Notes under the pieces: model-generated
What the model was told of the DNA's origin: nothing
What the model saw: only the letters and a program-made list of their open reading frames with translations
Databases searched by the model: none
DNA from: Piscicola geometra
Lineage: Eukaryota > Annelida > Clitellata > Hirudinida > Piscicolidae
NCBI GenBank assembly: GCA_943735955.1
Contig: OX030965.1
Span: 1,226,701 to 1,290,700, forward strand
Length of the DNA: 64,000 nucleotides
Direction: 5' to 3'
Position numbers and translations under genes: made by a program
Shown: one piece after another, positions 1 through 64,000 of the stretch
How positions within the stretch are numbered: position 1 is the stretch's first letter
Layout: each line of letters starts with the position of its first letter

Positions 1-483
1 CACTTGGGACTTTCTGCCAAAACAAAGTTTTAGCTCTCAAATCTAAACCTGCTCATTACTTTATTTTCAAAGAGATGCTGGTAGCAAGCAAAATGCTCTA
101 CGATGTCATAATAATTAGTTTAAAGTAAAAACTTTATGCGAGAGAGTGAATTGAATACGCAATGTGCGCAACAAATAACTTTGGTTTTGCATACGGAAAA
201 GTGGAAAATGCTTTCTCGTCTATTTGTGCTTTGAAAAAATTCAAGCCTACGTAAAGCCACGAAAACCTGCTCTGTTTTTAGCTCCTACTTGTCGCATACC
301 TTTAAGATATTTTCGGTATTCTTAAGGAATTGATTCTGTCAGTGCAAGGCAAGAGTACCAGCTTGTTCCATCTCTTTAAAAAAATCTGTGCATTGCAGAA
401 AAAGATTGTTAAGTGGCTGACCAACATGGAGAAAATTTATCATGTTTTCAGTATTTTCAGAAAGCAATTGTAAATGAAAAAAA
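1..483. other. AT-rich sequence, possible transposase remnant
   Basis: No intact gene is visible. Around 187-262 one plus frame reads FGFAYGKVENAFSSICALKK, faintly like the AFSSL-type C-terminal block of hAT transposases, but it is interrupted and too short to call. Confidence 0.2.
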
Positions 484-690
484 TTGGTAGAATTGAGTGG
501 CATTGCTAACTGTTATGGCGAAGAATCATTTAAAGGTTCTTTTAAATACATTAAAAAATTAATTCCTAGTGAAGAAGATCATCGTACGGGAAAAGAATGC
601 AGAAGAGAACCATTTATCCTTCATGGAAGTAATCTGCCCAACACAAAGCTTGATGATAAACTAATTGAATTGAAAATGATAATTGTTTAA
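484..690 (+). CDS. Short unassigned open frame
   Basis: A 68-codon frame that I do not recognise. It begins at a non-ATG codon and ends in TAA. No domain, signal peptide or clear splice context is visible. It lies just after possible hAT-like residues, so it may be transposon debris rather than a gene. Confidence 0.15.
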   Translation: MVELSGIANCYGEESFKGSFKYIKKLIPSEEDHRTGKECRREPFILHGSNLPNTKLDDKLIELKMIIV

Positions 691-848
691 AAGCAGTGTT
701 TGGAAAAAGTGAAATGTGTGGCTTTTGGATCAGTGTGTGTTCTGAAATCCTGAACTGCAGATGTGAATTAGGATTTTCTTCAATGACACTAATGAAAACC
801 AAAAATTGTTTGAATGTCCATGGTTTCTTGCTACCTTAATTTAGAATT

Positions 849-1182
849 TTAGATAGATATTGCTTTCCCATTTCTATGTTTGGTGTAAGTGGGCCGTTGC
901 TTCAAAAAATTCAAGAAGCACTGGGCAAGGCGGTTGTTTATCTGTGGGTTCTGGCTTGAGAACTCAGTGAGATCGCTGAAGTGGTGAACAAGAACTGGTG
1001 CTGTCTTGGAAAACCCCAAACCTGTTATCTTTGTACGACAACAGCCCACTTGATATCTTTAGTTGCTCAAGGTAGAGAAGAAACTCATCGTGCAGCGTCC
1101 AGACGGAGGGCACCAGCTGGAGAAACATGTCGATTGTGTGATTTTTGATGGGAAAACACTTATTTTGCTCACCCATAGACAA
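849..1182 (-). other. Protein-like open stretch in two overlapping frames
   Basis: Two minus-strand frames of 66 and 72 codons overlap here. Both read like ordinary protein (for example NHTIDMFLQLVPSVWTLHDE), which suggests one coding stretch with a frameshift. I recognise no family. It may be an exon or a decayed mobile-element ORF. A tRNA-like SINE head lies immediately upstream on the same strand. Confidence 0.25.
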
Positions 1183-1204
1183 AGTTTATTTTTCTTATTT
1201 TTTA

Positions 1205-1290
1205 TAAATACCAGACGATGGTAGGAATCGAACACACGACGTTTGGACTAATGACGTAAGATTTTAACTAACCCATCGACCATAATTTAG
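1205..1290 (-). repeat. tRNA-derived SINE head (or degenerate tRNA)
   Basis: On the minus strand the sequence has a box A-like block (TGGGTTAGTTA) followed by a good box B (GTTCGATTCC) and a 3' CCTACCATC that can pair with the 5' ATGGT. This is the layout of a tRNA-derived RNA polymerase III promoter. An AT-rich stretch follows. No conserved anticodon arm can be assigned, so a SINE or a decayed tRNA is likelier than a functional tRNA gene. Confidence 0.45.
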
Positions 1291-3430
1291 GAAATAGATT
1301 TTTTATCCCAGCTGACTCTTGATTATCTTACTGACATATTTTTACGTTGTTATATTTATAATCTTGACCTAATTCAACAGAATTCGTTATACAAACAAAT
1401 AATGACAAGCTGAATTTTGTGAAGTGATAAAAATATTTAAACTTTGTCTAGTGAACTTAGCAGAAAACTAATGTGAAACTGGAATAAGTTGACGTCAAGC
1501 TGTGCACTTCGTCTCCGGCTTTCCGAAGACACATGTTCTATGGGTGCATAGACTGACAATGTGTGGAAACACAAATGAAATGTGTAAAAGTACATGAAGA
1601 GAGTAAGAATCAGAAATTCAAACGGCACGGCATAGTAGAAATTTTACCAAATTAAAAGTAAAAATTCCAAGAATTCTTTATTCGAGTTGATCTTTAAGCA
1701 TCCCAAAAATGTAATTTCTATTTTTAAAGAAATAACTTTAAACAATTTTTAAGCTCATTCTTAAAGCCTATTCAAAAGAATTTGATTTTAATTTGTATAT
1801 ATTAAATTAAAATGCATTATGATCACAATAATATTTTATTCTTTAATTATTTATTTTATTTATCAGTATCAAGCAATGTTTCTCATAATTTTAAATTCAT
1901 GAAATCAAAAGTAGTTAAGATCTTTCATGAAAGTATTAAACTGACTTTTTCGATTTAATAAAAACTAAAATAATCTTTACAACTTTTTGTTCCAATGGTT
2001 TTTAATGAAATTCTGAGCTGTGAAACTTTGATCATTTAATGGCTTGTCAATTAAAATTCCACCATAATTTGCACGCTAATCATAACTTGAAAGCGAAGAG
2101 ATGAAAGAAATAATGAAAGAAACAAAATTCTTAATCTATAAAGCTTGATACAATGTTTTCATTTGTTTAAAAGTTTAAAACTTACTTCGGTAATTCAATA
2201 CTGTGAAGTGTTTGAACGTTAAAGAATGTCTTTTAAGTATTTCTTAATATGTAATGAGCCTAGACAATAATATGAAAAACATAAATGGAAATAAAAAATA
2301 ATGATGAGCTAATTAAATTGAAGGAAAGTTGCATTCTATTCAGTTACAGATTATTGAAAATGTATTGAAATAGTTGGTTTGGGCGACAAATAGCTTAATC
2401 CGTTATCTTAAGTACGCCATAACTGCCATTGTCAACATTGTAATCATCATTTTTCTTTCGCATTTTTCGAATTCTCAGACTCGATCACTCACGCTGGCTT
2501 CTTGAAATCCAAGTCGAAATCCAGCGCCCTTTTATTGAAAGCATGCCTTTTAAAACTTCAATACCGATACTATTACTATTAGATTCTTAAGAAACAATTG
2601 GCATGATAGATAAAAGATAGAGAGATTATGGTAAATCGAGGGTTTGTATATAGAAATAAATTAATGATAAGTTATATAATGCAGGTTATCCTTATCTTGT
2701 AAGACTCAGTCACTTCAAGTGGTATTATGAAATGCCTTTAAACTTTAAAAGCTCTTTTTAAATCAAAAAAACTCAAGAATACTTTTTATTGTTTAAAAAA
2801 AATATTTAATAAATTATTTCAATTTCATTTATATTATATATCAGTTTCATAGTTAATGTACCTTAGTTGAATAACATAAACTCACAGCAATTTGTTTTTG
2901 AAACAGCTATGAAATGACTTAATTCAAACACTTTCATAATTACGAACGTGATTTAAATTCTTTGCACCAAAAATGTTCGGACGATAAGTTCAGCAAGAAT
3001 TATGACTCAAGAACTCTCAAACAATTAATTATTTAAAATTTGAATGAAAACAATATTTTTTGTTTATATGTGGACCATTTGATTTTGTTGGCAGGTCTTT
3101 GCATTAATAACAGTTTATTGCCTGTTCTTCACGTTCTTCAAGAGACTTCAAAACATGCCACCTACTTGCTAATTATTAGCTATTTGTTCTCGAATACGAA
3201 AGGATTTTTGAATGAATGAGTGCATGAGTATGTTGCAATAATTCATCACTGTATAACACATTTCATCTTCAGCTCTTGTCATTTTGTGATTTTTCATCTT
3301 CATAACGAATCTTCTGAATATTTCACAAGCTTTGAATGCTTAAGTTCATCCATTACTAGTTAATTTCTAAAAATGCATATTTAATTTTGAACAGAATTTT
3401 TGTTTCAAATTTATTAAAAATACAAAACGC
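1291..3430. other. AT-rich intergenic DNA
   Basis: About 2.1 kb with frequent stops in all frames. I see no gene, RNA or clear mobile-element end in it. Confidence 0.5.
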
Positions 3431-3462
3431 TCATGTCATTTAAAGTTCATCTCAACCAAAAC

Positions 3463-6285
3463 TCACCAGAGAAAAAGCCTCGAGAAAGGAGAGTGGCCTC
3501 GTTTCTTGCCAGAGCACTGATGGCGGTAGTTTGGGAGGTCCAAGTCAGTGAAGACTTCCTTGCGTTGCCGATGGAAACATGCTACATGACAAGTGGAGGT
3601 GTTGGGCAGAAGAGGCAGAGGGCTGAGTGGGGGCAGTTGACTAGAGTTCGAGGGGAAGTAGGAGTGCACGAAGAGAAGGAGGGTTGGCACGCTGCTGGGA
3701 GAGTGTCTCAGCGCTTGCATCGTCACCAAAAAACACAAAAAACACAAAAGCAAGAAACGAATTTTGTAGAGTAGGGCGGTGAAGAGACTGAAAGTGTTTG
3801 ACCTTCGTTTGAGCTTGGCAGTTTCGTTTGTGGGTCGTGGAAAGATGATGATTGCCACGATGCTCGGCGTGAAATTATTGCCATAGTGTCTTTTATTTCG
3901 ATTTTGAACTTTTTTTATATTGAAATAAAGAAATAATTGAATGAATGAATTTTTATCTTTTGCATTGAGGAAGGTCGACAAGGGCAGCAGCCACAAAAGA
4001 ACTCCCCAATGTCCTCTCTCGTCTCCATCTTGCTCCCCTTCGGCATAATTTAAATGAATCCTTTGCAGATAGATCAGTTTGCTTTCACTAATATTTTTTT
4101 CCTCGATCGTTTGTTTCCTTTGACTGTTTCCATTGTTCATGGCACCCTCCACATGCGCATACTTTTCATCTTCTGCTTTTCCACCTCTTTTGCAATTGTT
4201 TTCATGCAAGTGCATGGATGAAGTCATGCAGCGGCATAAGCAGAAAGTCATTGGTGTCAGTGCTTGGAGATGGAGCTTGAGAAAGAATCGCCACAGTTTT
4301 GTTTCTGCGTCTAGTTGATGCACTAAAGAATTGTTCGAAGAGAGAATTGCATCGATTAATGGGGCAAAGGGTGAAGAAGGAATAGGGGCTGCTGCGGAAG
4401 AATAAAATAATGATGAAAGTATAAAAACTACAACAGAGAACTCTAATAGTTTTAAGAAAAAATAAATTAAAAATAAAACTACCAAGTTTTTCACAAAAAT
4501 TGTTTTGATAGTTTTATCGCGTGAATAATAAAAAGCTGCATCAGAAAAGCCCCTCAAGAGAAAGTGTGATGAAACTGCTGTGGTGCTGTGCAGATTGCAG
4601 TTCTTCATCAGAAACTTCAGCGGGTGCTAAAAAAGTTGTGGAAATGCAAGTGATGGTGGTTGCGATGGCAACGTTCGTGGAGGGCGGGTCAGCTTTGCTG
4701 TTGTAACATGAATGATCGAAAAGAAAGAGTTTGCATTCAGAGTGGTTAGGAGAAGGAAGTAATGAAAAATATTGAAATTAATATTGAAATTGGAGAAATA
4801 ATGAAGACTGTGCTGAATGGTAAAGAGTGAAAAGAGTGGAATTATAAAAGACGTTTGAGTTTTTGGAATTAATAAAAGTGAAAAGAGATTTTTGAATAAA
4901 AACTAGTTGATGAAAAAAGATAGTGCTTACATTTTGGAGAGTGTTGAGGTAGCTTAGATGCATTGTACAAGTAAATGTCGAAATATTTAGAAGTTATATA
5001 TTTTAACGAAAAAATCAATGAATGCTGGAGATATGAAAAATATAAAAGTTGTAATGAACAGAATCAAGAAAGAAATAGGAAAAAAAAGAAGTTGTGAGAA
5101 CAGTGATGGAGGGGTTAGGCGACTTTTTGTGAATAAAGTGTTAAAAGTTGCTGGGAAAAACAAATCTAAGTTGCAGAGACGAATGAAATGATGCTTTCAA
5201 TTGTATTCAAGTATGCGAGAATTTGAGAGTTTTTTGATCGAAGAGTCTCTTTGGAAACAAGCAGAAGCGTATTTGGTCTGTTCACTGGTGCTGCCAATGC
5301 AACCTTCTCTTGAACTTTTATTCATTTTTCAACTTCAAGAAATTATTTTATTTCCAAACTGCTTTTTAAAACTTTTTGATGGTATTTTCTAGATCGTCGA
5401 GTTATTTACAAAGAATTTCTTGGAGGAAATGTGAAATTGTTTTTTGAAACTTTCCAGGAATTGTTCTGAAGAAAGTTATTTTTAAAGTGCTTGTAAATGT
5501 TTCGTATTTTTACAGCTTGAAAAGCATCTTTATTATTTTTCGTCGATGTGCCTGCTTCGCTGGTCTCTCTTGCAATTGTTTGCCTCCTTTCAGGAAAACC
5601 AAGGCAAAGTTTTGAAATAATTTATAGAGTAGAGATCATTTTTATAAAGTGCTTTACTAATGAAGTTTTTTCAACTAATTTTTGATAACACTTTTTATTT
5701 TGTCTTTTTTTGTTATAATTGTTGAAAGATTAGATTGTTGTTGCAGTGGCAATTGGCAGTTGCAGTGGCAGGTGGGTTGTGTTCTGGGGTCACCTCGAGG
5801 GATGGTGCATGTTCGTCTTGGTGACTCTGTGGCATTCTAGGCGTCCTTTCGGTCTTCCTCAGTGTCGTCTGAATAAGTGCGAACTTTATAATCACAAGAA
5901 AGAAGAAATCTTCAACTCACAAGATTTGCAAATTAAATGCATCACATGAACAATGCTTTTGAGAAAACCTTAAATTAAGTTGAAACAGCTTTCCTGCAAA
6001 CTCAATTTCGTTTGCTAACATTTCTCTTTGAGGAGCATATTCCATTTTAAATAAAAATAGTTTAAAAGAGAGTCTCTTGTCTTTATGTTCGGACATCAAG
6101 GCTCTGATTCAAGAAAACAATTTTTACGTAGTCGAGGAGATTATGGAAAGGCGAAGATAGTTGGAAGACTGGGAGATGGCTTTACTATCGTCGTGAACAC
6201 AAATGAAACTCTTGAGAAGTTCGCAATTTCGGAGGCGGCTAAAAGTGATCGAAAGAGTCTGAGTGCTTCGAGTTCATGAAGCTGA
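3463..6285 (-). other. Coding-like GC-richer patch, gene structure unresolved
   Basis: Several GC-richer islands stand out from the AT-rich surroundings and read open on the minus strand. They are about 6280-6150 (LHELEALRLFRSLLAASEIA), 5880-5790 after a possible acceptor, 4710-4555, 4398-3960 (APLIDAILSSNNSLVHQLDA, preceded by a pyrimidine-rich ...TTCCGCAG acceptor) and 3740-3470. A 381-codon frame joins the last islands but also runs through AT-rich, intron-like sequence, so it is probably several exons plus introns. Some plus-strand frames are also open. I recognise no family. The patch could be a host gene, and strand and exons are uncertain. Confidence 0.3.
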
Positions 6286-6400
6286 CATTCTCGACATTTT
6301 CGTTCGAATTACATGCATGATAAGAATGCATGATAAATCAAACAGTTTAAACATGTAAAATCTTTTGACTTTTAGATTTTAACTTAAAGAATTTGAGATA

Positions 6401-7271
<871 letters not shown>

Positions 7272-9080
7272 CATACATACATACATACATACATACATAC
7301 ATACATACATACATACATACATACATACATACATACATACATACATACATACATACATACATACATACATACATACATACATACATACATACATACATAC
7401 ATACATACATACATACATACATACATACATACATACATACATACATACATACATACATACATACATACATAAATACATACATACATACATACATACATAC
7501 ATACATACATACATACATACATACATACATACATACATACATACATACATACATACATACATACATACATACATACATACATACATACATACATACATAC
7601 ATACATACATACATACATACATACATACATACATACATACATACATACATACATACATACATACATACATACATACATACATACATACATACATACATAC
7701 ATACATACATACATACATACATACATACATACATACATACATACATACATACATACATACATACATACATACATACATACATACATACATACATACATAC
7801 ATACATACATACATACATACATACATACATACATACATACATACATACATACATACATACATACATACATACATACATACATACATACATACATACATAC
7901 ATACATACATACATACATACATACATACATACATACATACATACATACATACATACATACATACATACATACATACATACATACATACATACATACATAC
8001 ATACATACATACATACATACATACATACATACATACATACATACATACATACATACATACATACATACATACATACATACATACATACATACATACATAC
8101 ATACATACATACATACATACATACATACATACATACATACATACATACATACATACATACATACATACATACATACATACATACATACATACATACATAC
8201 ATACATACATACATACATACATACATACATACATACATACATACATACATACATACATACATACATACATACATACATACATACATACATACATACATAC
8301 ATACATACATACATACATACATACATACATACATACATACATACATACATACATACATACATACATACATACATACATACATACATACATACATACATAC
8401 ATACATACATACATACATACATACATACATACATACATACATACATACATACATACATACATACATACATACATACATACATACATACATACATACATAC
8501 ATACATACATACATACATACATACATACATACATACATACATACATACATACATACATACATACATACATACATACATACATACATACATACATACATAC
8601 ATACATACATACATACATACATACATACATACATACATACATACATACATACATACATACATACATACATACATACATACATACATACATACATACATAC
8701 ATACATACATACATACATACATACATACATACATACATACATACATACATACATACATACATACATACATACATACATACATACATACATACATACATAC
8801 ATACATACATACATACATACATACATACATACATACATACATACATACATACATACATACATACATACATACATACATACATACATACATACATACATAC
8901 ATACATACATACATACATACATACATACATACATACATACATACATACATACATACATACATACATACATACATACATACATACATACATACATACATAC
9001 ATACATACATACATACATACATACATACATACATACATACATACATACATACATACATACATACATACATACATACATAC
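7272..9080. repeat. Almost perfect (CATA)n microsatellite, 1.8 kb
   Basis: About 452 copies of a tetranucleotide with a single substitution seen (position 7472, C to A). All six frames stay open in places, giving apparent proteins of more than 600 residues (MYVC or IHTY repeats) that are artefacts of the repeat. The left flank is slightly degenerate (ACACACGTG), and the right end stops abruptly at TTAACAGG. Confidence 0.98.
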
Positions 9081-9767
9081 TTAACAGGTTTTGGAACTGC
9101 CCTCCTCAATTGATCTGGCATAGTCTTTCAAGTATTCGCCTTCAAACATCAATCGAATCATTACAAGAGCACTCGAGGCCATTTTGAATTCATCATTTGC
9201 ATAATTCGAAGGCACTGACGCTCTAGAGGGTCCCCTTTCTCTGTGACGCGAGACTGCTTTTTATTGACGTTTGAGTGCCTTTGCCTGTCAGATAGTTAGT
9301 ATCGAGACAGTCTTTCAAAGCGATTTGATTCTCAACCAGATATATTCTAAGTTACTTTTTACTACAGTAACCATTTTGTCTACATATTATTTAATTATTC
9401 AGCTATTTATAAATTGATAAATTATTTTATTTGTTAGTTATTTTTAAGTTATCTAATTATCTAGTTACTGATTCAATGAATTCATTTGAATGATTTTGTA
9501 TTAATAATAATAATATTAATTTAGTACATAAAAAGTTTAATTATGCTATGATATGTTTTAGAAATTCTTATTAGACTGCGCATCACTAGACCAGAGCGTT
9601 AAACGAAATAAATCCGTTCTGCAATGAGTGAACGTCTTGAAAAGTGGTTTCTAAACTTTTGCAAACAACTTACGAGGAATATGAACACGAGTCCACGTCA
9701 TTTTCGCAGTGGAGTCTTGCTGAGGCCTGCGCAAGCTTCAGCCTCGATTTGAATTCATACTTTTGTC
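9081..9767. other. Intergenic DNA, nothing recognised
   Basis: Unique AT-rich DNA with no supported ORF or mobile-element end. Confidence 0.5.
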
Positions 9768-9989
9768 GTTGAAATGTATTTAAGATGAATTGTTAATGTA
9801 GTTGAAATGTATTTAAGATGAATTGTTAATGTAGTTGAAATGTATTTAAGATGAATTGTTAATGTAGTTGAAATGTATTTAAGATGAATTGTTAATGTAG
9901 TTGAAATGTATTTAAGATGAATTGTTAATGTAGTTGAAATGTATTTAAGATGAATTGTTAATGTAGTTGAAATGTATTTAAGATGAATT
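9768..9989. repeat. 33-bp minisatellite
   Basis: About 6.7 near-identical copies of a 33-bp unit that begins GTTGAAATGTATTTAAGATG. The copies are essentially identical, so the array is young or homogenised. It ends about 80 bp before a hAT element. Confidence 0.95.
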
Positions 9990-10072
9990 TTAACGTCGTT
10001 TTATACTGCCACTTAATTGAGTAATTAATATATCTATTTGAAAAAGAGATTTAAATAAGGATGAGTAAGCAT

Positions 10073-12184
10073 CAGGGGCGGCGATCTGCGTAAAATCTTG
10101 GGAGGTCCTCCCCAGGGTTGGAATCAAAGAGCCGGTATCGACCAATACAGTAAAGGCGATACTATTTAGTATTGTATGCTGTATTGCAAATTATATTTGT
10201 ATCAACTATTAATATTTTTATCGCCAAACATTAAAAAATTTTTTTTTTATACTCAATAAAAATACTTTTCAATTGCCAATATAAGTAGAGAGGCATAAGA
10301 AGGCAAAAAATATAAAAATTGGAAATTCATTTTGTCCACATGGAATATGGTTCACTAGGTTATTTCATGAATATTTAATATTGGAAGTTGGTACTTTTGA
10401 TGAACCCCACTCCCACACCCAAAAAACTAAATCGAAGCAAAAGTTCTGTATTCATTCTAGTCTTTAAACATAGCTAACTGTGGACAAAAACTAGTTGCAT
10501 TTAACACACGATACTGCTTGCAAATTTCATGGTTTACTTCACCATTTAGCAACATTGTCTCCAGCTGCAAGTATGAACGCAAACCAGAAGAATTTCGATT
10601 GAATATTTCTGTGATTTGCATTATTGCAAAGTCTATGACAGCGTAATATGCTGCTCGATAATGTTTCTCTGGTGTTGTTGCTTCATAAGCTGGACCCAGC
10701 CCACAATACTTTTGTGGCGGCTTTCGCACCCGAGGGACAGCAATCGGCTCGAGATCATTATGCCAAAACCATACTGTTGACATCTCTGAAAATGGCGTTA
10801 AACTGCTCATCTGATCGTAGGCGACGCAGTTTTTGCATAACTGAATCAGTCGCTGCAACCATTCCACTGACCTTGGCACTTGCTGACTGCAACGACTTGT
10901 ATAACTGTTCCAGAAATGAAAACACCAAAACAACTACCTTGAGGGCCAGTGCAATAGTGCCCTGTTGAAAAAAGACCTCGAGCATTTACAGCTGTTTCAT
11001 CAGCAGTACCAATGGAAGCTAATGATTCAAAGCTAACAAGTACCACTTCATAATGTTCAAGCACAGCAGACACTGTAGAAACTCTGGTCAGTCATCTTGT
11101 ATGACAAATAAGTTTTATACTATACTTCTTATTCAGTGGCTCATCAGGCAAGTCAATTATAAGAAACACTAAAGCATCACTAAACTGCTTCTTGAACTTC
11201 CTTGAACTATTGTATAAGGCACCTAACTCTTAGACAAACTGAAGTGAATTGCTCAAAAAAGGATTTGCGGCAGCTGTGTGCTGGGCAACAAAATTTGCAC
11301 AGTGTGCAGAACAGTGGAAAAACAATGCAAGCGGATGCTCACTGCTGATAATAGCCTGACAACCGTTATATCGGCCTTTCATGTTAGCAGCGCCGTCATA
11401 AGACTGAGCTCTGAGGTTTTCTATGGGTAGCAGAATTCTGATCAGAACATATTTTATTACAGCAGATAATGTTAGTCTGATCGTGTCTAGTGGGCTAAAT
11501 AAAACAATAAACTGTTCATTAACATTAAGAGTTTCATCAAAAAAACGAATGCATATCGGTTCCTGCTATAACGCATTGCAGTCTTGTGTGCCGTCAACTA
11601 CAACACCTAACTAGCATGATTCGGCATTAACAGTGCACACTGTGTTTCTTACGATAGAATGAGCTAAAAGCCTCAGCATTTCATTTGGCAGACATGCGAT
11701 ATGAAACTTGTAGTTTGATTTAACCACAACTCTAGTTAATGTTCGAAGACTTTTGAAATGGATTAACTTTGGTTCATCTAAAAATTGAAAGGGTCGATAT
11801 TGAAGTGGATCTCAGAACCCCCGATGAATATCGCCTATGCAAAATAAGTAGCACAATATGAATGATTTGTTAAATAAAAATGTGAATTTGTCTGCTTGCA
11901 AAAGGCGAAACGATATTTTTAAAAGAGTGAGGGAGTCCTTGTAAAAGCGGACCCAAGGACCCCTTCAGGATTCCTGCCCACGCCATAGAGATAAAAAAAG
12001 TATGTGGAGTATTTAAGTAAGCAAAGAATATTTATGTTTTAGACACTTATCTCTATAACTACACATAATCACAATTTATTACTGTATAAACATTTACTTT
12101 TATGACATGGTTGACGATTATGCTCATATCAAAATAGGAATTTTAAAATTACAAAATAGGAAAAAAGTGGGGGGGTCGCCCATG
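10073..12184 (-). mobile_element. hAT transposon copy A, complete ends, TSD GTAAGCAT
   Basis: The left terminus is CAGGGGCGGCGATC and the right terminus, read inward, is CATGGGCGACCCCCCCAC. Both are flanked by the identical 8-bp TSD GTAAGCAT (10065-10072 and 12185-12192), the hAT hallmark. A second terminal-like motif, CAGGGTTGGAATCAAAG, lies about 40 bp inside the left end. A decayed transposase is on the minus strand. Copies B (19830-22834) and C (61685-61988) share the same ends. Confidence 0.9.
10457..11770 (-). pseudogene. hAT transposase (DUF4371-type) pseudogene, copy A
   Basis: On the minus strand, fragments in shifting frames match the order of DUF4371/ZMYM-like hAT transposases. 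They run VVDGTQD-type block, AQSYDGAANM, FFHCSAHCAN, then YCGLGPAYEATTPEKHYRAA near the 3' end. Several stops and frameshifts break it, and the C-terminal dimerisation region found in copy B is missing. The sense strand follows from comparison with copy B. It would have been the transposase of this element and is inactive now. Confidence 0.8.
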
Positions 12185-12231
12185 GTAAGCATTATTGACA
12201 TAATTATCGTGTAAATTAATTAATTAATTTA

Positions 12232-12233
<2 letters not shown>

Positions 12234-12274
<41 letters not shown>
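12234..12274. repeat. (TTA)n microsatellite
   Basis: About 13 uninterrupted TTA/TAT units just outside hAT copy A. Confidence 0.9.
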
Positions 12275-13130
12275 TAATTGGATTATATATTAAAATATAG
12301 TAAATAATTTACTGGCTGTACTTTGTATCAATGCATTGTAAGAACAATAAATTGTTACAAAATTAATGAAGGTTTGAAATAGCTTGACTTGAGCGTTAAA
12401 CAGTGAAACTATAAAATTGGTTATTAAAGACACAGAAAACCAATAACTCTTTTATAAAATTCAAAATTAACAATAATCATAATTAGTGACACGATGAGTT
12501 TGTTTGTGAGGCAATAGGCAGACATTACGTTTTTATATTGTTTTTTGAATATTTTTTATTATTTACAGCCCGACAGACTCAATCCATGTTACATAAAAAA
12601 ATAAAAATAAGAATTTAATTAGGGGTAATAATAATGAGATTGATATTTTTTTTAATCTAAATATTAAATATTCAACTTTGTGTTCAGCAAAATATAATCT
12701 GAATGAAATTCATGAAATCATTACTTTCTGACGCTAGTTTTTATTCCCGCAAAGTGCTCGCCCCTTCATGCGATGCATTCCCGCAGTCTCGAACACCACA
12801 ATCTCGCGTTTTATCTACAAACTCTCGTTTCACGCAGCGTTGTTCCAGTTAACTGTAACTGTAACTGAAATAGAAACTGAAAATGATAATGATAATGAAA
12901 AAGGAAAATATGCTGTCAAAGACTTTCTGGAACAAATTTAATCAATAACTTTAAATGAAAACATCCAGCGTGTTACGGCAAAATGAAAAAGGATGCCCAG
13001 AAAAGTCTTGGAACAAAATCAAATAGTGTTGAAAAAGTTGAAAAACAGGTAACACTAGAGCAGGCAACCACTCAGAAGAAAAAATGGCAAGAGGCTTTCC
13101 CTAAAGTTCGGCTTCGTCAACGACTCCTGC
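12275..13130. other. AT-rich DNA, nothing recognised
   Basis: No supported gene. There is a short simple run of repeated CTGTAACTGAAA-like words near 12850. Confidence 0.45.
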
Positions 13131-13132
13131 TG

Positions 13133-13333
13133 CAACTTATCTGAAAGCAAATGGTCAATATTTCTTGAGAGAAAATGAAGCGCAATACCGAATATCTTTT
13201 GCGCAAGACGTTGTTTCAGCTCCCGCTTCACAAGCGTATAGGGAGAGGGTCTTTTCGATGTGCGGGAAAAAATCGCTTCAGAAAAATCTGGAAATGAAGA
13301 CATTTATGAAAATAAACAGCATATATTATGAAT
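13133..13333 (+). pseudogene. hAT transposase C-terminal dimerisation fragment
   Basis: The plus frame reads through the hAT C-terminal signature: APASQAYRERVFSMCGKKS, then LEMKTFMKINSIYYE and a stop. This is the RVFS...CG...L...LKxN pattern of Ac/hobo-type dimerisation domains. Only about 65 codons remain and the rest of the transposase is not seen nearby, so it is an isolated relic of a different hAT lineage from copies A and B. Confidence 0.75.
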
Positions 13334-13724
13334 AATATATTCATAAATGTTTTAAATAATTTTAATTCTAAACATTGATTTGGGTTGTATTCAAAACAAA
13401 TACGCATTATTATTTTATTTAATCATTAAAATTTAAAAAAAAGTTTTTTGCCTTCAAGAACGGTAATTAATAAATTACAAAGCTGTAAACTAGATACTAA
13501 AACTTAATTAAACTTTTTTTACAGATTTTTTGAAATAGAATGCTATTAATCTTAAACTTGTTGTAATTAACTGGCTCCCAGAACGAGGCACAACGAAAGA
13601 AAAGCTTACAAAAATTTGGACAACGGAAAATTGCGCAAACAGATAAATACGCACACAGTAAAATTTGAGTAAATTAAATTATTTAATGATTTCTCTTTAC
13701 TTGAAAACGCTGAGGCTAAAGCCT

Positions 13725-13860
13725 AAATCTTCGATTCAGTTTTTTGGGTAAGGGGGGGGGGGATTTCATCAAAAGTACCAACTTCCAATATTAAATATTT
13801 AAGAAATAACCTAGTGAACCATATTCCAAGTGGACGTAACAAATATCAAATTTTTCGATT
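13725..13860. repeat. Inverted copy of a 10.3-10.44 kb segment
   Basis: About 120 bp (TTTTTTGGGT...CATCAAAAGTACCAACTTCC...CCTAGTGAACCATATTCCA) repeats in reverse orientation a segment lying inside hAT copy A at about 10330-10440. It is followed by unassigned DNA. It is probably a fragment of a related element. Confidence 0.8.
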
Positions 13861-16092
13861 TTTTACCTGCTTTTGCTACTATAGAATGAGATGAATAGAT
13901 GTTTCAGAAGACGAGGGAAGAATGTCTAATTTCAAAAGGTGTATCGAATTTGTGCTTACGTTATGTGTACAAATTGTTTGTTTTACAAAACATTTCACGG
14001 ACCATTTTATATTTTTCGCGAAGTCTAAATACGCCGGTCATCAGCTTTTGCATTTCCAATGAACTTCTCGGATATGTGTTAACTTTGTGCTTACAATTTC
14101 ATGATGTTTTAGTACTCTAGTTTTTCTAGCATAATGGTTCAAAAGAATATTAAAAATTAACTAATTATTTGCAGTTTTAATAAAAAAACTTATTTTATAA
14201 TATTTTTTTCTTTTGATTCATTTGTATGCCATAAAACACCCTTTACAATAAGCACTTTTCACATAATATGTAACTTTTGAAGGTTAGCAACAAAAGTTCA
14301 CCTTGTACCAAGCATGAGACAACCCCAATTGCCAATACGATAGCTTTTTTATGTTTCTTTAAATCTTTCTCTTTCCTTTTTTCAATGGAAATGCCTAAGT
14401 AATACGTGTGCTTTAAGGCAGTGGTTATTGAAGTTTCGGAAGCAACGGACCACTTGGCAATTTTTTGTAGTCTTCACGGCCCACTAACATTGAACATGAA
14501 AACGAGAAATCTATGAAAAAAAATCTAAATTAATGTAATAATAGTTGTCATTAATGAGACGTAGGGGAGATGAAGAATGTCTTACATTTTCAGTCTTTCA
14601 CTATTTAAGATCATGAAACAAACACTCCTGGCTTCCTTACCTCCATTTCGTTGAACGCTGAAATCGCTATTTTTGTTTTAATTGTGAAGCTTTGATTGTT
14701 TTCCGTGGTCACGTTATAACTTTAATGCGCGTTTAAATAACCTCTGCTGCAGAAATAGGTGACATACTTCGTTTGAAAAAAATATTTATTAGTAGTTTAT
14801 TTATATTAATACTTATTAACAATAATAGTTGTCACTTAATACATGGCAATAAAAACAACAAAAAAATTAACTAAGCAGTTCGGGGCAAGATGGTCAAGGC
14901 AAGATGTCATTTTTATTATTAAAAAAGATAAAGAAATGTCATTAAAAAGTTTGAAACTGATAAACTTTCATGGTGCTGCGCCCAAAGTAGATATTGAAAT
15001 AATTAAATGAAAATTTACAAGATTTATTTTCACAATGAGAGAAACCAGAATAAAATCAAAGAGATTCAGAAAACGACATTTTACTTTCCATTGGTACCCT
15101 AGTTAGCATCAGCTGAGTAATTAAAGGCTTTCTTCAGTGTCTGATAAGATAGATGAGTCGTCAGCAAACCACTTGCTTGAAATTTGCCTTACTCTCCTCT
15201 TTTGTCTATTGAAGCTTGAAAGCCTCTGGTGAAAATCTTAACAGAGATGCTTAAAACCCTCTTCTAAAATGTTTTGTTCATTAGTTCCATTATAAAAGTT
15301 TTTCTAATTACTGTTTAAATCGAAATGGTCAATAAAGCTTCCAAAGACTTCATAGACCTTTATGCAGTCAATCTGTGCGAACGGCAAACTTGAAAGCTGT
15401 TTAAGACAACAACAATTGGAGTCGAGACAACTGGCTGCCATGAAAACTATTAAATATATGTAATAATCTACTTATTTTAAATATATTAAACATAATGAAT
15501 AATAATAAACAGAAGTGTTTACCATTGAATGAAGTTATTTTGGCTTGATAGCTTGAAAGGATTAACGATACAGCTTGATCAAGAGACACAAGAACAAGAG
15601 ACTAATTAGGAGCCATATTGACTTTCTATGAGCAGTCCAAGTGCCTGGATTCAAGGAAACTTTACAATGTCGAAAATGTTTAAAAGTCATCAAAATATAA
15701 AAAGTAATTCATCGTTAAAACATTTATTTCTTTCATTCTGAAATAGTAAGCAATATTCGTTCTACAAACAGTTTCTGACTGTTTTGAACGCGGTCAGAAT
15801 CAAGAGTATTAGAAGTTAAGAAGACACAGTCACACAATTAGAAGGCTCTTATTTTAGGCTTAGGACTTATTATTTTATTTGGCAATCAGAATTTTTTGAT
15901 CGTTTCGAATGGGCGTGTGAAAACAGAAAAGAATAACAGTTCATTTAAAGAAAAGAATTGTTTTGAGAAAATAGGCTAGATTTTGGATGAGAAATTTATT
16001 AACTTATAACTAGAAAACAAGAAGAATTACATTGTTTGAATACCAATGGCCTAGAGTGCCAAACAATGTCGTACCTAATTGGGATCATATTT
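13861..16092. other. Intergenic DNA with a solo hAT-like terminus at about 14418
   Basis: At 14418-14455, CAGTGGTTATTGAAGTTTCG followed by a GGACCACTTGGC block resembles a Charlie-type hAT terminal inverted repeat. No matching second end or transposase was found downstream. The rest is AT-rich without a supported gene. Confidence 0.4.
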
Positions 16093-16224
16093 CTAAAATT
16101 TAGAGCTGTGCTTTAATCTAAGTTAACTTTCGATTAACACGTTAATCAATTAACGCCCATTAAATTTTTATCACCGTTAAATATTTTTAAACTTTTAAAA
16201 ACAATTAACGCATTAAAAATTGTA

Positions 16225-16288
16225 ATGCAATCAATCAATCAAATAGATTGCTATAGCGCTCTTTCTTCAAATTCAAGAGCGCTCGTTT
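16225..16288 (-). repeat. Short LINE/SINE 3' tail: hairpin plus (ATTG)n
   Basis: On the minus strand, AGCGCTCTT...AAGAGCGCT forms a stem, followed by ATAGCAAT and ATTG units. The same hairpin and tail ends the LINE at 60.6-60.76 kb. This copy is 5'-truncated to about 60 bp and lies inside hAT element E. Confidence 0.7.
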
Positions 16289-16627
16289 TAATCCAAATAG
16301 AAAAAAATGCTATTAAATTTATCAAAATTAAACTGTGTGTGCTGTGTTGGTAACCTTGTCATCAACTGAACACAAACACCCTATTAATTTACTTTCAAAA
16401 ACGAATGGGGAAAAGTGCGTTTGATTAAAAAACTTTTTATTCTTTCTAGATTTGCAACAGTACTTATCGGCGGTTAAAATTACGTAACATGTTCAATAGT
16501 GTTTCTTGAAATTTTTCACTTTACACAAAAATAAGCACTTCAGAAGATGATCCAGCTTATGTCATTCGTTTCACACAACTTTTTTTTTCGAACTGGAGCA
16601 GAGAATGAATAATCAGAATATCCAATG

Positions 16628-17053
16628 GTTAAGAATTGCCACATCATTAGACCCCCGATTTAAAAAAATTTACATGTCTTTAAACAAATGAAAGAGTTGA
16701 AGAAAGATAAGAAAACCTTTAAAACTACACACTGTATACTATCTTCTGAATAGTATTCAGCCTTCACCAAAGAAGTGACTATGAATAAATGTAACTTCAG
16801 ATTCTGAAAATGAAGATACTTCAATGGCAACGAAATCTATCATTTAAAGTATAGAAAAGAATCTGAGGTGGGCTTTGAGAGTTGTTCTTTAGTTTGGTGG
16901 CAACAACACGAAGGGACATATTCGGCTCTTGCGAAACTGGAAGGAAAGTACTTGTCATCTTCTGCAAGTACAGTTCCATGTGAACGTCTATTCAGCTTGT
17001 CAGGACACATAGTTAGCAAGAAAAAAGTCTTTTTAGATCCAACTAATATTTAA
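16628..17053 (+). pseudogene. hAT transposase fragment in element E
   Basis: The plus strand reads ATSLDPRFKK at about 16640. Later come WWQQHEGTYSALAKLEGKYL and STVPCERLFSLSGHIVSKKK, the classic LAKLARRYL...SxxSERxFSxAGxIVxxKR dimerisation region of hAT transposases. The N-terminal BED finger and most of the catalytic region are missing and frames are broken, so this is a deletion derivative. Confidence 0.85.
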
Positions 17054-17282
17054 AACTTGTTTGTTTGAGTAACTGGCTCAAAAATTATGTGTAACAATTG
17101 CATTTTTTTCATTTTTATACATAATATCTGATAGAACTTCTATAAAAGTTTTAATTTTTTTAAAAAATACTGTTTTATACTAACGTCAAATATGCTAAAA
17201 TCATTGCGTTAAAATACGATTAACGGCGATTAAAATTTTTATTCGTGGAACAGCTCTACTTAAATTACATAACAAGATACTA

Positions 17283-19334
17283 CCCTGTGAACATTCTATA
17301 TGGGCCTATATGGGTCCCATATGGGCTAAATGGGCTAAGGGTAATCAATATGGGTCCTATATGGGTCCTATATGGGCTTCGTGGGCTAGAGATTATCTAT
17401 ATGGGCCCTATATGGGTCCTATATGGGCTAAATGGGCTTTAAAAAAGAATAAAATTTAACGTGTTTTTAAAGAAAACCCTATTTGGGAAGTATATGGGTC
17501 CTAAATGGGCTGAATGAGCTTTGAATAATAATAAAAGTTAAAGTGTTTTTATGGAAAACCTATATGGGTCCTATATGGGTCCTATATGGGCTAAATGGGC
17601 TTTAAAAAAAATAATGATTCTAAGTGTTTTCAAAGAAAACCTATTTGGGAAGTATATGGGTCCTATATGGGCTAAATGGGCTTTGAATAACAATAAAAAT
17701 TAAAGTGTTTTCATGGAAAGCCTATGTGGGTCCTATATGGGTCCTATATGGGCTAAATGGTTTTTGAATAATAAAAAAAGTTTAAGTGTTTTCAAGGAAA
17801 GCCTATGTGGGTCCTATATGGGTCCTATATGGGCTAAATGGGTTTTGAATAATAAAAAAAAGTTTAAGTGTTTTTATGGAAAGCCTATGTGGGTCCTATA
17901 TGGGTCCTATATAGGCTAAATGGGCTTTGAATAATAAAAAAAGTTCAAGTGTTTTCAAGGAAAGCCTATGTGGGTCCTATATGGGTCCTATATGGGCTAA
18001 ATGGGCTTTGAATAATGAAAAAAGTTGTAGTGTTTTCATGGAAAGCCTATGTGGGTCCTATATGGGTCCTATATAGGCTAAATGGGCTTTGAATAATAAA
18101 AAATGTTTAAGTGTTTTCATGGAAAGCCTATGTGGGTCCTATATGGGTCCTATATGGGCTAAATGGGTTTTGAATAATAAAAAAAGTTTAAGTGTTTTCA
18201 AGGAAAGCCTATGTGGGTCCTATATGGGTCCTATATGGGCTAAATGGGCTTTGAATAATGAAAAAAGTTGAAGTGTTTTCATGGAAAGCCTATGTGGGTC
18301 CTATATGGGCTAAATGGGCTTTAAAAAATAAAAATGCTTAGTGTTTTCAAGGAAAGCCTATGTGGGTCCTATATGGGTCCTATATGGGCTCAATGGACTT
18401 TGAATTAGTGTAACATATGGCCATGGTTTTTGTAAAATACTTTTAATTTTTTTATTTTAGTCATTTGAATTTATTATCTCTTTTATTTTAGAAATGTTAT
18501 CTTCTGTTGTAATTATTTAAAAAGTATTTGTCTATAAAAGTCATTTTGGTTTCTTATTAAAGTTGTTAAAAAAATTCTCATTATTAAATATTAATATTAA
18601 AAAATTTAAAGCTATGCAAATAATTATTCAATAGTTCAACAAACTTTTCGAAACCCCACAAGTTGTAATCAATGTATTCAATATCTATATAAGATACCAG
18701 CCCTTTTATTAATATATGTAATGACAAAAAAGAGCCGGTTAGCCCTCCCCTTTACCAGAACAAATGAAACCATGGTATATAATTCATCAATAAGTTATTC
18801 GCAACTCCAACATACAGAAGAGAAATCAAAGTACACGTTTCCAAATTAAAAAAGCAAGCCAAGCAAAATTCAAAAAATAATAATCTTGAAGAATCCGATT
18901 AATTATATTTTTTATATTTGGACTATTTTTCTTACATCTTTAAATTTATGTTTGGCAGAAATATTTTAATTGCTTTTTATAAAAATAAATAATTTATCAA
19001 TCAATCATGTGTTGCCCATATAGCCCATATGGGACCCACTTAATTTGGTGTAGCATTTTGACATGGGTCCCATATGGGCTGCCCACATAGGGCCTATATG
19101 GGCTGCCCATATAGGGCCCATATGGGCTGTCCATATAGGGCCCATATGGGCTGTCCATATAGGGCCCATATGGGCTGCCCATATAGGGCCCATATAGTTG
19201 CCCATATAGCCCATATGGGACCCACGTAAATCGGTGTAGCATTTTGACATGGGTCCCATATGGGCTGCCCATATGGGGCCCATATAGTTGCCCATATGGG
19301 ACCCATATAGGTCCCATATAGAATGTTCACAGGG
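17283..19334. mobile_element. Inverted-repeat element built from TATATGGG tandem units, TSD TA
   Basis: It begins CCCTGTGAACATTCTATATG and ends with the inverse, CATATAGAATGTTCACAGGG, each flanked by TA. The left 1.1 kb is an array of about a dozen units of about 81 bp, each with one or two TATATGGGTCC words, a GGGCTAAATGGGCTT block and an AT-rich linker ending GTGTTTTCAAGGAAAGCC. About 600 bp of unique AT-rich centre follows. The right 330 bp is an inverted array of shorter GCCCATATAGGGCCCATATG-type units. No transposase is seen. The TA TSD and inverted ends suggest a non-autonomous DNA element mobilised in trans. Confidence 0.75.
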
Positions 19335-19365
19335 TATGTTCAATATCCTATATAAACTATAGTTG

Positions 19366-19420
19366 TGCTTTAATCTACATTAACTTTCGATTAACGGGTT
19401 AATTATTTTAAAAAGAACCT
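19366..19420 (+). mobile_element. Solo terminus of element-E-type hAT
   Basis: AGTTGTGCTTTAATCTACAT followed by TAACTTTCGATTAACG closely matches the first 45 bp of element E. No matching 3' end follows, so this is a truncated copy. Confidence 0.6.
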
Positions 19421-19689
19421 ATTATTGTACAAATTCTATATCAACAAACAGATCATGAAAGTCTATTAATGTCCCGAATCCCACTATGAGAATTTGGATA
19501 AATAGTGCTATTTTACTAGTTTAGAAGCTTCATGAAAAATATTATTAGACGATGGTTATATCAAAATACTCTTCATTCAATACATTTCTCAATTAGTATT
19601 ATAAAAAACTTTAAAAAACTACTGTTAATTCGTGAAACCTAATCCTAGTCTTATGTGAATCGGGACATTTGTGTTAACGTCATGGTGTG

Positions 19690-19821
19690 CATGATATAAA
19701 ATAATGGGATCTCCGCGCTTGGAGACCCCCGCCTTCATACAAACATATACTCATAAAGTTTGATTGGCCCAGCGTTGATATATGCATGACTTTGATTGGT
19801 TACTATTTGTGTACAAACATG
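19690..19821. repeat. Left arm of a dispersed inverted pair (mate at 24.09-24.22 kb)
   Basis: About 125 bp including GGAGACCCCCGCCTTCATAC and GGCCCAGCGTTGAT recurs in reverse complement at about 24090-24222. hAT copy B is inserted exactly at the inner edge of this arm. The arms may be the ends of one element about 4.5 kb long, or two separate copies. Confidence 0.65.
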
Positions 19822-19829
19822 ACTAAAAC

Positions 19830-22800
19830 CTTAACAGGGACCCCCCCACTTTTTTCCCCTTTTGTATTTAACAATTCCTATTTTGATATTAACATAATCG
19901 TCAACCATGGCATAAAAGTGAATGTTTATACAGTAATACATTGTGAGATTGTGGAGTTATAATGATAACTGTCTAAAACATAAATATTCTTTGCTTACTT
20001 GAATACTTCTTCACCTACTTTCATTTTATCTCTATGGCGTAGGCGGGAATCCTGAGGGGGTCCTGGAGTCCACCTTTATAAGAACCCCCTCACTCTTTTA
20101 AAAATACACATTTCTCACTTCTTTTGATACAAGCCTTATCGTCAACCATGGCATAAAAAATGTAAATACAGTAATACATTGTGAGTATGTATGGGCAGCG
20201 ATGCTAGGGGGGTCCTGGGGTCGATCTTAACATGTACCCCACTCAGTTTTTCAAACACATTAATTTCTTTACTCCTATCTTAATACAAGCATAATAGTCA
20301 ACCACAGCATGAAACAGAGTTTCATTCAGTAATATATTTTGGGTAGGAGTAGTTATAGTGATAGCTGCCTGAAGCTAAACTATTCTTTGCTTACTCAAAT
20401 ACTCATCCACCTACTCTTCTTTTTATATTTATGGTTTTAAACTAAAAAAATATATTTATAAAAATTAAATTTCTGATTTTTCAATTTTCGCAAGCAGACA
20501 TTCAGAATGCTTTTCAGAAAATATCGGTTCATTTTTTGCAAGCAGACAGATTTTCATTTTCATAAAAAAAATCATTCATATTGTGCTACTTATTTTGCAT
20601 GGACGATATTCATAGGGGGGTTCTGAGGTCCACTTCAATATCGTCCTTTCAATTTTTTAGATAAACCAAAATTAATGAATTTCAAAAGGCTTTGAACATT
20701 AACTTAAGTTTTGGTTAAATCAAACTACAAGTTTCATATCACATAGCTGCCAAAATGAAATGCTGAGGCCTTCAGCTCCTTTTACCGTTAGAAACACTGT
20801 GTGCACTGTTAATGGCGAATCAAGCCAAATTTGCTTTTAGCTCATTCTATCGTTAGAAACATAGTGTGAACTATCATGCCATGCCAGTTTGGTGTTGTGG
20901 TTGACGGCACACAAGACTGCAATGGGTTAGAGCAGGAATCGATATGGGTTCGTTTTTTTTGATGAAGCTCTGAATGTTAATACACAGTTTATTGGTTTAT
21001 TCAGCCCACCAGACACGATCGGAAAAAAATTATCTGCTGTAGTAAAAGATGTTCTGATCAGAATTATGCTTCCTATAGAATATCTCAGAGCTCAGACTTA
21101 TGACGGCGCTGCTAACATGAGCGGCCGATATAATGGTTGTGAGGCTATTATCAGCAGTGAGCATCCGCCTGCATTGTTTTTCCACTGTTCTGCACACTGT
21201 GCAAATCTTGTTGCCCAGCATACGGCTGCCGCAAATCCCTTTGTGAACAATTCACTTCAGTTTGTCCAAGAGTTAGGTGCTTTTTAAAATCGTTCAGGGA
21301 AGGTCAAGAAGCAGTTTAGTGATGCATTAGTGTCTCTTATAATTGCCTTTCCTGATGAGCCACTGAATAAAAAGTATAGTATAAAACTTATTTGTCCTAC
21401 AAGATGACTGACTAGAGTTTCTACAATGTCTTCTGTGCTTGAACGTTATGAAGTGGTACTTGTTAGCTTGGAATCATTTGCTTCCATTGGTACTGCTGAT
21501 GAAACAGCTGTAAAGGCTCGAGGCTTTTTTCAAACAGGGCACTACTGCACTGGCCCTCAAGGTAGTTGTTTTGGTGTTTTCACCTCTGGAACAGTTAAAC
21601 AAGTCGTTGCAGTCAGCAAGTGCCACGGTCAGTGGAATGGTTGCAACCACTGATTCAGTTGTGCAAAAACTGCGTCGCCTACGATCAGATAAACAGTTTA
21701 ACGCTATTTTTAGAGAGGTCAACAGCATGGTCTCGAGCCGATTGCTGTACCTCGGGTGCAAGAGCCGCCACAAAAGTATTGTGGGCTGGGCCCAGCTTAT
21801 GTAGCAACAACACCAGAGGAACATTATCGAGCAGCCTATTACGCTGTCATAGACATTGCAATCATGCAACTGACAGAAATATTCAATCGAGATTCTCCTG
21901 GTTTGCGTTCATACTTGCAGCTGGAGACCAATGTTGCTAACTGGTGAAGTGAATCATGATATTTGCAAGCAGTATCATGAGTTAAATGAAACTGGTCTTT
22001 GTTCACAGTTAACTATGTTTAAAGACCTGTATGAACTTTAGCACAAACGCAAAAAATAATGCAAGCTATGATCACGGAAGTCAGACATCTATTTCCTTAG
22101 GTTGAAAGATTGATCAGGTTGATGCTTGTGTGTCCAATAACGTCATTTACTGCAGAAAGATCATTTAGTGCTTTGCGACGTCTTAAGACTCGGTTGCGTG
22201 CACCTATACACAGCCTCGCTTGAATTCACTGGCCGTTTGTCTTGCACATCAAGATATACTTGACAGTCTGGATTTAAAAAGACTAGGAGAGGAATTTGCT
22301 AGTCGGTCAGACATTCGAAGGGGTCTTTTTGGAAATTGGAGTAAACGAGCTGTGGGGAGAGGGCAGGAAGACAGACAGAGAGGGTATTTTATGTTATCTA
22401 AATATTCATTGTGAGCTCCAATAAAAATTCTCATAGTATATTTGTTTATAACTTTGCCAAATTTAAATCTATTTGTGATTTTTTTAAACTATTTGACTCA
22501 GAAATGAATGGAAAACAAGATGTTATAACATTTATTTGATGGATTTATGACTAGTTGTAATTGAATTTATATAGATGACAATTAATAAAAGGTACTAAAA
22601 TCGCTATTGTTTATCTTCAAATCGCTCATAGTGGCAATAGAAAAGTATTTTTATTGAGAATCAAATTTTTTTTAATGTTTGGTGATACAAATATTATTAG
22701 TTGATACAAAAATAATTTTTACTACAGCAAAAAATACTAAATAGTATCGCTTGTACTGTATTGGCCGATACCGGTTCTTTGATTCCAACCCTGGGAAGGA

Positions 22801-22834
22801 CCCTCCCAAGATTTTCTTCAGATCGCCGCCCCTG
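19830..22834 (+). mobile_element. hAT transposon copy B, perfect TSD ACTAAAAC
   Basis: It is flanked by identical ACTAAAAC (19822-19829 and 22835-22842). The right end GATCGCCGCCCCTG is the inverse of copy A's left end. The left end, CTTAACAGGGACCCCCCCAC, is a mutated version of copy A's CATGGGCGACCCCCCCAC. Between 19.9 and 20.4 kb there are three diverged direct repeats of a segment carrying GTCAACCATGGCATAAA. The inner terminal-like motif (TTTGATTCCAACCCTG) is also conserved. Plus-strand transposase remnants occupy about 20.7-22.4 kb. Confidence 0.9.
20720..22415 (+). pseudogene. hAT transposase (DUF4371-type) pseudogene, copy B
   Basis: This is the most complete transposase remnant in the window. 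In order it shows a VVDGTQDCNG-like block, RAQTYDGAANMSGRYNGCEA (21084-21143), FFHCSAHCANLVAQHTAAAN, SVEWLQPLIQLCKNCVAYDQ, then EHYRAAYYAVIDIAIMQLTE. The C-terminal dimerisation block TAERSFSALRRLKTRLRAP (22145-22201) leads into EEFASRSDIRRGLFGNW. Many in-frame stops and frameshifts (one near 22215) make it non-functional. The family is DUF4371/HAT-C, as in ZMYM-like proteins. Confidence 0.9.
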
Positions 22835-22979
22835 ACTAAAACATATATTACGAAGCTTTAAGATTAACATTTTAAAGCTAACGGCACTGTTTATTTTCTA
22901 ATATCAGCTGATGTATGTAAGACAAAATGAAAATAATTATAAATAAGGCGGCCATATTTTTTTGTATATTTCGGCAAAT

Positions 22980-23050
22980 ATTTGATCAATCAATCAATCA
23001 ATCGAATCAATTTCTATAGCGCTCTTTCCTCAAATTCAAGAGCTATATAC
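22980..23050 (-). repeat. Short LINE/SINE 3' tail: hairpin plus (ATTG)n
   Basis: On the minus strand, AGCTCTTGAATTTGAGGAAA then GAGCGCTATAGAAATTGATT and ATTG units. It is a truncated copy of the same 3' end seen at 60.7 kb. Confidence 0.7.
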
Positions 23051-23269
23051 GAGATATATCGTAAAATAAACAATAATTATGGCTTATTTACTCTAGAATA
23101 TTATTATAATCTAAATGAAAAAGGTAGAAACAATCAAAGTCGAAAAAATTCCATCGAAAGGATTTATTGCTCTAATTTGCAGCATATCCTTTGCAGCTTT
23201 AACAAATTCAAATCTGTTCACATGTCGTTTAAAAATTAAGTTTTTACCACTTTATTAAACTCAAAATGT

Positions 23270-24025
23270 AAAAAATGTAAAAATATTATGTGAAATTGTT
23301 CACTAAAAAATGTTGGCATAATATTGGTCAGAGGACTAAAAGTCGTCAGCATGTTTTACAAATAAAATGTGGGTAAATGTTTCATAATTTTAAAGTATTT
23401 TCTTTTGCCTATCAGCAGTCAGAATATTTCTTCTTGGATAGTCCTGACATGTTTTATTTTAAATCTTATTATCAATGTCAGCTACCATGATACAAAATAG
23501 GTGGTTAAATTAAGTTGATAATGGGTTTGAAAAAATTATAAAACAGTGTCATAATGTTGAAAAAAAGACCTTTTTCACTGTTAGTGGGCAAGTCACTTCA
23601 AAACCGAACAGGCCATAGGCTGCTCCATTCTCTTGACTGATCTCTTCTGCTTCTGCTGGTGCACATGGAATGTGCTTGGTTTTCTTTAGCACAAATCTCT
23701 TCTAGCCCTTTAAATGTTGTTGTTGTTGAATGAGTGAGAATGAATAAGCCTTATTCAATAAGAAAGAACATACTCTCTCAGTGGGATGTTTTTCGAGAAT
23801 AAAAACAATTGATGCACTATCTTTTACGTGAAATACTTAATAATTGGTAAAATAGAATATTTTAAATTTATAAGATTTTTTTCACCATATTACTAGTAAA
23901 ACATTTTCCATACATTAAAAAATATTATGTGAAATTGTTCAATAAAAAAGTTGTGGCATAATATTGGTCAAAGCACTAAAAGTCATAGGCAAAATTTAAA
24001 GTATTTTATTTTGCCTATTAGCATT
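23270..24025. repeat. Pair of diverged direct repeats
   Basis: About 140 bp at 23270-23415 (TATGTGAAATTGTTCA...TGGCATAATATTGGTCA...TATTTTCTTTTGCCTA) recurs at about 23920-24025. No coding content is evident. The stretch between the copies has a GTTGTTGTTG run and nothing else recognised. Confidence 0.7.
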
Positions 24026-24084
24026 ACCGTTTTTTTACCATACAGATTTTAAACATTGGAAACTTGTCTAAAATAATTGTTATG

Positions 24085-24225
24085 GATGTGTGCTTGTGTG
24101 TATGTGCATTTCATGTTTGGTGGACCAATCAAATACATGCATACTAATCAACGCTGGGCCAATCAAATTATATGAGTGTATGTTTGTATGAAGATGGGGG
24201 TCTCCAAGCGCGGAGTCCAAATAAT
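24085..24225. repeat. Right arm of the dispersed inverted pair
   Basis: Reverse complement of the 19.69-19.82 kb arm, including CAACGCTGGGCCAATCAAA and GGGGGTCTCCAAGCGCGGAG. See that entry. Confidence 0.65.
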
Positions 24226-25125
24226 GATATAGTTTTTAAAAAAATAAAGAGCCCAATATTTAACATTTATCTTTCTTTACGCATAAACTAGCCAAAAATT
24301 AAAGTATATTACTCACTTGTTGCTTAATAAATCGCCATGATCAGTGAGATTCTAAAATCAGAGCGAAATTGTTGGAATGAACAAAACAGCCAAAAACTCA
24401 TATAAATTGAGTATTCTAAAATCGAGAAGAGTAAAAACACGTTTTTAAATAAACCTTTGACTGAGTTAATCAAACCGGATAGAACTAACTAAAACATAAA
24501 TCTAAATATTTAATATTCAAAATTTGTAATAGAAATTTAAGACATGTATGTGTTTTTAGCTTATTTTCAACTTTAAAATAGCTTGAAAGTATAATATCGT
24601 AGTATTTATTATGAATATTTTACATGGATAATATTTTTATATTCTTTTTCTTTAATAAAAATGCACCCAGTCTTGGATAAGATTTTCCATTCTTTTTAAA
24701 AACTAGTAAGACACTGCAAATCGTAAGTCTGTAATCGATTCTGGATTAACCCTAATATATACGTTTTCAGAATTGAAAAATTCGATTTAGATAAAAAGAT
24801 ACAACAGTTTGAAGTTTATTGACACTTGTTATTGCAACTAAAAAATAAAATAAAGACATTTCAAAGCATACATTTTATTTTAGCATAATTATGTGGTAGA
24901 AAAAGACCTTTACTTGACTATTCATAACGATTTAAAATTTGTAGATCTTATTCAGAATTTGAATTAATCCTCTTCTGCATGAATGAAAACATTTTTTATG
25001 AATTACAAGTAACAAAACTTTTTCATATTGGTGTTAGGTTGCAAAACAAGAGAAACTTATTTACATAAAATTTTTTCCCAATAATGGTGTAAAATGAGCC
25101 AAAATATATATGAATCATATATATA
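24226..25125. other. AT-rich DNA, nothing recognised
   Basis: Stops in all frames. No supported gene or element end. Confidence 0.5.
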
Positions 25126-25129
25126 TAAT

Positions 25130-25995
25130 ATGATGCAAATCGGCATCTCCATGCACTTCCCAGCTAAGCGAACACATTTTTTTATACTTACTTAATATAT
25201 TGTTTAACTTGTACAACATAAAATAAAAAATAATTGTAAACAATATTATTTTAAATTTTTTATTATTCAGTGTGAAAACGTTTTTCTCCTTGGTAAAGCA
25301 TAAACATATTTGGCATTTTTCGCATCGAACGCGGGATTGACCATTGCAACTAGGTAAACGACAGCGAAGTCATGTTGGCCAATGCCTACTTCCATATGTG
25401 CGAACATCGACAATAGACAAAGACTGTCCATGTCATCTCTTCTTCGTGATTTGAATTGGACTCTCTAAGCTTGGCCGACCTGCAGTTTTTATTTTGCTTT
25501 TGCTTGCTTTGCATAAACCTGCAATAGAAAGGAAGCAAAATATAAATTTACAGTAATTATTTATATTAGCTAGTTGAAACAAGGTTCCGATTTTAAAAAA
25601 CTGAGTAGGAGTTTTCAAATCCAGGATGTGAGAACCTAGACTCTCATCTCTTAAAAATTTTATTCTTTTTTAGTTTTCCACAGAAGTTGTCGTTTTGTTT
25701 TAGCTTTCACTTGTATGAAAGGTATGTCTTCAACGTCACTGCTTTTTTCATAACTTACATTACTATTTATAAAAGGCTTGTAGTCTTAATTACTCTCATT
25801 GTCATCAAACAGCTCACCTTCATCGCTTTCAATAGTAAGTATTCTAGCAATTTTTTTAGTTTTCAAACTTTTTTCCTTAAATGATTGAACATTCATGTTT
25901 ACAATCTGCAAAATCCACTGATTTGTTTTCACTGATTTATATTTTAGAAATAAAGCCCCGAGAGCTGCATGGTGATGCCATTTGGCATCGCATAT
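25130..25995 (-). mobile_element. piggyBac-like element remnant
   Basis: Two inverted blocks flank the region. At the left is TGATGCAAATCGGCATC followed by TCCATGCA. At the right, GATGCCATTTGGCATC preceded by TGCATGGT is the inverse arrangement. Each block contains a short palindrome. On the minus strand between them is a C-terminal piggyBac cysteine-rich domain. The exact TTAA-flanked ends were not identified, so the borders are approximate. Confidence 0.55.
25258..25500 (-). pseudogene. piggyBac transposase C-terminal cysteine-rich domain remnant
   Basis: On the minus strand one frame reads RCRLPSCNGQSRVRCEKCQI followed by CLCFTKEKNVF. This CxxxC...CxxCxxxLC spacing, after a basic GRPS... 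and RHWP stretch, is the C-terminal ring-finger-like domain of PGBD4-type piggyBac transposases. Stops and a frameshift separate the GRPSLESPIQ part from the cysteine block. No catalytic DDD region is present. Another, longer open frame on this strand is a shadow. Confidence 0.75.
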
Positions 25996-25999
25996 TTAT

Positions 26000-26450
26000 G
26001 TTTCAATCATAAACGAACCGTTTGTCCTAGCACTATGAAATAAATTTATTTATCAAGACAAATGATAAGATTATCTAGACATTTTTTATTTACTACTCAG
26101 ATGTTAAATGAGAACTCGTGAAAAAATGCCAAACTTGTGGATATAAGCTTGATTTCCGGAAGTGCTTAGATGAGGAACATAGATGATAAAAAATAGTAAA
26201 GTTAGGCGTTCTAGGAGGTTTAAAATCCTAGAAAATAATCTAATGATTTATTTCGGCATTGTTGACTTCATGAAAAATCATAGTGATGCCAATTGGTTAA
26301 AAGAACTTTTATGACAATTTTGTGTGTGAATAACTGGTAAATAAACTTTTGATAACTTTTATAACACCCTTTTAACTTAAATTGCATGACTCAATGAAGA
26401 TAATTTGCGGAAGAAGACGAAAGATTTTTCGTTAGTAAGAATGATGGTGC
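26000..26450. other. AT-rich DNA, nothing recognised
   Basis: No supported gene. Confidence 0.5.
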
Positions 26451-26454
26451 TGAA

Positions 26455-26815
26455 GTAGTGGAGTAGTGGAGTAGTGGAGTACTGTGGTAGTGAGGTACTG
26501 GGGTAGTCGAGCAGTGGAGTAGTGGAGTACTGTGGTAGTGAGGTACTGGGGTAGTGAGGTACTGGGGTAGTGAGGTAGTGGAGTACTGGGATAGTGGAGT
26601 ACTGGGGTAGTGGAGTACTGGGGTAGTGGGGTAGTGGAGTACTGGGGTAGTGGAGTACTGGGGTAGTGGAGTACTGGGGTAGTGGAGTAGTGGGGTAGTG
26701 GAGTACTGGGGTAGTGGAGTAGTGGGGTAGTGGAGTACTGGAGTAGTGAAGTACTGGGGTAGTGAAGTATTGGGGTACTGAGGTAGTGGGGTAGTGGGGT
26801 ACTGGGGTAGTGAGT
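26455..26815. repeat. 8/16-bp minisatellite (GTAGTGGAGTACTGGG type)
   Basis: About 360 bp of mixed 8-bp modules, GTAGTGGA, GTACTGGG and GTAGTGAG. A short block of the same modules reappears at 27943-27988, on the other side of the LINE fragment. Confidence 0.95.
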
Positions 26816-26889
26816 TTAGTTTAGTTAAGTTTAGTTTGGGGAGTTGAACCACGCAGATCTTTTGACCTCTATAACGGTTTTTAAAATAA

Positions 26890-27942
26890 ACACCTATATA
26901 TCTAATAATTATTATTATATAAAAAATATATATATATTTATGTTCATGTATATAAATTATTTTTTACTATTATGTCATAGTCGCACTTATAGTTGTACAC
27001 CATGAGATGGTTTTCCCAGTATTTATCTAATTTTATTTTAATTTTATCTGTATTTTCAGCTTTTACGATCTCATCAGGCAAGCTATTCCAAACTGTTACC
27101 ACTCTATGTGTATAAACATTTTTTTTTAATTCTTTTGGCACTGTTTTTTGGATAATTTTAGTGAATTTCCTCTTGATTGCCTTTTATTAAGTGTGAAAAT
27201 ATTTTCCGTTATAATACTGTCATATTTATTATTAAGTATTTTATAGGTTTCGATCATGTCCCCTCGAAGTCTTCGGTATTTTAATGTTGGCAACTTAATA
27301 GTTTTAAGTATATCATTATAAGTCTTGTCTTTTAGATAAGGTAGCATTTTAGAAGCCCTTCTTTGTACATTTTCTATGCAATCAATTTGATTTCTCAATG
27401 AAGAGCTACATACACTGCTGAGGTATTCTAGATGGGGCCTAACTATACCTTTAAATAATAATCTAAATGTTTTTGTATCAATAAATTTAAACTTTTTTCT
27501 TATTAGTCCTAATATTTGGTTAGCTTTATTTACTTGTTTTGTATGTGAATATCGAATTTTAAATTCTTGTCTATAATTACACCAAGGTTTTTGTCATGCT
27601 CTATACTTTCTAAAACTACCTGACTTCCTTCATAATCCTGCATAGAATAAACTCTTTCTTCCTTTTTATTTCTGTATATCTGCAATAGTTTACATTTATG
27701 TGGATGAAGTCTCAGGTCCCATTGCACACTCCATTCCACTACTTTGTTTATATCTTTTTGTAACCTTGTTTGGTCCTCTATTTCATTAATTTGTTGATAT
27801 ATTTTACAACCATCAGCGTACATAAATATATTTGAACTCACTCTCTCTGGCAGATCGTTGATAAAAAAAAAATAATAGACCCAAGACTGATCCTTGGGGA
27901 ATGCCACTTTTTACTTTTACCCATTGTGATTTAACACCATTA
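26890..27942 (-). pseudogene. 5'-truncated LINE (jockey/CR1-like) reverse transcriptase
   Basis: On the minus strand it begins KSQWVKVKSGIPQGSVLG, shifts frame at an A/T run, then reads INDLPERVSSNIFMYADGCK. The catalytic YADD is altered to YADG. It continues into RLHPHKCKLLQI, RASKMLPYLKDKTYNDILK and VVTVWNSLPDEIVKAENTDK, ending at a stop near 26944. A short TA-rich 3' end follows. The endonuclease and the N-terminal RT are missing (5' truncation). It sits between two blocks of the same minisatellite, so it probably inserted into the array. Confidence 0.85.
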
Positions 27943-27988
27943 AGGTAGTGGGGTAGTGGAGTAGTGGGGTACTGGGGTAGTAGAGTAG
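27943..27988. repeat. Minisatellite remnant on the far side of the LINE
   Basis: Five to six GTAGTGGG/GTACTGGG modules identical in type to the 26.46-26.8 kb array. Confidence 0.8.
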
Positions 27989-28069
27989 AATAAACGGTTT
28001 TGGGTATAGTATATTAAAATATTATAATCCTAAGCCTAAATAAAAATTACATTTAATTAGAATTTTTTT

Positions 28070-28258
28070 TGTGCAAATGCTGGTTGTTTTGAATCTGTCA
28101 AGGAATGGCCGCAGCAGACCAAGATGACCGCAGGGAATCAAGTGAGCTGCGACATAAAGGAGAAATCTTTCCATAGCAGCAGCAGTTCCAGCGTTGGCAA
28201 AGACTTCCCTTTCACCCTCTATCGCAGCCTCGGCACCAGTGGCAAGACAGAAAATTGA
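28070..28258 (+). CDS. Orphan exon-like open stretch, function unknown
   Basis: The plus frame is open from about 28070 to a TGA at 28256 and reads like normal protein (ESVKEWPQQTKMTAGNQVSC, then KDFPFTLYRSLGTSGKTEN). Its base composition is more balanced than the flanks. The first in-frame ATG is at 28124. It could be the last exon of a gene whose other exons I cannot find, or a retained fragment. The two minus frames I checked here are interrupted. I recognise no family. Confidence 0.3.
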   Translation, partial: CANAGCFESVKEWPQQTKMTAGNQVSCDIKEKSFHSSSSSSVGKDFPFTLYRSLGTSGKTEN

Positions 28259-28499
28259 GAAGAATGATGATTGTGTTTTGTGGTTTTGAGGAGGATGTAG
28301 TGATGATTGTGCTGTGGTATGAGTGTTGGTACTGTGGTGATGATTGAATTTTTATTGGTGGAGATTGTGATTTTTGGCGGTGATTGTCATGGTGGTGTGG
28401 GTGAGGTTGGACTATTGAGGTTGATTGTTTATTTATATATATATATTTAAATTGATAAATATACATATAATGGTAGTGGTCTAAAAACCGTTTTATTTA

Positions 28500-28562
28500 A
28501 CAAATTTATTTGAAAAGCGCTTTTGAATTAGACAAAAAGCGCTATATAAATGCCTGTGATTG
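28500..28562 (+). repeat. Short LINE/SINE 3' tail: hairpin variant
   Basis: AAGCGCTTTT...AAAAAGCGCT forms a stem, followed by ATATAAATGCCTGTGATTGA. It is a variant of the hairpin-tail element seen at 16.2, 23.0 and 60.7 kb. Confidence 0.55.
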
Positions 28563-29150
28563 ATTGGTGTGGCTCTATGCATGGTATTTTACGGTAGGTA
28601 GATAATCTAATGGTGATACCTGGTAGATTATGAGTGAATGAGATTTAGGAAAAGATCGAGCCCTCGAAAATGTAGGCATCATTTGTGGGCGCGGTATAAT
28701 ACTTATGCAATTAAACTTTAAAGAATAATTTTTTGGAAAAGTCTATAATTCCTTTAAAATGATACTCTAATTGAAAATTAACATAAAAAGTTATGAATAC
28801 TTGAAAAGAGATTTCAAGTGTCTAGACATAAACATTTAAAAAGTCGACCAATGATTCATTTCAGATTAGAAAAGTAAACACTTTAAAAGCTCTAAATTAC
28901 ATCTTTCGTCTCTATTATCGCTGTAAAATGTATAATGTTCAAGAATTGCAATGCGAAAAAACATAAAATCGTCCAAAATCACAGCAAATAAATAAATCTA
29001 AAACAAATGGAAGTTTTCATGATACGCTAAGTCGACTAAACCTTAAACTTGCTTCTATTTACCATTTACCATTACTTCTTATTTATTCATATTAGAAGAG
29101 AGATTAGTATAGCAAGGCACGTGTGCTGAAGGAAGCAGAAAGCCCTCCCG
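28563..29150. other. AT-rich DNA beyond the IVD 3' side, nothing recognised
   Basis: No supported gene. Confidence 0.5.
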
Positions 29151-29158
29151 TTGGAACA

Positions 29159-29423
29159 AGCCACCAGCCACTCCACCAGCCACTCCACCATACACTCCCC
29201 CAGCCACTCCACCATCCACTCCACCAGCCACTCCACCAGCCACTCCACCAGCCACTCCACCAGCCACTCCACCAGCCACTCCACCAGCCACTCCACCATC
29301 CACTCCACCAGCCACTCCACCAGCCACTCCACCAGCCACTCCACCAGCCACTCCACCATCCACTCCACCAGCCACTCCACCATCCACTCCACCAGCCACT
29401 CCACCATCCACTCCACCATCCAC
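29159..29423. repeat. 12-bp minisatellite beginning 2 bp after the IVD stop
   Basis: About 22 copies of CCACTCCACCAG (variants CCACTCCACCAT). In the IVD sense the array follows the TGA at 29426-29428 almost at once, so it would form the start of the 3' UTR. The open frames on both strands (GGVAGGV, PLHQPLHH) are repeat artefacts of the 3n unit length. Confidence 0.95.
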
Positions 29424-29425
29424 CC

Positions 29426-32400
29426 TCACGAATACTCGCCGTTCAGACTCCTCCCAATCACCAGCTTCCTTATTTCAGTCGTTCCAGCGCCTATCTCGTA
29501 CAACTTGGCGTCCCTGAGGAAGCGACCAGTGGGGTAGTCGTTGATGTAGCCGTTGCCTCCTGGTTGTTTGAGGGAAGGTTGTTTGAGGGAAGGTTGTTTG
29601 AGGGAAGGTTGTTTGAGGAAAGGTTGTTTGAGGGAAGGTTGTTTGAGGGAAGGTTGTTTGAGGGAAGGTTGTTTGAGGGAAGGTTGTTTGAGGGAAGGTT
29701 GTTTGAGGGAAGGTTGTTTGAGGGAAGGTTGTTTGGAGGGAAGGTTGTTTGGAGGGAAGGTTGTTTGGAGGGAAGGTTGTTTGGAGGGAAGGTTGTTTGA
29801 GGGAAGGTTGTTTGAGGGAAGGTTGTTTGAGGGAAGGTTGTTTGAGGGAAGGTTGTTTGGAGGGAAGGTTGTTTGGAGGGAAGGTTGTTTGAGGGAAGGT
29901 TGTTTGAGGGAAGGTTGTTTGAGGGAAGGTTGTTTGAGGGAAGGTTGTTTGAGGGAAGGTTGTTTGGAGGGAAGGTTGTTTGAGGGAAGGTTGTTTGAGG
30001 GAAGGTTGTTTGAGGGAAGGTTGTTTGAGGGAAGGTTGTTTGAGGGAAGGTTGTTTGAGGGAAGGTTGTTTGAGGGAAGGTTGTTTGAGGGAAGGTTGTT
30101 TGAGGGAAGGTTGTTTGGAGGGAAGGTTGTTTGAGGGAAGGTTGTTTGAGGGAAGGTTGTTTGGAGGGAAGGTTGTTTGGAGGGAAGGTTGTTTGAGGGA
30201 AGGTTGTTTGGAGGGAAGGTTGTTTGAGGGAAGGTTGTTTGGAGGGAAGGTTGTTTGAGGGAAGGTTGTTTGGAGGAAAGGTTGTTTGAGGGAAGGTTGT
30301 TTGAGGGAAGGTTGTTTGAGGGAAGGTTGTTTGAGGGAAGGTTGTTTGGAGGGAAGGTTGTTTGGAGGAAAGGTTGTTTGAGGGAAGGTTGTTTGAGGGA
30401 AGGTTGTTTGAGGGAAGGTTGTTTGAGGGAAGGTTGTTTGAGGGAAGGTTGTTTGAGGGAAGGTTGTTTGAGGGAAGGTTGTTTGGAGGGAAGGTTGTTT
30501 GGAGGGAAGGTTGTTTGAGGGAAGGTTGTTTGGAGGGAAGGTTGTTTGAGGGAAGGTTGTTTGGAGGGAAGGTTGTTTGAGGGAAGGTTGTTTGGAGGGA
30601 AGGTTGTTTGAGGGAAGGTTGTTTGGAGGGAAGGTTGTTTGAGGGAAGGTGGGTAGGAAGAGATTATAAAGAAGTCATAGTTTATTGATTGATTGATTGA
30701 GAAACAGGAACAGCTAGAGACAAGTAGAGAATTGGGTTCACGAACCCAGGAGCTGGATGGCATCGAGAGCACACATTGTCGCCATCTCTGCTGTGTACAA
30801 AATGACAGCTGCGCAGTCCTGTGGGTTAAAGTGAGAGTTTCTTTTATTGATTTTGTTTGGTGGCGTGTTGGAGTGGATGCTGCATGCATTGTTTGGGGAT
30901 GCCAGTTTGAAAGAGACACCTTGGAGGCGAGGTGTCCCTTGTCAAGGGCTCTAGCGATGGAGTAGAGGTAGGCGCGGGAGGTGTTGAGACGCACGTACAT
31001 GTCTGCCAACTTCGCCTGCACCATCTGCAGGGGTGCTCTAGAGTAGATTCAACCCTGATGGTGCTGTCCTGCTTGCACTCGCCTGGAAGGTGCCAATCCT
31101 CGCTCCAAACGCCTGTCTGTCGTGTGCATACTTGAAGGCCACGTCGCAAGCCGCCTGCATCAGACTGAAAAGATGATCTGTCGTTCACGAAAGGAACAGT
31201 CATTGGAAGCGACGAAAGGTATGAAAGACGAACCCAATGGGTCCTGCAGACAAGACCAGTCTTTCAATGTCGAGGCCACTCATCAGCACCTGCAATGGAG
31301 GCGAGTCACTGCAGTCCTCAATGCAGCGAACATGCCACTTTTCTCAAATACAAACCTTGACTCCTTTGTTGAGGGGGCCCACCAGATGACTCTCTGAGAA
31401 AGTTTGCGCCATGGACTCAACCAAATAGATTTATAAATTCTTTTTTTTGAGTTGAGAAATATTTGTTGATCGAGCGCACGCACCAGGCACGATGCAGTCC
31501 TCGAAGACGAGTTCACAAGTGCCCGAGCCTCGCATTCCCAGTTTGTCGAGTTTGGGAGACGTGCTGAAGCCTGGCATGCCCTGGTGTTGGAGTGGCAATG
31601 GTGGTGCTGCAATGGTGGTGGTGTGATGGTGAAACTGACAAAGGTGGATGATTGAGATGTGGAGAAGACATGGCTTGTGGCAAGTCTGAAGCAGGACCTT
31701 CTCGATGAGGAAGGCAGAGATGCCGTGCTGAGGCTTCGCGGAGGAGGGGTCAGTCTTGGCGTACACCACCAAGACGTCTGCCACTGGACCGTTCGTGATC
31801 CAGAACTTGCTGCCGTTGATGACGTACGAGTCGCCTGCAGGTTGAAATGGTGTCCATAACTTGTTGAATATGCATGAAGTCAAAAAAATTTTGCATACTA
31901 ATTGAAACTGAATGGAGTGAGTGTGGTGAGGTGGAAGGATGGAGTGAGTGTGGTGAGGTGGAAGGATGGAGTGAGTGTGGTGAGGTGGAAGGATGGAGTG
32001 AGTGTGGTGAGGTGGAAGGATGGAGTGAGTGTAGTGAGGTGGAAGGATGGAGTGAGTGTGGTGAGGTGGAAGAATGGTGTAAGTGTGGTGAGGTGGAAGG
32101 ATGGAGTGAGTGTGGTGAGGTTGAAGAATGGAGTAAGTGTGGTGAGGTTGAAGAATGGTGTAAGTGTGGTGAGGTTGAAGAATGGAGTGAGTGTGGTGAG
32201 GTTGAAGAATGGAGTGAGTGTGGTGAGGTGGAAGGATGGAGTGAGTGTAGTGAGGTTGAAGAATGGAGTAAGTGTGGTGAGGTTGAAGAATGGAGTGAGT
32301 GTGGTGAGGTTGAAGAATGGAGTGAGTGTGGTGAGGTTGAAGAATGGAGTGAGTGTAGTGAGGTTGAAGAATGGAGTAAGTGTGGTGAGGTTGAAGAATG

Positions 32401-35400
32401 GAGTGAGTGTGGTGAGGTTGAAGAATGGAGTGAGTGTAGTGAGGTTGAAGAATGGAGTAAGTGTGGTGAGGTTGAAGAATGGAGTGAGTGTGGTGAGGTG
32501 GAAGAATGGTGTAAGTGTGGTGAGGTTGAAGGATGGAGTGAGTGTAGTGAGGTTGAAGAATGGAGTAAGTGTGGTGAGGTTGAAGAATGGAGTAAGTGTG
32601 GTGAGGTTGAAGAATGGAGTGAGTGTGGTGAGGTTGAAGAATGGAGTAAGTGTGGTGAGGTTGAAGAATGGAGTGAGTGTGGTGAGGTTGAAGGATGGAG
32701 TGAGTGTGGTGAGGTTGAAGGATGGAGTAAGTGTGGTGAGGTGGAAGAATGGTGTAAGTGTGGTGAGGTTGAAGGATGGAGTAAGTGTGGTGAGGTTGAA
32801 GGATGGAGTGAGTGTGGTGAGGTTGAAGGATGGAGTGAGTGTGGTGAGGTTGAAGAATGGTGTAAGTGTGGTGAGGTTGAAGAATGGAGTAAGTGTGGTG
32901 AGGTTGAAGGATGGAGTGAGTGTGGTGAGGTTGAAGAATGGAGTAAGTGTGGTGAGGTTGAAGAATGGTGTAAGTGTGGTGAGGTTGAAGAATGGAGTGA
33001 GTGTGGTGAGGTTGAAGAATGGAGTAAGTGTGGTGAGGTTGAAGGATGGAGTAAGTGTGGTGAGGTGGAAGGATGGAGTAAGTGTGGTGAGGTGGAAGAA
33101 TGGAGTAAGTGTGGTGAGGTTGAAGGATGGAGTGAGTGTGGTGAGGTGGAAGGATGAAGTGAGTGTGGTGAGGTTGAAGAATGGTGTAAGTGTGGTGAGG
33201 TTGAAGAATGGTGAGGTTGAGGAATGGTGTAAGTGTGGTGAGGTTGAAGAATGGTGAGGTTGAGGAATGGTGTAAGTGTGGTGAGGTTGAAGGATGGAGT
33301 GAGTGTGGTGAGGTTGAAGAATGGTGTAAGTGTGGTGAGGTTGAAGGATGGAGTGAGTGTGGTGAGGTTGAAGAATGGAGTGAGTGTGGTGAGGTTGAAG
33401 AATGGAGTGAGTGTGGTGAGGTTGAAGAATGGAGTAAGTGTGGTGAGGTTGAAGGATGGTGTAAGTGTGGTGAGGTGGAAGGATGGAGTAAGTGTGGTGA
33501 GGTTGAAGGATGGTGTAAGTGTGGTGAGGTTGAAGAATGGAGTGAGTGTGGTGAGGTTGAAGGATGGAGTGAGTGTGGTGAGGTTGAAGGATGGTGTAAG
33601 TGTGGTGAGGTGGAAGAATGGAGTGAGTGTGGTGAGGTGGAAGGATGGTGTAAGTGTGGTGAGGTGGAAGGATGGAGTAAGTGTGGTGAGGTTGAAGGAT
33701 GGTGTAAGTGTGGTGAGGTTGAAGAATGGAGTGAGTGTGGTGAGGTGGAAGAATGGAGTAAGTGTGGTGAGGTTGAAGGATGGAGTGAGTGTGGTGAGGT
33801 TGAAGGATGGAGTAAGTGTGGTGAGGTTGAAGAATGGAGTGAGTGTGGTGAGGTTGAAGAATGGAGTGAGTGTGGTGAGGTTGAAGAATGGAGTAAGTGT
33901 GGTGAGGTTGAAGAATGGTGTAAGTGTGGTGAGGTTGAAGAATGGAGTAAGTGTGGTGAGATTGAAGAATGGAGTAAGTGTGGTGAGGTGGAAGGATGGT
34001 GTAAGTGTGGTGAGGTGGAAGGATGGAGTAAGTGTGGTGAGGTGGAAGGATGGTGTAAGTGTGGTGAGGTGGAAGGATGGAGTGAGTGTGGTGAGGTTGA
34101 AGAATGGTGTAAGTGTGGTGAGGTTGAAGAATGGAGTGAGTGTGGTGAGGTTGAAGAATGGAGTAAGTGTGGTGAGGTGGAAGGATGGTGTAAGTGTGGT
34201 GAGGTTGAAGAATGGTGTAAGTGTGGTGAGGTTGAAGAATGGAGTAAGTGTGGTGAGGTGGAAGGATGGAGTAAGTGTGGTGAGGTTGAAGAATGGAGTA
34301 AGTGTGGTGAGGTGGAAGGATGGAGTAAGTGTGGTGAGGTTGAAGGATGGAGTAAGTGTGGTGAGGTTGAAGAATGGAGTAAGTGTGGTGAGGTGGAAGG
34401 ATGGAGTAAGTGTGGTGAGGTTGAAGGATGGTGTAAGTGTGGTGAGGTTGAAGAATGGAGTGAGTGTGGTGAGGTGGAAGGATGGTGTAAGTGTGGTGAG
34501 GTTGAAGAATGGTGTAAGTGTGGTGAAGTGGAAGAATGGTGTAAGTGTGGTGAGGTTGAAGAATGGAGTAAGTGTGGTGAGGTTGAAGAATGGAGTAAGT
34601 GTGGTGAGGTTGAAGAATGGTGAGGTTGAAGAATGGTGTAAGTGTGGTGAGGTTGAAGGATGGAGTGAGTGAGAGAGACTAAGCAGTGGAGGTGTGTGCT
34701 TGTTGTCACTGGAGACGCTAACCCTTCTTGATGGCCGTAGTTCTCATCGACACCACGTCTGATCCTGCAGCGTTCATCAAGTAAATCAAATCTTAGTTGG
34801 CAGGATAAGATAAATTCGGCACTATAATACGAAGGAGCATATCCGACTCTTGATAAATTCGGCACTATAATACGAAGGAGCATATCCGACTCTTGATAAA
34901 TTCGGCACTATAATCCACCAACTCGTCCTCCCATCAGGCTCATTCCATAGAATTTCGACCAAAATAAATTCAATTTTACACCCCCCCCCTCAGAAATGTA
35001 TGAAACTTTTATATAATGCTTAGATACATTGTTTATCAAAATGAAAAATATAAAAATGCAATTTTTCAAAAGGTCGCCGAGTTATTGACCTTCAAAGTTC
35101 GCCTAGGTCAAAACCCCATCTCTATTCAACTTGAAATATCTCAGCCTATATTTATCAGAACAAATAATGCAATATACCGAATAAAGGCATTTGAATGTTC
35201 TATTTAAACATAAATTAATGGTTTAATTATAATATAATATTTTTTAGAGGTCAAAAGTTTGACCTTGAAATTTTTGATGTTGCCCCATATATTTTGTCAA
35301 TTTTTTTTCTCGTAACATTTTTCAAACATTCCTTCAATCATATAAAAAAAATTAAAAAGGTCCTATTTAAGAAAATATTTTTAATCAATTTTTTTCTTGA

Positions 35401-38400
35401 GCACCTAACAAACAATATTTTGTCAAAACAGCATAGGAGTGCTCATGCATAATTTATTTTTAGAGACAAAAATTAATGAATTTAGTAAATCTCAATAAAT
35501 ATTTAAGTTGACAAAATATATGGGGCAACATCTAAAATTTCAAAGTCAAACTTTTGACCGCCAAAAATGTTATATTATATTTAAACCATTAAATTATGTT
35601 TCTGCGTGAGGCAATCTATTGCCATGCTAGAAAAGGTGTGCATGCAATTGCACGCATGTTCATGGAGGGCGTTTGAGGCAGGAGACTGTTTCCTCCACAA
35701 GTGATAACTCCAGTGAATGCCAAACAGTCTGCTTTCTCATACACCTCCAATGAACACTGGTGGATTGGAAAGATGCAATCGCTCTGCTTTGAAACTCTCT
35801 CATTCTTCATGGCACTTGAATGTTTCATATGCAATCATCTTTATTATTAGCTTAGTAAATTGACAGCACTGTTCTAGGCAGACAAAATGGTGCTGATGAA
35901 GCATTCACAACACATAATATCGCCAAGACGCGAGCCTTCAAAGCACACAAAGACAATGCAGCATGCAGACGACACAGAGCACGCAGTTCAAGCAAAGCCT
36001 CACCTGCGTTGTGCTCGCTCATCGCCAGTGCGCCCACGTGCTCACCCGAGCACAACTGAGGGGCAGGCGTTGAGGAGTGAGTCACGATGACGGTGGTGAC
36101 GATTAAGTTTGAGTGATACAAAACCCACCTTGGGCAGGTACTTGCTCTTTTGCTCTGAGGTGCCGTACCTGTCAACGTTTCAACCCAGAATCATAACGTG
36201 GTTTGCCTAGAGCCCGACTCATTTAGAGCCCGCCTCCAATTCAAAATGATTTCAATGAGCCTTCAACGAACTTGTGGACAAACAATTTAAAGAAACGAGA
36301 TTACCGATCTAAAATTCAGACATTTATATATGAATATTCGCATATATAATGTATTTATTATGCATATTATTTGCATACTTATTATACATATTATTTGCAT
36401 TCGATGCGTGCTCGAATCGCGAATACCCGCATATTAAACAGAAGTGGAGGCAAGCTCTAGACTCACCACGTGCCACAATATTGCTACTAAACTAAATCAG
36501 TTTTTTAAACTCGATAAAAACATTTTAATTTACAAAGGCAACCGTTATGGCGCCTACCGAGATGAATGTATAGCATGCGGCACTTGCACGAGCTCCACTA
36601 GCATTATGGAATTCATTGTTGATGCATTGTCGACTGACTGACCGGTTGATCTGGTTGACGCAGAGGTTGGAGTGGGCGCCGTACGAGAGGCCAATGGAGC
36701 CACTCGCTCGCGACATCTCCTCCATCACGATGCAGTGGTCCAGGTAGCTACCGCCCGTGCCTCCAAACTCTTCTGCGAAGGAGGGGAATGAATGCTCTTT
36801 GCAAGCACTGAGAGGAATGAGAGTCTGTGCTGCATGATTCTTGAATTTTTCATCAAAGCAAATATTAAAGTCATAAAGACAATGCCACCAAGCAACTCTT
36901 AATTGAATCGACAAATGCTGCTGCTTCATGAACGCCTCTTCTTGTCAATTATGGTAGCGGAGATGGCTTAGATGGTAGACGTCGGACTTGCAACTTAAAG
37001 GTCGCCAGTTCGAATCCCTGACAAGCAACCTTGAACTATCCTATACCTAGTGTATGTTTGCAACGAATGAATTAAAAGATGTGTACGTCGTGTGGAGTGG
37101 CGTCTCTGGCGCATGAGGACTAGAGGTTGGACCGGGTACCTGCGGGACTCCCGCGGGAACGGGAATGAAAATTAATTTCGGGACGGGAAAAGTCGGGAAC
37201 CGGGAATAGGTTTTCGGAACGGGAACGGAAATCAATATTCAAATCGGGAACGGGAATATACTTTGAAATCGGGAACGGGAAAAACGGGAATAAAAGTTAT
37301 TGGGAGTGGATTTTTCAACAATTATACTTCAGCAGACTCCTAAGTATGAAAATCTTTATTTCATCGATAATCCGTACTTAAAATAAGTATTAAATGCAAT
37401 AGAAATGTATAATGAAGTCACCATTGCGATGTCAATGTCAAAATCTCTAACATGACATTTGAAGTTGTTATGGCGAGTCCAAATATTAGGGAAATTAGAA
37501 CAAATGGGTGAGGATGAAAACTTGTCAGATGAAATCAAACTGGTCAGTTATATTATTTTTATTTTATAAATTCATACTTTGAATTTGAATTATTAAATTC
37601 CAGTTGAATGCTCAGTTGATCATTTTGACAAAAAAAGATGCCCATTAATAATAATAATGACGAGCATTGTTATAGTGGCGTATAACCCGAACGGCTTCCA
37701 GGCCACTTAGGCTGCATATTTTCACTTGCACCTTTAGGTTACTAGGGCATTGGTTGCACTTGAAACTAGGACCTTTCATTATTGGTCAAGCCGAGAGTCG
37801 TTGCCGACTCAGCTACCCGTTCATTCACTCAGCTACCCGTTCACCCATTGATCTTATTCATATGGCAGCATGTCTGTTGCATCCCCCGGTATAAAAAAAA
37901 TAATATTTAAAATGTTTGGGATAGAAAAAAAATAAATACCACGATTTTCATTGAAGAAACTTTAATTCCATTTTGTACCGCCAGACCAAGCTCCAGTGAC
38001 GTTGAGAAAAAAAAACAAATGATGGTTATTTATACCCTATATGTTAGTTTTTATAACATAAAAATTATAATACAATTTTTTTACTATCAAATTATACGAA
38101 TGATTTTATTTTTGCAGTTGTGGAGAATAAGAATGTTGTCAAAAAACATATTTCTAACATTTTTGAAAAATTAATAATAATGAACGACGGAATAGATTCA
38201 GAAGAGGATGAATTTTACAAATATTCACAATTACGTCCCACCAAAATTGAAGATTACAAAGATGTTAAATCTATTGGAGTAAAAAAATTCCAATACTACA
38301 AGAAGTAGCCAAAATTTTGTTTAGTATGCCTGCAAGTTCTATTCCTTGTGAACGGAATTTGTCAACATGTGGTCGTTTAACTTCAGACCCAAGATCGTCT

Positions 38401-41400
38401 AATTTGAAAGCTAAAATTTTCGACGGTTTAACCCGTATGAAAAGCTATAAAAACTTCATTGAATTACTCAAAAACAATGACTAACTTCAATACTTTCATT
38501 TCAATAAATATTTGAAATTTAAATCGTGTTTTTTATTTTGTTAAAAGAAATATTTTCTTACTTTCAAATAATGAACTTTAAGAAATGTTAGGACTAGCAA
38601 GATTGGGACCAGTGAAAATGGCAGCAAAAACAAATTAATAAACAAAATTTTTGTAGTTGAAATGGGTCGAAACCGGGTCAAAAAGTTTCGGGAATGGGTC
38701 GGGACCGAGAATCGAGTTGCGGGAACGGGACGGGACGGGAATCAAAATTCTGATGGTCTATCGGGAACAGGACGGGACGGGAAAAACAATTTCGGGAACG
38801 GGACGGGACGGGAATCAAAATTCCGATGGCCCATCGGGAACGGGACGGGACAGGAAAACAAAATTCGGGAACGGGACGGGACCGGGAATGAAAAATCGTC
38901 CATGTCCGACCTCTAATGAGGACCATGGTTCTCAGAACCATTGTAACATGGCCTGCGTCTATCAGGCTGTGAATAATACAGACCATAATTATTTTTTTTA
39001 TCAAACTCCTGTTGCCTCCTCCTCTCATCATCTCCGTCGATCTCAGAGATGAAGTTCCACCAGAATTTATTTCAGAAATTTTTTATAAATCTCATTTTAA
39101 CGCGCATTATTTATGAAATCAACATTTCGACAACAGTATGATTCTCGAGGTCAATTAAAGAGACAGCTAGCGAAATATTCGGTGTATATTAAGACTTATT
39201 CCTATTTAATGATAATAATGACGAGCATTATTATAGTGGCGTATAACCCGAACGGGCTTCCAGGCCACTTAGGCTATATATTTTCATTTGCGCCTTTGGG
39301 TTACTAGGGCATTGGTTGCACTTGAACCTAGGACCTTTCAATATTGGTCAAAGCGAGAGTCGTAACCGACTCGGCTACCCGTTCACAATTTATGTGAATC
39401 CAGAATATTGGTGCTTTGCTTCAATCCAGACAATTTGAATGGTATAGTCATATGGAAGGTACTGCAAGGTGGATCAGCAAAGTAAGGAGAAAAGAAGTTT
39501 CAGATGAAAAAGACTTGAGAAGAGGCGGTTCGAAGAGTCTCAAGTGGCTGGCAGCAAGCAGCATAGATACATGTGAACACAAAAACAGAGGAATAATTTA
39601 AAACAATTCAGAAAGCCCCATCATCAAAAGAAGAAACTCTTCGAATTTTCGCAGACAACATTACAGTTTGAAGCATTTTCACTACAACCTAGTAAAGGAT
39701 ACTCGATAAATACTTTCTGAAGACAGCCTCTATGGCACCTATCATATACGCCACTATAATAATGCTCGTCATTATTATTATTATTATTATCAGAAAGTTC
39801 TTTAGCCTGCATAATATAAGCAAGATCAGTGGCGCAACCAGAGGGGCCCAATTCGAAGGGTCTCGCAATTTTTCGAGAATCCATTAATTTTTTTGGTGTC
39901 GGGGGGGGGGTTATGAATTTTTCAATATGCCATAGGACAATGATATTTTCTCTGGATGGCCATCGGGCCTTTATCTCACGAAACATTTCATATATCAACA
40001 CAGAACATAGAGATCCTACCAAAATAACACTAACATGTCACAAATTCTAAGAAAAAATAGTGCACCACTAGACCTTAACTACACTCTTAAATCATTACAC
40101 TTTTCATATGTAAATTTTTTCAGCCATGACAAGTATATAAAGAATAACGCAGATAGACAAAATAACTCCCAAGCTTTCAGAATTATCCAACTTCATGGAA
40201 AGGATGCTGAAACTGTGCAAGGCCAGCTCAAAATCACATCAACAAGTTTATCGTGCGGATCAGTCTGATCCCAATGCATGTATCGAACTGCAAGAACTCT
40301 TTTGTGCCCCAAACCTTCAGCCAGAGTAGCATTATATGCTCGATGTTGCTATGACTCTGCCAGTTTCTTCATCAGATGCAGAAAGAGCATTTTCTAAACT
40401 TCGGCTTATTAAAATTCATCTTAGGACGACTGTATCTGCTCGTCGTTTGCAAAGCTTATTTGAGGATATCTGCTACCAAAACAGCTACTGCACTTCTTTC
40501 AGTAAATGAAATGGTGAAAAGAGTTTCTGATCGAAAAATTATTTTTTTATTGAGAACGCATCTAAATTTTGTTTCAACTATATATATTTTTTAAATTATA
40601 GACTGTTTAGGATATCATATTAAACTTCTTTTTTTAACTTTTTGACCTTAGTTTTATAAATGATGACGTAACTCTAAGAATACTATGCAACTTAGTTTTT
40701 AGTTTTTCTTTTGTATTATTAATAAACTATCTAAATTATAATTGATAGTTTTTGATGAGCCTATTTACCGCTGCTACCCGAAAAAAAGTTAACATGAATT
40801 TTACATTTAGACTTGCATTATATGGTTATAATAATAAGTCAAGAAAAATTAAAAACTTTCATAAGTTTTAATGGGGCAAAATGTTACGAAAACGCAACGT
40901 GAGCGGTAAGTGTGACATACTTCTGTGCAGTAAGAAATCTTTTTTTTTTAATTAACAAATTCAAACCAAATTTATTAAAACAGAAATAAATTTCAATTGC
41001 AAATAGTTAGATAAAATTATTACTTCTAATTATTTTATTTATTATAAAAATAATTATAATTTTAATTACAAAAAAGCAAAATATTTAACTTGAATTACAA
41101 CAGCAATCATAAACTGTCGTGCTTTGCAAAGACGACACTGACGACGAATGTAATCTATATTTTAATTTTATAATCAATCTATGAGAAGTTCAAAAATTAT
41201 ATTTTCTTCAATAAAAGCTTCAAGTGTGAAGCATTTACGGTTTAGAATTTTTTTCGAAATATAAAAATCAACATTTATCTACAAAATTTAACATTTAATT
41301 TGAATTTTATAAATTTCATAATACATTAACATTAAAATAATAATTTTATTATTTTTATAATAACTATTGTAATGAATGACTAGGCTTATTCAAAATCATA

Positions 41401-42493
41401 TGATATCATATTACGTCAAAGTTGCGAAAACGCACCATTGTTTTTTATTAACTATCTTTTCACCCTGAAATTAAATCTAAATTTTCATAAAAATACTAAA
41501 ATCGAACGAAAAAATTTAACAATTATTTAAGCAAGGAAAGATTGTTTTGAGAAATTTTAAATGTGAACAGGGAATAAAAGATTATAAATAAATAAATAAA
41601 ATTTAACTTATGAAATTATATTTCAAATTTATTGTATAAAATATGTGGAAAAAGCTCTGTATTAAAACAGCAAGAAAATATAGAAATTGATGTTGCAAAA
41701 ACGCAAGTGGCGGTAAATAAGTAAAAAAAATTAATTTTTTTACTAAAGTTGAGCCCCTTTAGCATTTTTTGCTGGTTGCACCCCTGAGCAAGATGTTAAT
41801 AAAAATGACTTTTTTTAATTGTCCCGAATCAAGAGTGCGTCTGGTCAAGAGTGGAAGTTTAGGAATTGAGGTCATTGAAGGTCATTGTGAGTACCTGAAG
41901 CTGTGATGCCCAAAAGCCCCATCTCTCCACACTGCTTCCAAAATGTCTGTCGCCATGTTTGTCATTAAGTTTAAATTCTTTTGAACAATATTTTTAAACC
42001 GTTTATTGATTGAGTTTTTGAATTAATTATTGGATGTCACTTACTCTCAGATCAGGGAAGTTATCTTCCTTGTCAATTTGGTCAGCTTTTGGAGCAAGTT
42101 CTTTCTGCACGAATTGAAACACTGACTCCCGCAGCTGAGTTTGAAATTTAATACTTTTATTATTTCCTCTTTAAATAAAAACATAATTTTTAAAATAATT
42201 AGTTAAGTTATTGAGAAAGGGCTAGGTTTTTATAAATAAGTAACAGAATATATATGAAGCGAGTTTGTGCAGATATGAATATAAGATAATCATTTAAAAC
42301 TTGCAATAACTAGATTCATATTTTTAGTTGCATAAAAGAAAAATAGAAAATGCGTAGTTACCTGTTTTGTGTCTTCACTAAGTCCATACAAGTCATCTTG
42401 GATTGGATAATAATTGATTTGGCGAATTGAATTTAATTTATAATTATAAATATTTTTCGATTGGCTTAAAATTCTCCAAAAACGTAAAGCCAT
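29426..42493 (-). CDS. IVD: Isovaleryl-CoA dehydrogenase, mitochondrial (15 exons, complete)
   Basis: FAD enzyme of the mitochondrial matrix that oxidises isovaleryl-CoA to 3-methylcrotonyl-CoA in leucine breakdown, passing electrons to ETF. Coding exons (minus strand, 5' to 3'): 42493-42362, 42134-42045, 41946-41895, 36772-36643, 36168-36129, 36055-36004, 34764-34723, 31834-31698, 31580-31484, 31393-31356, 31289-31234, 31164-31083, 31024-30920, 30818-30746, 29559-29426. They sum to 1260 nt (419 aa), in frame throughout, against about 425 aa in animals. Residues 1-30 are basic and hydroxylated, like a transit peptide. Family blocks: [80 protein letters not shown]. The IVD-specific catalytic Glu is present in SGLDIERLV (residue 279). 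Introns are GT-AG except intron 12, which starts GC. Intron 3 (5.1 kb) is full of transposons. No disabling mutation was seen. Confidence 0.96.
29563..30652. repeat. 15/16-bp minisatellite in IVD intron 14
   Basis: About 70 copies of GAAGGTTGTTTGAGG with a 16-bp variant (an extra G). The array starts 4 bp from exon 15 and occupies nearly all of the intron, so its last unit (sense strand CAAACAACC) supplies the acceptor context. The MREGCLREG and [10 protein letters not shown] frames are artefacts. Confidence 0.97.
31911..34672. repeat. 27-bp minisatellite in IVD intron 7 (2.76 kb)
   Basis: About 100 copies of a 27-bp unit (GGTGAGGTTGAAGAATGGAG plus TGAGTGT or TAAGTGT). Units differ at a few fixed sites (GTTGAA/GTGGAA, AATGG/GATGG, GAGTG/GTGTA/GAGTA). 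Because 27 is a multiple of three, it yields open frames of 400 to more than 1000 codons on both strands that are not genes. The array ends about 75 bp from exon 8 and about 50 bp from exon 7. Confidence 0.97.
34808..35030. repeat. Fragment shared with 44.2-44.38 kb, internally triplicated
   Basis: A 43-bp unit (GATAAATTCGGCACTATAAT then ACGAAGGAGCATATCCGACTCTT) occurs about 2.5 times, followed by sequence nearly identical to 44263-44385 (CACCAACTCGTCCTCC...ATGCTTAGATACATTGTTT). It lies in IVD intron 6, starting about 45 bp upstream of exon 7. The 44 kb copy lies inside a hAT relic, so this is probably transposon-derived. Confidence 0.8.
35208..35603. mobile_element. Palindromic MITE-like element in IVD intron 6
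   Basis: Two inverted arms of about 95 bp (35208-35308 and 35512-35603) share AAACATAA...TTAATGGTTTAA...GGTCAAAAGTTTGAC and ATGTTGCCCCATATATTTTG. A 200-bp AT-rich centre separates them. No coding capacity. A flanking duplication could not be fixed. Confidence 0.75.
37647..37843 (-). repeat. tRNA-derived SINE with (TTA)n tail, TSD CCCATT
   Basis: On the minus strand it starts TGAACGGGTAGCTGAGT (box A), continues to GGTCCTAGTTTCAAGTGCAA (box B-like) and GGTTATACGCCACTATAACA, and ends CTCGTCATTATTATTATT. CCCATT flanks it (37641-37646 and 37844-37849). The paralogous hAT at 56.8 kb has the empty site. The head is partly duplicated (CAGCTACCCGTTCA twice). Confidence 0.9.
38120..38483 (+). pseudogene. 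hAT transposase C-terminal remnant in element G
   Basis: The plus strand reads [20 protein letters not shown]. After a frameshift near 38305 it reads [20 protein letters not shown], then [19 protein letters not shown]. This is a hAT dimerisation domain ([15 protein letters not shown]). About 110 codons remain and the catalytic core is gone. It matches the minus-strand remnant at 56.1-56.5 kb closely. Confidence 0.85.
39207..39387 (-). repeat. Second copy of the (TTA)n-tailed tRNA SINE
   Basis: Minus-strand copy from GTGAACGGGTAGCCGAGTCG through GGTCCTAGGTTCAAGTGCAA to CTCGTCATTATTATC. Closely similar to the 37.65 kb copy. In IVD intron 3. Confidence 0.85.
39416..39601 (+). pseudogene. LINE ORF2 C-terminal fragment
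   Basis: The frame reads [20 protein letters not shown] then [20 protein letters not shown]. This resembles the RLRWxGHVERMxxxRW...GRPKKTW...D block after the RT of many LINEs. It is short with no RT core upstream, so it is a 5'-truncated relic. Confidence 0.45.
39745..39793 (+). repeat. 3' tail of the (TTA)n SINE, 5'-truncated
   Basis: ATACGCCACTATAATAATGC followed by TCGTCATTATTATT matches the 3' end of the SINE at 37.65 and 39.2 kb, here in the opposite orientation. Confidence 0.75.
39827..41786 (+). mobile_element. hAT element H, perfect TSD AGCAAGAT
   Basis: Termini CAGTGGCGCAACCAG and, inverted, CAGGGGTGCAACCAG are flanked by identical AGCAAGAT (39819-39826 and 41787-41794). A transposase relic lies inside at 40.3-40.5 kb and most of the rest is AT-rich. 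The element lies in IVD intron 3, just upstream (in gene sense) of the second SINE copy. Confidence 0.92.
40340..40480 (+). pseudogene. hAT transposase C-terminal remnant in element H
   Basis: The plus frame reads [20 protein letters not shown] then [20 protein letters not shown]. This is the SxAERSFSKLKxIKxxLRSTMxxxRLxxL dimerisation block of DUF4371/ZMYM-type hAT transposases. Frameshifts surround it. Confidence 0.85.
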
Positions 42494-42783
42494 GCTTAAA
42501 CTGTAAAATGAAAAGAGAACTAGTTTAAGTATTTAAACATAGAGCACAGAATCTTCATTTTTTATATTTTCAATTAAACTAAATTAATAAATACTGTCAA
42601 CATTCTGTTGTTAAATCAATAAAAAATTCGTTTTAATTAATTAAATAATATAGCACATATACTTTATGTATAATGATATTGTAAATAAATTAAAAGTACA
42701 ATTAAAAGTAAATGTGAGTTAATAAAGTTGTTTTCAGATGCTGCTAAAATTTACAATTTTATATTTCAAAACTATTTAAAAAG
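42494..42783. promoter_or_regulatory. Possible bidirectional promoter between IVD and a plus-strand gene
   Basis: A 290-bp AT-rich spacer separates the IVD start codon (minus) from the ATG of the 42784 frame (plus). No TATA box is placed with confidence. The call rests on the head-to-head layout alone. Confidence 0.35.
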
Positions 42784-43695
42784 ATGAATTTTTTAAATTT
42801 TTTTCGTCCCAACAATCCTCCTTCTTTTCAATTTCCATTCTTCTCAAACAATCGTTCTTCAAATCCCCAAGTTATATTCCATCCAAATGATACCAAGAAT
42901 AGTCTTTTTACAAACTTCGATTATTTTAATAATCAACTTAATTTAAATTGTTCGCAAAAATCTTCCAATAATAGTCTCATGCCAAATAATTCTATTGAAA
43001 ATCTAAGCTCAATAACTTCCATGAAAAAAGATGATTTGGTTTCAGCTGGTTTTTTTAACCCATATTTCCTTAACCGTAATTATTTGCAACATCAAACTTT
43101 TAATAGCTCAAATGATGAGCAGTTTATAAACAGATGGATTAAAGCAAATAAATTTCACCTTTTTCACAAACCAGTTGTTGGTCAAGCAAAGCCCTCAACA
43201 GTGAATTTGATATTTTCCTAATATACAGATTTAATTTTTAATAAATATTCATTTAACAAAGAATTTTTAGTGATAACATTGTTTACTTTGCTTTACTTTT
43301 TGTTTATACATACAAATTTAAAGAAATGTTTTGAATAAAGATTCCACATTCTGGTGTGCAGGTTGCAGACTTGCGGAGATTGCTGAAAAGGATCTCGTTG
43401 CTAAGTGGCACCTGCTCCATCATCAAGCAGTGCACTGCTCAAGGTGCTCTGATTCTCTCATCTTTTAAGTTTTTATTTACAGAGCAGTCACCGCGAAAGA
43501 CATTCACAATTTTGTATATGATGAATGTTTTATATTGTGGTAGCATAATCCGTGAAGCATTGTATTTTGCTTTAAGGTTGTTATTTGTCAAATTAATACA
43601 TTTTTTATATTTTATTTGCTCTTAAATTTGCCTCTATGAGACAGCTCAGAAAAGAATGAAAACATACTGCCAGATCTTCGGACACTCATAATCTT
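42784..43695 (+). CDS. Probable small gene of unknown function (2-3 exons)
   Basis: An ATG at 42784 opens a 145-codon frame rich in Asn, Phe and Ser (RPNNPPSFQFPFFSNNRSSN), ending NRWIKANKFHLFHKPVVGQA. A GT after ACA at 43201 and the acceptor GGTGTGCAG at 43361 would join it in frame to VADLRRLLKRISLLSGTCSI then IKQCTAQ, a helical, coiled-coil-like exon (43362-43440). A third exon near 43652-43695 (QKRMKTYCQIFGHS, stop) is possible. I recognise no family. Head-to-head with IVD. Exon 1 alone is the safest part. Confidence 0.45.
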
Positions 43696-43708
43696 CAGAC
43701 ACTAACAT

Positions 43709-43730
43709 TTGTGTGTGTGTGTGTGTGTGT
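43709..43730. repeat. (TG)n microsatellite
   Basis: About 10 TG units at the edge of an inverted-repeat-element fragment. Confidence 0.85.
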
Positions 43731-43880
43731 CAAAATGATACACTAAATTAAGTGGACCCATATGGGCTATTTCCGTGTGGGTCTTTTTTGGGCTATTTCT
43801 AAGTGGGCTACCTGTATAGCACATACGCTCAAACTTTTAAACATGAACACATGACTGATTGAAAAAAATTATTGTTAGAA
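43731..43880. repeat. Fragment related to the 17.28-19.33 kb element
   Basis: GTCAAAATGATACACTAAATTAAGTGGACCCATATGGGCTAT and the following AACACATGACTGATTGA correspond, in reverse orientation, to about 18985-19070 of the inverted-repeat element. The array of units is missing. Confidence 0.65.
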
Positions 43881-43952
43881 AAGCAACAAAATGCGAAAAA
43901 ATAAATGTTGCAAAATTATATAGGCATAAAGGGATAAACATTAATAATAGAG

Positions 43953-44385
43953 CTGTGCTTTAATCTAAATCAACTTACGATTAACGCCCATCAAAAATGT
44001 AACAAATGAAAGAGTTGAAGAAACTAGTAGAAGATAAGAAATCTTCAAAACTATACAGCCTTCACCATTCAAGCGACTACGAACATATGTAACTAAGTTA
44101 CATTGTAACTTCAGAGTATGAAGATGAGGATACGTCAATGATGACAAAGCCAATAATTCAACGTTATAAAACAGAATCTGAAGTAGGCTATGAGAGTTTT
44201 CTTCTTTGGTGGCAACAATACGAAGGAGCCTATCCGACTCTTGATAAATTCGGCACTATAATCCACCAACTCGTCCTCCTATCAGGCTCATTCCATAGAA
44301 TTTTGACCAAAATAAATTCAATTTTACACCCCCCTCCCCTCATAAATGTATGAAACTTTTACATTATGCTTAGATACATTGTTTT
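43953..44385 (+). mobile_element. Truncated element-E-type hAT
   Basis: It starts AGAGCTGTGCTTTAATCTAA like element E. It contains a transposase scrap, SEVGYESFLLWWQQYEGAYP. It is cut off near 44385, where a LINE 3' tail begins. Its last about 170 bp are duplicated at 34.85-35.03 kb. Confidence 0.75.
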
Positions 44386-44396
44386 AATCAATCAAT

Positions 44397-47300
44397 CAAT
44401 AACTAATGATTTGTATAGCGCGGGGCACCGTAGATTCGTTTTCGTCTGGGATCTTACAGCTCAGGAAGTTTCATACTTCTTTCAAGGATGCTCTTGATTG
44501 CCGACCACGTGACAGACTGTGGTTGCTCGCCTTGGCTTGCGGTGAGTGCGGCTTTGTCTGCCGCCTCGTTACCTTGAACACCAGTGTGTCCAGGAATCCA
44601 CTGTACTGTCAACTCATTGCTTCGGCTGGCTCTCATGAGATCCTCTTTTGTCTTACTGAGCTGCGGATCGTCGAATCTTGCTGCGTTCCGTAGACTTTCG
44701 ACACTTCCTTTACTGTCGGTGAAGATGGTCGCTCTGCCTGGCTGGTGCTCAACGATCCACTTTGCTGCTAAGCTGATGGCTCGGAGTTCAGCATCATGGG
44801 CTGTACAGAGTACCCCTGCTGCTTCCATCCAGACGTCACTAACCACCTCACCCTCCATAACCACCACTGCACTTCCACCATTCTTGTTGTTGTCACCTAC
44901 AGACCCATCAGTGTAAATGACCACTCCCCCTTCCTGCTTACGTAGCATAATTGTTTTCTCAAAATCAGCCTGGAGCACCTCTTTTGAAGACTTTTTGTTG
45001 GCTCCATCTGAGAGTTCACTGCACAGCTGAAGTGCAAGTGCCTCCTCCCATGGTTTAGGTCTGATGCGAGTAAAGGGTTCTCGAAAGGCATCATTGCCTG
45101 TGATCTGGGCCAATGCACTTCTGGAATCCTCTTGCCAGCCTTTGTTTCGCTTGAAGCGGTTCGGAACATGCTTGTCAGCTGTCACACGTAGTGGGTGGTG
45201 TTCATCCATCCTCAGCGTTCTCTCATAGGCTCTCAAAGTCAGCATACAACCCTTAATCCTTGCCGGCACAATGTCCGCCTCCCGCCACACTGCTTCATCG
45301 GGGCATGTCTTGGTTAGCCCAGCGATGATTTTTGCCGCTCTCTTCTGTTCCCTTTCCAGAAGATCAAATTTGGAAGCACTTATCCAGGGCATCCAGCTGG
45401 CGGCAGCATACCAGAGTACTGACTCCACCGTGGCGTTGTAGACCTTCTTCAGTGTCGCAAATTCACATCCCCAGTCCTTACCAGTGAGTGCTGCGATCAC
45501 CTTAGTCCTTTCACGCATGGATGCTGCACCAATTGGACGTGCTTACCAAAATTGAGACCATTGTCGATTGTCACACCGAGAAACCTACAGTGGCTGCTGA
45601 AACGCAATTGCTTGTGACAAACCACGACCGAAAGGATAACTTTCCAGTCTTTGTTGTAGCTGCTGCATACAATTCCTTCTGATTTGTCTGCGTTCAGTTC
45701 CACCTTGTTGGCTTTTGTCCAAGCTTCCACACTCTTGATCACAGACTGCACCCTGGATGCCGCTTCATTGATCGTCTTGCTCGTGGCCCAGACTGCGATG
45801 TCATCTGCGTAGCCACTGATCTGCACTTCCGCAGTATCTTCCCTGAGCAGGTCACTGGTGTAGAGAAGGAAAAGGATCGGGGACAACACAGCTCCCTATG
45901 GCAGGCCCTATGTCATCTTTTTCCACTTGCTCTCACCGTCACCAAGACGAACCATTGCTTTGCGGTCTTCCAGGAAGCATTTGACCCATTCAAGCATCCT
46001 CAGCGGCATCTTGAGGTCGTTCAGCTTCATTTGCAGTCTTTCCCGCCATACACGGTCGTAGGCTTTGCTGCAATCAAGTAATGCTGCGACGGTTCTTTTT
46101 GTCGGTGTGGATTGGAAGCCATCGTAGATGTCCTGTGACAAGCGCATGCAGTGTTGCTCCGTTGATTTCAAACGTTGGAAACCAAGTTGCCACGGCTGTA
46201 TGATGGAGTTTGCTTCTAGCCAGTAACCCAACCTGTTGGCAAGCATTCTTTCCATGACTGCATAGGACTGAGGTGAGGCTTATGGGTCTATATGACTCCA
46301 CGCAGTCTGCCGGCTTTCCTGTCTGTAGAAGCGGAATAATTACTGCTTTCTTCCACTTTCCTGGGACTGTTCCCTGTAGCCAGGACTCGTTGCAGATTTT
46401 TAGCAGGATGATGAGCATGTTTCGTGGCAAGTGGCTCAACATTGGCGGTTCGATCTTGTCGTTACCACCCTTTTTGGTGTCGTCTTGTTGAGCGATCTCT
46501 GCCTGAAGCTCTGACATCGTTAGCCGTTGATCCATCTCTGTGGACGCCTCTTGACTCTGTCTCTGCTTGATCTTCCGAGCATTTTCATTCCTGAGCAGGC
46601 GTTCCTCTTTGTTGAGGACGAGTTTGCTGACATCTGCATAATGCTCTGCGAAGGCTGCTGCCTTTTGCTTGTCAGTAACTCGCATCACGCCCTTGAAATT
46701 GAGCATCTCATTTTTGGCCTTCACCCCCCCATGCCCGTTCATTTTCCTGATGTAGGACCACAGCTTCCGTTGGTCGTCACCTTCTCTCAGTTTTTCCACC
46801 CTCTCACGCCAGTATTTCTTCTTCTGCTCTGCAATCTCCTTCCTCCATTCGAGGTTGATACGCGTGGTCTCCTCTGTGTTTCCACTGCGTATGGATTGCT
46901 GTCTCTGGCGTTCGAGTGCGTCGAGAGCAGGGCTCCAGAACGGCTTGTTGTGGTTGCTGGCTTTCTTCATCGGCACTGCAGCTTTAGCGGCCTGAATGAC
47001 TTGATTAGAGAACCAGTTTTCCTTCTTCACCAGCGTCAGACCTTCTGGCATGGTTTGTGCTTCGAGGATTTGTTGGAACTTTTCCCAGTCTGCCCGTTTC
47101 CATGCCCAGCTCAAACGTACTTCTTGAAGTTTTCGTTTATGGGCTTTGTCGACTTGGATGACAATTGGAAAGTGGTCTGAGCTTAACGCTCTTTTCATTT
47201 TCCATGTCATCTGGTGTGCCAATTCGAGGCTGGCCAACGAGACATTAGGAGAAACAGTTGTGCCTGAAACTCTGCTGAGGTGGGTGTGTTCTGACGGCTT

Positions 47301-48604
47301 GTTGAGGACCTGATAGTCGTGTCTTGCGCACCATAGCTCCACTTGTAACGCTTCTTCGTTGCTAGTAGCGTTTGAATCCCAGCTGGGTAAGTGGATGCTG
47401 AGGTCAGCGCAGATCAGGTGGTCCTTGGCAGGTTTCAGCTTCTCGGTGATCTCCTCCCGCCTGGACTCATCCTGTGTGTTTCTCAGGGGAGGCTTGTAGA
47501 GATTTGTCAGTCGGATACATTCTTCGTTCTCCAGCCATACTTCCACCGTGATTTCTTCAATCAGGCTGTTGTGGCTCATGCTGACTTTTTTGAAGCTGAG
47601 GTCTTCTTTCACGAGAGTGAGTAGTCCGCCTCTTCTTCGTTCTGCCGAGTTCCTCAAGTATGTCCTGTCTTGCCTCACCGTGCTGTAGCCCTTGAGACCC
47701 TCGAACCGCGTGTGCTCATTGAGCTTTGACTCTTGCATCAGCACCACGTCGATATCCTCCTTCTGCAGCCATCTCTCCAGCTCATACTGCTTCGGCGTAA
47801 TCCCATCAGCATTCCACTGGCAAATTCTTATCCTTCTTCTCCCAACCATAGCACTGGTTTGCTTGGTTTGGACAGTGTGCGTTGGTCTGTTAACGATTGC
47901 TGCAGCGGGTCTTTTTGCGTTTTGGCATCCTCGGCACGTCCAGAGGTCCCATGAGATTGTGGCCCATGTGCTTCTTGCATCTTCTGAACAGGCTTCTTTC
48001 TGGTGGAACCATCGTGAGCAGCTCTTACAATGAGGCATCACTGCTGCTCTTCTGATTCGGCCTCTACACTTGGCACACTGACTTCCCTTCCATTCCGCTG
48101 GGTTGGTTGGGTTAGGAGGGTCACCCTGCTCTTCTTCTTCTTCTTGTGGCGGGTTTAGTCTGCATAGTCGGCCACATCGCCAAAGCTTGTTGTCGTCCTT
48201 CATGTAGGAGTCCATCCACGCCCTTGTCAACCCAGTGCACTTTTTGTGGAAGTATTTCTGGCAGCTTCCGCACACCATCGGCGTCGTACCGTTACGGATT
48301 GTTTCACTGCAACTTCCACATTAAGGTCCTTGGTTGGGGTGAACATCACCGGCTCTTAGGATGAGATTAAGCCAGAAGACATACGCCGGTTTATGTTCTC
48401 TGGCCTCGAAAAACCCATCTTTGTGTTGATTTTGTTTGTTGTTGCGCTTTCTCCTTGAGAGAGGGGTGGAGAGGTGGCGCTTTTGAGGTCCTCTTCGTGC
48501 CAGAAGGCAGCCAACGACGCCACGTGAAGGCGGGACCATATAGCCGTTGGGTTGTTGTTGTTGACCCATGTAGATAATCCATTTAGCCCATTTAGCGTGT
48601 TCAC
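44397..48604 (-). mobile_element. Nearly full-length LINE of an RNase H-bearing (I-like) clade
   Basis: A 4.2 kb non-LTR retrotransposon. On the minus strand it has a short 5' leader, PHD/RING-like fingers, an APE-type endonuclease, RT and RNase H. A very short 3' UTR ends GCGCTATACAAATCATTAGT and (ATTG) units. It lies in a hAT relic on its 3' side. Its 5' edge shows CCCTGTGAACA...AAATGGGCTAAATGG, similar to the end of the 17.3 kb inverted-repeat element, so that edge may be flank rather than LINE. Confidence 0.9.
44454..48569 (-). pseudogene. LINE polyprotein: fingers, endonuclease, RT, RNase H (broken)
   Basis: Order on the minus strand. An N-terminal segment (48569-48324) ends AGDVHPNQGP and one in-frame TAA. 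In the same frame come Cys/His fingers (CGSCSETIRNGTTPMVCGSC, about 48320-48260; CAKCRGRIRR...WFHQ). The endonuclease follows (RICQWNADG, LMQESK, SSDHFPI). The RT reads ESYRPISLTSVL, a frameshift near 46260, then LLDCSKAYDRVW, two TAG codons in the GLP..GAVLSP loop near 45900, then GYADDIAVW with intact catalytic Asp-Asp. A frameshift near 45500 precedes RNase H (VIYTDGSVGD, DAELRAI, IFTDSKGS, PGHTGVQGNEAAD, with catalytic acids visible). Two frameshifts and three stops make it inactive but young enough to read throughout. Confidence 0.92.
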
Positions 48605-48608
48605 AGGG

Positions 48609-48818
48609 TCATCATCGTAGTGTGGGGGTGATTATGGTGAATAATCACAATAATCGTAACTGAATCTCAATAATATAATGACCTATTTAGTTTAACCAAG
48701 AAGAGAAAGACTAATGAGTAAAAAGCTTCAATATTTTGCAAATTATTTTTGGAACTAGTTTAAAAATACCGATTTTACGTAAATTTGGAAAAATACTTAT
48801 TTATCTTTTTTTTAAATT
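48609..48818. other. Short AT-rich spacer
   Basis: No feature recognised between the LINE and the next minisatellite. Confidence 0.5.
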
Positions 48819-49012
48819 ATTTTTCGTAAATTAAAAAAGTATTTTTCGTAAATTAAAAAATTATTTTTCGTAAATTAAAAAAATATTTTTCGTAAATTAA
48901 AAAAGTATTTTTCGTAAATTAAAAAATTATTTTTCGTAAATGAAAAAATTATTTTTCGTAAATTAAAAAAATATTTTTCGTAAATTAAAAAATTATTTTT
49001 CGTAAATTTAAA
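48819..49012. repeat. 21-22-bp minisatellite upstream of PDCD7
   Basis: About nine copies of TATTTTTCGTAAATTAAAAA, ending about 170 bp before the PDCD7 start codon, so it may lie in its promoter or 5' UTR. Confidence 0.93.
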
Positions 49013-49181
49013 AAAGACTTCTTTTTCGTAAAGTACAAAAGATAATTTGAGAAGCAAGTGATTAATACTTGAGGACCGCCCAATACGCCTCTCATTCCTG
49101 CCACATCCTCAAGTGACCTTCTGCTTGCCACGTCACATTCACCACCACCCTGCAGATGCAGGCGACAGGAAAGAAACTTCA

Positions 49182-51145
49182 ATGAATGCTGCCGGCATGG
49201 ATGGAAGGAGGAAGCAGGAGCAGGGGAGTGAGTGCTTGGCCTGCATAGAACTGCCAGACAGCCTGGTGCCCAGTGCCTTGGATGGGTGCCAAAAGGATCA
49301 TCATCATCATCATGAGAATGTCTGCACATGCCGCTTCCTCGCAGGTTTGTGTTTCAGAGAGCCTGTCAGGCAGGGCTTTATGAAGTCATCTGATGATGAC
49401 GACGGCACAGTGGATGTTGTTGGAGAGATTGTTCTGCCTGCGAGGGAGAGTGTTGGTCTGAGTGGAGAAAATAAGGATTTCAAGCATGCAAGACACCAAG
49501 CTGGAAAGGATGATGCTGTTGAAATAAAAAAAGATGAGCAAGGAGATGCTGATGGTGATGATGATGATGAGAACACTATCAGTTTGGAAGGGGGTTGTCA
49601 CCGCACTGAGAAGCGCTTCTGCTCCGGCATTGAACACCACGCACTGGTCGTCCTCCTGGAGGAGGAAGTGGCAGAGTTGAGACGGCTGCTCGGTGCAGAG
49701 TCTGTGGAGGAGATGAAGAGGAAGATGAAGAAGAAGAAGAAAGAAAAGGTTTATCAGAAAGTTCAATACATGTTCGAATAACTTACCACTTCATAGTCAC
49801 TTCATATCGAACTTCTCCTGAGAGAACTCACCATCACCCTCCCGTCAACAAACCAACGTCTTGCAGGCGAGGAAGCGAAGACAGAGGAGGAGAGGGGTGC
49901 TTGAGAGGGAGGGGAGAAGGCAGCAGGTGCATGCTGCTTTGGAAGCCATCTGGAGGAGAGAAGAAGATGATGCCAGAGTAGGTGGTGGTTTAAGGGTTTT
50001 GTAGGGGTGGATGTGGTGTGGTGTGGTGTAGGGGTGGATGGGTGTGTTGGTGTTGTAGGGGTGGATGGGTGTGTTGGTGTTGTAGGGGTGGATGGGTGTG
50101 GTGTTGGAATGGAGGTGGTGTGCTGTATGGATGGATGGGTATGGTTGTGTTGTATGGGTGGAAGGGGTGTGTTGTAGGGGTTGATGTGGTGTGTTGTGGG
50201 AGTAGAGGTGGTGTGTGTATGGATGGATAGGTGTGGTGTGCTGTAGAGAGTGGAGGTGGTGTTTTTTAGGGGTGGATGGGTGTGGTGATGATGTAGGGAT
50301 GGAGGTGGTGTGTTGTATGGATGGATGGGTGTGGTGGTGGTAGAGGGTGGATGTGGTGGTTTTGTAAGCACAAAAACTGCAAAGGTGTACTGCTCGACCA
50401 TCCAGCCACTCATTCCTTCTCTCCTCCGGCTCAACCTTCTCCACCACAGCAGAGGCAAGTGAAGGCGAAGGCAGACGAAGTGCTGCGTGAGGTTCGTTCG
50501 AAACAAAGTGAGCTCAGCCTCTGCCAGAAGAAACTCACTTGCTTGCACAAGTTGCGAAGTCTCAGGCAACAAAGAAACCCAGGTTTCAGCATTCGATCCA
50601 CGTGCTCTCTTCAGTTCTGTTTGGTGTTCTTCCAAAGTTGCACTTGTTTCCATTATTTCTAATTTAAATTCTCTTCACCGAGATATCCAAGCATACTTTT
50701 CAATGTACTCACACAATGCAGGAGATGGCAGCAGCGGTGACGACTTCCAGCGCAAGATGGAGACCTTGCGAGCGAAGGTGCAGTCGCAGTGGGAGGCGTA
50801 CAAGTTGGAGGAAAAGACTCTGCAGGTGCTTTGATGGAGGGGTGGCCGTTGTCTCAGTCGTCGAGTGCACGGTGTCATGGCTGCTTATGCTTGAATGGAT
50901 CATTTTCACTTTTTGAATCTGAAAGGTCATGATGGGGAGTGAAGAGGAGGGCAGGAGTGAGAAGTTGGATGCGAGTGAGCAAGAAGAGATAATGAAGTCA
51001 TCAGGAGACTTGAGAAGCTCCTTGAACAAGTACCTCTTCGCATGCGCAGGTGAGATGAACACTCTTCAAGTGATGCTCTCCATATTAGCTACCACCATCC
51101 TCATCATCATCATCCTCATCATGATCATCCTCATTATCATCATTC

Positions 51146-51179
<34 letters not shown>

Positions 51180-52148
51180 CACCATCATCACTTTACAGAC
51201 GGTGTTAGTAATGAATTCAGCTCCTATTATGACCTCCCTTCCAACAACGCTGCAGCCATGGTCTGTGTCAGGTGCTGTCTTTTCTTAATCTCAATGCATT
51301 CACACACATTCCCAACAAATGCCATCAATACCAAGGTTACCTCCATCACCCGACCTGTGGCAACCACAAATGACACAAACTTTCTGCCATTTATTTTGTT
51401 TCCCTGAGGTTTCATCCTCGCACCACCTCCTCTATCCCTTCTGAGCACTGCTTTCTTGATTGGTTCGCTGAGGTCCTCGGCACTCCAGACGTCAGCACGT
51501 CCCTTTGAACTTCATGTGTGTGGTTTGGTCTGGATTCCAGGTAGTGCCACTCCTCGTGTGCATTTGAATCAGTTCTTGAGCTGTTGGAGCAAACGACGGG
51601 ACTGCTCGCTGGAGCAAACGACGGGACTGCTCGTTGGAGAAAACGACGGGACTGCTCGCTGGTGGCGCCTTTGGAGTTGTTCTGGGACTTTCCTGCTGCC
51701 TCCTGAATGGTGAAACGATGACAAGCCATATTAAGATTCAGTATCTTAAATTGTAAATTATATTCTAATGCTTCAAAGTTTACTGTATAACCATTTTTTG
51801 TGAAAATACAATGGACTGGAAATATTGTTTTTCTACAGAGACTGAAGCTAAGCCAATAGATTCACAATTGCTCCGAAAATCTAAAGAATTATTTCAATTT
51901 TTTATCAATCGGAACAACATATTCATGGTGTTATCAGCTTTTGTTTCATCACCAGCATGACAAACCACTCATGCAGGAAAGACTGGGACAAGTACCTTGT
52001 AGACGTCTGCACCAGCCCACCATCCTCTACCTCGATCACCTCTCCTCACCACACTCCACCCTCCTCCATTCCTCCACACTGGGTCACTCCTGCTTTTCCA
52101 TCCCATGCGGACTGGCAGAAGTATCTAGTCACAACTAATGTTTCATGA
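49182..52148 (+). CDS. PDCD7: U11/U12 snRNP 59K protein / programmed cell death protein 7 homologue
   Basis: A component of the U11/U12 di-snRNP of the minor (U12-type) spliceosome, nuclear, which bridges U11 and U12 snRNPs. Coding exons: 49182-49748, 49867-49977, 50450-50582, 50722-50825, 50926-51049, 51199-51271, 51977-52148. They sum to 1284 nt (427 aa); human PDCD7 is about 485. The N-terminus is acidic (two poly-Asp runs, a His run) rather than Pro-rich. A coiled coil begins at VVLLEEEVAELRRLLG and runs through ARKRRQRRRG, QVKAKADEVLREVRSKQSE and FQRKMETLRAKVQSQWEAYK. The C-terminus has the diagnostic DWDKYLV and IPPHWVTPAFPSHADWQKYL. Phases match at every junction and all six introns are GT-AG. 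The frame is open to 49062, so an earlier start or upstream exon is possible. No break seen. Confidence 0.9.
49990..50350. repeat. Degenerate GT-rich minisatellite in PDCD7 intron 2
   Basis: Irregular repeats of GTGTTGTAGGGGTGGATGG type with 18-21-bp spacing fill most of the intron. The antisense HPYNTPPPSL frames are artefacts. Confidence 0.85.
51093..51190. repeat. (CAT)n-rich microsatellite in PDCD7 intron 5
   Basis: ATCATCATCCTCATCATCAT-type run with interruptions, ending just before exon 6 at 51199, so it overlaps the acceptor region. Confidence 0.9.
51578..51662. repeat. 25-bp triplicate in PDCD7 intron 6
   Basis: Three copies of a unit starting GAGCAAACGACGGGACTGCT, each 25-26 bp. 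The rest of the 0.7 kb intron is unique. Confidence 0.85.
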
Positions 52149-52562
52149 AAGTCACCACCTCCCCGTTGTCGTTCTAATTTCTTTAAGCAGTCTTGTGAAT
52201 CTTTGAGTTTTGCAATATACATTTTTATTTCAATTCAATCCATTGCATCAGAGTTTATAAAGTCTATAAGCCAATAATTCACTTCTTTGTCCAATCAATT
52301 TTGTTAAGCGAATAGTTTAATAAGCATAAAAGAAAAGAGGCTTCCCAAATATCGCTTCGATGAAATCGTCTTCAACAAAAGATGCTTTGGATGAAATGGG
52401 TCTTGTTTAGGCATTGTAGTTTTAATGATGTATGCAAGTGGTGTCTGCATCTAGCATTCGAAATGTGGACATACGAGTTGGTGAGTAAGCTCAAAGAAAA
52501 GCTGAAGATTAAAAGAAATTATTTTAATTTTTCTGTTCATGCATCCGTCTTCTAAGCGGTTC
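52149..52562. other. PDCD7 3' flank, nothing recognised
   Basis: AT-rich DNA after the PDCD7 stop. The 3' UTR probably lies here but its end is not fixed. Confidence 0.5.
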
Positions 52563-52740
52563 GTTCTAAGATAAAAAGTCTTCCGGATAAAAGTCTTCGG
52601 ATAAAAAGTCTTCGGATAAAAAGTCTTCAGAATAAAAAGTCTTCCGGATAAAAAGTCTTTCGGATAAAAAGTCATCCGGATAAAAAGCCTTCAGGATAAA
52701 AAGTCTTCCGGATAAAAAGTTTTCAGGATAAAAAGTCATC
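52563..52740. repeat. 16-17-bp minisatellite, left inverted block
   Basis: About 10 copies of GGATAAAAAGTCTTCC-type units. The same unit occurs in reverse complement at 53933-54055. Confidence 0.9.
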
Positions 52741-53023
52741 ATCATCACCACCACCACCAGTTATCATCATCATCGTCGTCATCATCATCATCAAAATATT
52801 AATGACACGTCTACTTCAGAATCAAGATTAAATCACATTAGTTACAATTAAGATGCCGTTGATCCATCCATTTATTCATTCATCCATCTATCCATCCATC
52901 TCTTTCAAATTGTTCACACATGCGATGGGAAAGTTAAATGAATCTTTGGCAATGATCCAGAAAGTCGATTAATTAGAGGTATCTGTAAAGTAAGATGACA
53001 TCTTGTCACTCACACATAAACAC

Positions 53024-53743
53024 CAGTGTTATTTTCGTAACGAAAACGAAAACGACAATTCTGAATGATCGTTCCACGAAAACAAAAATAAAAACTAAAT
53101 TTATTTTCAAAACGAAAATAAAAACTATAATTATTTCCAAAACAAAACTGAAATAAAAACTATAATCATTTTCAAAACGAAAATTAAATAATTTTCAAAG
53201 TATGCCATAATATGGAAATTTATAATTTATATAAAAATAGATGTCTATGTTATAAACATTATCTTTGGGCTTTATGAAAGTAGCGCCATTTATAAAACGT
53301 TATTTTATTACCGCTTCGCTTTGTCAATTAAATTATCACTTATTTTAATCGTAAATTTATTATTATATTTCAAATATGTTAGTACTCAATAATGTACGTA
53401 CTCAATTCATATAATATTTCAATTGACTGTTAATTTTTGAAACTCATTTGTTGTTAATATACAGTTCTATTTCACTGTTTCATTTTATGATCAATTAATT
53501 TTGTTAGATATAAAAAAATAGTGTTCAAAGTTGTAAATTAATATATTTTCAAAACTAAAATAAAAATAAAAACTTTAATTATTTTCAAAACTGAAACGAA
53601 AATAAAAACTTTAATTATTTTCAAAACGAAAATAAAAACTTTAATTATTTTCAAAACGAAAACGAAAATAAAAACTATAATTAATTCCAAAACGAAACTG
53701 AAATAAAAACTATAATTATTTTATGGAAAAAAAAATAACACTG
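53024..53743. mobile_element. hAT MITE, perfect TSD ATAAACAC
   Basis: Ends CAGTGTTATTTTC and AAAAATAACACTG, flanked by identical ATAAACAC (53016-53023 and 53744-53751). Subterminal repeats of AAAACGAAAATAAAAACTAT occupy both ends around an AT-rich centre. It has no coding capacity and would rely on a hAT transposase in trans. It lies between the two inverted minisatellite blocks. Confidence 0.93.
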
Positions 53744-53932
53744 ATAAACACACACATATACTCACACACACATGTCTTCTATTTGATATTTCCAACATAA
53801 GCTAAAAAATTATTTAAATAACTAGTTAGTCTTTTTTTATTATTAATTAATTAAATTTGTTTCTAACAATTTTTTAAATTAATTAAAATTAATAAATTAT
53901 ATAAAAAGTTTTTTTCAATGAAAATCTCTTCT

Positions 53933-54055
53933 TGAAGACTTTTTATCCGGAAGACTTTTTATCCGGAAGACTTTTTATCCGGAAGACTTTTTATCCGGAA
54001 GATTTTTATTCTGAAGATTTTTATCCTGAAGACTTTTTATCTGGAAGTCTTTTTT
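53933..54055. repeat. 16-17-bp minisatellite, right inverted block
   Basis: About 7 copies of GAAGACTTTTTATCCG, the reverse complement of the 52.56-52.74 kb unit. The two arrays could fold on each other. Confidence 0.9.
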
Positions 54056-55044
54056 ACCCTTCTAAGCACATTTTTATGTTGGTTTCGTTTTTGAAAGTTG
54101 CCTCATTCAATTATAATAATTGAAAAACTGATTTTTAGAAGAATAGTTTAAAAGTTGTGAGATAACGTTTTGTAGGTTTTTCCTCACATCCGAAGGAGTG
54201 TAATTTTTATTTTTATTCTATTAATTAGATGATGCACTACAGTTTCATTATGTGCAAGTAGTATAATTAATAATTTAGTGATTAGCCTGTTGTAACCATG
54301 GATGTGTAGCATGGTCATAGTTGCCTAAGATGAAACATGAATAGTTGCCTAAGATTAAACGTAGGAAGAGATTTTTGAAATTGATGGATCTGTATCTGGC
54401 ATTCGTCCATCTCGGGAGATGATAGATCAATATAGACTATATACAATATAATCAACTATATTAAGATTATATTCTAAATAGTCCATTTAAAATTAATACA
54501 AACCAATAATTTCTTTTTTATTTTAAAAAACTGTTAGTATTCATTTGCTTTGACACAAGTATGTTCCATTTACAGCTAAATATCACAATTGAATAGATGT
54601 AAACTTTTGTCTCATTAGTCTTAATTTACTGTAAATTAGAGGGTTGCGTGAGAAATTGTTGAAGCTAAAAGTAAAGTGCAAAATATAATAATTCTCTGGG
54701 TAAAGCGAGTTTAACTCATGTTATTCCAAAGAGTTTACTTCAAAAATAGAATTTTAAAAATTTTATAAAAAATGTAAAGCGTTTTTAAAAGACATTTGAT
54801 GACGCTTTTGAGAAAGAACTGAAAGATTTCATGTTCAGAATAAATGAGGATTTTTTGAAATGATCAGTATTGAAAAAGTTGTAAAAACAATTATTTTTTC
54901 GAAAAATAACGGTGCACGAATTATTAGAATGTACGGAAAATCTGGTATTTTATGGTATCCTTAATTTCCATTTTTTGCATTTCCATTAAAATATTTAGAG
55001 TTAGGGTGAAAATTGTGCGCGAAATTGATACAATTATCTAATTC
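54056..55044. other. AT-rich DNA, nothing recognised
   Basis: No supported gene or element end. Confidence 0.5.
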
Positions 55045-55713
55045 TAGCACTAACCATAACTTTTACACTAACCCTAACTCCAAATATTTTAATGGAATTC
55101 AAAAAAAGATTAAAGATACTTCGCTTCGCTATTTCGCATCTATCTACACCATCTAGTTACTAGGATCTAATATTTTAAACTGAATACCATTTATTATTAT
55201 TTATTATTGTCTTGATGTCAATTTCTATCCACTGATTTTTTCTTGGTATATTTTCTTAGAAAATTATTATTATACTTATCTCATATTCTTTATAAAATAA
55301 ATTAAAGTGTTTAGTGAGGTTTTTCAATAGACTTAATTGAATAAAGTTTTCGAGAAGTGAAATATAAATGTAAGCATTTGTTAAATCTTTTAATTCATTT
55401 AAAAAAACAGAAGTAACAAGGTTTTAAAAAATTTTAAACTTAATAAATATCGATCGGTAAAATAATTTAACAATTGAAGTGAGCAGTAATGAAACTAATC
55501 AAAGATCTCTAATAGAATTTGCTATGATACCTTGAGCGATAAACAGCCAAGTAGAGTATATATATTTTATTAGGTCCTAGTGGGTGTAGATAAAATGCAA
55601 GAGGCGAAACGGTGAAAATAAACGTGGTTAAAAAGCGAAATAGTGAAGCGAAGTATTTTTAATTTCCGTTTTTTTGCATTTCAATTAAAATATTTGGAGT
55701 TAGGGTTAGAGTT
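55045..55713. mobile_element. Inverted-repeat (foldback-like) element
   Basis: About 110-130 bp at 55045-55165 (CTAACCCTAACTCC...ATTTTAATGGAATTC...ACTTCGCTTCGCTATTTCGC) is inverted at about 55570-55713. A third partial copy lies at 54955-55005. The 400-bp centre is AT-rich and non-coding. The CTAACCCTAACTC words resemble telomere repeats only superficially. Confidence 0.65.
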
Positions 55714-55715
55714 AG

Positions 55716-57310
55716 TGTCCGGTGAAAACGGCAGCGAAAATTAATATATTAAAAATTTCGAGAATAGAGTGAGACAGGTTGAAAAAGTTTCTGGAACGGG
55801 TCCGACATGGACGATTTTTCATTCTCGGTTCCGTCACGTTTCCGATGGGCCATCAGAATTTTGATTCCCGTCTCGTCCCGTTCCCGAAGTTTTTTCCCGT
55901 CCTGTTCCGCTCCCGATGAGACATCAGAATTTTGATTCCCGTCCCGTCCCGTTCCCTTAACTCGATTCTCGGTCCCGTCCCATTCCCGAAACTTTTTTTT
56001 GTTTTTTTATTTTTTTTCGCTGCCGTTTTAACTGGTCCCAAACTTGCTAGTCCTAAAAATTTTTAAATTTTTTTTTTTGAAAGTCAAAAAATATTTCTTT
56101 TAATAAAATTAAAAAACACGATTTAAATTTCAAATGTTTATTGAAATGAAAGTATTGAAGGTAGTCATTGTTTTTGAGTAACTCAATCAAGTCTTTATTG
56201 CTTTTCACACGGGTTTAAACGTCAAGAGTTTTAGCTTTCAAATTAGATGATATTGGATCTGAGGTTAAACGACCACATGTTGAAAAATTTCGTTCACAGG
56301 GAATATAACTTGCAGGTATCCTAAACAAAATGCTGGCTACTTCTTGTAGTATTGGAAAATTGCTCATTTTACTCCAATGAAATAAAACAGCTTTATAATC
56401 TTCACTTTTGGTGAGACGTAATTGTGAATATTTGTACAATTCATTCTCTTCCGAATAATTTTCTCGTTCATTATTATTAATTCCTCAATAATGTTAGAAA
56501 TATGTTTTTTGACAACATTCTTATTCTCCACAACTGCAAAAATAAAATCATTCGTATAATTTGATAGTATAAGAACTGTATTATAACTTTTACGTTATAA
56601 AAACAAACATAATAGGTCTAAATAACCATCTTTTTTTTTTCTAAACGGCGCTACAGCAAAATAGATTTAAAATTTCTCTAATGAAAGTATTGATATTTAT
56701 TTATTTTCTATCCCAAACTCTTTACTTATTATTCTTTTATACTGATGATGCAACAGACATGCTCCATATGAATAAGATCAATGGGCACCTTTTTTTTTGT
56801 CGAAATTATCAACTGAGTTTTCATCATCACCCATTTGTTCTAATTTCCATAATATTTGGACTCGCCATAACAACTTCAAATGTAATGTTGGAGATTTTGA
56901 CATTGACACCGCAATGGTGGCTTCGTTATACATTTCCATTGCATTTAATACTTATTTTAGTACGGAGTATCGATGAAATAGAGATTTCCTTACTTAGGAG
57001 TTTGGTGGAGTATAATTGTCAAGGAATCAACTCCCAATAACTTTTATTCCCGTTCCCGTCCCGAAAACCTATTCCCGGTTCCCGACTTTTCCCGTCCCGA
57101 AATTAATTTCATTTCCGTTCCCGCGAGAGTTCCGCAGGTACCAGCGGGTACCCGGTCCAACCTTTAGTCGGAACCGGGAATCGAGTAGCGGGAACAGGAC
57201 GGGACGGGACGAGAATCAAAATTTTGATAGCCCATCGGAAAGGGACGGGAAAAAACATTTCGGGAACGGGACGGGACCGGAAATAAAAAATTGTCCATGT
57301 CTGACCTCTA
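55716..57310. mobile_element. Two nested copies of hAT element G
   Basis: A plus-oriented fragment (from 55716, GTGAAAACGGCAGCG) stops at about 55797. A minus-oriented copy with both subterminal (CCCGT)-rich arrays runs from about 55797 (CGACATGGACG) to about 57166 (GGTACCCGGTCCAACCTTTA). The plus-oriented right end then resumes and finishes at 57310 with GTCTGACCTCTA. The minus copy therefore seems to have jumped into the terminal repeats of the other. Confidence 0.75.
56117..56540 (-). pseudogene. hAT transposase C-terminal remnant, second element G copy
   Basis: The minus frame reads YKYSQLRLTKSEDYKAVLFH and, downstream in the same frame, ILFRIPASYIPCERNFSTCG then RLTSDPISSNLKAKTLDV. It matches the 38.1-38.5 kb remnant but keeps these blocks in one frame. 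A stop follows LDV, and the catalytic region is absent. Confidence 0.85.
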
Positions 57311-57599
57311 ATGTATATGGGTCAACAGCAGACCTGGAAGTCGAATTCTTTTTTTAAATGACTTGACTGTTGGGGTATAAATGACACAAAAATTAACTTG
57401 AAACTGACTTCTGGAAACAGAAACGACTTGACTTGACAATAAATCAACAGACTTGATGAAACTCAAATAACTTTAACACGCTTTTTCAGCTTGGGTTGTA
57501 ACTATCTTCTATGTAATGGATTTTACAACTGTTTTTTTAATGAAATAATTTCAAAATTTATTAGAAATAAAAAAGTAACAATAAATAATAAATTTTTAA

Positions 57600-57790
57600 A
57601 GTTATATTGACAGTTAATTGTTTCTAATAGCATCTTCTTTAGTTATTGGAAAATATTTAGAATAATTGTCATGCACAAAAGATAATAAACTGGCACGATG
57701 TGGTGCCATGGAGGATCTTTTGACGTTCAGCATGAGTCAACAAGAAGAAAACATACGTTCAACGGGAAAACTAGAAGCTGATGTGGTTAC
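57600..57790 (-). pseudogene. hAT transposase dimerisation domain of element I
   Basis: The minus strand reads FPVERMFSSC, a stop, then LMLNVKRSSMAPHRASLLSF and VHDNYSKYFP. This is the PVERVFSxAGxMLxxKRSSLxPxxxxxLLFxxxN pattern. The upstream part of the domain (EKPENYFPF...LLARSYL) is at about 59095-59020, beyond the LINE insertion. Confidence 0.85.
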
Positions 57791-57807
57791 AATACAATAG
57801 AATACAA

Positions 57808-57872
57808 CGACGAGTGTTATTTACGTGGCGTAAACCCGGTGGGCTTCAAGACCACTTAGTTATGGAAAATTG
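57808..57872 (-). repeat. Fragment of the (TTA)n SINE 3' end
   Basis: CGACGAGTGTTATTTACGTG then GCGTAAACCCGGTGGGCTTC matches the 3' part of the SINE at 39.2 kb with divergence. It abuts the LINE fragment. Confidence 0.6.
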
Positions 57873-57882
57873 GATAATAATA

Positions 57883-58982
57883 TTAATAATGATAGATGTA
57901 GCTTTTCTTAAGGCGTTTAGAGGCGCGACACTCATGGTCAAACCAGGGGTCCGAAGGCCTCTGGTGCACTCTAACAGTCTTAAAAGGAATGAATTTATCG
58001 AGAATGCTAGTCAAAGTGGAGCTGTAGAGGTCAGCAGCTGAATCTACATCTAGGTCAGTGCTTGATGAGAGTGGAGACAATCGAACCTGTTAAGCAAACT
58101 CTGTTCTATCCAAGAGTTTCCAGCGTCAACTAGAAGTTTTTTCATACACAGAAGGAGGCTTGGCCAGTTGACACTTCCAGACCAACAGTTTGTGGTCAGA
58201 GAAGCCTACCTCAATGCAGTCAACATCAAGACTCTTTCTCGAGGCAACAACATCAAGCCACCCTCCCTGACTATGGGTTGGTTGGTTGACTGATGACTGG
58301 AAACCATGAGAGCTCAGGATATTCTGAAACGTCTGAGTATCGTTATCACTTGGCTTTTCAAGGTGAAAGTTGAAATCTCTCAAGATTAATACTTTTTCAC
58401 TGTATGTGGCCAAGGTGCTCATGATTTCATTGAAATCCTTGAAGAACACGCTAGAAGCATAACCTGTTCGATAAACAACTAAACCAATGACTGCTCTTGA
58501 ACCAGAAGTGATTCTGACACAAAGATGCTCAAGAGTTTAAAACTGAACTTCTGTGTCCAATGGTGCAACTTGGAATCCAGAGTCAGCCACGACTGCAACT
58601 CCCCCGTGGTTTGTATGCAGCGTGTTTACTGTATTGGAGAGTCTAGGCCTTGATCTTTCGACCACTAACAAGCCTTCCTGCCGCAGTCGGCTGATACAGA
58701 GTTTATCTTGTACTCTTTCATGGTCTCCAGAACATCATCCACCTTATTGTGGAGAGACCTAGTGTTGACTAGGCCCAGCACCACTGGAGGCCCACTCTTC
58801 TGGCATTTGTGCCGATCAACTTTCTCATGGACAACTGGCTCATGGCTTCTGAGAGCGTGCCGGCTTTGGCGTTCCTTTACAAGTTTTCCGCCTCGTCTGC
58901 CACGATAGTGCCAATGCTGGCGGTGCCTTGCCAATCCTAGTCTGTTGATGGTCGCTCTGGCCTCTGCACTAAGCTCCCCCAT
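57883..58982 (-). pseudogene. 5' part of a jockey/CR1-like LINE (endonuclease domain)
   Basis: On the minus strand: a basic N-terminus (HRQHWHYRGRRGGK), PPVVLGLVNTRSLHNKVDDV (endonuclease start), HGGVAVVADSG, LILRDFNFHLEKPSDNDTQ (GDFN altered to RDFN), and VGFSDHKLLVWK carrying the catalytic SDH. The post-endonuclease part reads FVPFKTVRVHQRPSDPWFDH-like (IPFKTVRVHQ...DPWFDHECRA). RT is missing. Stops and frameshifts are present. Confidence 0.85.
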
Positions 58983-59719
58983 TATTGTTATTATTAAATT
59001 GTATAAAAAAAGATAGCTTCTGGCTAATAAACTTTAAAAAGGAAAATAATTTTCTGGTTTTTCCAAAATACCAATAGCGGCTAATCTTTTTTTGCAATTA
59101 ATAAATGGAGAAACTTGGTGATTTCTTCGTTGATTCGCATTTCAATACCATAGTTACTGTTGTTTTGTATACATTTTTGTGGACGCTTCATTTTCTTGGT
59201 TGGCTGGGAATGTGGCTTTGCTTCTATTTTATCAATTTTCAAAACACTAGTATTAATATTATTCAATTGGTTTACCATTTTTATTGAGATTTTTAATTAA
59301 ATAATTCAATATAACTTAAAACTAACAAATAATTATAATAATTTGACACGAATACCTAACTTTCAACACAGTTATGAAACGTTAATGTGTAAGTAATCAA
59401 CGATTTAATGTGTACAATTAGCGCGCTTATTTCGAGCTTTTTATTTAAAAAAATTACGATGCATAGACATTTTATAACTCAAACATTAATTATTCACGAC
59501 TTTAAAAATAATTTATTTATAAAAGATTTTGAACTGTATTAGAATTTATTTTTAATATTTGAATTCACATAAGTTTCAAATTTCAAAGTCGACTTGATTT
59601 TGAAGTGACTTCACCAATAAATTTCGAAGGTTGCGCTAACTAAATGCGACTTGAGCCGACTTGATAGGGCAAGTCGATTTGGAGTGGACTTATTCAAGAC
59701 TCCCAGGTCTAGTCATCAG

Positions 59720-60585
59720 TATCAAAAGCAGATGAAAAATCAAGGCATACAGATTTATGAAAGTTTTTTGGTTTAACCGTTTAAGGATTTTGTTAAATAG
59801 TTTGTCTTCTGATCCAATAATTTAGTTTTTTTAAACTTAAAATAATAATTATTATTATAATATATATCTTTTCTTGATTTTTTGGTTTTTAAATTTATCG
59901 TTTGCCAAATCTTGCTCTCGTAAATAAAATCTTCAACCAATAACTGCCTAACGGACTACAATAAGAACTTATTTTAAAAGAAAGAAGTGCCAAGGCATCA
60001 AATTGAGCACCTGTGCACAGCTTGCAAGCACCCACTGGCTACCTACTTCACAAGGCAGATGAGCTCTGCAGATGAAGGACAGACTGCCAGAACAAATCTT
60101 CTACACATGACTGTGTTTATGTCTATTCTCTTTTCAAAACTGGTCTAGCTCAATGTTTTAAAATTGACCCACTTAAATTTGAACTTTTCTTTTTTGAAGA
60201 AAATGGTAAACTATTAATGATCCATGTGATTTTTTCTCTCATACTATTGTTCCATCTAATCATAGTCGTAGCTTAGGATTTATTTCTTTCCAAAACTAAC
60301 CTTATCAAACCAAATTCTATTTGTTACTGAATCTTGCTATTTTCATCTCAGGCAATTATTACCTTACTTAGATGACCCTTCTTTAAAGATGTTAGTTTCT
60401 GCACTTTTTCTTTCTCAATCAATCAATCATATAGATTTCTATAGCGCTCTTCATCAAATTCAAGAGCGCAAATTCAAAATCTCGAATTGACTATTATAAT
60501 TCACTATTATAATTTACTTGAAAATACTTTAAAGCTATTTTAATTATGCAGCTAGAATCGTTAGCCGTACTCATATTTATCATCA
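59720..60585. other. Intergenic DNA with one hairpin-tail fragment
   Basis: Mostly unassigned. At 60416-60472 there is a minus-strand copy of the hairpin and (ATTG)n tail (AGCGCTCTTCATCAAATTCA in the given strand). Confidence 0.5.
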
Positions 60586-61056
<471 letters not shown>

Positions 61057-61058
<2 letters not shown>

Positions 61059-61441
61059 AGATGAATATAGTTCTCCTATAAAATGGTTCATTAAAATAAA
61101 ATAAAATAGTTAGTCTTTATTATAATTTTTAAAATTGTGATTTAATGAATAATTAAACATATAATTTAAGATTTTTTCTTTTTTTTAAAAATTTGGTAAT
61201 TAGGCGCAACGCCATCATCATTAGTGTAAAAAGTTTTGCAAATGGGGTATGCTCGAACGAAATGTGTTTTTTAATGAACTTATATGAAAATAGGCTAAAA
61301 GACTACATCTTTGTTTTGCATTGACGATTTTATTTGCTAAGTACAATTTTTAAATTATATTTTTTAATAATATAACCGTTTTATTAAAAAGTAAAACTTT
61401 GAGAAAAATATATTCAACCAAAACAAAACAAACATTTGAAC
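61057..61441. other. Region upstream of the PPP2R5 start
   Basis: AT-rich. It should hold the promoter and 5' UTR of the phosphatase gene, but no clear core-promoter motif is recognised. Confidence 0.4.
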
Positions 61442-62685
61442 ATGGCATCTAAGTTTGTCGACAAGATTGATCCCTTCAAGAACAAGGCGTTGATTAAAAG
61501 TCGTAAGCAACGGCGAAGCCAGGGGTCGTCGCACTACAGAAGCCAGATCTCCTCGGAACTGACTCCTCTCCCTCAACTCAAAGGTGCCTTCATGCAATCT
61601 GATCGATTTAAAACCAGTTTATGCCGTGTAAGAAGAACATTTATTTTTAAAATTTTATTGTGTTATATAGTGTATCATACTAAGCAGGAGCGGCGATCTC
61701 TGCAAATCTTGGGGGGACCTAACCAGCATAGACAATCCTGTGGGGTCTTGAAGACCTCACTTGAAAAAAAAATTTTTAAACTTCTGTTTTGATACAAACA
61801 TTCAAGTAAGCAAATAGTTTAGTTTTAGACAGCTATAACTACACATACTAACTGTATTACTATGTAAACATTCTGTTTTATGCCATGGTTGACGATTATG
61901 CTCGCATCAAAACAAGAGTTTAAAATCGCTTTTATTGAAAAAAATGGAGGGGTCCACATTAGAGCGGACTACAGGATGGCTGCTCATGATACTGAGTATG
62001 AGTCTTGTACCTACAATTTTCAAAGTAGTGTTCATTAACCCTAAAAGTGATCAATATATTATTAAGATACTATGAAAACTAATTATTGTAGTTTCAACTT
62101 TAAAAGTAGAGATTAAAGCAATCAATGGATAATTATTAAATAATAATCTAAATACATAAAATTGTACAAATGTATTTATTTTCACCATGAAAATTTGTAT
62201 GACCATCATCACAAAGTGGTTTGAATTTTCAGCTGACCAGATTATTTGAAAGCTTTGCCATTCTACTAAGAGCCTATTGAATACAATTTTAATTAGGAAA
62301 ATTGTATTCTTATTTAAACAATAGACTACATTTTAGTCCGACAAGCTTGGGCAGCGATTTTGGGGTACGGACCCCGCACTTTTTGGTAGTTAAGGGGTCA
62401 ATGGTTTGGACCCCCCAGGGTCTATGCTGAGTAGAACCCCCCAAGATTTGCAGCAGACCTCCGTCGCTGCCAACAAGTATCTAAAGTTTAGATTCTTAAC
62501 TAGATTGATGTTGTTAGAGATATCTTGGGAAGGCACAAAATGTGAACAGCAATAAGTTTAAATGTTAGTCTGGTGAGGCCTGGCTGCTGCAAATAATCTT
62601 ACAGACTGTAGTTGCGCCAATTCATTCAATTCACACCTGATGGTTCCAAAGTGTGATGTTCATGATGCCATGGTGTTTTTGTCAA

Positions 62686-62724
<39 letters not shown>

Positions 62725-62930
62725 TAATTCTACTACTACTACTACTTTTACTACTACTACTACTTCTACTAATTCTACTACTACTACTACTTCTACTACT
62801 ACTTCTTCTACTACTACTACCTATGTCAGATATTTTTTCCCAACAACATACACTCCACAATCACCACACAGACACACCTGCCTCGGAGCAACAAGACCTC
62901 TTCATCAGGAAATTGCAGCAATGCTGTGTG
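61442..62930 (+). CDS. PPP2R5: PP2A B56-type regulatory subunit, first two coding exons (gene continues beyond the window)
   Basis: B56 (PR61) subunits bind the PP2A A/C core and choose its substrates through LxxIxE-type motifs. Exon 1, 61442-61583, starts at ATG (MASKFVDKIDPFKNKALIKS) and ends SSELTPLPQLK plus one base. Exon 2, 62872-62930, after TCACCACACAG, gives DTPASEQQDLFIRKLQQCCV. The joined LPQLKDTPASEQQDLFIRKL matches the conserved B56 start (ELxxLPxLKDxxxxxxxxLFIxKLRQCCVLFDF) before the HEAT-like repeats. The short basic N-terminus cannot decide the isoform. The exon 1 donor (GTGCCT) is weak but preserves phase. Intron 1 carries a hAT MITE and a (CTA)n run. Later exons must lie past 64000. 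Confidence 0.88.
61685..61988. mobile_element. hAT MITE copy C (same family as A and B)
   Basis: Left end CAGGAGCGGCGATCTCTGCA, right end ...TGCTCATG, flanked by ATACTAAG (61677-61684) and ATACTGAG (61989-61996), 7 of 8 matching. It keeps the GCCATGGTTGACGATTATGC block and a GGAGGGGTCCAC end but no transposase. It lies in PPP2R5 intron 1. Confidence 0.85.
62345..62470. mobile_element. Short relative of the A/B/C hAT ends
   Basis: GGGCAGCGATTTTGGGGTAC at the left and an inverted GGCAGCGACGGAGGTCTGCT at the right enclose ACCCCCCAGGG blocks like those in A-C. TSD not certain. Possibly a fragment or a very short MITE. Confidence 0.45.
62683..62819. repeat. (CTA)n microsatellite in PPP2R5 intron 1
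   Basis: About 45 triplets, CTA with interspersed CTT and ATT, ending about 50 bp before exon 2. The poly-Leu frame is an artefact. Confidence 0.95.
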
Positions 62931-63125
62931 GTGGGTGCTGCCGTATTTGTTGTTGGAGCTGCTTTTTTCAATTGACCATTACTTCAAGCGACCATGATCT
63001 TAAAGCAATCTAAAAGTTGGTCTTGAAGATTCGACAAAGCAGCAATGAAGACTTTAGGCATCATTGCTGCTCGTATACATTGCTCAGAAATATATTGCTG
63101 TATCTAACTAGGATCAGTATCTAAC
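62931..63125. other. Start of PPP2R5 intron 2
   Basis: Begins with donor GTGGGT after exon 2. Unique sequence with no exon recognised. Confidence 0.6.
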
Positions 63126-64000
63126 TAGGATCAAGTAGCAAGGGTGATGTGGGAGATGAAGCAGCAAGGGTGATGTAGGAGATGAGGTAGCAAGGGTGAT
63201 GTAGGAGATGAAGTAGCAAGGGTGATGTAGGAGATGAAGTAGCAAGGGTGATGTAGGAGATGAAGCAGCAAGGGTGATGTGGGAGATGAAGCAGCAAGGG
63301 TGATGTAGGAGATGAAGCAGCAAGGGTGATGTAGGAGATGAAGTAGCAAGGGTGACGTGGGAGAGCAAGTAGCAAGGGTGATGTAGGAGATGAAGTAGCA
63401 AGGGTGATGTGGGAGATGAAGCAGCAAGGGTGATGTCGGAGATGAGGTAGCAAGGGTGATGTAGGAGATGAAATAGCAAGGGTGATGTAGGAGATGAAAT
63501 AGCAAGGGTGATGTAGGAGATGAAGCAGCAAGGGTGATGTAGGAGATGAAGCAGCAAGGGTGATGTAGGAGATGAAGCAGCAAGGGTGATGTAGGAGATG
63601 AAGCAGCAAGGGTGATGTAGGAGATGAAGTAGCAAGGGTGATGTAGGAGATGAAGTAGCAAGGGTGATGTAGGAGATGAAGTAGCAAGGGTGATGTAGGA
63701 GATCAAGCAGCAATGGTGATGTAGGAGATGAAGCAGCAAGGGTGATGTAGGAGATGAAGTAGCAAGGGTGATGTAGGAGATGAAATAGCAAGGGTGATGT
63801 AGGAGATGAAGTAGCAAGGGTGATGTAGGAGATGAGGTAGCAAGGGTGATGTAGGAGATGAAGTAGCAAGGGTGATGTAGGAGATGAAGTAGCAAGGGTG
63901 ATGTAGGAGATCAAGCAGCAATGGTGATGTAGGAGATCAAGCAGCAAGGGTGATGTAGGAGATGAAGTAGCAAGGGTGATGTGGGAGAGGAAGTAGCAAG
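63126..64000. repeat. 26-bp minisatellite, runs off the window
   Basis: About 33 copies of GATGAAGTAGCAAGGGTGAT plus GTAGGA, with variants (GCAGCA, GTGGGA, GAAATA, GACGTG). Three units equal 26 codons, which makes the CYFISYITLATSSPTSPLLL frames. Lies in PPP2R5 intron 2. Confidence 0.96.

Follow-up and report, generated by a model that had tools for sequence, protein, structure and literature searches.

A Minisatellite-Armed Element of Piscicola geometra as a Probable Deletion Derivative of a CMC-Clade Transposon

Results

A non-autonomous element of 2052 bp lies on the plus strand at positions 17283–19334 of the window, which is the whole 64,000-nucleotide stretch of Piscicola geometra contig OX030965.1 that was analysed. 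It is delimited by exact 20-bp inverted ends (17283–17302 and 19315–19334) and by the dinucleotide TA, the two copies of a 2-bp target duplication, which borders it on the left (17281–17282) and on the right (19335–19336). Over 100 shuffles of the window, with up to three mismatches permitted, the mean number of inverted-end matches was 0. The matching ends and the TA on each side, both pointed out in an earlier sequence-only reading of this DNA, are thus borne out. Alignment of the two ends extends the common end to a terminal inverted repeat of 44 bp on the 5′ side (17283–17326, plus strand) and 45 bp on the 3′ side (19290–19334, minus strand), the single 1-base gap reflecting one extra base. 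Orientation is given with the 81-bp array at the start, because the genes of the full-length copies described below are transcribed in that direction.

As had been described, the 5′ subterminal arm (17397–18405, plus strand) is an 81-bp tandem array; it has 12.6 copies with 86% matches. The 3′ subterminal arm (19011–19334) contains a 24-bp array of CCCATATGGG near-palindromes (19069–19219; 6.4 copies, 90% matches). The window contains 40 occurrences of the motif TATATGGG, where 1.9 would be expected, and 37 of the 40 fall inside the element. In the left arm all 28 occurrences are forward and none is reverse; the final 500 bp of the element contain 1 forward and 8 reverse occurrences together with nine CCCATATGGG near-palindromes. 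The right array had been taken for an inverted array sharing the motif of the left one. It does share the TATATGGG core, but it is no mirror image of the left array, and past the first 44/45 bp the aligned arms have little in common except this motif. A long hairpin between the arms, which had also been suggested, is unsupported because the arms have just ~44/45 bp in common. As single-stranded DNA, only the right arm folds strongly on itself (z −10.4); over its first 330 bp, the left arm folds weakly (z −2.7). A Foldback-type element acting through long hairpin arms would fit the internally repetitive arms and the self-folding right arm; it is weakened by the short inter-arm match and the weak folding on the left, and the CMC motif in the transposase described below also speaks against it, making it very improbable.

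Two additional fragments had been suspected elsewhere in the window. The first is real: 43730–43769 (minus strand), read by eye, is a degraded 3′-arm fragment of like kind and the diverged reverse complement of positions 19021–19061 of the right arm. The second, at 48.55–48.61 kb, is one terminus (48536–48608, minus strand) of a related but diverged element, with 3 mismatches in the 20 bp of its end (48589–48608); this 73-bp stretch has two matches in the genome counting itself, the other being weaker. This related CCCTG terminus adjoins the remains of a non-LTR retrotransposon with RNase H and endonuclease domains (44457–48320, minus strand). The window also contains pieces of an acyl-CoA dehydrogenase gene (31434–36944, minus strand; middle and N-terminal domains), with a 27-bp array of 100 copies between them (31910–34620). 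Near-perfect, very long tetranucleotide arrays are found at 6402–6912 (TTGA, 128 copies) and 7272–9080 (CATA, 452 copies). An open frame on the plus strand at 16814–17053 resembles the C-terminal end of a hAT transposase.

Copies of the element were sought in the 171-Mb genome, which comprises 66 contigs. The 22-bp terminus, with no more than two mismatches, matches at 94 forward and 93 reverse places across the genome, and a reversed-pattern control gave 0, confirming that the element is dispersed. For the middle region of the window copy there were 105 first-pass candidates, and each of the 40 places that were scored gave a match. Forty-one copies were examined, namely the window copy and 40 others (L041–L080) picked from the matching places in the genome. 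The ends are common to other copies: 37 of the 41 are complete, and L070, L072, L076 and L077 have no recognisable end.

Identical 2-bp flanks border 35 of the 37 complete copies, and ten different dinucleotides are duplicated (TA 10, AA 9, TT 6, AT 3 and AC 2, with CA, AG, CG, GT and TG once each). The copies without matching flanks are L042 (TT/TG) and L069 (CA/AC, with a damaged end). Since their flanks are the same, L060 and L061 are counted as a single insertion; with L061 removed, identical 2-bp flanks are found in 34 of 36 copies, compared with 6.7 expected by chance. A 3-bp match between the flanks is seen in 2 of the 37. Because ten different dinucleotides are duplicated, the TA at the window copy is one instance of a generic 2-bp target duplication: TA is present on both sides as first read, but it is not fixed. 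A TA-specific target, as for Tc1/mariner or similar elements, is excluded by the same counts (TA accounts for 10 of the 35 duplications and nine other dinucleotides for the rest).

Empty sites were examined by joining the flanks of a copy with one target copy and comparing them with the DNA of the fetched loci and the window. Uninterrupted counterparts exist for L080 (a stretch of L024, 92% over 184 bp), L059 (a stretch of L065, 88% over 167 bp), L060 (window 60504–60615, 85% over 123 bp) and L068 (window 16912–17106, 83% over 195 bp). L068 is an insertion of the family into a copy of the 16814–17053 sequence. L044 is inserted in a 16-bp minisatellite, and similar arrays in L039 and at 52570–52740 of the window match it at 86–91%; its 99% match over 132 bp to L011 involves the same locus, so it is the neighbouring stretch of the minisatellite that matched. 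Poorer matches pair L065 with L059 (78%, and a gap next to the junction) and L047 with the window (79%). These empty sites are paralogous, not allelic, and they confirm the boundaries of the element. A satellite or minisatellite block that merely resembles an element would suit the repeat-rich composition, but it is refuted by dispersed copies with common ends, target duplications and empty sites, and we give it practically no credence.

The middle region can be compared in 22 of the 37 complete copies, and nine of these differ from the window copy by at most 1.0%. When L060 and L061 (2.7–2.9%) are taken in as well, the resulting group of 12 has a mean pairwise divergence of 0.9% with gaps ignored. 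The transposon family has probably been recently active. Several copies lie within 176 kb at G000:C2:2724873-2900404, with middle regions ~86% identical to that of the window copy; they look as if they had been carried by large duplications.

Three copies are full-length (L041, 6185 bp; L042, 6251 bp; L043, 6274 bp) and have the same ends and arms as the window copy. Over their 4.04-kb interior, L041 and L042 are 98.9–99.0% identical to L043. They carry two genes on the strand that has the 81-bp array first. Positions 18363–18437 and 18776–19010 of the window align to the full-length form, and in place of the intervening 4.06 kb, which holds gene 1 and most of gene 2, the window copy has a 338-bp filler (18438–18775, plus strand) between the deletion points. 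The segment 18776–19010 (plus strand) is what is left of the 3′ part of gene 2 and of the sequence that follows it; it aligns to the full-length copies as three pieces with 81–93% matches. Of the 37 complete copies, 31 match 200 bp or more of the filler; L041–L043 and L045 have none of it, L054 has 111 bp and L069 has 183 bp. Among the 37, the coding interior is matched at E 1e-5 only by L041–L043. The window copy, which retains the ends and arms of the coding copies and has lost the transposase gene, is almost certainly an internally deleted derivative of a CMC-clade transposon, and we infer that it must be moved in trans.

More distant relatives were also inspected. In the diverged copy L083, the stretch examined contains the 3′ arm with its terminus and part of the 81-bp array, but not the 5′ terminus. 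Its gene-2 region contains a 17-bp minisatellite of 21 copies (L083:8379-8741), and a far shorter run resembling it lies in a gene-2 intron of L043. In L081 and L082, distant relatives from the same genome, neither a recognisable terminus nor a TATATGGG array was found, and their inverted repeats gave no clear ends. Relatives occur in Holothuria, Hydra, Nymphon and fish. When the transposase alignment was used to look for the DNA of relatives in other species, 0 of 40 pattern matches were confirmed in viral_contigs and 0 of 15 in genome_contigs.

The stop-to-stop frame of gene 1 has 713 codons in L041 and 735 in L043 and is split in L042; the gene-1 match contains one internal stop in L041 and four in L042. 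An alignment of 46 proteins reveals the motif D-D-C(2)C-H(3)H-E in the transposase, with D313, C332, C335, H530, H534 and E554 invariant and D235 nearly so (≥90%). The motif described for the CMC/Transib clade is D-D-C(2)C-H(3-4)H-E (PMC12730594). In the predicted structure of the L043 protein, fold comparison points to a RAG1/Transib-like catalytic core. DUF4218 is found in 44 of the 46 relatives, and the element's own match (25.8 bits) falls just below the Pfam cut-off of 27. Transposase_21 (tnp2) is found in 2 of the 46, with a best E of 0.0011, and is absent from the element's own protein. By its motif and predicted RAG1/Transib fold, gene 1 is assigned as a transposase of the CMC clade (CACTA/EnSpm-Mirage-Chapaev). 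The remark that no named family fits no longer applies, since the transposase of the full-length relatives allows the family to be placed in this clade. Residues ~591–710 of L043 gene 1 form a BAH-like tail in the model, as judged by fold comparison. Pfam detected no BAH domain in the 46 relatives, and no report joining a BAH domain, a transposase and CACTA was found in a literature search that mostly covered papers outside subscription.

Gene 2 lies downstream of gene 1 and has several exons. Its spliced protein, for which the exon-3 junction was set by hand, matches Pfam PF16064 (DUF4806) at 31.2 bits against a cut-off of 25; in L043 the domain is interrupted by an intron. Relatives P0065, P0121 and P0122 score below the DUF4806 cut-off. 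Among 955 candidates, none is a homologue of the spliced protein at E 0.001. For the final 400 residues of P0065, 4 homologues were found among 7997 scored, and two of these (P0123 and P0124) show no DUF4806. A DUF4806 model run against the genome gave no match, but 14 controls were also unmatched, so absence cannot be concluded from this result. Solved structures, searched by sequence, yielded nothing useful. The model of a fish relative, rather than of the gene-2 protein itself, is predicted to adopt a BEN DNA-binding domain fold, with weak Foldseek matches to BEN chains (best E 0.19). Gene 2 is thus a DUF4806 protein, of BEN type by the predicted fold of its fish relative, and this BEN-type domain is fused to an N-terminal part other than that of known BEN proteins. 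No report linking CACTA with DUF4806 was found in the literature, again mostly among papers outside subscription; DUF4806 itself is mentioned in four of these papers.

Discussion

The window element is probably an internally deleted copy, non-autonomous, from a CMC-clade family of cut-and-paste DNA transposons that was active recently. In the mechanism we propose, the transposase would cut at CCCTG..CAGGG and insert the element at 2-bp staggered targets, and short copies without the transposase gene would be mobilised in trans by full-length copies. The BEN-type gene-2 protein, perhaps together with the transposase, would bind in multimeric form to the repeated TATATGGG and CCCATATGGG sites in the two arms, bring the two ends of the element together and probably also control the gene-1 promoter adjoining the 81-bp array. 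In maize Spm, TnpA binds subterminal sites, pairs the ends and touches the promoter. By this analogy, we see about an even chance that the gene-2 protein acts in the same way, attaching to both arms, joining the ends and probably making contact with the gene-1 promoter. The arrays form subterminal arms, and they are best read as repeated sites for the element's own proteins, like the TnpA sites of maize Spm. The early suggestion that the arms serve as multiple transposase sites stays plausible, in the form of predicted protein-binding arrays.

Two other readings of the arms leave the transposon itself unchanged. The arrays could be mere by-products, produced near the ends by slippage or unequal exchange and playing no part in binding, with the terminal 22–45 bp alone being of consequence. 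The number of units varies widely, with 4 to 20 anchors per 5′ arm, and clean 2-bp duplications also flank short-array copies such as L049, L052 and L064, in keeping with by-product arrays. However, the two arms share a core motif despite their differing units, the 5′-arm motif is kept in 37 of 37 complete copies, and the family encodes a BEN-type protein. The motif columns of the 81-bp unit are also better conserved than the spacer columns (0.966 versus 0.904, Mann-Whitney p 0.008; 398 units from 36 complete copies, L061 left out), although alignment of the A-rich spacer may account for part of this gap. We consider by-product arrays rather unlikely. Equally doubtful is that the arms are read by the transposase or a host protein while the gene-2 protein serves otherwise, for example in silencing escape or chromatin targeting. 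BEN proteins are described as chromatin and transcription factors (PMC6317261; PMC11075544), which would suit such a role, and the BAH-like tail in the transposase model likewise speaks for this reading. Against this, BEN domains are reported to bind short palindromes (PMC6317261; PMC7764960), that of NAC1 selecting ACATGT (PMC7764960), and the right arm is a palindrome array.

An odd minisatellite block becomes a mobile-element system with short copies, full-length partners and a defined target rule, and it provides a concrete candidate pairing of a BEN-type protein with a repeated palindromic site. The model of the transposase yields one more relative of the RAG1 fold, whose tail is predicted to resemble a chromatin reader; the BEN-type gene and this BAH-like tail, which is seen in the model only, make the family a noteworthy variant. 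We tentatively suggest, as a somewhat less than even prospect, an animal CMC lineage whose own BEN-domain protein reads expanded minisatellite arms as a TnpA-like partner, independent of the plant one, beside a BAH-like-tailed transposase. If so, transposons would account for many of the DUF4806 (BEN) genes in Hydra and fish, either as genes that they still carry or as genes domesticated from them. DUF4806 counts of 69 and 54 are given for two Hydra species and of 0 to 6 for five other genomes (PMC7642931), and the transposon family suggests a source for the Hydra expansion.

The element family resembles the CMC clade (CACTA/EnSpm, Mirage and Chapaev, with Transib/RAG1) in its transposase motif, predicted RAG1/Transib-like fold and DUF4218. 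EnSpm elements are characterised by CAC..GTG termini and a 3-bp duplication (PMC12730594), whereas the termini here are CCCTG..CAGGG, 2 bp rather than 3 bp are duplicated, and the family carries a DUF4806 gene. It is not filed as EnSpm/CACTA proper because neither the CAC termini nor the 3-bp duplication is found. Fungal PlavakaA transposons share the clade and the 2-bp duplications, but Plavaka termini are TGT..ACA, and the available part of the source does not mention a DUF4806 protein for Plavaka (PMC12730594). The BEN proteins Insv, BANP and BEND6 are alike in the predicted fold of the gene-2 relative and in palindromic sites, which are candidate sites for the gene-2 protein; this protein differs in being transposon-encoded, in its N-terminal part and in its putative site, CCATATGG rather than CCAATTGG. 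Foldback and Galileo, as far as the available accounts describe them, also have internally repetitive arms, but in the present element the two arms do not make up a long inverted repeat, and Galileo, unlike this element, belongs to the P superfamily. Maize En/Spm has subterminal short-motif arrays, the second protein TnpA and deletion derivatives moved in trans. The present family likewise has short-motif arrays at both ends, a repeated motif being found in both subterminal regions, as well as a second encoded protein and deletion derivatives. Its second protein is instead DUF4806/BEN-like, its arrays are long minisatellites and binding to them is predicted. By analogy with maize, we infer that the family would work like En/Spm, through subterminal sites.
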